This document shows, piece after piece, positions 1 to 41,050 of a stretch of DNA of 41,050 nt. Location: positions 1-41,050 of the forward strand of contig JAHQWI010000082.1 in assembly GCA_029856085.1 (NCBI GenBank), given 5' to 3'. Origin of the DNA: Promethearchaeia archaeon. GTDB taxonomy: Archaea > Asgardarchaeota > Lokiarchaeia > Sigyniarchaeales > SOKP01. The notes under the pieces were generated by a model. The model searched no databases. It had not been told where the DNA came from and worked only from the letters and a program-made list of their open reading frames with translations. Positions within the stretch are counted from its first letter, which is position 1. Each line of letters opens with the position of its first letter. The position numbers and the translations under genes are program-made.

Positions 1-45
1 TTAATAAATCAAATAGAAGACCTAATGAAAAATAGTTTCAATTAA
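1..45 (+). CDS. C-terminal end of an upstream gene (partial)
   Basis: The first frame is open from the window edge and ends at a TAA at 43-45, giving a 14-residue tail (LINQIEDLMKNSFN). The composition is like a real helical C-terminus, and an AT-rich non-coding stretch with promoter-like sequence follows. With so few codons this could be chance; the product cannot be named. Confidence 0.3.
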   Translation, partial: LINQIEDLMKNSFN

Positions 46-163
46 AAGGCAATTTGAAAATAGTCTTTCTTTAGGTGCAAACGAATTAAAATTAAATTTT
101 AACAAATATTATATATTTAAAATATTAATTAGTAAAAATCAATTAAAATTGGGAGTAAGAATT

Positions 164-481
164 ATGGCTAAAAAAAAGAGTGCTCCAAGTGAAGAAGAAG
201 AAGATCTTGAACTTCCAAGTGGAAAAATGGATGAAGATGGAGATGAAATAATAGATCTATCTGATTGGAAAGATAATTTAGAAGAAGATATTGTTTATGA
301 AATCCCAGATGATGATGAAATGATCGCGGAGGAGACTGAGGATGAAGAATTTGGGATGGAAGTTGATGATGTTGTCAAAATGTTACGAGATGTAAAATGT
401 AAACCTTGTCCAGGTTTGAAGAGCAAACCAGATTGTAAAATTGCTCATGATCATGGGTGTCCAAAACCAAAGAAGCCATAA
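164..481 (+). CDS. acidic miniprotein with a Cys/His C-terminal knuckle
   Basis: I do not recognise this 105-residue protein. A short basic start (MAKKKS) is followed by a very acidic, probably disordered stretch to about residue 75. A basic C-terminal tail then carries CxxC-x8-C-x7-C with two histidines between the last two cysteines, which could bind one zinc. The ATG at 164 is preferred over an in-frame TTG at 149 because GGAG at 151-154 sits at Shine-Dalgarno distance from it. The acidic body plus metal-binding tail resembles small accessory factors of transcription or translation, but no function can be assigned. It stands alone in front of a T-rich terminator. Confidence 0.7.
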   Translation: MAKKKSAPSEEEEDLELPSGKMDEDGDEIIDLSDWKDNLEEDIVYEIPDDDEMIAEETEDEEFGMEVDDVVKMLRDVKCKPCPGLKSKPDCKIAHDHGCPKPKKP

Positions 482-484
482 AAA

Positions 485-508
485 TTATATTTTATTTTTT
501 TATTATTT
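485..508 (+). terminator. T-rich terminator after the acidic miniprotein gene
   Basis: A run of T residues broken by single A's begins 4 nt after the stop codon at 479-481. Archaeal RNA polymerase stops at oligo-T tracts without needing a hairpin. Inferred from composition only. Confidence 0.4.
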
Positions 509-542
509 AAATGCTTATATCATTCTTGATTAGTGGGATATT

Positions 543-1541
543 TTGCTTTCAAATACACACAAACGCATTATATTAATCATTATTGATGTATTATTTAGCT
601 GGTACATCTGGGAAATAAATGTTTCGTTAGGTAATCCATGTTATACAACTGCTTTTTCAAAATGTTTTATGTTATCAATAACCACCTTCTTAATCGTCTA
701 TACTCCGTTTGAAATTTATTTTTCGTTTCGTGATCTCTGGTTTGACCGTTGGTCAAAACTTTATCATAAAGATTTAGAAGTATCAAACGTAAAAATGAAC
801 GTTTCAGATGGATTTTTATCAGCAAATCTGATAAAAAACCAGAATCAAGCAAAAACTAAATTAAAAAATGCTATAGTTATAGTTTGTCATGGGTTTTCAG
901 ACACAAAAGAAACGCTTGAGTATTTCTATTATCCGCTTGCTTACCAAGGTTATGTTGTTTTAGCTTATGATGCCAGAGGTACGGGAAAATCTAAAAAAGC
1001 AGGAAAAAGAAGTAATTTTTTAAAAAGAATTGAGGATTTTAAAAAAATAATTGAGTGGGTTAAAAATCAAGAAGAATTTTCTATTATGAAAATCTCTTGT
1101 GTTGGTTTTAGCATAGGTGCAATAACAGTTTTATCTGGAGGTTTTTTAGATAGAAATATCGAAAAAATTGCTGCAATTTCTTCAATGTCATATTATAAGC
1201 AAAATATTCCTAAATACAATCCTATTATAAGGCTTAGTTACTTTTTAAAAGGAGTAAAATTGTCTCCTAATGATGAGGAAAATAGAATGTTATCTCCTTA
1301 TTTATTGATACAAAATGCAAAAAAAGAACTAACATTAGAAGATTGGAAAATTCTATCTAAAAAAGTTATGTTAATCCACTGTATAAATGACAGAGTAATA
1401 AAATTCAAGAATTTTAAAGAAAATAAAATGATTTTAGAATCTCCAGAGAAAAATGTGCTTATATTGAAAAAAGGAGGACATTCTCAAAAGAAAAACGAAA
1501 GTGTGTTGGTTGGAGCAACACTCAAATTCTTTAATTCTTAA
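543..1541 (+). CDS. membrane-anchored alpha/beta hydrolase
   Basis: A serine hydrolase of the alpha/beta fold, 332 residues. Two hydrophobic segments near residues 8-26 and 42-62 would anchor it in the membrane, with the hydrolase domain following. The oxyanion strand reads HGFSD (116-120), the nucleophile elbow is GFSIG with Ser190, the acid is probably Asp283 (INDRV) and the histidine His313 (GGHSQ), so the triad looks complete. The substrate is unknown; relatives include acyl-peptide hydrolase-like and lipase-like enzymes. The start is a TTG; the only other upstream ATG (511) is out of frame. It is not obviously in an operon. Confidence 0.85.
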   Translation: MLSNTHKRIILIIIDVLFSWYIWEINVSLGNPCYTTAFSKCFMLSITTFLIVYTPFEIYFSFRDLWFDRWSKLYHKDLEVSNVKMNVSDGFLSANLIKNQNQAKTKLKNAIVIVCHGFSDTKETLEYFYYPLAYQGYVVLAYDARGTGKSKKAGKRSNFLKRIEDFKKIIEWVKNQEEFSIMKISCVGFSIGAITVLSGGFLDRNIEKIAAISSMSYYKQNIPKYNPIIRLSYFLKGVKLSPNDEENRMLSPYLLIQNAKKELTLEDWKILSKKVMLIHCINDRVIKFKNFKENKMILESPEKNVLILKKGGHSQKKNESVLVGATLKFFNS

Positions 1542-1615
1542 ATTTCATATTTTGTTTGGTTTAAATAACTTAATCCTAAACTTATTTTGAAAAAATCTAC
1601 AATACCATCTTTCAA

Positions 1616-1798
1616 ATGCTTGAATGTAAAATTTGTGGAAAGTATATAAAAGCTCAAAATTTAAAAAATACATTTCAATTCACTTTAGGAAATGTAAAAT
1701 GCGGAAAATTTCATGGTGCAAAATCTTATTACTATCACGTAGAATGTCTAAATAGAATTGACTCTAAAGAAGTAAAATTACTGGTTCCTATTACTTAA
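1616..1798 (+). CDS. 60-aa zinc-finger miniprotein, PARP-type-like
   Basis: A very small protein with one Cys3His-type metal site: C4-x2-C7, then YYH41-x2-C44. The opening CKICGKYI, a Leu at position 16, and an aromatic pair before the HxxC resemble the PARP-type finger (CKxC...I...L...WYHxxC) of eukaryotic PARP1 and DNA ligase III. The second Cys to His gap is 33 residues, a little longer than in those proteins (about 28-30). Coding status is supported by an ATG and this coherent motif. It converges on the M14 peptidase gene with only 21 nt between stops. It may instead be a generic zinc ribbon. Confidence 0.55.
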   Translation: MLECKICGKYIKAQNLKNTFQFTLGNVKCGKFHGAKSYYYHVECLNRIDSKEVKLLVPIT

Positions 1799-1819
1799 GG
1801 GCTCAAAACCATAAAAAAA

Positions 1820-2986
1820 CTAAAATAGTTGTAACATTTCTTTTATTGACTCAACAACTACTTGAGTACTCATTTTAATAATTCTTGTTTTATTTTTAAA
1901 ATAATTAATGTCTGCTTTAGATTTATCAATTTCATCAAAAATGTTAAAAAACTGTTTTTGAGATTCTAATTCCATTGAATATACTCCTTTTCTCTTTATT
2001 GCATCATTCATGTTTACAAAACAACCATGATTATGAAAATTATGATTAAATGCAGGGAAATAAGTTTCCCATAATACATCTTTTAATTTATTATAAACAT
2101 TTTGTGCTAGTCGTTCACAAAATTCCTTACTTCTATTACTATAACAAAAGTAGAATGGTAATTTTCCATAATTTTTAGCCACATATTCTTGGAGATTTTG
2201 ATATACTATATCTAATTGTTTAATTGTTAGGTTTATATGAGTATGATCCGCATTAGGATTACATCTATAAAATAAGGATTTTCTGGAATATGGTATATTA
2301 TATAGTTTAATTATATTGTATACTATTCCTTCCTTAAGCCAATGAGAAAATTTGTAAGTAATTGAATTCTTTTGTAGATTGCTAATTAAATCTGCTAAAA
2401 ATTTCTCAAGTAATGAGGTTTCATGAAAATCTAGAATATAAATTGGGATATTTTCTCTTTTCCAATATTTTTCAAGGAGTTTATATAGAATTTTAGCATG
2501 CTCTGGAAGGGGGTATTGATTTAAATCATCTTCACTGCTCTTATATTCAGGAGCAAAAGTTCTTCTCCAATAACGATTTAAATTTGTTCCATTCCTTAGA
2601 TAATATCCTGATTTATTTTTTTTATTTGGGTTTATGAAACCATAGGGATTCATCAAAGGAAAAAAAATTAAAATCTGATCTTCTTTCAAAATTTCATCGA
2701 GATGAACTATTGATTTATCAATCATATATAGGAACTCTATAGTTCCAAAGAGGCCGTTGTATTCATTATGTTGAGCCCCAACAAACACTTTTATAAATCT
2801 AATCTCTTCAGAATTCAATGATTTTGCGATTATGATAACTGGAATTTTACCTTCTGATATTTCAAATTCAAAATAATGGATATCTTTTAAATTTGAACCA
2901 ATTTTTAGCTTATTCAAGATTTTGCCAAATAATTTTCTTCTATTAGGCAAATCCAATAATTCCTTTAAAATTTCCTTATTTATCAT
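1820..2986 (-). CDS. M14-like zinc carboxypeptidase / AstE-like hydrolase
   Basis: A probable metallo-carboxypeptidase or deacylase of the M14 superfamily, 388 residues, cytosolic (no signal peptide). Visible landmarks in order: GAQHNEYNG (70-78, first zinc site), MNPYGF, the substrate-binding NGTNLNRYW region, DFHETS (second zinc His near 188), and a late YSMELES that would supply the catalytic Glu near residue 340. An oddity is that the first zinc motif reads His-x-Glu (H73, E75) instead of the usual HxxE. It lies 3 nt downstream of the ATP-grasp gene on the same strand, so the two are almost certainly co-transcribed, suggesting one enzyme makes an amide or peptide bond and the other removes it. 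Confidence 0.8.
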   Translation of the reverse strand: MINKEILKELLDLPNRRKLFGKILNKLKIGSNLKDIHYFEFEISEGKIPVIIIAKSLNSEEIRFIKVFVGAQHNEYNGLFGTIEFLYMIDKSIVHLDEILKEDQILIFFPLMNPYGFINPNKKNKSGYYLRNGTNLNRYWRRTFAPEYKSSEDDLNQYPLPEHAKILYKLLEKYWKRENIPIYILDFHETSLLEKFLADLISNLQKNSITYKFSHWLKEGIVYNIIKLYNIPYSRKSLFYRCNPNADHTHINLTIKQLDIVYQNLQEYVAKNYGKLPFYFCYSNRSKEFCERLAQNVYNKLKDVLWETYFPAFNHNFHNHGCFVNMNDAIKRKGVYSMELESQKQFFNIFDEIDKSKADINYFKNKTRIIKMSTQVVVESIKEMLQLF

Positions 2987-2989
2987 AAA

Positions 2990-4438
2990 CTAAGCAATAA
3001 CTTCATTCCATTTAGAGAAATTTACAATTCTTTTATAATTTTTGACAATATTAGCAAATATTACACAACCAATACAAAACATATTTACAAAATCTTCTTC
3101 AGTTAAGTTTAGTAATTCACTTGTCTCTTTAGAAAAACCGATGCCTCGTTTCACTTCAATTTGACCATTATATCCTGATAAGTTAACAACAAATTCTTCC
3201 TTATTCAACCCAACTGTAAAATTCCCCCGTGCGATTCTTCCTAATCCTCCAATCGGTATAACCATTCCTTTACGTTGAGCTAAATATATCCTTAAGTCAA
3301 ATGTATGTTTTCCCCCACTCCAATCAATTAAAGAAAAATTGGCCTTTTCTTGTATAGTGTATGGATACGGATTACGATTTTTCATAAATTTAGCAAAAAA
3401 CTCGTTCTTGCTTGTCTCAATAATATTTTTTAAATTAGCTGGTTGTTCATCTTTAGAAACAGGGATAACCCCAGCCCCACCTGATCCTCCACTAGGTTTA
3501 ATAATAAATGATTTATTATAATTCTTTAAAAGATAACTTAACTTATCTATTAAATCTTTATCATCAAAAGCTTTAGTAAATAGAAGGTATCTAAGATTAT
3601 ATTTTCTTAAAATATCTTTACTAAGAAAGCTCGCGAGATATGTTAAAGATTTATCATCTGTAACTTTGAAAATTGGGTTTACAATTATTGTTTTAATATT
3701 GCGAAAATCTTTTTTTATCTGCTTATGAAAATTTTTATTGTTTATACGTCTTGTAATGCCATCACCGATTAAAACACTTATTTCTTCACCTTTATATTTA
3801 ATAAAATTCTCAGAAAATGAGAGGGAAGTAGAGAGTTGTCTATAATCTGCTATTAGAAAAATGATATTAGCTTTAAAATCGATATTAAAACTTTCTCTGT
3901 TGAAAATTTTAACACTATGTCCTTCTGATTTGAGCGTTTTTCTGAAATATTCTATCATGATTATTTTTTCATGGATTAAAGCATCATTAACCGGTACTCC
4001 AATTAATACAAAAACTTTATCATCTTTTCTTTCATTTTTCTTAAGTGCTTGATAGATAGCTTCAAGGTATCCATTATATAATAGGGCTTGCTGTTTTTTA
4101 GTAATAATAGAAAGTCCTCTATGTGATCCGCCATTCGTTTCTAAAAGAAAAAATTTTTTTCCTTCAGGTTCATCAGATACCATGAAATCGATACTCCCAG
4201 AGTAAAAGCAGTCGTTATTAGCTAGAATATTGTCTTTATTTCTTTTCATCTTCTTTAATGCTTTATCTCTAATAAGATCTACAAAAAAATCCTGCTGTGA
4301 AGCTCTTAATTCTGCGAAAGATACCAAATCTAAGCCTAATGAGTTTCCAAGTTTGATTAATTCAAGATCAGAGTCTGTAATAGTGGAAGACATTAATTTA
4401 AGAAACTTAGTAAGCAAATCCTCTTCCATATAAACCAT
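2990..4438 (-). CDS. ATP-grasp amide/peptide ligase family protein
   Basis: A 482-residue protein with ATP-grasp features: IIKPSGGSGGAGV (about 311-322) is the glycine-rich ATP-binding loop, DLRIYLAQ (about 378) matches the DxR strand, and RGNFTVGLN followed by NLSGYNG resembles the segment after it. A LLETNGG motif at 98-104, preceded by SIDFM, looks like the metal-binding D...ExN strand that normally comes last in ATP-grasp proteins, so the fold may be permuted or extended. ATP-grasp ligases couple ATP hydrolysis to amide-bond formation between a carboxylate and an amine. The substrate is unknown. A second in-frame ATG at 4429 is an alternative start. The M14-like gene follows after 3 nt. 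Confidence 0.75.
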   Translation of the reverse strand: MVYMEEDLLTKFLKLMSSTITDSDLELIKLGNSLGLDLVSFAELRASQQDFFVDLIRDKALKKMKRNKDNILANNDCFYSGSIDFMVSDEPEGKKFFLLETNGGSHRGLSIITKKQQALLYNGYLEAIYQALKKNERKDDKVFVLIGVPVNDALIHEKIIMIEYFRKTLKSEGHSVKIFNRESFNIDFKANIIFLIADYRQLSTSLSFSENFIKYKGEEISVLIGDGITRRINNKNFHKQIKKDFRNIKTIIVNPIFKVTDDKSLTYLASFLSKDILRKYNLRYLLFTKAFDDKDLIDKLSYLLKNYNKSFIIKPSGGSGGAGVIPVSKDEQPANLKNIIETSKNEFFAKFMKNRNPYPYTIQEKANFSLIDWSGGKHTFDLRIYLAQRKGMVIPIGGLGRIARGNFTVGLNKEEFVVNLSGYNGQIEVKRGIGFSKETSELLNLTEEDFVNMFCIGCVIFANIVKNYKRIVNFSKWNEVIA

Positions 4439-4575
4439 TCAATATTATAGTTATATAATAATTCTAATACAATCTTATTTTATAATTTTTTACTAAATAA
4501 ATTCCTCATTCTTATTATTTTAATAAATTAGAACAAGAAATCTTGGATTTTAGTTATTTAAATTCATAGAAATAA

Positions 4576-5808
4576 CTATAAGTATAAATAACCTTGATGA
4601 TTACCTTTTGTAGATAATCTAAGACTCCCAAGCAAGATTTTTTTTATTTGAAGTTGCTGTTTATAAGTCAAGTCTGAAAAAAGTAATATAAAGTTTTTCT
4701 CAACATTTATAGTAAAAAGAAGTCCAATTTCCACTAATTTAGAATTTTCTGTTAATAAACCAATTATTACATAATGATAAGGTAAATTCACTAATTCATT
4801 AATATTTATTTCTGTTTCAACAATTTCGTCTGTTTCCGTATCATAATCAGTTTTTATAAATTTCATATCATTTAACGGGATAGAAATTTTTCTAAAAACC
4901 TCAAACTTCTTTGAAAATTGACTTTGTCTTAGAAATCTTCTTTCATCTTTATCTCTTTCATAGAAATATTCATTTACATCCTTTATCAAATACATTTTTC
5001 TATTTTTTCTTTGATTTGAGGCTGTCTTCTCAATATCCTTTAATTCTTCAATAGTATCATCATGAAAAGCAATTAAAACATCTGGATCTACTGTTTTTAT
5101 GAAAAAATTCTTATATAGGATACCTGCTTCAGTTTTTATCCAACCATCAGTATCAATCAAAATAAAATCAATATTTTTATGTTCTGCGATGTAATCATCA
5201 ATCATTTTCCTACATGAAAGTGATACAATGTATTTATAATCACCCTTAGGGTATGTTGCTCCAATAAATACAGTTTTTTCGGAATGGATATTTTTACTCG
5301 AAATAATATATTCTTTTATTGTACCTAAATTGAGCGTGGTAGGAATATAAATAATTTGTTGTCCAAGATCTGAATCTAGGTATCCTCCTTTTAATCCTTC
5401 TTTCATAAAACTATTTGCCAAGTATTTGATGAGGGTTGTTTTTCCATTACTAAAACCTATCACCATTATTTTTAAAGGAGTTTCTTTTTCCTTTTTTAGT
5501 TCTTTTAATATCTCACTTTTAATATCAACCCATGTTGGCGAAATTGAATTTTCTTTAACTAATTTTAGATTTTTTTCATTACTAGTATAGATTTCTAGTT
5601 TTGCATCCTCATGTGCATAGAGGGGATAACATTGGGCACTAGGTATTATTAAAACATTTTCGTCTTCAATATTGGATATATCTGATGTTGAGCTTTCCTT
5701 TTCTGGAAGAACTATCTTTCCAAAAACGTCTAATTTTCCCTCTAATAATGTTACTCTCGCGGGTCCTTTTACTATTAAAGTATTTCCTTTATCAATATTC
5801 TTAATCAT
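4576..5808 (-). CDS. Clp1/Grc3-like polynucleotide kinase family protein
   Basis: A 410-residue protein with an N-terminal beta-rich domain (1-90), a central P-loop domain (about 112-300) and a C-terminal beta domain, the layout of Clp1/Grc3 RNA 5'-kinases. Landmarks are the P-loop GFSNGKTTL (118-126), YLDSDLGQQ near 143 (the Clp1 DxDxGQ signature), IDTDGWI near 218 and a lid-like arginine-rich stretch (RRFLRQSQFSKKF). In the family this enzyme phosphorylates RNA 5'-OH ends. The Walker A motif is one residue shorter than GxxxxGK(S/T), so activity is less certain; it could be a structural homologue. It is upstream of the ATP-grasp gene on the same strand with a 137-nt gap. Confidence 0.8.
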   Translation of the reverse strand: MIKNIDKGNTLIVKGPARVTLLEGKLDVFGKIVLPEKESSTSDISNIEDENVLIIPSAQCYPLYAHEDAKLEIYTSNEKNLKLVKENSISPTWVDIKSEILKELKKEKETPLKIMVIGFSNGKTTLIKYLANSFMKEGLKGGYLDSDLGQQIIYIPTTLNLGTIKEYIISSKNIHSEKTVFIGATYPKGDYKYIVSLSCRKMIDDYIAEHKNIDFILIDTDGWIKTEAGILYKNFFIKTVDPDVLIAFHDDTIEELKDIEKTASNQRKNRKMYLIKDVNEYFYERDKDERRFLRQSQFSKKFEVFRKISIPLNDMKFIKTDYDTETDEIVETEININELVNLPYHYVIIGLLTENSKLVEIGLLFTINVEKNFILLFSDLTYKQQLQIKKILLGSLRLSTKGNHQGYLYL

Positions 5809-5907
5809 GAGTTATTCATCTAATATACAAATTAACTTAAAAATATTGTTCAATTACAAATTTCACTAATAAAATTAATTAATTCTGAAAAAATTCGAAG
5901 CTGATCT

Positions 5908-5931
5908 TGACTATCTAATATTAGATGGTCA
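5908..5931. repeat. 24-bp near-perfect palindrome
   Basis: TGACTATCTAATATTAGATGGTCA reads the same on both strands except for one mismatched pair; the inner 14 bp (5913-5926) are perfect. It lies between the end of the FmdE-like gene and the start of the Clp1-like gene. It could be an operator for a dimeric regulator or an RNA hairpin at the end of the fmdE transcript. Confidence 0.5.
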
Positions 5932-6021
5932 TTATTTTTTAACCATATTTTTCTTTTATTTTTAAAAAAACGGAAAATAGAGAGTTTGAACGTCATAAAT
6001 TGACAAAATATAATTCTTTAT

Positions 6022-6582
6022 TTATTTTCTCTGAGCTTTATAGCAAGGAATACACATACTGCTGTTCTCATAAAACATAAGTCTACTATTCATAGTAGGT
6101 TCACCACAAATGTCACAAGGAATAGAGTCTTCTATCTCAGCTAGACTGGGGGGATTAAAATCTATTTCGTAGATATTAAATACCTTTTCGGGCTTCGAAT
6201 CGAGTAATTGTTTAATTTTTTCATGTTTTGATTTTTTTTTATCTTCAAAAACTTTATCTTTAATAGATAGTTTAATAGCTTTTTCAGTTTCCCTATTATA
6301 AAAATAATAATTGAGTTTACCATAGTCTTGGTGAATTAAGTTGCCCTTACCGTAGGTGACTCCGAGTAACGACTGGATCGCGTCTACACTACAGTTATCA
6401 TTCTCAACAACCGCAACCACCTCTTCATTGGGAGAATAATTGAAACCATGTTCTAACACATACTTAGCTGCTAAAACACCTATAGCTAAGCCGGGACATA
6501 TATGTCCATGAAATCTTGTTGCCTTTTCCATTAATTCTTTAGTTTCCATTTGAGGTAATATAATTTTTTTGTAAAATTCCAA
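6022..6582 (-). CDS. fmdE: FmdE-like protein (formylmethanofuran dehydrogenase subunit E family)
   Basis: A 186-residue FmdE-family protein. The family core is clear: RFHGHICPGLAIG (24-36) with His25, His27 and Cys29, then ENDNCSVDAIQ and LGVTYGKGN. The C-terminal part is a four-cysteine zinc finger (C156, C159, C177, C180). FmdE is often found with tungsten/molybdenum formylmethanofuran dehydrogenases, but many stand-alone members exist and their role is not settled; some are thought to handle metals or the pterin cofactor. The catalytic subunits are not in this window. The gene is divergent from the Mut7-C gene, with 71 bp between the starts. Confidence 0.88.
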   Translation of the reverse strand: MEFYKKIILPQMETKELMEKATRFHGHICPGLAIGVLAAKYVLEHGFNYSPNEEVVAVVENDNCSVDAIQSLLGVTYGKGNLIHQDYGKLNYYFYNRETEKAIKLSIKDKVFEDKKKSKHEKIKQLLDSKPEKVFNIYEIDFNPPSLAEIEDSIPCDICGEPTMNSRLMFYENSSMCIPCYKAQRK

Positions 6583-6653
6583 TTATATAATTTATTACAT
6601 GTTTTAAATTTATTTAATATAGAAGAATTTAATTAAATAATAGGCTAAATGAT

Positions 6654-7148
6654 ATGAAATTTTTAGTTGATTCAATGTTAGGTAAATTAGCTCGATTCCT
6701 AAGAATGTTTGGCTATGATACTTTATATGCAAACGATTTAGTTGAATACTTCAAGATAGATCCTGTCCCTGACGAAAAATTACTAGCATATGCAAAGAAA
6801 ACTAATAGGTTTGTTATAACAAAAGATTACCCGTTTTATAAGAGTTATACTGAAAATGCCATACATTTGAAAGGAGAGGGAGTATATAATTACATAAATC
6901 AATTAAAAGAAAATCTAAGATTGAATTTTAAATTCAATATTCAGAATGCAAGATGTTCTATCTGCAATTCAAGAATGAAAAAAGTTAAGGAAAAAAGCGA
7001 TATTAAACATCTTGCTTTACGAGAAACTTTTAATCAATATAATGACTTTTATCAATGTTTAAATTCGCAATGTAAAAAAATCTATTGGAAAGGTTCTCAT
7101 ATTGATGATATTGAGAATAGATTAGGAATAGATTCTATTCAGGATTAA
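6654..7148 (+). CDS. Mut7-C RNase domain protein (PIN-like, with zinc ribbon)
   Basis: A 164-residue archaeal Mut7-C (DUF82) protein. The N-terminal PIN-like fold shows Asp6 (FLVDSMLGKLARFLRMFGYD), a conserved basic LGKLARxLR patch, and ITKD with Asp58, giving acidic residues suited to a metal-dependent nuclease. A zinc ribbon follows with C101-x2-C104 and C135-x4-C140. Members are predicted RNases, the domain being named after nematode Mut-7; the substrate here is unknown. It ends 5 nt from the end of the convergent small gene. Confidence 0.88.
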   Translation: MKFLVDSMLGKLARFLRMFGYDTLYANDLVEYFKIDPVPDEKLLAYAKKTNRFVITKDYPFYKSYTENAIHLKGEGVYNYINQLKENLRLNFKFNIQNARCSICNSRMKKVKEKSDIKHLALRETFNQYNDFYQCLNSQCKKIYWKGSHIDDIENRLGIDSIQD

Positions 7149-7153
7149 TAAAA

Positions 7154-7390
7154 TCACACTTGCTTTTTTTGAAAATATTTTTCTTTAATTTCCATGAATC
7201 TTTGTTTAGTTTGTTCAACAAGTTCAGTGTAATTTCCTTTCATATACATATTATGGGCCTGATTTAATAATTCAAGGCATTTTCGATATTCAACATTCTT
7301 GAAATGATTTTCTGATAAAGATACTAAGTAGTCACCCTTTTTCTTATAGAATTCAATGAATTGGGCCGAAGTATCAATTTTCCTATCCAT
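7154..7390 (-). CDS. small helical protein of unknown function
   Basis: A 78-residue protein I do not recognise. It is strongly alpha-helical by composition and ends in a lysine-rich tail. Two helices (about 38-52 and 54-72) separated by GNYTELVEQ resemble a single TPR-like hairpin, which would suit protein binding. It converges on the Mut7-C gene and lies downstream of a Gfo/Idh remnant on the same strand. A start ATG and protein-like composition support coding. Confidence 0.55.
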   Translation of the reverse strand: MDRKIDTSAQFIEFYKKKGDYLVSLSENHFKNVEYRKCLELLNQAHNMYMKGNYTELVEQTKQRFMEIKEKYFQKKQV

Positions 7391-7459
7391 TTTATTTTAA
7401 CTACATAAAATCTAGTTTAAATAATATAGTATTTTGTGTTCTAAATTATAATAACTTAA

Positions 7460-7702
7460 CTAAAATTTTCTTCCACTATTTCTATTTTCAGAGATAGTCT
7501 GCTTTTCTGCAGAATTCTTCCATATCGACAATAATATTTTATAATCGAGACTCATCTGCTGCAACTTTTCACGTCTCTTTTTTATGGGTTCTGCTATGGC
7601 TATAAAAATTAATTTTCTTCTATTTTTTAGAGCATAATTTCCATAAACATCAAAACCTCTTCTTCCAGCACCTAGTAGTACTGCTGTAATCGGTAGTTTC
7701 AA
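7460..7702 (-). pseudogene. N-terminal remnant of a Gfo/Idh/MocA oxidoreductase
   Basis: The first 50 residues match the start of Gfo/Idh/MocA-family NAD(P)-dependent sugar dehydrogenases: ITAVLLGAGRRG is the Rossmann loop, followed by YGNYALKN, then FIAIAEPIKKRREKLQQ, the typical AEP...RREK motif. Those enzymes have about 350-400 residues; this frame stops after 80, and only 69 nt separate it from the next gene. The end of the frame (SIWKNSAEK onward) does not resemble the family, while a neighbouring frame reads ILQKSRLS just after the WK, as a functional copy might. I read it as a decayed gene with at least one frameshift and loss of most of its body. Confidence 0.7.
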
Positions 7703-7767
7703 AGTAAATGCTTGATGAAATATTTCAATTGAATTTTAAATTCTAAACCAATGCCTTTGTAATTAAT

Positions 7768-8013
7768 TTAATCTATCTTATTGTTATCTTTTTTGTTTTC
7801 AAGTTGTTCTCTGTAATCAAGAACAATTTTAGCAATTTCAACTAAATAATTAACAGGGTTCATAGTCTTTCCACATCTACTACATCTATAATCAATCATA
7901 CCTTCTATTGAAACCATGGTTCCATCTTCACAAAAAGCGCATTGTTCAAAAGACCATCGATCTACTACTTTTATAATTGCTTTAATAAATTTTTCTTGGA
8001 GTAACCCTGTCAT
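7768..8013 (-). CDS. small zinc-ribbon protein
   Basis: An 81-residue protein with a central zinc ribbon, C25-x2-C28 and C44-x2-C47, flanked by an N-terminal helix and a C-terminal charged helix (DYREQLENKK). No family is recognised. It lies between the Gfo/Idh remnant and aroC, all on the minus strand, but the spacing (95 nt from aroC) does not prove co-transcription. Such proteins often bind nucleic acid or act as assembly factors; nothing here fixes the role. Confidence 0.6.
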   Translation of the reverse strand: MTGLLQEKFIKAIIKVVDRWSFEQCAFCEDGTMVSIEGMIDYRCSRCGKTMNPVNYLVEIAKIVLDYREQLENKKDNNKID

Positions 8014-8108
8014 AATAAACCATATCTCTTTTTAATCTTACTGTAGTTAATAATTTTTTTTGAACTTTATTTTTTTTAATTAAGTAATACTTAATTATGT
8101 GGATTCTT

Positions 8109-9227
8109 CTAAGATTTAAAAACTCTTGGAACAAAACCATCAATTAATAAACAATCAAGTAATACAACCGATGTCATAGCTTCAACTACTGGAATTACCC
8201 TTGGCACTATACACGGATCATGACGACCAGAGAATTCAATCTCTATATTTTCCATTGTGTCAATATTTACAGTTTTTTGAGGAATACCAATAGATGCAGT
8301 AGGCTTTACAGCAACCGTAAACTCAATAGGCATACCTATAGAAATTCCACCAATAATTCCACCAGAATCATTTTTAATAGTTTGTATCTCACCATCTTTG
8401 AGGATCCAAGGATCGTTATGCTCAGAACCTTTCATACTCGAAGCTTTAAACCCTGCTCCAAATTCTATGCCCTTTATTGCTGGGATTGAGAATATTGCTT
8501 TGCTTATGTTTGATTCGATACTATTAAAGATAGGACCACCCTTTCCTGCTGGAAACCCACTCACTATGCATTTTACCAATCCACCAATTGAATCTTTTTG
8601 AGCTTTAACCTCATTTATCAAGATTTCCATAAGTTTTGATTTTTCTTGATTAAGTGTTCTAACAGAGGAATTCTCTCGTATTTCAAGAAGTCCCTCATAA
8701 TCGTTTGTATTATACACTTCCTCATCGATAATATTTCCAATGCTCTTAGTATAAGCAAATATTGTAATATTATATTTTTTGAGGATTTGTTTAGCTATTG
8801 CTCCAGCCATAACGAATCCTGCAGTTATCCTCCCAGAAAATCGTCCTGATCCTCTATAATCATAATAATCCCCGTATTTCTTTAACGCAGAATAATCTAC
8901 ATGAGAAGGACGCAAAATTTTTTTAAATTCTTTATATTTTGAAGAATCTACATCTTTATTTTCAATAGTCAAACAAATAGGTGCTCCTGTTGTTTTTTTA
9001 TTGAAGATACCTGATAGAATTTTAACTTTATCTTCCTCCATACGAGGTGTTGTAAGAGATGATTGTCCGGGTTTTCTCATATCTAATTCTTGTTGGATTA
9101 ATTCTAAATCTAACTCAATCCCTGCTGGAGTACCATCTACGATTATCCCAATTAAATCACCATGACTCTCTCCGAATGACGTTATTTTAAAGAATGTTCC
9201 AAGAGTATTATCTACCACAAGAATCAC
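8109..9227 (-). CDS. aroC: chorismate synthase
   Basis: Chorismate synthase converts 5-enolpyruvylshikimate-3-phosphate to chorismate using reduced FMN, the last shikimate-pathway step. The protein has about 370 residues and the family landmarks: SFGESHG near 17-23, RPSHVDYSALKKYG with DYRGSGRFSGR, and SGRHDPCIVPRVIPVVEAM near the C-terminus. The open frame begins with GTG at 9227; a second GTG at 9218 gives MVDNTLGTFFK, closer to the usual family start. The gene is divergent from aroA, the preceding enzyme, with a shared 70-bp promoter region, so the two are probably expressed together. Confidence 0.95.
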   Translation of the reverse strand: MILVVDNTLGTFFKITSFGESHGDLIGIIVDGTPAGIELDLELIQQELDMRKPGQSSLTTPRMEEDKVKILSGIFNKKTTGAPICLTIENKDVDSSKYKEFKKILRPSHVDYSALKKYGDYYDYRGSGRFSGRITAGFVMAGAIAKQILKKYNITIFAYTKSIGNIIDEEVYNTNDYEGLLEIRENSSVRTLNQEKSKLMEILINEVKAQKDSIGGLVKCIVSGFPAGKGGPIFNSIESNISKAIFSIPAIKGIEFGAGFKASSMKGSEHNDPWILKDGEIQTIKNDSGGIIGGISIGMPIEFTVAVKPTASIGIPQKTVNIDTMENIEIEFSGRHDPCIVPRVIPVVEAMTSVVLLDCLLIDGFVPRVFKS

Positions 9228-9297
9228 ATCTACTAAAACTTAATTTTACAATAATATTTAATTAATATTAAATCTATTATTTTCTATTTATCATTTA

Positions 9298-10614
9298 ATG
9301 GATTTGGAAATAATACCATTAATAAGTAATTTAAATGGTGAAATCACAGCACCTGGGTCTAAAAGCTATACACACAGGGCTTTTATTGCTGCAAGTCTAG
9401 CTGAAGGGATCTCTGTAATTAAAAAACCTTTAACAATTGGAGATTCAGCAATAACAATTAATAACTTAAAAGCTCTAGGGATTAAAATATTAAAATCTAG
9501 CGAAAATTCTTATGTCGTTAAATGTGATAAAAAAGGATTTAAACCAATCAAGAAACCTCTAGATTGTAAAAATTCTGGAACCTCCTTTAGAATTTTTTGC
9601 GCTTTAAGTCTTTTAGTTAAAGGAGGGCTTCTATTGACAGGTGAATTTTTAGAAAGGAAAAGACCAATTATTCCACTCCTCAATGCTTTAGAGGCTTTAG
9701 GAGGAAAATTTAAAATATCAGAGGATAAAATTAAGATAGAACGTAAGAAAATGTTATGTAATAAAATAAAAATCCCTGGAGATATTAGTTCTCAGTTCAT
9801 AACCGCCTTACTATTTATCTGTCCTCTATTAACATGTAAGGATAAAGATTTCATTGAAATAGAGCTAACAACTCCATTAGTTTCTATTCCATATATAAAA
9901 ATTACTCTAGATGTATTAAACACATTTGGAATTAATATTCAAGAAGATCTAGAAGGAGGGAAATTTTATATAACAATTGAACAAAATTATAGGGCTCAAT
10001 CATATGAAATTCCTGGGGATTTCTCCTCATCAGCATTCATTATCGCAGCAACCGTTTTATCTAGTGAACCTACTAAAGTTGTAATAAATAATTTAAGCAT
10101 GGAAAATTACCAAGGAGACAAAAAGATTATTGAGATTCTAAGGGAAATGGGTGCTGATATCGAATTTGATGAAAATCAAAAACAAGTAATTGTACGGGGG
10201 GATTTATCCCATAATACCTTAAAAGGACTAGAAGTTGATTGTGGTGATATCCCAGACTTATTCCCGATTCTATCCGTTATTGGGGCATTTGCAGAGGGTG
10301 AAACTGTTCTCTATAATGCTGGAAATCTTCGAATAAAAGAAAGTGACCGAATTTCTGCTATGGCAAGAGAATTAAAAAAAATGGGTGTTAGTGTCAAAGA
10401 AGAAGATGAAAAATTAACAATTTATCACTGCGATAAATTAAATGGAGCGATAATAGATCATGAATATGATCATAGAGTAGCAATGGCATGCACTATTGCT
10501 GCCTTATATGCTTCTTCAAAATCTCATATAAAAAATATTGAAGTTGTAAAAGATTCTTACCCTTCCTTTTTAGATGATCTACAAAAATTAGGTGTTCAAA
10601 TAGAAACAAGGTAA
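9298..10614 (+). CDS. aroA: 3-phosphoshikimate 1-carboxyvinyltransferase (EPSP synthase)
   Basis: EPSP synthase joins shikimate-3-phosphate and phosphoenolpyruvate. The 438-residue protein shows the N-terminal PGSKSYTHRA motif (19-28) that binds both substrates, NSGTSFRIF, the PGDISSQFITALL and PGDFSSSAF repeats of the two-domain fold, and RIKESDRISAMA (from about 346) with a late DHRVAMA. All key regions are present and the length is normal. It pairs divergently with aroC. Its 3' end converges on the ribosomal operon, with 12 nt between the two stops. Confidence 0.96.
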   Translation: MDLEIIPLISNLNGEITAPGSKSYTHRAFIAASLAEGISVIKKPLTIGDSAITINNLKALGIKILKSSENSYVVKCDKKGFKPIKKPLDCKNSGTSFRIFCALSLLVKGGLLLTGEFLERKRPIIPLLNALEALGGKFKISEDKIKIERKKMLCNKIKIPGDISSQFITALLFICPLLTCKDKDFIEIELTTPLVSIPYIKITLDVLNTFGINIQEDLEGGKFYITIEQNYRAQSYEIPGDFSSSAFIIAATVLSSEPTKVVINNLSMENYQGDKKIIEILREMGADIEFDENQKQVIVRGDLSHNTLKGLEVDCGDIPDLFPILSVIGAFAEGETVLYNAGNLRIKESDRISAMARELKKMGVSVKEEDEKLTIYHCDKLNGAIIDHEYDHRVAMACTIAALYASSKSHIKNIEVVKDSYPSFLDDLQKLGVQIETR

Positions 10615-10626
10615 CCCTATTAGAGA

Positions 10627-11037
10627 TTATCTAAAACTTTTCTGCCTACGAGCCCGGGCTTTTTTACCACCAAATTTCTTTGGTTCTATCCTTCTAGAAT
10701 CTCCACTTAATAATGAATCGTCGTAATCTCTAAATGTCCGTTCTATTGTTTTTGTTCCTATAAATTTATGGATTGATTTAGCAATGGCCATCCGAACAGC
10801 GTCCGTTTGCCCACTTATCCCACCACCTTTAACTCGAACATTAATCTCACATTTTTCAAGCTTTGGGTGATTTACAATTTCAAGAACTTCTTGGATCCTC
10901 AACCGTGATAGTTCAGGTTCATATAGATTTAGAGGAACATTATTAATTTTAATTTGTCCTTTTGAAGGATGTTTCAATACAGCTCTCGCTATGGCACTTT
11001 TCCTTTTACCCGATGCTTGAACTACTTTCATTGACAT
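10627..11037 (-). CDS. rps9: ribosomal protein uS9
   Basis: Small-subunit protein uS9, 136 residues. It begins with the ASGKRKSAIARAV motif, has VRVKGGGISGQTDAVRMAIAK in the middle, and ends in the basic tail KKARARRQKSFR that reaches the P-site tRNA. GAGGTG overlapping the uL13 stop codon is a good ribosome-binding site for the ATG at 11037. It is the last gene of the rpo3-rpl18e-rpl13-rps9 group; the rpoN and rpoK genes that often follow in archaea are absent here, with aroA converging instead. Confidence 0.97.
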   Translation of the reverse strand: MSMKVVQASGKRKSAIARAVLKHPSKGQIKINNVPLNLYEPELSRLRIQEVLEIVNHPKLEKCEINVRVKGGGISGQTDAVRMAIAKSIHKFIGTKTIERTFRDYDDSLLSGDSRRIEPKKFGGKKARARRQKSFR

Positions 11038-11042
11038 ATTGA

Positions 11043-11522
11043 TTACACCTCAATTTCCTTTTTATTCCATCCTATTCGCATACAAAGATTTTCTAAAGTA
11101 ATATATCTGTTATAATAAGAAAGACGCTTTTTTTCAGCATAAAAGATTTCAGTTGGTGTTAATTTTTGATATCTGTTTTTAAAACGTTCAGGAATGTCTG
11201 AAATATATACATGAACTCTTTTGAGAGCTTCTTTTCCCCGAAATTTTTTTCGTGGAAGCATTTGTTTTATTACCCTTCTCATAAAAGTATCAGGTCTTCT
11301 TTCGTGAAATGGACCTCTCAGGGGATTTGTAGCAGTTGAAATTTCTAATTTTGCTAAATATTTTTCATGAATATCTCTCTTAGTCCCACTTATTATCGCA
11401 TTTTTTGCATTAATTATTACTATATTATTACCCAATAAAGCCTTTTTAGCTATTTGACCGCAAAATCGCCCCAAAATCTTATCTGTAGCATCGATTAATT
11501 GATATTCTATTCCCATAATCAT
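11043..11522 (-). CDS. rpl13: ribosomal protein uL13
   Basis: Large-subunit protein uL13, 159 residues. Diagnostic parts are the LIDATDKILGRFCGQIAKKAL start, VIINAKNAIISGTKRDIH, the GPFHERRPDTFMRRVIKQMLPRK stretch shared by archaeal and eukaryotic members, and a RVHVYISDIPERF segment. Two in-frame ATGs (11522 and 11516) are possible; neither has a strong ribosome-binding site. The gene lies 19 nt after rpl18e and 5 nt before rps9, so it is part of one operon. Confidence 0.97.
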   Translation of the reverse strand: MIMGIEYQLIDATDKILGRFCGQIAKKALLGNNIVIINAKNAIISGTKRDIHEKYLAKLEISTATNPLRGPFHERRPDTFMRRVIKQMLPRKKFRGKEALKRVHVYISDIPERFKNRYQKLTPTEIFYAEKKRLSYYNRYITLENLCMRIGWNKKEIEV

Positions 11523-11541
11523 AACACACTCTATTATTTTA

Positions 11542-11898
11542 TCAGTAAAAAACTTTTACTCCACTACCTTTAGGGTTCTGTTCTAACAATTCCTCTATAG
11601 AAATCAAGTTACTTCCTGAAGATTCAATTTTTTGTCTCGCTGATTTGGAACAATCTAAACAAGCAATAGTAATTGTATGATCTAATTCCCCCATTCCTAA
11701 CACTTTTCCAGGTATGACAACTATATCATTTTCCTTAGTTTTTTTGTTAATACTATATAAATTAGGAGAAACTCTATTTTTTCTTGAACCTTTTAATTTT
11801 TTAGAGATTTTTCGCCATATCTTAATTTTAGTTTTCCACAAATCTCTTATCAATTTTCTAACATAATAATTACTTGGGCCAGTTATCTTATGAGACAT
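11542..11898 (-). CDS. rpl18e: ribosomal protein eL18 (L18e)
   Basis: Large-subunit protein eL18, found in archaea and eukaryotes, 118 residues. It shares with the family the N-terminal YYVRKLIRDLWK helix, VSPNLYSINKKTKENDIVVIPGKVLGMGELDHTITIAC and the end NPKGSGVKVFY. It follows rpo3 and precedes rpl13, the standard archaeal order. Confidence 0.96.
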   Translation of the reverse strand: MSHKITGPSNYYVRKLIRDLWKTKIKIWRKISKKLKGSRKNRVSPNLYSINKKTKENDIVVIPGKVLGMGELDHTITIACLDCSKSARQKIESSGSNLISIEELLEQNPKGSGVKVFY

Positions 11899-11965
11899 TA
11901 GGAAGTATTACTCTCGCTTTATTTATTATTTTAAATTATGGATATTTTAATAAATTTTTGTAATT

Positions 11966-12799
11966 TCACGATTCCAACTCAATAGCTTCAAGTCTTTCAA
12001 CAAATTCATCGATTTTTTCTAAAAAGATTTCAAATGTTTTCTTAATAATTGTGTCAAAGGGTAAAACTCCGTCGCTTTCAATAGAAAAAATATATGAATT
12101 TTCTCTTGATCCTACTTTAATAGCTTTTTCTGGACAATCTCTTTCACACGATTTACATAATGTGCAAGTTTTCCAATAGTCTCCCTGTAATTTTACCGTT
12201 TTCCCATCTGAAAAATCAAATAAATGTTCAGGACACATTCTCGATACCACACACTTTTCTAAACATTTTTTACAATTTTCATCGTTAAATTCTATTTCTG
12301 GATAAAATCTATAAAAAATATTTGATACAGCTTGCCATTTCACATGATCTTTCGCTTTACCTAAAATCGCATATGCTTCAATAATTAATTGGTTATTTTT
12401 ATCAATTTTCACAATTGGGATTTTTGGATTAACAGGTACTATTTTAGGATCATTTGATTTTAAATCGCCCGAATAAACCTCTAAAGGCATATTCGTAGTG
12501 TTAGTGACTTCGCATGTTAAAGAAACTTGGCATAATGCACACCCGTACCCACCACAACTACAATCCTGTGGTAGTTTATATGTTTCTAAATCAGTAGTAA
12601 GTGGTATCATTCCAAGTCTATGAGATATTATCTCATCATAGAGAGGACTATCATTTTTCAAAACAATAACCTCATCAACTGCCATTACAAGGATTTCAGA
12701 CATAATTATCCTTCTGATTGCATTTGCCATCTCTATAGAAATGTTCTGTACAACAAACACTAACTTACGATCGGATTTTTCAAGAACCTCGATATCCAT
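11966..12799 (-). CDS. rpo3: DNA-directed RNA polymerase subunit Rpo3 (D)
   Basis: Archaeal RNA polymerase subunit D, homologous to eukaryotic Rpb3 and half of the bacterial alpha dimer; it nucleates polymerase assembly. The alpha-like dimerisation part carries ANAIRRIIMSE and SHRLGMIPL. A loop with CSC-x4-C-x2-C resembles the Rpb3 zinc site. A ferredoxin-like insert has CKKC-x3-C-x5-CP and CTLCKSCERDCP, enough for two [4Fe-4S] clusters, as in some archaeal D subunits. The ATG at 12799 (MDIEVLEK) is preferred; the frame extends 10 codons further to a TTG at 12829. It heads the operon. Confidence 0.96.
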   Translation of the reverse strand: MDIEVLEKSDRKLVFVVQNISIEMANAIRRIIMSEILVMAVDEVIVLKNDSPLYDEIISHRLGMIPLTTDLETYKLPQDCSCGGYGCALCQVSLTCEVTNTTNMPLEVYSGDLKSNDPKIVPVNPKIPIVKIDKNNQLIIEAYAILGKAKDHVKWQAVSNIFYRFYPEIEFNDENCKKCLEKCVVSRMCPEHLFDFSDGKTVKLQGDYWKTCTLCKSCERDCPEKAIKVGSRENSYIFSIESDGVLPFDTIIKKTFEIFLEKIDEFVERLEAIELES

Positions 12800-12853
12800 G
12801 ATAATGTAAATTAAGTTATTTAATATCAAATTTATGAATGTAGTCTTAAATGC

Positions 12854-12864
12854 ATTATATAAGA
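12854..12864 (-). promoter_or_regulatory. candidate TATA box of the rpo3 operon
   Basis: On the minus strand the sequence reads TCTTATATAAT about 55 nt before the rpo3 ATG at 12799, a fair archaeal TATA element. Inferred from sequence and position only. Confidence 0.4.
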
Positions 12865-12930
12865 TAAGTTTTATTGTTATATTTATAGCAAAAATATGGA
12901 TCCTTAGCGAGAACTCTTAAATATTTGTTC

Positions 12931-12945
12931 AAAAAAAAATTTTAA
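12931..12945 (-). terminator. oligo-T terminator after glyA
   Basis: On the minus strand an AAAATTTTTTTTT tract begins a few nt after the TAA at 12949-12951 that ends the restored glyA frame. Its placement after that stop, not after the premature TGA at 13104, supports the longer gene. Confidence 0.45.
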
Positions 12946-12948
12946 GAA

Positions 12949-14276
12949 TTAATAGAATTTTAAATATTCATAAGCCTTATTTGGAGTTTGAAAACAATAT
13001 TTAATTTCTTGGAATTCTTTTCTAAATTCTACGACTTCGTTTCTTATTTTTTTAGGATCTATCTTATCAACGATTAGTTTTTTAATTAGTTCTGCAATAT
13101 CAATCATTTCACTTTTACCCATGCCAAGTCTGGTGATTTCAGATGTCCGATTCTTAATCCTCCGGGATTTTGATAATGTCTTCCTTCAGCAATATCATAT
13201 GGTAAAAGATTTCGATTGAGGATGATGTTTGCTTTTTCTAATAATTTTTCAATATCTCCTCCTAATCCAATTGTTTTCTCGAATTCTGTAATATCAACAA
13301 CAATTTGGTGTGACTCTGTAAAGCCCTTATGTTCCATTAATACTTTAAATCCCCGTTCATATAATGCTTGTCCAAGACCTTTAGCATTCTCAATAACATT
13401 CTTATGGTACTCTTTTCCAAATTCTAACATTTCTGCTACAGCAATCGCTAATCCCGCTACATTATGAAGATGATGATTAGATAATAATGCTGGAAAAGCA
13501 CAAGATCTTAATGTATCAATTAAATCTTCCCTATTCGATACTAAAGCTCCATGTTGAGGTCCAGGAAGTGTTTTATGGGTGCTCATTGTCATAGCATCTG
13601 CACCTTCTCTTAAAGGGTCTTGAAAATATCCAGAACCTATTAAACCGGATACATGAGCTGCATCATACCCAACATAGGCTCCAACCTCTTTTGCAACATC
13701 ACCAAGCTCTTTAACCGGGTGTGGGAATAAGAATACTGAACCACCAAATAATACCAATTCTGGTTCAAATTCTCTAATAATTTTTGCTGAAGCGTCAATA
13801 TCTAAATTCATTTCATCGTTGTCAAATGCTAAATATTCAATATCTAAACCCCTTGTCGTCCCTGCCGTCCCAAAAATTTCTCGACCACTTTTTGCAAATC
13901 TTGGACCATGTGAAATATGTCCTCCTCTAACAATTGACATACAACACATTTTACCGTTATTATCTGATGTGAATGCATTATACATCACTAAATTTGCTAC
14001 AACTCCAGAGATCGGGCGTACATCAGCATGACTACATTTATAATATTCTTTAGTAAGATCCATACAAATATCCTCTATCTGATCTATGAAGGAGCAACCA
14101 GCATAAACTCTTTCACCTGACCATCCTTCGGCATATCGATGTGAGAAATCACTAGCACAAGCTTCATCTACAGCAGGACTCGTTATATTTTCGGATGCAA
14201 TTAAAGGAATTGATTTTTTAAACCAGTCGTGATGTTCCATTAAAAGTTCTCGGATTTCAGCTATTTTTTTACTCAA
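12949..14276 (-). CDS. glyA: serine hydroxymethyltransferase, split by an apparent one-base frameshift
   Basis: SHMT is a PLP enzyme that moves a one-carbon unit between serine/glycine and a folate-type carrier. The first frame (14276 to 13104, 390 codons) has SENITSPAVDEA, the SHRYAEG region, STHKTLPGPQHG with the PLP lysine near 231, and PGGLRIG, then loses homology and stops. A second frame continues exactly where expected: EITRLGMGKSEMIDIAEL onward, with VEFRKEFQ and a YCFQ end, closing at a TAA at 12949. Between GGA (13146-13148) and GAA (13138-13140) there are five bases where two codons would need six, so one base is missing at 13141-13145. The restored protein has about 442 residues, normal for archaeal SHMT. 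This is either a sequencing or assembly error or a recent mutation. Confidence 0.93.
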
Positions 14277-14455
14277 TTTTGATCAATTCTTCCTTTTATT
14301 TTAAAGCGTTGAAAAAAAATAAATCTTCAATTTTTTTAAATATTATGACAATTCTATTAATGATTTAAGTAATAATTAACAGAAGAATTAAAATTATAAT
14401 GAAAATCAATATAATAAGAATAAAGATAATTGCTGTAGATTAATAATTTAAGAAA

Positions 14456-15364
14456 TTATCTTTCAGATTTCTCTAAGATTAATCGAGCTTCAAATAAGTT
14501 TAATTTTTTGCCCGCTTTTTGTTTTTCTAAAGCTTCTGCTAATTTATCTTTCTTCATTTTTTCAATCATTTCATTTCTCTTTTTGAAATGATCCGATCTC
14601 GTTCCAGGTTTTCTAATTGGTTTATAAGGTCTCTTACCTTTCGAAATTTTCTTTCTTTGATTCATTGCCTGCAAATATTGTTCATGGTAACGATCCGCAG
14701 ATTTTTTGTTTTCTATTAGTTCCTCTTCCATCTTTTTCTTCTGTTCTCTTAATTCATCGACTTTTTGGAAGATTTCTAACATCTTGGTATGATTTTCTTG
14801 AGATTTATTCGACCACTTATTTAATTGTTCATATATCTTGTTTAAATTTATTTTTACAATCTCAACTTTTCGCTCTACTTTGAAGAGATCACTATTTTCC
14901 TGTTCTGCTAAAAAATCTTGTTTTGATTTTGCTAAATCTCTTATTATATCAATAATGGAATTTTCTTCTGCAATATCAAGGTTTTCAGTCTCAATTCTTC
15001 TTTCTAAATTATCAATTTTTCTTTCCACTTGCTTTATAGAAACGAGCCTATCTGAGTTTTTACTCTTCTTCTGATTCGATTTTTTCTCTTCTAATAGTTT
15101 ATCAAATAAAGTTTTATATTCCACTTTTTTTTCTTTTAATGCCTTAACTTTATTATTCCAATAATCTCTTCTCTTTTTATATTTTTCTTTGGCCATTTTT
15201 AAATTTACATTAATTTCAGTTTCTATTTCCTGCAAACCGTTAATGAATTTTTTAGTTTTAAGGTTAAGATCGTCTCGGTTTTTCCTTAAATCATCACTTA
15301 AGATTTGAAGACCCCTAAAAGAGGTTTGAGAATTTTGCGAGTTTTTGGAATTATTTCTACTCAT
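14456..15364 (-). CDS. archaeal coiled-coil protein
   Basis: A 302-residue protein made almost entirely of charged heptad-like helix from about residue 20 to 240, followed by a basic linker with KGKRPYKPIRKPGTRSDHF and a C-terminal helix ending LFEARLILEKSER. The layout resembles the archaeal coiled-coil proteins of the COG1340 group, whose job is not firmly known. It has no membrane segment or catalytic motif. It is divergent from trmI, sharing a 173-bp intergenic region. Confidence 0.75.
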   Translation of the reverse strand: MSRNNSKNSQNSQTSFRGLQILSDDLRKNRDDLNLKTKKFINGLQEIETEINVNLKMAKEKYKKRRDYWNNKVKALKEKKVEYKTLFDKLLEEKKSNQKKSKNSDRLVSIKQVERKIDNLERRIETENLDIAEENSIIDIIRDLAKSKQDFLAEQENSDLFKVERKVEIVKINLNKIYEQLNKWSNKSQENHTKMLEIFQKVDELREQKKKMEEELIENKKSADRYHEQYLQAMNQRKKISKGKRPYKPIRKPGTRSDHFKKRNEMIEKMKKDKLAEALEKQKAGKKLNLFEARLILEKSER

Positions 15365-15434
15365 AAATTCATGCTTTAAAGAGTATTTATAAAAAGGAAT
15401 TTATTTAAAATGGTTAAATATGACAATTTTATAT

Positions 15435-15450
15435 GTTTTATATATTTTTT
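15435..15450 (+). promoter_or_regulatory. candidate promoter of trmI
   Basis: GTTTTATATATTTTTT contains a TATA-like core about 90 nt before the trmI ATG at 15538. The identical 16-mer occurs at 21568-21583, in front of the lrp gene. Such AT-rich words can recur by chance. Confidence 0.35.
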
Positions 15451-15537
15451 GTAAAATAAAATAATAGTAGAAATAGGGCTAATGAAAAAAAATTTAAGAT
15501 TTATTAACTTTAGAAATAATAAAAAATAAAACATAAA

Positions 15538-16404
15538 ATGACCTCTGAGAAAGTAAAAGAAAACGATTTAATCTTTTTGATCCTTGATGGTAAAAGAAGG
15601 TGGTTAATTCAAGTGAAAGCTGGAGGCAGTTTTCACACCCACAGAGGAATTATTGAATTTGATGAGATAATAGGAAAAAATTATGGAACAGTAATATTCT
15701 CAAAACCATATGAAACTCAAGGGTACAAATTTTTTGTGCTGAAACCGATGCCCTCCGATTATGTGCTTCATATGACTCGCAAAACTCAAATAATATATCC
15801 TGAAGATGCCGGAATTATTTTACTTTACTCTGGGATTGGACCGGGCAGCGTGGTTATTGAAGCGGGATGTGGTTCTGGAGCGTTAACCTGCATTTTGGGC
15901 AACTATGTTCGACCTAGTGGGCATGTATTCTCCTTTGATATTCGTGAAAAATCGCTCAAGAACGCTAGAAAGAATGTAGAAAGAGCTAAACTGGAAAACA
16001 TCGTGTCAATAGAATATGGAAACATTATTACTGATAATTTAAATTTGAGAAATGTGGATTCTGTTGTCTTAGATCTCGCTGAACCATGGAAAGCAATCGA
16101 AAAAGCAATGAATTATCTCAAATTAAGTGGGACTTTGGTTTCTTTTTCTCCAACTATTGAGCAAGTAAAGAAAACTACGTTCGCAATGAGGGATAATAAT
16201 TTCGTAGAAATCAACACGTATGAGCTGATTAAAAGAAAAATCCAAGTTAAGGAAAATGCAACTCGTCCTGAAACGCGGATGGTTGGACATAGTGGTTACA
16301 TAAGCGTAGGGAGAAAAATCAGAAATAAGAAAAATCCCTATCGCGAAAGGAAACCAAAAAAAAAAGAATTTATTGATCTAAACGGAATGCCTTTAAGAAG
16401 TTAG
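15538..16404 (+). CDS. trmI: tRNA (adenine-N1)-methyltransferase TrmI
   Basis: A SAM-dependent tRNA m1A methyltransferase of the TrmI type (m1A58, in some archaea also m1A57). The 288-residue protein has an N-terminal beta domain (residues 1-75), the RKTQIIYPEDAGIILLYSGI stretch, the SAM-binding EAGCGSGALT (about 107-116), FDIREKSL, the DLAEPWKA motif, and RPETRMVGHSGYI near 244, which is specific to the TrmI/Trm61 family. Archaeal TrmI works as a homotetramer. Its 3' end converges on a hypothetical gene. Confidence 0.94.
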   Translation: MTSEKVKENDLIFLILDGKRRWLIQVKAGGSFHTHRGIIEFDEIIGKNYGTVIFSKPYETQGYKFFVLKPMPSDYVLHMTRKTQIIYPEDAGIILLYSGIGPGSVVIEAGCGSGALTCILGNYVRPSGHVFSFDIREKSLKNARKNVERAKLENIVSIEYGNIITDNLNLRNVDSVVLDLAEPWKAIEKAMNYLKLSGTLVSFSPTIEQVKKTTFAMRDNNFVEINTYELIKRKIQVKENATRPETRMVGHSGYISVGRKIRNKKNPYRERKPKKKEFIDLNGMPLRS

Positions 16405-16442
16405 AATCTTATAAAGATTGATAGCTATAGCAAAAAAAATAG

Positions 16443-16859
16443 TTAAAATCCTTTTAACTGGGCTCCAGTTTTAAATTCTTTCTTTTTCTTATATCGCTCG
16501 GTTTTAAAAAAATGCTTCTTCTTTTCTGGAAGAATATCTAGGTATTTTCTTAAAACGTTTTCTATATACTCTTTGGTAGGTTTATTTCTAATTTTATTTG
16601 GATCTGATAAATAAGTTAATATTTCCTTGTCCTTAGAATCATATGTTAGACCTAAATTCTTTAATGGAATATGTACAGAATGGAGAAACCACCCAGTTTG
16701 ACTTTCTTCATGGGCAATTATTTTTAAAATATTTTCATTTTCTTTTTTTATTTTAATAGCTAAAACTTTTTTCCCGGGTCTTATTATTATACTTGCGTAT
16801 TCAGGGATTTGAGATTTAGGATTGTGTATCTTCTTAAAGAATTCTTCTAATTTTTTCAT
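16443..16859 (-). CDS. hypothetical basic protein
   Basis: A 138-residue protein that I do not recognise. It is lysine-rich, with a possible beta-sheet core at 20-85 (ASIIIRPGKKVLAIKIKK, HEESQTGWFLHSVHIPL) and a very basic C-terminus (FFKTERYKKKKEFKTG) that could touch RNA or DNA. There is no metal or nucleotide motif. It converges on trmI; a T-run on its own strand just after the stop (at about 16429-16436) would end transcription. Confidence 0.6.
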   Translation of the reverse strand: MKKLEEFFKKIHNPKSQIPEYASIIIRPGKKVLAIKIKKENENILKIIAHEESQTGWFLHSVHIPLKNLGLTYDSKDKEILTYLSDPNKIRNKPTKEYIENVLRKYLDILPEKKKHFFKTERYKKKKEFKTGAQLKGF

Positions 16860-16969
16860 CAGTAATTAATAAAGTTGAAAGTGTTTAAAATAAATAAATT
16901 AAAATTCATAAAAAATTTTATTATTAAATGGATTTATATTAAAATCTAAAACACTTAGAGGAAGTCAAT

Positions 16970-18013
16970 TTGAACTCTTATGAAACTCTAGAAACTTTCC
17001 AATTCTATTTTAAGAAAAAGCTTTGTATCCTTGGAGGTCAAGAAAAATTCAAAAATGAGTTTCAAAAATGTTTAAGTTCAAGTTGCTTACCAATAGAGAA
17101 TAAACAAAATATTGGTGTGAATATTAGTAAAATCGATTATTTTTACAAACCGAAACAGAAATTTGAATATCTTCTATGGAATATAGATTGTGGTCAACGT
17201 AGGGCATTCTTACGTACAATTTTCTACTCTGGTGCTGATGCAATAATAATTTTTATATCTGAAACTAAAATCGATCAAATTAGACAATATTTTGATGAGC
17301 TTCAATCAAAAATACCAGAAATACCGCTCATTTTTTGTATCATTCTTGAAAAACGCTCTAAAAAAGAGATAATAAATTCTTATTTTATAAACGAAGAGTT
17401 TAGCTCAATAATAAAAAAAACCAGTTTTAAAATAAAGGAGATTACCGATCCTATTGAAATACTCAATCAGGTTTCTAGTATTTTTAAGAAAAAAGCAAGA
17501 ATTAAAGAATTAGAGAATAGATTTTTTATCGACTTTATACCACTCACTTCTTTATTTGGTCATAGAGGTATTAGAGATGAGTGTAATGAATATTATGAAC
17601 CAGAAACTCATACATTAAGAATTAGTCAAATTATTAATACGGATTTATTAATTAAATACCTTCAAAAAATAGATTTAGCGATTGATTTTGACTACCTCAA
17701 TTGGATTAAAATAAAAAATAAAATTTTCGGCACTTTCTCTATTTACTTAAAAAATGGTAATGTTTATTATTTTCCTAAAGTCTGTGAGAAATGTAAAGAT
17801 AAAAATTGTTCAAAGTTTAAAAAGGCCCCATATTATATATGTATTGAGGCGGGGGATTCAAACGGATGGACTAATATTAAAGGATTCAATCAAAATGAAC
17901 TCCTCATTCTTACAAAGGTCTTTGCTTTAAAAGAAGGGGATGAAAAAAGTTTACCAAAATCAGTAATAAAACAGATAAAAAAGATAAATATTTGTGAGTA
18001 TAAACTAAAATGA
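16970..18013 (+). CDS. degenerate small-GTPase-like protein with a C-terminal extension
   Basis: A 347-residue protein whose first 170 residues follow a small-GTPase layout: strand KKLCILGG followed by QEKFKNEF where a P-loop would be, then LLWNIDCGQRRAFL, which copies the switch II WDxxGQ motif, then a GADAIIIFIS strand. The P-loop lysine/serine pattern (GxxxxGKS/T) and a clear NKxD are missing, so nucleotide binding is doubtful. The rest has a CEKCKDKNCSKF cysteine cluster and no known domain. The TTG start is supported by GAGGAAG at 16958-16964. Its stop overlaps the next start (ATGA), so translation of the YjbQ-family gene is coupled to it. Confidence 0.6.
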   Translation: MNSYETLETFQFYFKKKLCILGGQEKFKNEFQKCLSSSCLPIENKQNIGVNISKIDYFYKPKQKFEYLLWNIDCGQRRAFLRTIFYSGADAIIIFISETKIDQIRQYFDELQSKIPEIPLIFCIILEKRSKKEIINSYFINEEFSSIIKKTSFKIKEITDPIEILNQVSSIFKKKARIKELENRFFIDFIPLTSLFGHRGIRDECNEYYEPETHTLRISQIINTDLLIKYLQKIDLAIDFDYLNWIKIKNKIFGTFSIYLKNGNVYYFPKVCEKCKDKNCSKFKKAPYYICIEAGDSNGWTNIKGFNQNELLILTKVFALKEGDEKSLPKSVIKQIKKINICEYKLK

Positions 18014-18432
18014 CTGTAGATTTTCAAACTTTCGATTTAAAGACGAAGGCTTATTTTGATGCAATTAACATCACTCATCAAGTTCAAGTTTCTATTAAAA
18101 GAAGTGGAATTAAAAATGGAATAGTAAATGTACATATAGCTGGTTCGACAGGGGCTATATCCACTATTGAGTATGAACCAGGTTTAGTAGATCATGATAT
18201 CAAAGATATATTAGAAAAGTTAATTCCTTATGAAAAAAACTATGCTCACCATAAGACTTGGCATGACTACAACGGAGCAGGTCACTTAAGAAGCTTTCTC
18301 ATTAAAACTTCACAAACCTTTCCATTTAAAAACCAAAAATTAATCTTAGGAACTTGGCAGCAGATAATTTTCATCGAATGTGACGAAAAACCTCGCTCAA
18401 GAACTATTCATTGTACGATTATAGGTGAATAA
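18010..18432 (+). CDS. YjbQ / UPF0047 family protein
   Basis: A 140-residue member of the YjbQ (UPF0047) family. The family signature is present: NVHIAGSTGAISTIEYEPGLVDHDI, then HHKTWHDYNGAGHLRSFLI with the conserved histidines, and the ending LILGTWQQIIFIECDEKPRSRTIHCTIIG. Members have been reported to have weak thiamine-phosphate synthase activity, but the true role is unclear. It begins inside the stop of the degenerate GTPase gene, which suggests the two products act together. Confidence 0.92.
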   Translation: MTVDFQTFDLKTKAYFDAINITHQVQVSIKRSGIKNGIVNVHIAGSTGAISTIEYEPGLVDHDIKDILEKLIPYEKNYAHHKTWHDYNGAGHLRSFLIKTSQTFPFKNQKLILGTWQQIIFIECDEKPRSRTIHCTIIGE

Positions 18433-18442
18433 AATCCATCTT

Positions 18443-18460
18443 AATTTTTTTTAAAAAAAT
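18443..18460. terminator. bidirectional oligo-T terminator
   Basis: AATTTTTTTTAAAAAAAT lies between two convergent genes and gives an oligo-T tract on each strand, suited to ending both transcripts. Confidence 0.5.
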
Positions 18461-18473
18461 AGAAAAGAAATTT

Positions 18474-18716
18474 TTATTTTTTTGATTGCTGTATTAATTC
18501 TTCCAATTCTGAAATTATAATCTGATATTTATCTCTAAGATGTATTTTTTCAAATTTTCCTCTAAGATCCATAACAGATTTATCAAATTGTTTTAATTGT
18601 TCTGTAAAAACTGGAATTTTCTTATAAGATTCTTCAGTATTCTCTATTATGCTTATCTGATATTCTAAATTTTCTAAAAAATTATTCTTAACTTCAGTCA
18701 ATAATATCATCCTCAT
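18474..18716 (-). CDS. small coiled-coil protein
   Basis: An 80-residue protein, almost wholly helical and charged, with no cysteines or catalytic motif. No family recognised. It starts at an ATG at 18716, with a second in-frame ATG at 18710. The spacing of hydrophobic residues suggests a coiled coil or helical bundle. It sits between the YjbQ-family gene (convergent) and the Rag-like GTPase (divergent), about 280 nt away from the latter. Confidence 0.5.
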   Translation of the reverse strand: MRMILLTEVKNNFLENLEYQISIIENTEESYKKIPVFTEQLKQFDKSVMDLRGKFEKIHLRDKYQIIISELEELIQQSKK

Positions 18717-19000
18717 TAAAAAACTAGTTCATTTAGTAAAATCACACTAATTCCTTTAAAAAATATGAATATCATTTATATGTCATCGCTTTCGCTTCTA
18801 AATCGTGGATCTTTAAGCAGATTCTCATAGAAAGAAGAAATTATTAATATAAGAGTAATATTTAGATAGCATCTCGATATTATAACAAGCAATATAATAA
18901 ATTACAGCAAGTTAAATTCATAAGTCTGCATTCCAAGAAGTTTAAATTAGTATAGACTATTATTTTATTAAATCTAAAAATCGTAAAAGTGTTAAAATCA

Positions 19001-19927
19001 ATGGAAAGTCTTTTAAAAGTAATCATTAGTGGGCTCGATAATGCAGGTAAAACTTCGATCTTGACTGCTTTAGATAAAAAATATGATTTTCAAAAAGATA
19101 TTGTTCAATTGAAGCCAACGATTAGGGTTGAATATCACAAGATGAATTTTTTGAGGAATAATACCATATTCTGGGACATGGGGGGACAAGATCAATACCG
19201 AGACATTTATATAAACTATCAGGATGTTTATTTCGATGCTACTGATTTACTCATCTATGTGATTGATATCCAAGATCCTGAAAGGTTCGAGAACTCGCTT
19301 GAGTATTTAGATGCAATTTTAACTTTTTTTACTGAAAGTAAAATGGATGTACCACTAATAATAACTTTTCATAAGTACGATCCTGATTTAAGAGGAAATA
19401 AAGAGATTTTACAAAATATTGATGAACTAAGGACGAGGATCTTAGATAATTATTCTAATTTTAAAATCCTATTTCAACAAACATCTATTTATGATATTAT
19501 TTCCATTGTCCAGTTAGTATCATATGGACTTTCTGTTTTTGACGATAAATTCTTTGAACTATCTGAATTATTAGAGAATTATATAGAAGTTTTCAAGAGT
19601 CAAGCTCTACTTGTATTTGATCGAAATGGTATTATTATTTCTGAATATTACAGCGATATAGAACCCGAAGTTTATGTTGAATTATTAGAATCAATCAAAG
19701 AACACCTATTCTTACTTAAAAGGATGGAAGAGGAATCGACATATGAATATGATCATGATATTTCTTCAATTGAGCACACGCTTTTCTCCTATTTACATAG
19801 ATTGAAATTAGGATCAGAATTGTTTTTTATTTCAGCTGTAACAAAAGAAAGCCGGAAAGACGATCTATTAATAAATTTTCCAGAATTTCTTGAAGACTTA
19901 TCACAGATTTTAAAAGAATTAATTTAA
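19001..19927 (+). CDS. Rag/Gtr-like small GTPase with a C-terminal roadblock-like domain
   Basis: A GTPase of about 308 residues. The G domain has P-loop SGLDNAGKTS (10-19), a switch I Thr in LKPTIRVEY, G3 WDMGGQDQYR, and G4 written FHKYD, where most Ras proteins have NKxD; the His-Lys form is typical of eukaryotic RagA/Gtr1. After about residue 180 a second domain begins, with ALLVFDRNGIIISEYY near 200-220, a strand-turn-strand like roadblock/longin proteins. Length and order match Rag GTPases (about 310 residues). In eukaryotes these sit at the lysosome and control TORC1; here the partner is unknown. The ATG at 19001 is preferred to a GTG at 18989. No ribosome-binding site is evident. Confidence 0.82.
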   Translation: MESLLKVIISGLDNAGKTSILTALDKKYDFQKDIVQLKPTIRVEYHKMNFLRNNTIFWDMGGQDQYRDIYINYQDVYFDATDLLIYVIDIQDPERFENSLEYLDAILTFFTESKMDVPLIITFHKYDPDLRGNKEILQNIDELRTRILDNYSNFKILFQQTSIYDIISIVQLVSYGLSVFDDKFFELSELLENYIEVFKSQALLVFDRNGIIISEYYSDIEPEVYVELLESIKEHLFLLKRMEEESTYEYDHDISSIEHTLFSYLHRLKLGSELFFISAVTKESRKDDLLINFPEFLEDLSQILKELI

Positions 19928-19936
19928 TAGAAAAAT

Positions 19937-21037
19937 TTAGTCAATCTTCAAAAGATCTCTAGCTTTGTCGATTAATTTTTCCTTTTTCTTTCGATGGCTT
20001 TCAATGAATTTTAAAACCTTTTCGATACATTCTTGTTTATGATCTCCACACATTAATTCTCCTTTAACACACATTTCAAAATCATTCGCTAATTTTTCAT
20101 CATCTTCTTCAAAGTGATACATCAGAATTTTGTAAATCATGCATTTCTGAGGTTCTCCACCTAGCTCACGTTGCTCTTTCAGGTTTCTCCTTCCACCGGT
20201 TAAAGCACCCTTAATTTTTCTTTCAATTGATTCATAAGGTTCATTAAATGTAAAATAACTATTAGGATTTCTCTTAGCCATTTTTTCTGAGCCATCGATA
20301 CCTGCTAACAAATAATGATATGTCGCACCTGGTAAGAAAAATTTCTTGTAGTTTCTTCGAGTTAAATCTCTAGTGAGACGTATATGGGGATCTTGATCAA
20401 TACCTACTGGTACAACAGTTGGTTGTAAACCCTCTAATACTTGGGGTAAAATTATGTCGCCAACTTGAATCAATGAGGAAATGTAGAGTCCAAATGTTCG
20501 TTCTCCATAAATAGCGTTTAACATATTCTGTGTGACTAACCTACTTACCTTAAAACACACGTCCTTTACAATTGGTTCTTTTGATTGTCTCCAGATATAC
20601 GCTTTTTCTGGAGAAGGATCTAAACCAAGTGCTAATACATCAGCAATATTATCGATTGCTGCCGCTTCTGCTTCATCCCAGGGTATCCCGTTGTCTTCCC
20701 AGGACTCAATATCCGCAATTGCATAAAACGCTTTTCCACCCATTTTTTGAAATTCAACGATTTCTAAGGCTGTTGTTAGTGTTCCTAAATGGAACGGTCC
20801 GGATGGTTTAATTCCGCTCATTACTGCCCAAGGTTGTTTTTTTTCAATAGCCTTAAAAACGAGATTCAAATCACGATGCCCAAAAATTATTTTCCTTCTA
20901 ATAAATCTGTTTTTGAGCATTTTCTGTCTTAACGTTTCAGTTATTTCTTCAATTCCAAACTCCCTAATTAATTTTGAATAATCTTCATCTTCAATAGCAC
21001 TTGTCCCCCACGGATCGATTTTAAAATCATGCGTCAT
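19937..21037 (-). CDS. trpS: tryptophanyl-tRNA synthetase (archaeal/eukaryotic type)
   Basis: TrpRS charges tRNA-Trp. The 366-residue protein starts with the DPWGTSAIEDEDYSKLIREFGIEEI segment typical of the archaeal/eukaryotic group. It has the HIGH-equivalent GPFHLGTL (about 79-86), IADIESWEDNG, VGIDQDPHIRLTRDL and, in the KMSKS position, GSEKMAKRNPNS. The KMSKS loop thus reads KMAKR, an unusual form that keeps the two lysines. It converges on the Rag-like gene with 9 nt between stops. Confidence 0.95.
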   Translation of the reverse strand: MTHDFKIDPWGTSAIEDEDYSKLIREFGIEEITETLRQKMLKNRFIRRKIIFGHRDLNLVFKAIEKKQPWAVMSGIKPSGPFHLGTLTTALEIVEFQKMGGKAFYAIADIESWEDNGIPWDEAEAAAIDNIADVLALGLDPSPEKAYIWRQSKEPIVKDVCFKVSRLVTQNMLNAIYGERTFGLYISSLIQVGDIILPQVLEGLQPTVVPVGIDQDPHIRLTRDLTRRNYKKFFLPGATYHYLLAGIDGSEKMAKRNPNSYFTFNEPYESIERKIKGALTGGRRNLKEQRELGGEPQKCMIYKILMYHFEEDDEKLANDFEMCVKGELMCGDHKQECIEKVLKFIESHRKKKEKLIDKARDLLKID

Positions 21038-21104
21038 GCTTTTCTCCTATTGTTAATGTTTGATATTAATAAAAATATATACAGCATAATAAATTTTGAT
21101 AAGT

Positions 21105-21518
21105 ATGAAAAAATTTTCTAAAGAGGAAATCAGAGTTTTAATAAATTTATTAGACTTTTCAAAAATTAAAGGTGAATTAATACCAATAATAATCCAAGAT
21201 CATGAAACTAATGAAGTTTTGATGCTCGCTTTCGCAAATAAAACCGCGATTGAAAAATCTTTAGAAACAGGATATATGCACTATTATTCAAGATCCAGGC
21301 AGAAAATTTGGAAGAAGGGAGAGACTAGCGGCCATTTTCAAGAAATTGAAAAAGTTATTGTAGATTGCGACAATGATTCCCTTTTAGTGATGGTAAAACA
21401 AATTGGGGGTGCATGTCATGAAGGTTATTATTCTTGCTTTTATAGAAATTTTAAGAATGGAAAATTTAATGAAATTAGAAAAAGAATTTTTAATCCTAAA
21501 GATGTTTATGGAAATTAA
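21105..21518 (+). CDS. hisI: phosphoribosyl-AMP cyclohydrolase
   Basis: HisI opens the adenine ring of phosphoribosyl-AMP, the third step of histidine biosynthesis, using zinc and magnesium. Landmarks: MLAFANKTAIEKSLETGYMHYYSRSRQKIWKKGETSGH, then VDCDNDSLLVMVKQIGGACHEGYYSCFYR with the zinc cysteines. The protein has about 137 residues with no HisE domain. The ATG at 21105 is preferred to a TTG at 21096. No other his gene is near; it is divergent from trpS with a 67-bp gap. Confidence 0.94.
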   Translation: MKKFSKEEIRVLINLLDFSKIKGELIPIIIQDHETNEVLMLAFANKTAIEKSLETGYMHYYSRSRQKIWKKGETSGHFQEIEKVIVDCDNDSLLVMVKQIGGACHEGYYSCFYRNFKNGKFNEIRKRIFNPKDVYGN

Positions 21519-21567
21519 ATTTAAACAATTTTCATAAAAAAAGAGATTTTTATTTAGAATTTCTAAA

Positions 21568-21583
21568 GTTTTATATATTTTTT
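21568..21583 (+). promoter_or_regulatory. candidate promoter of the first Lrp-type gene
   Basis: GTTTTATATATTTTTT, identical to the stretch in front of trmI, lies about 60 nt before the ATG at 21640 and contains a TATA-like core. Confidence 0.35.
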
Positions 21584-21639
21584 ACAATAAATTATATTGG
21601 TTTTAATTAAAAATCTTTTTTAGGCAAGGGTTGCACTCC

Positions 21640-22098
21640 ATGAAAAAAGAGAAGGCTCTGGATGATATTGATAAGAATATTATAAGAATTCTTCAAAATG
21701 ATGCACGTACAAGCTATAGGGAGATCCAGGAGCGGCTAGGAATCTCGATTGGGACTATTCATAATAGAATTTCTAAATTAAGGGATTCAGGTGTTGTCCA
21801 AGGGTATACCCTGCGACTGAACAATGAAAAGCTAGGATATAAATTGACATTTTTAATCAGAGTTAATGTAGATGGAAAACATACAGAAGAGATATTAGAA
21901 GACCTTAAGAATATTCCTGAAGTCTGCTCTATTTTTCATACCACGGGTGAACAATCTGCTGCATTAATCTGTAGATTTATAGATAGTGATTCAGTCCATC
22001 AGTTTATCAGAGAGTTGAATCAGAAGGAGTATGTTACACGAACTAACTCGAATATGGTTTTAAAAGAGTACAAAAACAGTTCATTTGTGGAAATCTAA
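21640..22098 (+). CDS. Lrp/AsnC-family transcription regulator
   Basis: A 152-residue Lrp/AsnC regulator. Residues 6-60 form the winged helix-turn-helix (LDDIDKNIIRILQNDARTSYREIQERLGISIGTIHNRI), and the rest is the ligand-sensing alpha-beta domain with VCSIFHTTGEQSAALIC. These proteins form dimers to octamers and respond to amino acids or related molecules. The ATG at 21640 is used; a TTG at 21631 is in frame. The target may be its own promoter or the thermosome gene downstream, but nothing shows this. Confidence 0.92.
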   Translation: MKKEKALDDIDKNIIRILQNDARTSYREIQERLGISIGTIHNRISKLRDSGVVQGYTLRLNNEKLGYKLTFLIRVNVDGKHTEEILEDLKNIPEVCSIFHTTGEQSAALICRFIDSDSVHQFIRELNQKEYVTRTNSNMVLKEYKNSSFVEI

Positions 22099-22293
22099 TT
22101 CATCTACGCTTTAATGTGTTCAAATGACTTGGCGTATTGAGCTCTTAAAAAGCCAGATATCCTAACTATAAATAAGTAAGTAAGATCACTCTTTCATTTC
22201 AACAATCAAAAAATTTGTTTGTTATCATAAAATTGAAACTGATTCAAACTCATCTTCTATTGTTTTTACTGGAAAAAAGTAAACTTTTTTTAG

Positions 22294-22306
22294 TTATATA
22301 TATATA
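22294..22306 (+). promoter_or_regulatory. TATA box of the thermosome gene
   Basis: TTATATATATATA lies 60 nt before the ATG at 22366, placing transcription start about 35 nt before it. A strong archaeal TATA match. Confidence 0.55.
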
Positions 22307-22365
22307 GATCCCTAAATCATAAAATTTATTTTAAAATCAAAAAAATCATAAAATCGTGAAAAAAT

Positions 22366-23937
22366 ATGTCAGGCGTTCCAATTATTATACTTAAAGAGGG
22401 AACAGAAGAAACTCGTGAAAAGGAGGCCCGAAAACAAAATATATCGGCGATGGTTGCTATTGCTGAGGCTGTGCGATCTACACTCGGCCCAAAGGGTATG
22501 TCAAAAATGCTGGTTGATTCTATGGGTGATGTAACTATTACTAATGATGGAGCAGAAATATTGAAGAATCTCGATATCGAAAATATCTCTGCGAATATGA
22601 TGGTAAATGTAGCTAAGTCGATTGATGATGATATAGGAGATGGGACTACATCTGCTGTAATTTTTTCTGCCGCACTATTAGATAATGCTTTAGATTTAAT
22701 TGAACAAGATATTCATCCAAAACCCATTACCCACGGATATAAATTAGCAGCTGATAAATCACTTGAAATTATCAAAGAGATTGCAGTGAAAATTCCTGAA
22801 GATAGCGATGAAATCCTTATGAATGCTGCAAAAACCGCTATGAATGCGAAAGATATCTCTCCATTAAAGGAATTTTTCGCAGATTTGGCCTTAAAAGCAG
22901 TAAAACAAATAGCAGATGACGGAAATACATTTGGTAAAGTAGCTAATGTAAAAATTGTAAAAGCTCCTGGAAAGTCTTTAAAAGATAGTGAATTAATTAA
23001 TGGCGTATACATTCAGAAAGAAAAAGTTAATACCATGATGCCTGAAGTTATAAAGGATGCTAAAGTGGCAGTAATCAGGCGCAAACTCGACGTAAAAAAG
23101 ACAGAATTCGATGCTCAAGTAAGAATCACTAGCCCAACAGAAATTCAAAGGTTTCTTGACCAAGAAGAGAAAATTTTATTAGATTACATGAAGATTTTTA
23201 AAGATTTGGGAGTTAACATGATTGTAAATAGTAGTGACATTTCCGATAAATTTGGTGCTTTTCTAGCCAGAGATGGAATTGCTGCTATTAAGAACGTTGG
23301 TGAAAGTGACTATAAATCTATTTTAAAAGCAGTGGATGCAAAATTAGTTGATGATTTAACCTCTTTGTCAAGCGATGATTTAGGATTTGCTGAAAAAGTG
23401 CTATTTGAAAAACTTGGCGATGATAATTACACTTTATTTTCAGGATGTAAAAATCCAAAATCTGTTTCTATTTTACTCAAAGGGGGTCTCGATAAGATTC
23501 TTAGCACTGCAGAAGTCTCATTACATGATGTATTGTCGGTAATTGCTAAAATTATGGATACGAAGGCGGTTGTTGCTGGTGGTGGCGCAATTCATATGGA
23601 GCTCTCCAAAAGAATTAAAGCATATGCCAATGAAATTGGTGGAAAAGAACAACTTGCAGTTTCAGCTTTCGCTTTAGCACTTGAAGAAATCCCTAAAACC
23701 TTGATTAGAAATGCGGGTCTGGAAGAAATTGAAAAGCTTACCGAATTAAGAGCAGCACACAAAACAGATGCAGATAAGTGGATTGGAATTGACACCATAA
23801 CTAATACAATTGAAGATAACTTCAAAAAAGGAATCATTGAACCCGCAGAATTATTAAATCATATTATAAAATCTGGGAGTGAATTGGCAAATCTTATCTT
23901 AAGAATTGACCGAATCATTTCGGCAAAAGGTACGTAA
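22366..23937 (+). CDS. thsA: thermosome subunit (group II chaperonin)
   Basis: A subunit of the archaeal group II chaperonin, related to eukaryotic CCT, which folds proteins in a closed double-ring chamber. The 523-residue protein has RSTLGPKGMSKMLVDSMGDVTITNDGAEIL, the ATPase motif GDGTTS near 91-96, VVAGGGAIHMELSKRI near 403-416, and the ELRAAH segment near the end. It lacks the Gly/Met-rich C-terminal tail common in thermosomes. No other subunit gene lies in this window, so whether the ring is homo- or hetero-oligomeric cannot be told. Confidence 0.95.
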   Translation: MSGVPIIILKEGTEETREKEARKQNISAMVAIAEAVRSTLGPKGMSKMLVDSMGDVTITNDGAEILKNLDIENISANMMVNVAKSIDDDIGDGTTSAVIFSAALLDNALDLIEQDIHPKPITHGYKLAADKSLEIIKEIAVKIPEDSDEILMNAAKTAMNAKDISPLKEFFADLALKAVKQIADDGNTFGKVANVKIVKAPGKSLKDSELINGVYIQKEKVNTMMPEVIKDAKVAVIRRKLDVKKTEFDAQVRITSPTEIQRFLDQEEKILLDYMKIFKDLGVNMIVNSSDISDKFGAFLARDGIAAIKNVGESDYKSILKAVDAKLVDDLTSLSSDDLGFAEKVLFEKLGDDNYTLFSGCKNPKSVSILLKGGLDKILSTAEVSLHDVLSVIAKIMDTKAVVAGGGAIHMELSKRIKAYANEIGGKEQLAVSAFALALEEIPKTLIRNAGLEEIEKLTELRAAHKTDADKWIGIDTITNTIEDNFKKGIIEPAELLNHIIKSGSELANLILRIDRIISAKGT

Positions 23938-23961
23938 GAAGGCGGAATGTAATATTAGACT

Positions 23962-23999
23962 GTTTTTATTTTTTTTTCTTTTTTTTCTTTATTTGTTTT
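23962..23999 (+). terminator. T-rich terminator after the thermosome gene
   Basis: A tract of about 38 nt, nearly all T on the plus strand, starts 24 nt after the thermosome stop. It is the strongest oligo-T stretch in the window and fits an archaeal terminator. Confidence 0.55.
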
Positions 24000-24170
24000 A
24001 CATATAATCATGGTTTTGAAATTCTCAGTATAATTTTTATCAAAGATCATCTTATTTTTCGCAAATTTTTATTTAGGACTTGAAAAAGTTAATAAAGTTA
24101 CATAATTTTCCTATAACACATTATACACTAATAGATATCAATATACAAGAACAGCTATACTGTTATCATA

Positions 24171-26048
24171 ATGCAGATCATTGATCAAGAAAATTTTGAC
24201 AAATTAAGAGCATTAAATAATGAAAATGTTATAAAGATTGTAAATGAATTTGTCGACTTGTGTAGACCTTCTAAGGTTACTGTAATAACAGATTCAATAG
24301 AAGATATAGAATATTGCAGACAAACAGCAATTAAAATTGGCGAGGAAGCGAAACTAGAGATTGAGGGACATACAATCCATTATGATGGATTCTTCTCAAT
24401 GTCAAATCACGACCAAGCAAGGGATAAGACAAATACAAAGGTATTAATCCCAAAAGGACAATACCATCCTCCTGCCATAAATACAATTGAGAGAGAAGAA
24501 GGGCTTAAGGAAATTTTGGAAATTATGAAAGGATGTATGGAAGGTAATGAATGTCTAATCCGGTTTTTTTGCTTAGGCCCTAAAAATTCAAAGTTTTCAA
24601 TCCTTGCCCTTCAGCTTACAGATTCTTTTTATGTAGCTCATTCAGAAGATCTCCTCTATAGAGCAGGTTATGAAGAATTTAAAAAATTGAATGGATCTGA
24701 TGAATTCTTCTATTTCATTCATTCCTCTGGAGAATTAATTGGAGATCCTCCAGTAACAAAAAACCTTGATAAGAGAAGAATTTATGTGGATCTACAAGAA
24801 GGGCGTGTATTATCTGTTAATAATCAATATGCTGGAAATAGTCTTGGATTAAAAAAATTAGCTTTAAGATTAGCAATTTATAAATCCAATAATGAGGATT
24901 GGTTAACAGAACATTATTTTATTCTGGGTGTACACCCTAAAGGAAAAAATAGAGTTTCATATTTCTGTGGAGCCTTTCCAAGTGCTTGTGGTAAGACCAG
25001 TACAGCCATGTTGCCTGGTCAGACGATAGTGGGTGATGATATTGCCTATCTTCGCGTATGGAATGATGGATATGCTCATGCTGTAAACATTGAGAGAGGA
25101 ATTTTTGGTATTATCAAAGATGTTAATCCTAAAAATGACCCTGTTATTTTTGAAGCGTTAACAACTCCAAGAGAAACCATTTTTAGTAATGTATTGGTAA
25201 CTGAAGGTTCGCCTTATTGGATTGGTGATGGGAGATCAATCCCAGCAAAAGGTATTAATTTTTCAGGAGAATGGTATATAGGTAGAATTGATGATGATGG
25301 AAAGGAAATCCCACTTGCTCACCCTAATGCTCGATACACAATTCGGATTGAAGAATTAGGTAATGTTGATGAAAATTTGCACAATCCGGATGGCGTTCCT
25401 ATATCTGGAATATTTTATGGCGGACGGGACAGTGATACATTGCCACCTGTCCTTGAAAGCCTAAGTTGGGAACATGGAGTTTTCTTAGGTGCTTCAATTG
25501 AATCAGAAACAACCTCTGCTACGTTAGGTGCTGAGGGTGTAAGACAAATAAATCCTATGTCTAACCGTGATTTCTTAGTTATAAGTATGAGACAGTACCT
25601 CAAAAATCATTTCGACTTTGGTAAAAGACTAAAAAGTTGCCCAAAAGTATTTGCAACAAATTATTTTCTCAAAGATAAGGCTGGAAAGTATTTAAATGGA
25701 ATTTTAGATAAGCTTTGCTGGGTAATTTGGGCAGAAGGGCGAGTACAAAATGATTTTAAGTGTATAAAAACACCAATTGGCTATATACCTATATATACAG
25801 ACTTAGAAATTTTATTTAAACAATATCTTGATATAGATTATAAAGAAGCAGAATATATTGAACAATTCTCTATTCGGACTAAAAAGCTTTTAGAAAAATT
25901 AGAGCGCATTGAATCCATGTATAAAAAAGAAAAAGATGTTCCACAATTTTTTTGGGATATGCTTAATGATCAGAGAAAAAATTTGATAAACTTAAGAAAT
26001 GAGTATAATATGGAAGAAATTTCGCCTTTATTATTAGAAAAGTTATAA
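24171..26048 (+). CDS. pckG: phosphoenolpyruvate carboxykinase (GTP)
   Basis: GTP-type PEPCK interconverts oxaloacetate and phosphoenolpyruvate, linking the TCA-side pool to gluconeogenesis. The 625-residue length is typical. Motifs include the PEPCK P-loop GAFPSACGKTSTAM (about 266-279), DDIAYLRVWNDGYAHAVN and FSGEWYIGRIDDDGKEIP. The GTP-type loop FPSACGKT separates it from the ATP-type enzyme. It converges on the next GTPase gene with 15 nt between stops. Confidence 0.96.
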   Translation: MQIIDQENFDKLRALNNENVIKIVNEFVDLCRPSKVTVITDSIEDIEYCRQTAIKIGEEAKLEIEGHTIHYDGFFSMSNHDQARDKTNTKVLIPKGQYHPPAINTIEREEGLKEILEIMKGCMEGNECLIRFFCLGPKNSKFSILALQLTDSFYVAHSEDLLYRAGYEEFKKLNGSDEFFYFIHSSGELIGDPPVTKNLDKRRIYVDLQEGRVLSVNNQYAGNSLGLKKLALRLAIYKSNNEDWLTEHYFILGVHPKGKNRVSYFCGAFPSACGKTSTAMLPGQTIVGDDIAYLRVWNDGYAHAVNIERGIFGIIKDVNPKNDPVIFEALTTPRETIFSNVLVTEGSPYWIGDGRSIPAKGINFSGEWYIGRIDDDGKEIPLAHPNARYTIRIEELGNVDENLHNPDGVPISGIFYGGRDSDTLPPVLESLSWEHGVFLGASIESETTSATLGAEGVRQINPMSNRDFLVISMRQYLKNHFDFGKRLKSCPKVFATNYFLKDKAGKYLNGILDKLCWVIWAEGRVQNDFKCIKTPIGYIPIYTDLEILFKQYLDIDYKEAEYIEQFSIRTKKLLEKLERIESMYKKEKDVPQFFWDMLNDQRKNLINLRNEYNMEEISPLLLEKL

Positions 26049-26063
26049 GCTACGATAATTCAA

Positions 26064-26759
26064 TTAGGCTAAATACTTTAAACCACTTCTTACTTTATAG
26101 GTTTTTCTAACCCTATCCATCTCAATAAATCTCTTTATTTCAAGATTGTTTAGTAAATCCCTCATCTCAGTACGGTCTTTCTTTAGTTCCTCTCCTAATC
26201 CTTGTATATCAGTTTCATACGTTTTTAATATTTGTATAAGTGATGAATATTCTTCATAAATTACATTAACTAGATGCGTTATTGACTCTTTTATGTTCAA
26301 TCCCGTTTTTGTACTTGTTGGAAAGATTTTACTCTTTTCCGATAAATAATTTTGGCTCTGTATTATTTCTGGAGGTCGAGCACCCTCTATATCCTGCTTA
26401 TTAGCTAGAAAAACAACAGGAGTGCTAGAAGGTAATATCTTTCTTATAGAATTTAATATTACAATTGCGCTATCATCCTTTTCAGGAGCCGCAGCATCAA
26501 AAATAAATATAATTCCATCTGAACCACTCGTGACAATATTCCTCATAACTGAAAATCTAAGAAGTCCTGGTGTGCCAAATAAATAACAATCAAAACCATT
26601 TAATTTTATTGACCCTAAATCCATCCCAACTGTATAATACTTTTCATCTTTGCCTTTCGCTTCTACATTCAATGCATTCTGATCTAAAACTTTTATATAA
26701 CTTGATTTACCCGACTGTAATGGACCCGATACCAGAATTTTTATTATCGTTTCACCAAT
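26064..26759 (-). CDS. small GTPase (COG2229/Arf-like) with irregular start and C-terminal helix domain
   Basis: The first ordinary start in this frame (26672) gives a 202-residue protein that lacks the P-loop. The frame stays open upstream to 26759 and there encodes ETIIKILVSGPLQSGKSSY, a perfect Walker A. Then follow LNGFDCYLFGTPGLLRF (switch II area), FLANKQD (G4) and PTSTKTG (G5), so the GTPase is complete. After residue 160 comes a helical winged-helix-like tail (QGLGEELKKDRTEM onward). No ATG, GTG or TTG exists in frame before the P-loop: the start would have to be ATT at 26759, or a GTG at 26755 followed by one missing base. COG2229-type GTPases are common in Asgard archaea and near the Arf/SRbeta lineage. 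Confidence 0.78.
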   Translation of the reverse strand: MGETIIKILVSGPLQSGKSSYIKVLDQNALNVEAKGKDEKYYTVGMDLGSIKLNGFDCYLFGTPGLLRFSVMRNIVTSGSDGIIFIFDAAAPEKDDSAIVILNSIRKILPSSTPVVFLANKQDIEGARPPEIIQSQNYLSEKSKIFPTSTKTGLNIKESITHLVNVIYEEYSSLIQILKTYETDIQGLGEELKKDRTEMRDLLNNLEIKRFIEMDRVRKTYKVRSGLKYLA

Positions 26760-27063
26760 TTTTTAATAATGCAAATGTAACTTAGATTTTACTTTTTTAT
26801 TTATCTATTTAAAAGGATAATATACTTGGATAATATATTTTATTTATTAAATAGTTAATTTGTGGTTTAAATATTAATATCTTAACTTTCATTTCAAGTT
26901 TTCGTAAATAATTAAGAAAAATAATTTATGATTATATAAACGGTGTTTTCCTTGATTCTTTACATTTTAAAATAAAATTTACTTTAAATTTTCTTTCCAA
27001 TGATATGTGAAAAAGAAGTATTTCCAATTATAAAGTAGGCTTTTAATTCTTTCAAACTACTTA
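26760..27063. other. AT-rich intergenic stretch, nothing recognised
   Basis: About 300 bp between the GTPase start and the FrhB-type gene end. No open frame or RNA gene was found. A 10-bp direct repeat, GGATAATATA, occurs at 26815-26824 and 26828-26837. Confidence 0.5.
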
Positions 27064-28191
27064 TTATACTTCAAAATCTTCGGCTCTTTTTAACTTGCTT
27101 TTACTAAAATTAATAATCTGCGCTAAAATTTTTGATTTATCTACAGAACTATTTAATTCATTTGGTTCAATAATATATCCTTTATTTTGAGCGAGATTGT
27201 ATATTTTTTCTCCTATTTTTGTCCTAACCATAACAGTTGTATAACCAGTTTGAGAGCCCAACCCTCCGAACGAAATATCCGCAAAATAATTTGAAAAATA
27301 TTCACACACTCTACACGCATGTCTCATAATATCACTAAGTTCAGAAAATTCTATCTTTAAGGGTGTATCTTTAGTTCTTAGATTAATTATCAAATTTTCT
27401 TTTATGTTTATCTTCTCAATATCCTTAAAATAAAACTTGAACCTCTCTTCTATTTTCGCTCTAGCAACGTCATCAAATTTAAAATTCTCATAACAAAATA
27501 AACCTAAAGTATACTTAACAATATGAGCAGGAATAATATTGAGTTCTTGCATTTTTCTAATAGAGTGAATTTGGCAGGGAACTCCAACAACAGCAATTTT
27601 CATGTAATCGGAATGCATAATTTTTTTTAATTCAGAAATAGTGGAAACAAATGTATTATAGTTTCCTAATTCCGGAACAGGACCTTTTAAGTCATAATAA
27701 GTTCCTGCCGCTTCAAGGATTTCTTCCTTGCTTCTAGCAAAAAAAGGTATTCTCTGAAAAGAATTAATTCTTTTTGAAATAAGTGCTCCATTTATTAAAT
27801 CATTCTCTAAAAGAGCAATTAAAATAGCTGTAACAACACCCCCATCAGTGGCTATCTCCCGTATTTTTGAATCTTTTGCCTGAGCTGTAACAATTTTAGA
27901 CCAATTTCCTATTGGAGGCTTAAAATTATATTTCTTGTTTAACTCACTTTTCAATTCAAAAGTCTCAGGGCAAATTAAATAGCATATTCCACAATGCAGA
28001 CAATTTTCTTCATTTGAATAATGTGGGGGTCCATCCTCAGTCATTTCAATTGCTCCAATATCTGCTGCAGTACAAAAACTAACACATCCTCCACATTCGC
28101 CACATATACCCCTTTCATGAACTTCTTTAATGAGGTCTTCAAAAGATTTAGGCACAATATCATTCATTTTTGGAGTATTATCTTCATCCAT
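27064..28191 (-). CDS. FrhB/FdhB-type F420-reducing flavoprotein (Fe-S)
   Basis: A 375-residue member of the coenzyme F420 hydrogenase/dehydrogenase beta-subunit family. The N-terminus has two ferredoxin motifs: CGECGGCVSFC (about 34-44) and CLHCGICYLICP (about 65-76). The FrhB fold follows, with ATDGGVVTAILIALLE, VVGVPCQIHSIRKM and CRVCEYFSNYFADISFGGLG. Family members pass electrons between Fe-S clusters, FAD and F420 (FrhB, FpoF) or other acceptors (e.g. glutamate synthase- and Fqo-linked forms); which applies is not clear. It is divergent from the Hdr/MetVF operon, and a shared control region is likely. Confidence 0.88.
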   Translation of the reverse strand: MDEDNTPKMNDIVPKSFEDLIKEVHERGICGECGGCVSFCTAADIGAIEMTEDGPPHYSNEENCLHCGICYLICPETFELKSELNKKYNFKPPIGNWSKIVTAQAKDSKIREIATDGGVVTAILIALLENDLINGALISKRINSFQRIPFFARSKEEILEAAGTYYDLKGPVPELGNYNTFVSTISELKKIMHSDYMKIAVVGVPCQIHSIRKMQELNIIPAHIVKYTLGLFCYENFKFDDVARAKIEERFKFYFKDIEKINIKENLIINLRTKDTPLKIEFSELSDIMRHACRVCEYFSNYFADISFGGLGSQTGYTTVMVRTKIGEKIYNLAQNKGYIIEPNELNSSVDKSKILAQIINFSKSKLKRAEDFEV

Positions 28192-28675
28192 ATAAACTTA
28201 CTCTTTTTTTTTCTTTAGTAATTTTATAACATTTTCTAATATTATAATATTATTAAAAAAACTTTATAAAAATGATATAAATTCGGATATTTTTCACAAA
28301 ATAAATATAGAATTCTGAATATTTTTTCTCGATTTAGTAATTTGCTCCTTTACAATTCTGTTATTACAAAAATAACCTCTTTCACGATATTTTGAATTAA
28401 TATTCAATATTGATAATTAAAAAAGTTAAAATATCTATAAATAATACTTTTTTCTCACTAATTATTGGAATTGATAAATGAAAATGCCGGAGATTTTAAT
28501 AAAAGTTATCAAAATCCGATATGGTAAATAATCTTTAAATAGCAAGATCGATCTTAATTATAATATTGAAATTTATGATCGTAATTTTAAAAAATATAAT
28601 AAATATCTTATTAAAACTGTTAATATTTATAAATTAAGATAATTAGAATCGATAACAGATAAGATTAATTAGATA
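28192..28675. other. 484-bp divergent intergenic region
   Basis: Non-coding stretch between the FrhB-type gene and hdrC. No open frame, tRNA or riboswitch is recognisable. It holds AT-rich promoter-like words and one perfect 12-bp palindrome. It must contain the promoters of both divergent units. Confidence 0.6.
28544..28555. promoter_or_regulatory. perfect 12-bp palindrome, candidate operator
   Basis: AAGATCGATCTT is fully symmetric and lies 121 bp before the hdrC start, in an otherwise AT-only area. It would suit a dimeric regulator such as the Lrp-type protein encoded after metF. No binding is shown. Confidence 0.4.
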
Positions 28676-29194
28676 ATGGTTGGAAAAATTATGCAAATGG
28701 TTGATTTTGAATTTCGAAATGAGATAATAAAGGAAAATTTCTCATTAAATTATTGTTATCAGTGTGGAACTTGTTCTAGCTCATGTCCTGTAGCCTTTAT
28801 TACCAATGGTGAATTTAATCCTCGAAAAATTATTGAACAATCACTTTTAGGGCTTAAAGATTTATTAATAAAAGATCAAAAACCTAATGTATGGTTATGT
28901 TGTACATGTCATATGTGTGTAGAAGAATGCCCCCAAAACGTTTTTTTAACAGAAATTTTTGAGAGAATTAAAAATATGATTGTATTAATAGGAGAACCTT
29001 ACCCTGAGACCTTTAAAATGCAAGCTAAAAGTATTATAGAAAATGGTTTAGCAATTCCACTTTCACAACCAATCATTCGTAGAAGAAATCAATTAGGACT
29101 CCCAAATGTAGAGTCCGTTAATATTAATGAGATAAATAAATTATTAAAAGCTACTAATTTTGAAAAAAAAGTAAACTTACTAGGGGAAAGTTAA
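28676..29194 (+). CDS. hdrC: heterodisulfide reductase subunit C
   Basis: HdrC-type Fe-S subunit, 172 residues, soluble. Two ferredoxin motifs, CYQCGTCSSSCP (about 27-38) and CCTCHMCVEECP (about 77-88), bind two [4Fe-4S] clusters that pass electrons from HdrA to HdrB. There is no membrane segment, which separates it from the HdrE/DsrM type. It is first in the operon hdrC-hdrB-hdrA1-hdrA2-mvhD-hdrA/mvhD fusion-metV-metF. Two further in-frame ATGs are near the start; the first is used. Confidence 0.93.
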   Translation: MVGKIMQMVDFEFRNEIIKENFSLNYCYQCGTCSSSCPVAFITNGEFNPRKIIEQSLLGLKDLLIKDQKPNVWLCCTCHMCVEECPQNVFLTEIFERIKNMIVLIGEPYPETFKMQAKSIIENGLAIPLSQPIIRRRNQLGLPNVESVNINEINKLLKATNFEKKVNLLGES

Positions 29195-29198
29195 TAAA

Positions 29199-30068
29199 AT
29201 GTCATATAGCTATTTTTTAGGATGTGTAATTCCTGGAAGGCTCCCATTTTTAGAAATATCTGCTCGAAAAACATTTGAAGAAATTGGTATGAAAGTTGGA
29301 GATCAAGCTAAATGTTCATGCTGTCCAGATCCTACCGGAGCCGCTCAATTGGATCATGAAACATTCCTAGCTTTAGGAGCAAGAAATTTATGTCTTTTTG
29401 AAGAAAGTAACAATCATATATTAAGCCTCTGTTCTGGATGTACAGAGTCTCTTAAAACAGTTAAACATATTTTAGATAATGATGATGAGAAGAAAAAAGA
29501 AATTAATTCGAACTTAAAGATAATAGGAAAAACTTATAAAGGAGATATTGATATTAAACATTTTGCTGAAGTGTTATATGAAAATATTAAAAAAATTAAA
29601 GAAAAGGTTAAAAAACCATTAAAAGATCTAAAAGTTGCGGGTCACCCCGGTTGTCATTATTTACGTCCTTCTGAAATAATAAATTGGGATGATCCACTCA
29701 ATCCAAAAACATTAGATGAATTAATAGAAGCAATTGGAGCAGATCCTATTGAGTATGATATGAAGAATGATTGCTGTGGAAATCCAGTAGAAAAAACTGA
29801 TAAAGAGATCTCCTTGAGTATGTTAGAAAGCAAACTTAAAAGTATGAAAGAAGCAGGAGCAGATTGTATCGCTTGTGTTTGCCCCGCTTGTTATCAACAA
29901 TTTGATTTCAATCAGAGAGAAATAAATAAAAATAACAATACTGACTATAATTTTCCAGTTTTTTACATAACCGAGTTAATTGCTTTAGCCCTAGGAATAA
30001 ATACAGAGGAACTTGGATTAAATTTCCATAGGATTAAAGTGAATGATGTTTTACAAAAAATTAATTAA
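29199..30068 (+). CDS. hdrB: heterodisulfide reductase subunit B
   Basis: HdrB, 289 residues, with two CCG domains. The first shows C9, KCSCCPDPTGA (CC 41-42) and CSGC (78, 81). The second shows HPGCHYLRP, NDCCGNP and CVCPACYQQFDF. Both sites have all the cysteines needed for the noncubane [4Fe-4S] clusters that cleave a disulfide (CoM-S-S-CoB in methanogens). No CoM/CoB genes are here, so the acceptor in this organism may differ. It starts 4 nt after hdrC. Confidence 0.95.
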   Translation: MSYSYFLGCVIPGRLPFLEISARKTFEEIGMKVGDQAKCSCCPDPTGAAQLDHETFLALGARNLCLFEESNNHILSLCSGCTESLKTVKHILDNDDEKKKEINSNLKIIGKTYKGDIDIKHFAEVLYENIKKIKEKVKKPLKDLKVAGHPGCHYLRPSEIINWDDPLNPKTLDELIEAIGADPIEYDMKNDCCGNPVEKTDKEISLSMLESKLKSMKEAGADCIACVCPACYQQFDFNQREINKNNNTDYNFPVFYITELIALALGINTEELGLNFHRIKVNDVLQKIN

Positions 30069-30088
30069 ACTATAGGAGGCAATATAAT

Positions 30089-31384
30089 TTGGGTGAAAAT
30101 CTGAAAAGAGTAATGGTTATTGGTGGAGGAATCGCAGGGATTCAAGCATCCTTAGATTTAGCTGAAAGAGGTATAGTAGTTGAATTAATTGAGAAAAATG
30201 CCTGTATTGGTGGACGGATGGCTCAACTTGATAAAACATTCCCTACTAATGACTGTTCTATCTGTATTTTAGCTCCTAAGCTCGCAGAGTGTTTTCGACA
30301 TCCAAATATTACGTTACATACACTCTCAGAAATAAAAAACTTGTCAGGTCAACCAGGGAATTTCAATGTGAAAATATTCAAGAAAGCAAGATATGTAAAA
30401 GAAGACGAATGTATAAATTGTGGGGTATGTATAGAAAAGTGCCCTATGAGGGTAGATGATGAATTTGATATGAAATTAAGGAAACGTAGAGCAATATATA
30501 TTGATTATGTTCAAGGAGTCCCCTCAATAATGACAATAGATAGAGAAAATTGCTTATTCTTCACAAAAGATGCTTGTAGGATCTGTGAAAAAGTATGTGA
30601 GAGAGAAGCAATCGATTTCGACCAAAAAGATGAAGAATTTGAATTAAACGTAGGATCAATCATCGTGGCGACTGGTTATGATATATTTGAACCAACATCT
30701 CTTGGTTCTTTAGGATATGGACGATATCTCAATGTTGTTACTGCTTTAGAATTTGAAAGACTAATTTGTGCTTCTGGGCCTTTGGGTGGACATCTGAAGA
30801 GGCCCTCAGATAAAAATGAACCTAAAAAACTTGCTTTTATTAATTGTGTAGGTTCAAGGGATATAAAAAACAATCCATATTGTTCATCTTGTTGCTGTAT
30901 GTATACCACTAAAGAAGCAATGATCGCTTATGAGCATGATAATGAAATAGAAACTTCAATTTTTTATATTGATCTCAGGGCTGCAGGTAAAGGATTTCGA
31001 GAATATATTCAAAGGGGAGAAAATGATTATGCTATTACATATATTAAAGGGAAGGTAGCGAAGATATTAGAAGATGACCAAAAAAACCCTCTCATATTTT
31101 ATGAAGATATTAATACATCGCAAGTTAAACAACTTAAATATGACTTAGTAGTTTTAGCTACTCCTATGGTGCCAAAAAAAGATGCTGGGGAATTAGCTAA
31201 AATTTTAGGGATTAAAATAGATGATTATAACTTTTTCAAAGCAAATAGTTACCACCCACAAAAATCCTCTAAAGAAGGAATTTTTCTCTGTGGTGCTTGT
31301 AGAGAACCAATGGATATTCCGACTTCAGTAATTGATGCAAGTGGAGCTGCTGCTAAAGCCGCTGAAATAGTAATGAGGGGATAA
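30089..31384 (+). CDS. hdrA: HdrA-like flavoprotein, first-half type (QmoA-like)
   Basis: A 431-residue HdrA-type protein without the N-terminal CxCG-NIGG domain. FAD-binding GGGIAGIQAS (about 11-20), FPTNDCSICILAPKL with the HdrA cysteines (about 51-65), an inserted ferredoxin pair (CINCGVCIEKCP from 108; a second cluster around 154-170 with a wider first gap), and CVGSRD...CSSCCCM near 251-271. In Hdr complexes this flavin is the bifurcation centre. Length and layout match QmoA-like proteins. Start is TTG at 30089 with AGGAGG at 30074-30079. It corresponds to residues 1-430 of the 1153-aa protein downstream. Confidence 0.9.
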   Translation: MGENLKRVMVIGGGIAGIQASLDLAERGIVVELIEKNACIGGRMAQLDKTFPTNDCSICILAPKLAECFRHPNITLHTLSEIKNLSGQPGNFNVKIFKKARYVKEDECINCGVCIEKCPMRVDDEFDMKLRKRRAIYIDYVQGVPSIMTIDRENCLFFTKDACRICEKVCEREAIDFDQKDEEFELNVGSIIVATGYDIFEPTSLGSLGYGRYLNVVTALEFERLICASGPLGGHLKRPSDKNEPKKLAFINCVGSRDIKNNPYCSSCCCMYTTKEAMIAYEHDNEIETSIFYIDLRAAGKGFREYIQRGENDYAITYIKGKVAKILEDDQKNPLIFYEDINTSQVKQLKYDLVVLATPMVPKKDAGELAKILGIKIDDYNFFKANSYHPQKSSKEGIFLCGACREPMDIPTSVIDASGAAAKAAEIVMRG

Positions 31385-31389
31385 GGAAT

Positions 31390-33057
31390 ATGTCAGATGA
31401 TGATATTAGAATTGGAGTTTTTGTTTGTCATTGTGGTACTAATATAGGTGGTGTTTTAGATATTTCTGAGTTAACAGAATATAGCAAAACCTTACCAAAT
31501 GTGGTATATAGTGCTGATAACCTATATACATGTTCAGAAGTTGGATTAAGTGAGATCAGAGAAAATATAAAGGAACATGATTTAAATCGTGTTATTGTAG
31601 CATCATGTTCTCCTCGGACTCATGAACCCTTATTTAGATCAACTTGTCAAGAAGCAGGCTTAAATCCTTATTTATTTGAAATGGTAAATATTCGGGATCA
31701 AGATTCTTGGGTTCATATGAAAGAACCTGAAAAAGGAACCGAAAAAGCCAAAGATCTCATTAGAATGGGTGTTTATAAGGCAGCTTTATTAGAATCATTA
31801 GAAAAAATGCAAGTTGGTGTGATACCTTCTGCTATAGTAATAGGTGGAGGGATCGCAGGAATGAATGCTGCATTAAATTTAGCTAACCAAAATTTTAAAG
31901 TAAGTTTAATAGAAAAGGATTCTGAGTTAGGCGGATTACTCAGACATCTAAACAAAGTATATCCTACTAATGAAGATGCTTCAATTATACTAGAGACAAG
32001 AAATTTGGTAGAGAATCATAAAAAAATAGATTTATATAAGTCTGCTGTAATAGAAAAAATTGAAGGATATGTAGGGAACTTTAAAGTAATTATTCTCCAA
32101 AATAAAAAAACATTAGAAATCGAAGCAGGTGCTATTATTGTTGCTACAGGTGCGAAGGCTTTATCACCAGAAGGATATTATAACTATAATGGAAAAACCA
32201 TAATAAGTCAATTAGAATTAGAGGGAATATTAAAAGAGAATAAAATCAATACTAATAACATTACAATGATTCAATGTGTCGGCTGTAGAAATGAAGAAAG
32301 AAAATATTGTTCGAATATATGCTGTATGACTGCGCTTAAAAATGCAATCTTAATTAAGGAGCAAAATCCAGATGCTAATGTTAATATAATTTTTAGAGAT
32401 ATTCAAACTCAAGGTGTTACCTATGAGGAATATTATAGAAGAGCAAGAGAAATGGGAATATTATTTATAAAATATTTGCCAGAAAAACCGCCAATTATTA
32501 AGAAAGATCGTATTGAGGTTTATAATGAATTTATGAATCAAGTTATTGGAATTCCCTATGATCTTGTAGTATTATCAATGCCTCTTATTGCTAATGAAGA
32601 TTCAGAGCAATTAGCTAAAATGTTAAAAGTTCCATTAGAGGAGAATAACTTCTTTTTAGAAGCTCATGTGAAATTAAGACCTGTAGATTTTGCTACAGAT
32701 GGTATATTTGTATGTGGCTCAGCTCATTGGCCAGCAGATATTTCAGAAAGTATATCACAATCAAATGCAGCAGCTTCGAGAGCTAGTACAATAATCTCAA
32801 AAGAAATGCTAGAAGTAGAAGGTTCTACAGCCGAAGTTAATACAGATTTATGTGTAGGATGTGAAGCGTGTATTAAGATCTGCCCCTATAGTGCAATATC
32901 TAAAGATGAAGAAACAGATACCGTAGTAGTTAATAAAGTGGTTTGTAAAGGTTGTGGAGTATGTGGTGCTAGTTGTCCGCATAATGCAATTACCATACAC
33001 CACTTTACTAGTGATCAAATTATTGCTGAAATTGTAACTTATGGAGGTGGAGAATAA
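31390..33057 (+). CDS. HdrA-like protein, second-half type (QmoB-like, no MvhD)
   Basis: A 555-residue HdrA-type protein. It opens with GVFVCHCGTNIGGV and ASCSPRTHEPLFR, the N-terminal Fe-S domain of HdrA. Then comes FAD-binding GGGIAGMNAALNLANQ (about 152), CVGCRN...CSNICCM, and C-terminal ferredoxin motifs CVGCEACIKICP (about 488) and CKGCGVCGASCP (about 519). The inserted ferredoxin pair and the DCSxCIL cysteines of the first-half type are missing: that site reads YPTNEDASIIL. So hdrA1 and this gene complement each other, as QmoA and QmoB do. It starts 5 nt after hdrA1 and abuts mvhD. Confidence 0.9.
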   Translation: MSDDDIRIGVFVCHCGTNIGGVLDISELTEYSKTLPNVVYSADNLYTCSEVGLSEIRENIKEHDLNRVIVASCSPRTHEPLFRSTCQEAGLNPYLFEMVNIRDQDSWVHMKEPEKGTEKAKDLIRMGVYKAALLESLEKMQVGVIPSAIVIGGGIAGMNAALNLANQNFKVSLIEKDSELGGLLRHLNKVYPTNEDASIILETRNLVENHKKIDLYKSAVIEKIEGYVGNFKVIILQNKKTLEIEAGAIIVATGAKALSPEGYYNYNGKTIISQLELEGILKENKINTNNITMIQCVGCRNEERKYCSNICCMTALKNAILIKEQNPDANVNIIFRDIQTQGVTYEEYYRRAREMGILFIKYLPEKPPIIKKDRIEVYNEFMNQVIGIPYDLVVLSMPLIANEDSEQLAKMLKVPLEENNFFLEAHVKLRPVDFATDGIFVCGSAHWPADISESISQSNAAASRASTIISKEMLEVEGSTAEVNTDLCVGCEACIKICPYSAISKDEETDTVVVNKVVCKGCGVCGASCPHNAITIHHFTSDQIIAEIVTYGGGE

Positions 33058-33828
33058 ATGGTATTTGAACCAAAAATTTTGGGATTTTTATGTAATTGGT
33101 GCTCTTATGCAGGAGCAGACTTAGCGGGTGTTAGCCGAATCCAATATCCAACAAATGTCAGAGTTATTCGCGTTATGTGTTCTGGAAGAGTTGATCCTGT
33201 GTTTATAGCTGAAGCATTTATGAACGGTATTGATGGAGTACTTGTTCTAGGATGTCATTTAGGAGATTGCCATTATATAAATGGTAATTATGAAGCAGAA
33301 TTAAAAATGAAAATGTTAAGCAAAACATTATCAATGATAAATTTCTCTGATCGAGTACGCCTTGATTGGGTTTCTGCTGCAGAAGGAGCTAGATTTGCTC
33401 AAATAGTGAGTGATTTTACTGAACATATCCGTAAATTAGGACCATCTCCAGTTAAAAATAAAAAAGTAAAAAAAGAAATAATTGATAATCTAAATGCTGT
33501 TAAATTTGCCCTATGTGATACAAGATTAAGAGCTTTAGTTGCGAGGCAAAGGGAATTAACAACAGATGGTAATGTATATGGCGAAATAATACCAACAGAA
33601 GAATTTGAGGAAATACTTGATAATGCTATTGAAAATGAAATTATTCGTCATAAGATTTTAGAAAAAATAAAGAATAAAGGTAAGTCTGTCCCTGATATCG
33701 CAAAAGAAATCGAAATTGAACCACATAAGGTTTTGCGTCATATTGTAACTCTTCGAGCTCGAGGGTTAGTTGATGTAGATCAAATAAATGAAGAAATTCC
33801 AACTTTCATATCAATTAAAGAGGTGTAA
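33058..33828 (+). CDS. mvhD: MvhD-like [2Fe-2S] subunit with a C-terminal winged-helix-like tail
   Basis: MvhD is the small Fe-S subunit that feeds electrons into HdrA. Residues 1-130 are a normal MvhD: LCNWCSYAGADLAGVSRIQYP (from 11), MCSGRVDP near 40, GCHLGDCHYINGNY near 64, giving five cysteines. Residues 150-256 are an added part: an ALVARQREL helix, an acidic helix, then KGKSVPDIAKEIEIEPHKVLRHIVTLRARGLVDVD (about 207-241), which reads as a winged helix-turn-helix. The start follows the previous stop directly with GGAGGTGGAG as ribosome-binding site. The downstream fused protein has MvhD without this tail. Confidence 0.88.
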   Translation: MVFEPKILGFLCNWCSYAGADLAGVSRIQYPTNVRVIRVMCSGRVDPVFIAEAFMNGIDGVLVLGCHLGDCHYINGNYEAELKMKMLSKTLSMINFSDRVRLDWVSAAEGARFAQIVSDFTEHIRKLGPSPVKNKKVKKEIIDNLNAVKFALCDTRLRALVARQRELTTDGNVYGEIIPTEEFEEILDNAIENEIIRHKILEKIKNKGKSVPDIAKEIEIEPHKVLRHIVTLRARGLVDVDQINEEIPTFISIKEV

Positions 33829-33830
33829 AG

Positions 33831-36800
33831 ATGGAAAAAGTTGGTTCGGTTTTAGTAGTAGGAGGGGGAATAGCAGGTATACAAGCATCAATGGATCTAG
33901 CAGATTCAGGGTTTAAAGTCTATTTAACTGAATCATCAATGAGTATTGGAGGAGTTATGTCTCAATTAGATAAAACATTTCCTACTAACGATTGTTCTAT
34001 TTGCATACTCGCTCCTAAATTAGTAGCTGCTGGACGTCATGAAAATATTACATTGTTAATTAACACGACTTTAGAAAAACTTGATGGAAATCCAGGTAAT
34101 TTTACTGTTGAGCTATTACAAAAAACATTGTTATTAGATCAAGAGAAATGCACTGGTTGCGGTGTATGTGCTCAAGAATGTCCTGTAGAAGCGATTGACT
34201 TCTTTAATGAAGGTTTATCGAATAGGTCAGCAATATCTGTAAAATTTCCACAAGCAGTTCCCTTAGTTTTTTCAATAGACCAAGAATTATGCATAGGATG
34301 TGGTTTTTGTAAGGGTGTTTGTAAAGCTAAAGCAATAGATTACACTCTTGAGGATAAATTTACCACTCTGAATGTTGGAGCTATAGTATTAGCACTTGGG
34401 TTTGACGAATATGACCCTAGTCTAACCCAACAATATGGGTACAGTAAATATTTGAATGTAGTCACTAGTATTGAATTTGAGCGAATATTAAGTGCAAGTG
34501 GGCCACATTTGGGACTTATCCTTAGACCCTCTGATGGAATAATTCCAAGAAAAATAGCATTCTTGCAATGTGTTGGTTCAAGAGATAGAAAACGTGGCGT
34601 AGAGTATTGTTCTTCAGTTTGTTGTATGTATACCGCAAAAGAAGCGGTAATTGCGAAAGAGCATATGGAAATTATAGAACCCACAATTTTCTCAATGGAT
34701 GTGAGAGCTGTTGGAAAAGATTTCGATAAATATATTGAACGTGCTCAAGATGAGTATGGCATAAGATATATTAGAAGCAGAATATCTGATATTAAGGAAA
34801 TACATGAGACAAAAGATCTATTACTTCATTTTGAAAATGAAGAAGGAAAAGTAGTTAGTGAAATTTTTAATTTGGTCGTTTTAGCAGTAGGAGCTTTACC
34901 AAATCATAGCACAAAAGAGTTAGCTAAAAAATTAAACATTGAATTGAATAGTTATGATTTCTGTAAAACAAAACCATTCTGCCCCGTAGAGACATCCAGA
35001 GAAGGAATTTATGTATGTGGTATGATTTCAGAGCCTAAAGATATCCCAGAAACAGTTGTAGAAGCGAGTGCTGCTGCAGGAGCTGTTAGTATTCTTTTAT
35101 CTGATGTCAGAAATACATTAATTACTCAAAAACAATTACCAAAAGAAATAGATACAAGTGGAGAACCCCCCCGAATAGGCGTTTTTATATGTCATTGTGG
35201 TATTAATATTGGAGGCGTTGTAGATGTTCCTGAAGTCGTTGAATATGCAATACAATTACCGGATGTAATTTATGCAGAAAGAAATTTGTATACATGCTCC
35301 GCTGATACCCAAACTAATATCAAAGAACAAATTAAAGAAAAGAATTTAAATAGAGTAATAGTTGCTTCATGTACACCAAGAACTCATGAACCTCTATTTC
35401 AAGCAACTATTAGGGAGGCAGGTTTGAATAAATATCTCTTCGATTTAGCAAATATACGTGATCAATGTTCATGGGTACATATGCATGAACCAGAGGCAGC
35501 AACAGAAAAAGCGAAGGATTTAGTGAGAATGGCTGTTGCAAAAGCTCGAAAATTAGTACCTCTTCAAGAACAACAAGTAGAAGTAATTCACAAGGGAATG
35601 GTAATTGGAGGCGGCGTTGCAGGGATGACAGCAGCTTTAAATCTTGCAAATCAAGGATTTGAAGTATTTCTCGTAGAGAAAAGTGAAAATTTAGGGGGTT
35701 TTTCTAATAATATTTATCAAACTATAGAAAATTATGACGTTCAAGAATTTCTTAAAGATTTAATTAACAAAGTTAATGGACATAAACTCATTAATGTATT
35801 TCTAAACGCTAGAATTAGCTCAATAGGAGGTTATGTTTGTAATTTTACAACCAAAATTACTCATGGAACGGATAAACAAAAGAAAGAATTCCAGCATGGT
35901 ATTATTATAGTTGCTACTGGAGCTCATGAATATCAACCTAAAAATAGTGAATTTCTTTTTGGTAAAGATAAAAGAGTTATTTTACAATCCGAACTTGAGA
36001 AAATTCTTTTTACTGAAGAAGAAAAAATTAATGATTTAAAATCAATCGTAATGATCCAGTGTGTTGGATCAAGAAATGAAGAGAATCCTTATTGTAGTAG
36101 AATGTGCTGTAGTGAAGCCATTAAAAATGCGTTAAAAGCAAAAGAAATTAATCCGAATCTTAATATCACTGTTCTATATAGGGATATTAGAACTTATGGT
36201 TTTAAAGAAAAATATTATAATTTAGCAAGAGAAAAAGGAATAATTTTTCTTCGGTTTAAAGATGATAAACCTCCAGAAATTAAACTAGATAATGGTAAAT
36301 TAGGTATTTATATAGATAAACCAGATATTGGAAATATCAAGATAAATGCGGATTTAGTTGCTCTCAGCGCCGGTATAGTTGCTGATGGCGAAACAAACGA
36401 AAATTTAGCAAAAATGTTGAAAGTTCCTATTAATGATGATAAATTTTTCTTAGAGGCTCACGTAAAGCTCCGACCATCAGATTTCGCAACTGAAGGCATC
36501 TTTTTATGCGGTACTGCTCGTGGAACTGCAACAATAAGCGAAAGTATAGCACAGGCAATGTCTGCCGCCTCTAGAGCCACCACAATTTTATCTAAAGATA
36601 TTTTAATAACTGAGGGTATTATTTCTAAGGTTGATCCTGCTTTATGTATTGGTTGTAATAGATGTGCTGAAGTTTGTAATTATGGTGCTATTGGTGTAAA
36701 ATATGAAGAAGGATTAATGATCTCTGAAGTTAATCCTTTACTTTGCAAAGGTTGTGGAGATTGTGCTGCTGAATGTCCTGCAGAAGCTATTACAATGAGT

Positions 36801-37292
36801 CATTTCGGACGTATTCAAATTGAACCTATGATAACTGAAGCTGCTAAAGCTACAGTTTCAGATGGACAACTAAGAATCGTCGCTTTTCTCTGTAACTGGT
36901 GTAGTTATGCCGGAGCTGATTTAGCTGGAGTAAGTCGATATCAGTATCCTCCAAATATAAGGACTATAAGGGTTATGTGTTCTGGCGGTATCCCAAAGAG
37001 CTTTATATTACAAGCATTTTTAAATGGGGCTGATGGTGTTTTTGTTGGAGGATGTCATCTTGGTGATTGCCACTACATAGCCGGAAATCAAGATGCTTTA
37101 AGAAGAACTAATGAAATTGAAAACGTATTAGGATCCCTTGGAATTAATCCAGAAAGATTCATGCGAAGATGGATCTCTGCGAGTGAAGGGAAACTATTTG
37201 CTGAAACGATTACAGGATTTACCGAAAAGCTAAAAAAATTGGGCCCTATTGAAAATGATTATAAAAAAAAAGAAATTATAATAATAGAATAA
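33831..37292 (+). CDS. fused HdrA-HdrA'-MvhD protein
   Basis: An 1153-residue polypeptide that repeats the three preceding genes in order. Residues 1-430 match hdrA1: GGGIAGIQASMDLADSGF, FPTNDCSICILAPKL, CTGCGVCAQECP (about 107), CIGCGFCKGVC (about 154), CVGSRD. Residues 445-1000 match the second HdrA gene: GVFICHCGINIGGV, ASCTPRTHEPLFQ, GGGVAGMTAALNLANQGF, CVGSRN, CIGCNRCAEVC (about 938) and CKGCGDCAAECP (about 968). Residues 1013-1153 match MvhD: LCNWCSYAGADLAG, MCSGG, GCHLGDCHY. It should form a self-contained electron-transfer arm. The cluster at 938 ends in CN instead of CP. It starts 2 nt after mvhD. Confidence 0.92.
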   Translation: MEKVGSVLVVGGGIAGIQASMDLADSGFKVYLTESSMSIGGVMSQLDKTFPTNDCSICILAPKLVAAGRHENITLLINTTLEKLDGNPGNFTVELLQKTLLLDQEKCTGCGVCAQECPVEAIDFFNEGLSNRSAISVKFPQAVPLVFSIDQELCIGCGFCKGVCKAKAIDYTLEDKFTTLNVGAIVLALGFDEYDPSLTQQYGYSKYLNVVTSIEFERILSASGPHLGLILRPSDGIIPRKIAFLQCVGSRDRKRGVEYCSSVCCMYTAKEAVIAKEHMEIIEPTIFSMDVRAVGKDFDKYIERAQDEYGIRYIRSRISDIKEIHETKDLLLHFENEEGKVVSEIFNLVVLAVGALPNHSTKELAKKLNIELNSYDFCKTKPFCPVETSREGIYVCGMISEPKDIPETVVEASAAAGAVSILLSDVRNTLITQKQLPKEIDTSGEPPRIGVFICHCGINIGGVVDVPEVVEYAIQLPDVIYAERNLYTCSADTQTNIKEQIKEKNLNRVIVASCTPRTHEPLFQATIREAGLNKYLFDLANIRDQCSWVHMHEPEAATEKAKDLVRMAVAKARKLVPLQEQQVEVIHKGMVIGGGVAGMTAALNLANQGFEVFLVEKSENLGGFSNNIYQTIENYDVQEFLKDLINKVNGHKLINVFLNARISSIGGYVCNFTTKITHGTDKQKKEFQHGIIIVATGAHEYQPKNSEFLFGKDKRVILQSELEKILFTEEEKINDLKSIVMIQCVGSRNEENPYCSRMCCSEAIKNALKAKEINPNLNITVLYRDIRTYGFKEKYYNLAREKGIIFLRFKDDKPPEIKLDNGKLGIYIDKPDIGNIKINADLVALSAGIVADGETNENLAKMLKVPINDDKFFLEAHVKLRPSDFATEGIFLCGTARGTATISESIAQAMSAASRATTILSKDILITEGIISKVDPALCIGCNRCAEVCNYGAIGVKYEEGLMISEVNPLLCKGCGDCAAECPAEAITMSHFGRIQIEPMITEAAKATVSDGQLRIVAFLCNWCSYAGADLAGVSRYQYPPNIRTIRVMCSGGIPKSFILQAFLNGADGVFVGGCHLGDCHYIAGNQDALRRTNEIENVLGSLGINPERFMRRWISASEGKLFAETITGFTEKLKKLGPIENDYKKKEIIIIE

Positions 37293-37330
37293 GAATCTTA
37301 TCAAGTTCATAAAATTAGGAGTTTTTTAGT

Positions 37331-38029
37331 ATGATAATAACTAAACAAAAGGATATTGAAGAAATATATGAAATGACAAAACCATACTCAAAAATCTTGG
37401 TTGCTGGGTGTGATGGTTGTTGTCAACCTCCACGTTCAATAAATGAAGCAAAAGTTCTAGCACAAATGCTCGAATTGAAGGCAAGGAGTGAAGGAAGAGA
37501 TTTAAAGTGGAAAGCTATCACTGTTTTAAGACAATGTGATGATAGGATTGCGGCTACAACATTAAGACCCTTTATTGAAGAATATGATGCAATTGTTTCA
37601 TTAGCGTGTGGTTTAGGGGTGGGAATGTTAAATAGAATTTTTCCCACAATTCTCACTTTTCCTGCACAGAATAGTATGTTCGGTGGAGCAGAGAATAATG
37701 GGGAAAATTATTTTGTTGAATATTGCGAAACTTGTGGTGATTGTTTATTGGGAGTTACAGGGGGTATATGCCCCATGGCAGGATGTGCTAAAAACCTAAG
37801 TAATGGTCCTTGTGGTGGACAAGTTGAAGGAAAATGTGAAGTAGGAGGATATATACATGATTGTGCATGGGTAAAAATCTGGGAACGCTTAAAAAAGTTT
37901 AACAGACTCGATCTTTTCACAATCTATAGACCTCCTCGGAATTACTATTTATGGTCAAGTCCAAGATATATTCATATATATGAACCAATTTCAAATGAAG
38001 AAGAACCAAAAAAGGAGGAGAAAATCTAA
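37331..38029 (+). CDS. metV: MetV, zinc/Fe-S partner of methylene-THF reductase
   Basis: A 232-residue MetV-type protein (methylene-tetrahydrofolate reductase C-terminal family). N-terminal GCDGCCQPPRS (about 26-36) and a dense C-terminal cysteine set (CETCGDCLLGVTGGICPMAGC, GPCGGQVEGKC) bind metal or Fe-S. In Moorella, MetV is paired with MetF and with HdrABC-MvhD in one complex. It begins 38 nt after the fused protein, and its stop lies 1 nt before the metF ATG, so the pair is translationally linked. Confidence 0.93.
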   Translation: MIITKQKDIEEIYEMTKPYSKILVAGCDGCCQPPRSINEAKVLAQMLELKARSEGRDLKWKAITVLRQCDDRIAATTLRPFIEEYDAIVSLACGLGVGMLNRIFPTILTFPAQNSMFGGAENNGENYFVEYCETCGDCLLGVTGGICPMAGCAKNLSNGPCGGQVEGKCEVGGYIHDCAWVKIWERLKKFNRLDLFTIYRPPRNYYLWSSPRYIHIYEPISNEEEPKKEEKI

Positions 38030-38030
38030 A

Positions 38031-38963
38031 ATGGTAAACAGACCAGCTTTCAGTAATTTATTAAAAACGATAAGAGAAGGAAAATTTGTATTCACTGGTG
38101 AATTAGAACCAGAGAAGGATTTTGATTTAAACCATGTTCTGCATTCCGCAGAAGAAATGAAAAAAACTGGAAAAATAGTTGCGGCGAACGTTACTGATGG
38201 ACCCCAAGGAGATGCTTATACATGTTCCATGGTCCCTTGCTACTTGGTTCAAGAAAAAGTTGGATTAGAAGCGATTTGGCAAATGACTGTAAGGGATAGA
38301 AATCGAATTGCTTTATTTGGCGATATATTAGGTGGAGCGATACTTGGCCTTAAAAATTTACTTGCTTTAACAGGAGATCATTCTGCTCTTGGAGATCATC
38401 AAAATGCTAGAGCTGTCTATGATTTAGATTCCACTCAATTGATTGATCTAGTTTCAAAAATGGTTGATGATGGAACTGATTTAGAAGGAAATGAGATAAA
38501 AGGGGGAAAACCCCAGTTAAATGTGGGCTGTGCGGCAAATCCAAATTCAAATCCAAGAGAACCAGAAATTTTAAAAGTTGGTAGAAAGGTAGAAGTAGGA
38601 GCAGATTTTATTCAAACCCAAACCTCATTTGATGTAGATGACGCTAAGGAATTTTTAAAAGAATTAGAAAGATATAATATCCCTGTTTTACTTGGCTTAT
38701 TTCCGATAAAAAATTATGGAATTGCGTGGTATTTTAATGAATATATTCCTGGTGTTTCAGTTCCAAAAGATTTCCTTGATGCCTTAAAAAAGACTAAAAA
38801 AATAAAAGATAAAAAAGAAAAATATGCTACGATCGATAAAATTAATCTAGATTTTTATGAACCATTTATTAAAGAAATTAAGAAAACTACGAAAGCTGCA
38901 GGAATTCATTGCATGGCAGTACATTATGAAAGATTATTCGAACCACTCTTTAAAGACTTCTGA
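38031..38963 (+). CDS. metF: methylenetetrahydrofolate reductase MetF
   Basis: MetF reduces methylene- to methyl-tetrahydrofolate through FAD, the last step of the methyl branch of the Wood-Ljungdahl pathway. The 310-residue TIM-barrel protein has FTGELEPEK, AANVTDGPQGD, RDRNRIALFGDILGGAILGLKNLLALTGDH, GCAANPNS and VGADFIQTQTSFD, all family segments. The ATG at 38031 is set by AAAGGAGGAG at 38011-38020; an earlier ATG at 37980 in the same frame lies inside metV and gives an unrelated basic leader. Coupling to Hdr suggests an electron-bifurcating or confurcating form. Confidence 0.95.
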   Translation: MVNRPAFSNLLKTIREGKFVFTGELEPEKDFDLNHVLHSAEEMKKTGKIVAANVTDGPQGDAYTCSMVPCYLVQEKVGLEAIWQMTVRDRNRIALFGDILGGAILGLKNLLALTGDHSALGDHQNARAVYDLDSTQLIDLVSKMVDDGTDLEGNEIKGGKPQLNVGCAANPNSNPREPEILKVGRKVEVGADFIQTQTSFDVDDAKEFLKELERYNIPVLLGLFPIKNYGIAWYFNEYIPGVSVPKDFLDALKKTKKIKDKKEKYATIDKINLDFYEPFIKEIKKTTKAAGIHCMAVHYERLFEPLFKDF

Positions 38964-39057
38964 AAACGGGAACATTTAATTAAAGAAAAATAATATTTTC
39001 AAATTTTAAATTAAAATTTTTTTGATTAGTAATAAAAAAGAAAAGAGGGCATTAATA

Positions 39058-39510
39058 ATGAAAAATTTGGATGATAAGGATAAAAGAATTCTTGAAATGC
39101 TTCTTGAAGATTCTAGAAGACCATACCATGAAATCGCAGCAGATATAAATGTGAATTTATCTGAATCTACTGTAAGAAAAAGAGTTATCAAGCTTCAAGA
39201 AGAAGGAGTAATTGAAAAATTTACTATAAAAATTTGTCGCGAAGATGAGAGATGTATTATTGCATTCCTTACATTATTTCCAAAAACTCAGGCTGAGACA
39301 AAAGAATTATTGAGAGAAGCACAAATTCTTCCTCAATGTGAGGAAGTTTACTTTCTCGCTGGAGAATGTGGAGTTTTAGTAAAAGTTAATGTACCAGAAA
39401 TATTTGAATTAGATGCGTTAATAGAATCATTTCGTGGTCGTGCTGATGTAAGAAGTGTTGAGAGAGTATGCGTGGTTTTAAGACCTATTAAAACAGTTTC
39501 TCAAAATTAA
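39058..39510 (+). CDS. Lrp/AsnC-family transcription regulator
   Basis: A 150-residue Lrp/AsnC regulator with an N-terminal winged helix-turn-helix (LDDKDKRILEMLLEDSRRPYHEIAADINVNLSESTVRKRV) and a ligand-binding domain containing CEEVYFLAGECGVLVKV. The ATG at 39058 has AAAGAGGG at 39041-39048 as ribosome-binding site; the TTG at 39022 is unlikely. It lies 94 nt after metF on the same strand, so it may be co-transcribed and may control the operon. Only 22% or so of its C-terminal domain looks like the regulator at 21640 by eye, so they are not recent copies. Confidence 0.9.
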   Translation: MKNLDDKDKRILEMLLEDSRRPYHEIAADINVNLSESTVRKRVIKLQEEGVIEKFTIKICREDERCIIAFLTLFPKTQAETKELLREAQILPQCEEVYFLAGECGVLVKVNVPEIFELDALIESFRGRADVRSVERVCVVLRPIKTVSQN

Positions 39511-39582
39511 ACTTGTAATTTGTAAGATTAAAACTAATAGATTTTAGGTTTTTTGACTTATTACTAAAGAAAAATAATAGAT

Positions 39583-40404
39583 TTAATAATTAGCTTTCTT
39601 AATATACCCAAAGAAAATAACCAAACATATAATTATGTCTAATAATTCAGTTATAACTATAAATAATGCATTTTCTCCGATAATATTTTGGAATAAAACT
39701 CTTAATAAATTAGATATTAGGTATCCTGTAAATCCTATTGCAACGATTAGTGGTTGTATTTGAGATAATCTTTTATTGCGATATGAAAAGTAGAACATCC
39801 ACGTGGTAACTAACAATGATAAAATAATAAAAATAGCCATATTTATCCCCGAAAAAGTTGTATTAGGTGTAATAATTATCAATATCGCTTCTACTACTGC
39901 GATTATGGTTAAAATCTTTAGTGAAAAAGCGTTTCTTTCTCGAGGGTCATTATATTTCTTGATCTTCCCATTTGCTTGAAGAAAGATAATTATCATCATG
40001 ATACTTAAGAACACCATAGGAGCCATTGTAGCGATTATAGCAAATTGCCTAATTTTTAGATAAAGCAGAAACACATCCGGAGCTACGACGGGATACATAA
40101 AATTCGAAAGCATTTCTAATAACTTACCGAAAAGTAAAAAAAGAAAGAACATCCCGAAAAGAAAAGGAAGGTCTGATGTGTACATCTTTTCTTGCATAAA
40201 CCATCGCCTAAATAAATAAATAGCCATACCCGCTAGAATGGATAATCTAATAATATACGCTGTCAGTACTATGGATGCACCCTCAACAGTCTCTAACGTC
40301 TCAATAACAATATTTAGGTTAATTAAATATAGTATTATAATAAAAATGAACCCAATACAGATACCTAAAACTAATGCTAAGAGATACTTTCGTCTTGTTT
40401 GCAT
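39583..40404 (-). CDS. polytopic membrane protein, unknown function
   Basis: A 273-residue integral membrane protein with seven or eight hydrophobic spans, near residues 8-28, 44-64, 80-100, 118-143, 162-178, 185-207, 219-240 and 246-268. Loops are short and positively charged on alternate sides. Few charges sit inside the membrane, so transport of ions through it is not suggested. The overall pattern resembles small 7TM sensor or scaffold proteins, but no family is recognised. It stands alone. Confidence 0.7.
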   Translation of the reverse strand: MQTRRKYLLALVLGICIGFIFIIILYLINLNIVIETLETVEGASIVLTAYIIRLSILAGMAIYLFRRWFMQEKMYTSDLPFLFGMFFLFLLFGKLLEMLSNFMYPVVAPDVFLLYLKIRQFAIIATMAPMVFLSIMMIIIFLQANGKIKKYNDPRERNAFSLKILTIIAVVEAILIIITPNTTFSGINMAIFIILSLLVTTWMFYFSYRNKRLSQIQPLIVAIGFTGYLISNLLRVLFQNIIGENALFIVITELLDIIICLVIFFGYIKKANY

Positions 40405-40541
40405 TCTAATCCTCTCATCTTTTTATTTCAAAACTCTTGTTTTTTTATTTTAGAATACTCTAAAAATAATTCATAATTTGTTTTTTTAAAATCAACTAAT
40501 TCTGAGAATATTTTTTGGAGAAAGAGAGTATTCATGCCCTA

Positions 40542-40733
40542 TTAAAATAAGATATTTCTCGAGTTCCCCTTCATGGGGAGATTTTTCTTTTTCCAGTCTT
40601 CTAAAAACTCTTCGAATTGATAATCTTCGATTCCAAGGGAATTTTTTCTTTTTTCTTTTTTAAAAATTTTCCCTTTTTTCTTCAAATTAAACTGTACTTT
40701 CCAATCATAATAGGATTGAGGTTTTTCCATCAT
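40542..40733 (-). CDS. small basic protein, unknown
   Basis: A 63-residue protein that I do not recognise, with a lysine-rich middle (KKKGKIFKKEKRKN) and an amphipathic helix (YQFEEFLEDWKKKN). It starts at an ATG after a promoter-like AT stretch. It may bind nucleic acid, or be a chance frame. Confidence 0.4.
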   Translation of the reverse strand: MMEKPQSYYDWKVQFNLKKKGKIFKKEKRKNSLGIEDYQFEEFLEDWKKKNLPMKGNSRNILF

Positions 40734-40787
40734 GAGTGAAACATAAACAATATCATTTAAACCTTAAGACACCGACAAATTTATAAT

Positions 40788-41050
40788 TTAAGATGGTGGT
40801 AAAATGAACACACTTAGATCCCATTCTATATCATAATCATAATAAACAATCAGAGAACCTTCAATGTGATAATCGTAAGCAATTAATCCACATAACTTTT
40901 CTAACTCATGAGCAATTTTCTTACAGCTCCATTGTGATGATTTTCCATAAAGTTCATAATTCATACATCCTTTTAAGGCTTCAAAAATCTCCAAACCCTT
41001 TGCTTCATCAGTGAATGGAACAAATTTCAAGCTGTAAAGAAGGATATACA
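40788..41050 (-). CDS. partial gene running off the window edge
   Basis: The frame ends at a stop at 40788 and stays open to the last base of the window. A TTG at 41030 could start an 80-residue protein, but in-frame codons before it (YILLYS) suggest the real start lies outside. It has four aromatic-rich strands (YDYHIEGSLIVYYDYDIEWDL) and a CKKIAHELEKLCG helix. No family recognised. Confidence 0.5.
   Translation of the reverse strand, partial: YILLYSLKFVPFTDEAKGLEIFEALKGCMNYELYGKSSQWSCKKIAHELEKLCGLIAYDYHIEGSLIVYYDYDIEWDLSVFILPPS

Follow-up and report, generated by a model that had tools for sequence, protein, structure and literature searches.

Gene pair at the locus

The window (the whole stretch of 41,050 nucleotides analyzed here, from a Promethearchaeia archaeon, a Lokiarchaeon) carries two genes on the minus strand, a ligase gene followed by a peptidase-like gene (Table 1). 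Their open reading frames, coordinates, strand, and 3-nt spacing agree with an earlier, preliminary description of this DNA. Neither reading frame is a chance one, since homologs of the ligase were found in 61 and of the peptidase in 35 of the 228 genomes of the phylum (a few of the matches being weak, remote, or fragments), and dN/dS was low, 0.10–0.19 for the ligase and 0.15–0.29 for the peptidase, indicating purifying selection. Nearly all of the homologs occur within the window's own family, f1.

Neither protein reached a Pfam gathering score. The best indications were sub-threshold matches of the ligase to ATP-grasp models (PF14398, E = 1.6e-4) and of the peptidase to PF00246 (E = 0.039), so that the family assignments made in the preliminary description, ATP-grasp and M14, were good guesses from motifs. 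Both folds were borne out by profile and structure work.

The ligase is immediately preceded, on the minus strand, by a gene for a Clp1-type polynucleotide kinase (window positions 4576–5808; PF16575, 1.8e-25), the synteny of which is kept in family f1. Another minus-strand gene (6022–6582) encodes a fusion of an FmdE-like domain with a DksA/TraR zinc finger.

Table 1. Coordinates of the gene pair, its motifs, and related loci in other genomes (window positions unless a locus is named)
Feature	Position	Strand	Description
Ligase gene, 482 aa	2990-4438	-	Predicted circularly permuted ATP-grasp
Peptidase-like gene, 388 aa	1820-2986	-	M14-fold zinc-peptidase-like protein
Intergenic gap, 3 nt	2987..2989	-	-23 to +51 nt in relatives
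DNA for ligase residues ~84-103 (D-F-M...E-T-N-G-G)	4129..4189	-	Segment that is C-terminal in unpermuted ATP-grasps
DNA for ligase residues ~310-407	3219..3510	-	K314 strand, G-loop GGSGGAG, IQE364, D381-L-R383, GGLxR401
DNA for Q72-H73-N74-E75	2762..2773	-	Altered first metal motif of the M14-fold protein
Second, canonical M14 protein in some relatives	L182:4166-5536; L177:4580 onward		Downstream of a topoisomerase/gyrase A-like gene
Trio loci	L100:1566-5204; L142:3303-6966; L143:2694-6279; L144:4038-7693; L145:~7000-10550; L146:~4840-8370		Permuted ATP-grasp, FGase-like hydrolase, GCS2-type ligase

Permuted architecture of the ligase

Ordinary ATP-grasps, such as RimK, GshB, and TTLL, have the E-x-N metal motif last. 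In the window's ligase this motif lies in an N-terminal metal/substrate segment with invariant D84, M86, E100, N102, and S105, while the C-terminal half contains the invariant K314-P-x-GGSGG (the G-loop, K314-P-S-GGSGG in the window), E364, D381-L-R383, R401, and N419, as well as a nearly invariant K289. The ATP/Mg residues (two lysines, the G-loop, an acidic residue, and E-x-N) are invariant or nearly so in 29 sequences, down to 40% identity. The placement of E-x-N in the N-terminal part and of the lysine, G-loop, and D-x-R elements in the C-terminal half therefore points to a circular permutation.

The AlphaFold model of the ligase (pLDDT 86.9, pTM 0.89) had as its top Foldseek matches the glutathione and homoglutathione synthetases (GSS) of human, soybean, potato, and yeast (E from 4e-12 to 1e-8), followed by a putative glutathionylspermidine synthase and E. 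coli YgiC. The top alignments ran in sequence order over about 420 columns, while unpermuted ATP-grasps appeared lower in the list and were aligned only partially. TM-scores were only about 0.4, with large rmsd, which reflects either domain motion or real divergence. The argument for permutation rests on motif order and structure; the ligase is predicted to be a circularly permuted ATP-grasp, aligning in order to permuted GSS. Of the 29 members of the ligase family, only three matched PF14403 (CP_ATPgrasp; best E = 1.5e-4), and when the ligase sequence was rotated and Pfam rescanned, the unpermuted Pfam hits were no longer than before. At the sequence level, comparison with the PDB matched the ligase neither to glutathione synthetase nor to any other entry.

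The corresponding motifs of human GSS, read on PDB 2hgs, are R125-S-D127-Y-M129...E144-I-N146-T-I-S149, LME399, S-E425-LG, and G446-HLL-R450. When residues were paired by motif and spacing, not by superposition, the human D127, M129, E144, N146, S149, E399, E425 (as D381), and R450 (as R401) were found to be kept in the ligase, and the counterparts of D127, M129, E144, N146, S149, E425, and R450 are invariant in its family. What the Mg ligands, S149, and R450, the last at the glycine-carboxylate site, do in the human enzyme has been described (PMC2845819). The ligase thus resembles the eukaryotic glutathione and homoglutathione synthetases (PDB 2hgs, 8fbz, 1m0w, and 3kaj) in motif order, overall fold, and most metal- and ATP-site residues, including probable counterparts of S149 and R450. 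It differs from them in the G-loop (GGSGG versus REGGGNN), in having no clear counterpart of R125 (S82 in this position by motif alignment) or E368, in the lack of an evident GSH pathway, in having a hydrolase as operon partner, and in the absence of detectable sequence similarity. Since a sequence-level match was not found, the ligase is placed outside the GSS family, with the same architecture.

The permuted ATP-grasp fold is also that of the peptide-spermidine ligases GspSA, YgiC, and YjfC (CP_ATPgrasp). According to the product name in the E. coli annotation, GspSA combines a synthetase with an amidase that reverses its reaction in one fused protein, and in this coupling of synthesis and hydrolysis it is similar to the gene pair. 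However, the fused domain of GspSA is a CHAP cysteine amidase, whereas here a separate M14-fold enzyme is encoded. Moreover, HHalign comparison of the ligase with single E. coli YgiC, Gss, RimK, and GshB sequences gave no significant match; nor did HHalign comparison with single E. coli MpaA.

M14-fold protein with an altered metal motif

The model of the peptidase (pLDDT 89.0) has the M14 fold. Its structural matches were REP34, carboxypeptidase A, bacterial CCP-like enzymes, and relatives of AstE/AspA, with E from 8e-8 and TM-scores up to 0.65. The N-terminus is modeled as two helices and a hairpin, so that the N-terminal beta-sandwich domain of CCP is absent. The invariant residues are Q72-H73-N74-E75, N137-R138, D186-x-H188-E189, H315, H320-G-C, and E339; among them H73, E75, H188, E339, N137, and R138 are kept down to about 42% identity. 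The third Zn ligand (H188 in D186-x-H188), the catalytic Glu (E339), and the Asn-Arg clamp (N137-R138) were placed by secondary structure. The clamp presumably corresponds to the pair that binds the C-terminal carboxylate in carboxypeptidases.

The remark in the preliminary description that the first zinc motif is HxE and not HxxE proved right, and Q-H-N-E is invariant across the family, being shared by all members, even the remote protein of genome G048. In the model E75 stands immediately before the helix beginning at residue 76, which is the position of Glu72 in carboxypeptidase A. Q72 is therefore located where His69 should be, and the change is best described as an H69-to-Q replacement followed directly by a His. 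The metal site may be completed by Q72, by H73, or by one of the invariant H315 and H320. A normal H-P-N-E motif is present in the second M14 protein of this lineage. Overall, the protein shares with family M14 (carboxypeptidase A, REP34, the CCP-like bacterial enzymes, and AstE/AspA) the fold, D-x-H, N-R, and the catalytic Glu, but it differs in Q-H-N-E, in scoring below the Pfam M14 cut-off, and in the additional invariant H315 and H320-G-C.

Distribution, linkage, and loss of the peptidase

A search for the pair in other archaeal genomes had been suggested along with the preliminary description. Among the 228 genomes of the phylum, all 31 full-length peptidases were located directly behind a ligase and in the same orientation. 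Where the gap was measured within family f1, it varied from -23 to +16 nt, with a median of 3, and the genes often overlapped. The surrounding region is syntenic within this family, so adjacency alone is weak evidence there. Outside f1, genome G048 (family f2) contains the pair in a different neighborhood, 51 nt apart and with a peptidase that is truncated where the contig stops, and G054 (family f7) has the ligase without the peptidase.

The ligase often occurs without the peptidase, with about seven changes of peptidase state on the ligase tree of 45 genomes. Truncated peptidase pseudogene remnants were found behind the ligase in G012, G015, and G018. In G014 the ligase shares 95% identity with that of the window, and a clean 1.15-kb deletion matching window positions ~1824–2968 has removed the peptidase. 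The peptidase depends on the ligase and not the reverse: the hydrolase is an accessory, repeated losses of which have left the ligase in place. Because synteny is mostly inherited, the weight of the linkage evidence lies on the one-way dependence together with the recurrence of the pair in G048. The pairing is biologically real.

Several other explanations and partners were considered and rejected. A mobile-element origin was discarded because no matches were found in plasmids or viral contigs, and a defense system because PADLOC gave no match for either window protein. The second M14 protein (about 460 aa, H-P-N-E) was present in 9 of the 17 genomes without the pair's peptidase versus 3 of the 26 with it; the phylogenetic pair test gave a median p = 1, and the protein was rejected as a complement to peptidase loss. 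An Asgard-wide protein of about 400 aa without a Pfam match is encoded beside an HD-domain gene (L065:8098-9306, L068:1541-2755). It adjoins the ligase in G054 and lies near the pair in G048, but it is a general Asgard gene located elsewhere in f1 and was not accepted as a specific partner.

Parallel gene trio in other Asgard archaea

Reverse search from a weak phylum match revealed a conserved gene trio in six other Asgard genomes of families f13, f25, and f26, in which a permuted ATP-grasp is accompanied by an FGase-like hydrolase (PF05013) and by a GCS2-type ligase (PF04107). In profile comparison the trio ligase matched the window ligase with 92% probability over the core RR...NP..T..K..TY...KP..GG...QE...D-x-R, and reverse search from the trio ligase returned the window's ligase family. 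The trio and the pair have in common the order Y-x-G-x-DF...ExN / D-x-I-RR / INP..T..K..TY / KP...G / QE / D-x-R and an adjacent metallo-hydrolase; they differ in that the hydrolase of the trio is FGase-like and a GCS2-type ligase is added. No relation of the FGase-like protein to the pair's M14 protein was detected by profile, and the ligase-hydrolase pairing therefore seems to have arisen with different hydrolases. The trio is probably a pathway for a peptide. Amidoligase operons were reportedly surveyed by Iyer et al. in 2009.

A further permuted ATP-grasp of 482 aa, a remote one, is encoded in G038 convergently to a RimK-like ligase (L101:2847-4295 and 4300-5214). It may represent another branch of the same superfamily.

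Proposed function and alternatives

Permuted ATP-grasps of the GSS shape make small amides, namely GSH, homoglutathione, peptide-spermidine conjugates, and an intermediate of E-64 (PMC12568646). By comparison with these enzymes, the ligase would activate a small peptide or metabolite by phosphorylating one of its carboxylates, and would then couple this carboxylate with an amino acid through its amine, or with a similar amine, yielding an amide-bonded conjugate. The M14-fold metallo-hydrolase would then act on this conjugate, most likely hydrolyzing the same amide for recycling, quality control, or switching off. We see about an even chance that the pair functions in this way, as a permuted GSS-type ligase with an M14 hydrolase acting on its product, most likely at the same bond. 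This reading supposes an amide product, a small substrate common to both proteins, and a hydrolase that would be active despite its altered metal motif. R401 of the ligase, as part of a GSS-like glycine-carboxylate site, and N137-R138 of the hydrolase, as a C-terminal clamp, would suit an amino acid whose carboxylate is free. No GSH-like precursor gene is conserved beside the pair, and GCS2 was rejected as the missing partner in f1 since most genomes of this family lack a GCS2 match.

Alternatively, the two genes could encode successive forward steps of a biosynthesis, in which the ligase makes an amide and the hydrolase trims or deprotects the product instead of reversing the reaction. That the hydrolase strictly depends on the ligase would agree with this, as would the trio of ligase, FGase-like amidohydrolase, and GCS2, which resembles a pathway. 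However, several losses of the hydrolase, with the ligase still under selection, are odd for an obligatory step, and we consider this explanation unlikely.

The preliminary description proposed a writer/eraser pair comparable to the eukaryotic tubulin ligases and carboxypeptidases (TTLL/CCP) or to bacterial RimK/RimB. Strict linkage and one-way dependence support the general part of this idea, an amide-forming enzyme beside an M14-type hydrolase that probably acts on its product; the two analogies fail. Reversible modification of a protein tail, in which the ligase would add amino acids to a side chain or C-terminus for the M14 enzyme to remove, would involve the right kind of chemistry, and R401 and N137-R138 both suggest that the amino acid handled has its carboxylate free. 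The ligase-plus-hydrolase logic is the same as well. But TTLL and RimK have the unpermuted motif order, and in structure comparison the ligase was nearest to GSS and YgiC, not to TTLL or RimK. PF03133, searched in 58 genomes, matched the ligase in no genome of the family and gave few matches elsewhere; the trio's ligase did match it above the cut-off, but only over the nucleotide-binding half that is shared. The ligase is likewise not a member of PF08443, and its profile does not match E. coli RimK. On the hydrolase side, CCP has an N-domain and H-x-x-E, whereas the M14-fold protein has neither this domain nor the canonical first metal motif. Nothing ties the pair to actin or tubulin, no gene for a protein substrate is conserved beside it, and its permuted relatives act on small molecules. 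Tail modification is thus distinctly unlikely. As for RimB, it is a retropepsin-like aspartic peptidase and not an M14 enzyme (PMC12239564). On the basis of motif order and models, we replace the TTLL/CCP interpretation with a predicted GSS-type permuted ligase with a linked M14-fold hydrolase.

With its first Zn ligand replaced, the hydrolase could be inactive, but the view that it is a pseudo-enzyme that has lost the His69 equivalent and regulates by binding the ligase or its product is very doubtful, because for all that Q72 occurs in every member and the gene is frequently lost, H73, E75, H188, E339, N137, and R138 are invariant to about 42% identity and purifying selection is observed.

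Implications for Asgard archaea

Little is known of the low-molecular-weight peptides and thiols in Asgard archaea, and the pair of permuted ligase and M14-fold hydrolase offers a concrete two-gene target for such a compound. We tentatively suggest that Lokiarchaeia might make a previously undescribed small peptide conjugate with a ligase of GSS architecture and degrade it with a new Q-H-N-E M14 hydrolase, and that other Asgard archaea might make a related compound with the trio. The Q-H-N-E site would be an unusual change of the metal center in an old peptidase fold. The putative GSS-type permuted ligase with its own linked hydrolase is found in the lineage nearest to eukaryotes, and the pair would test whether the architecture common to Asgard archaea and eukaryotes results from descent or convergence.
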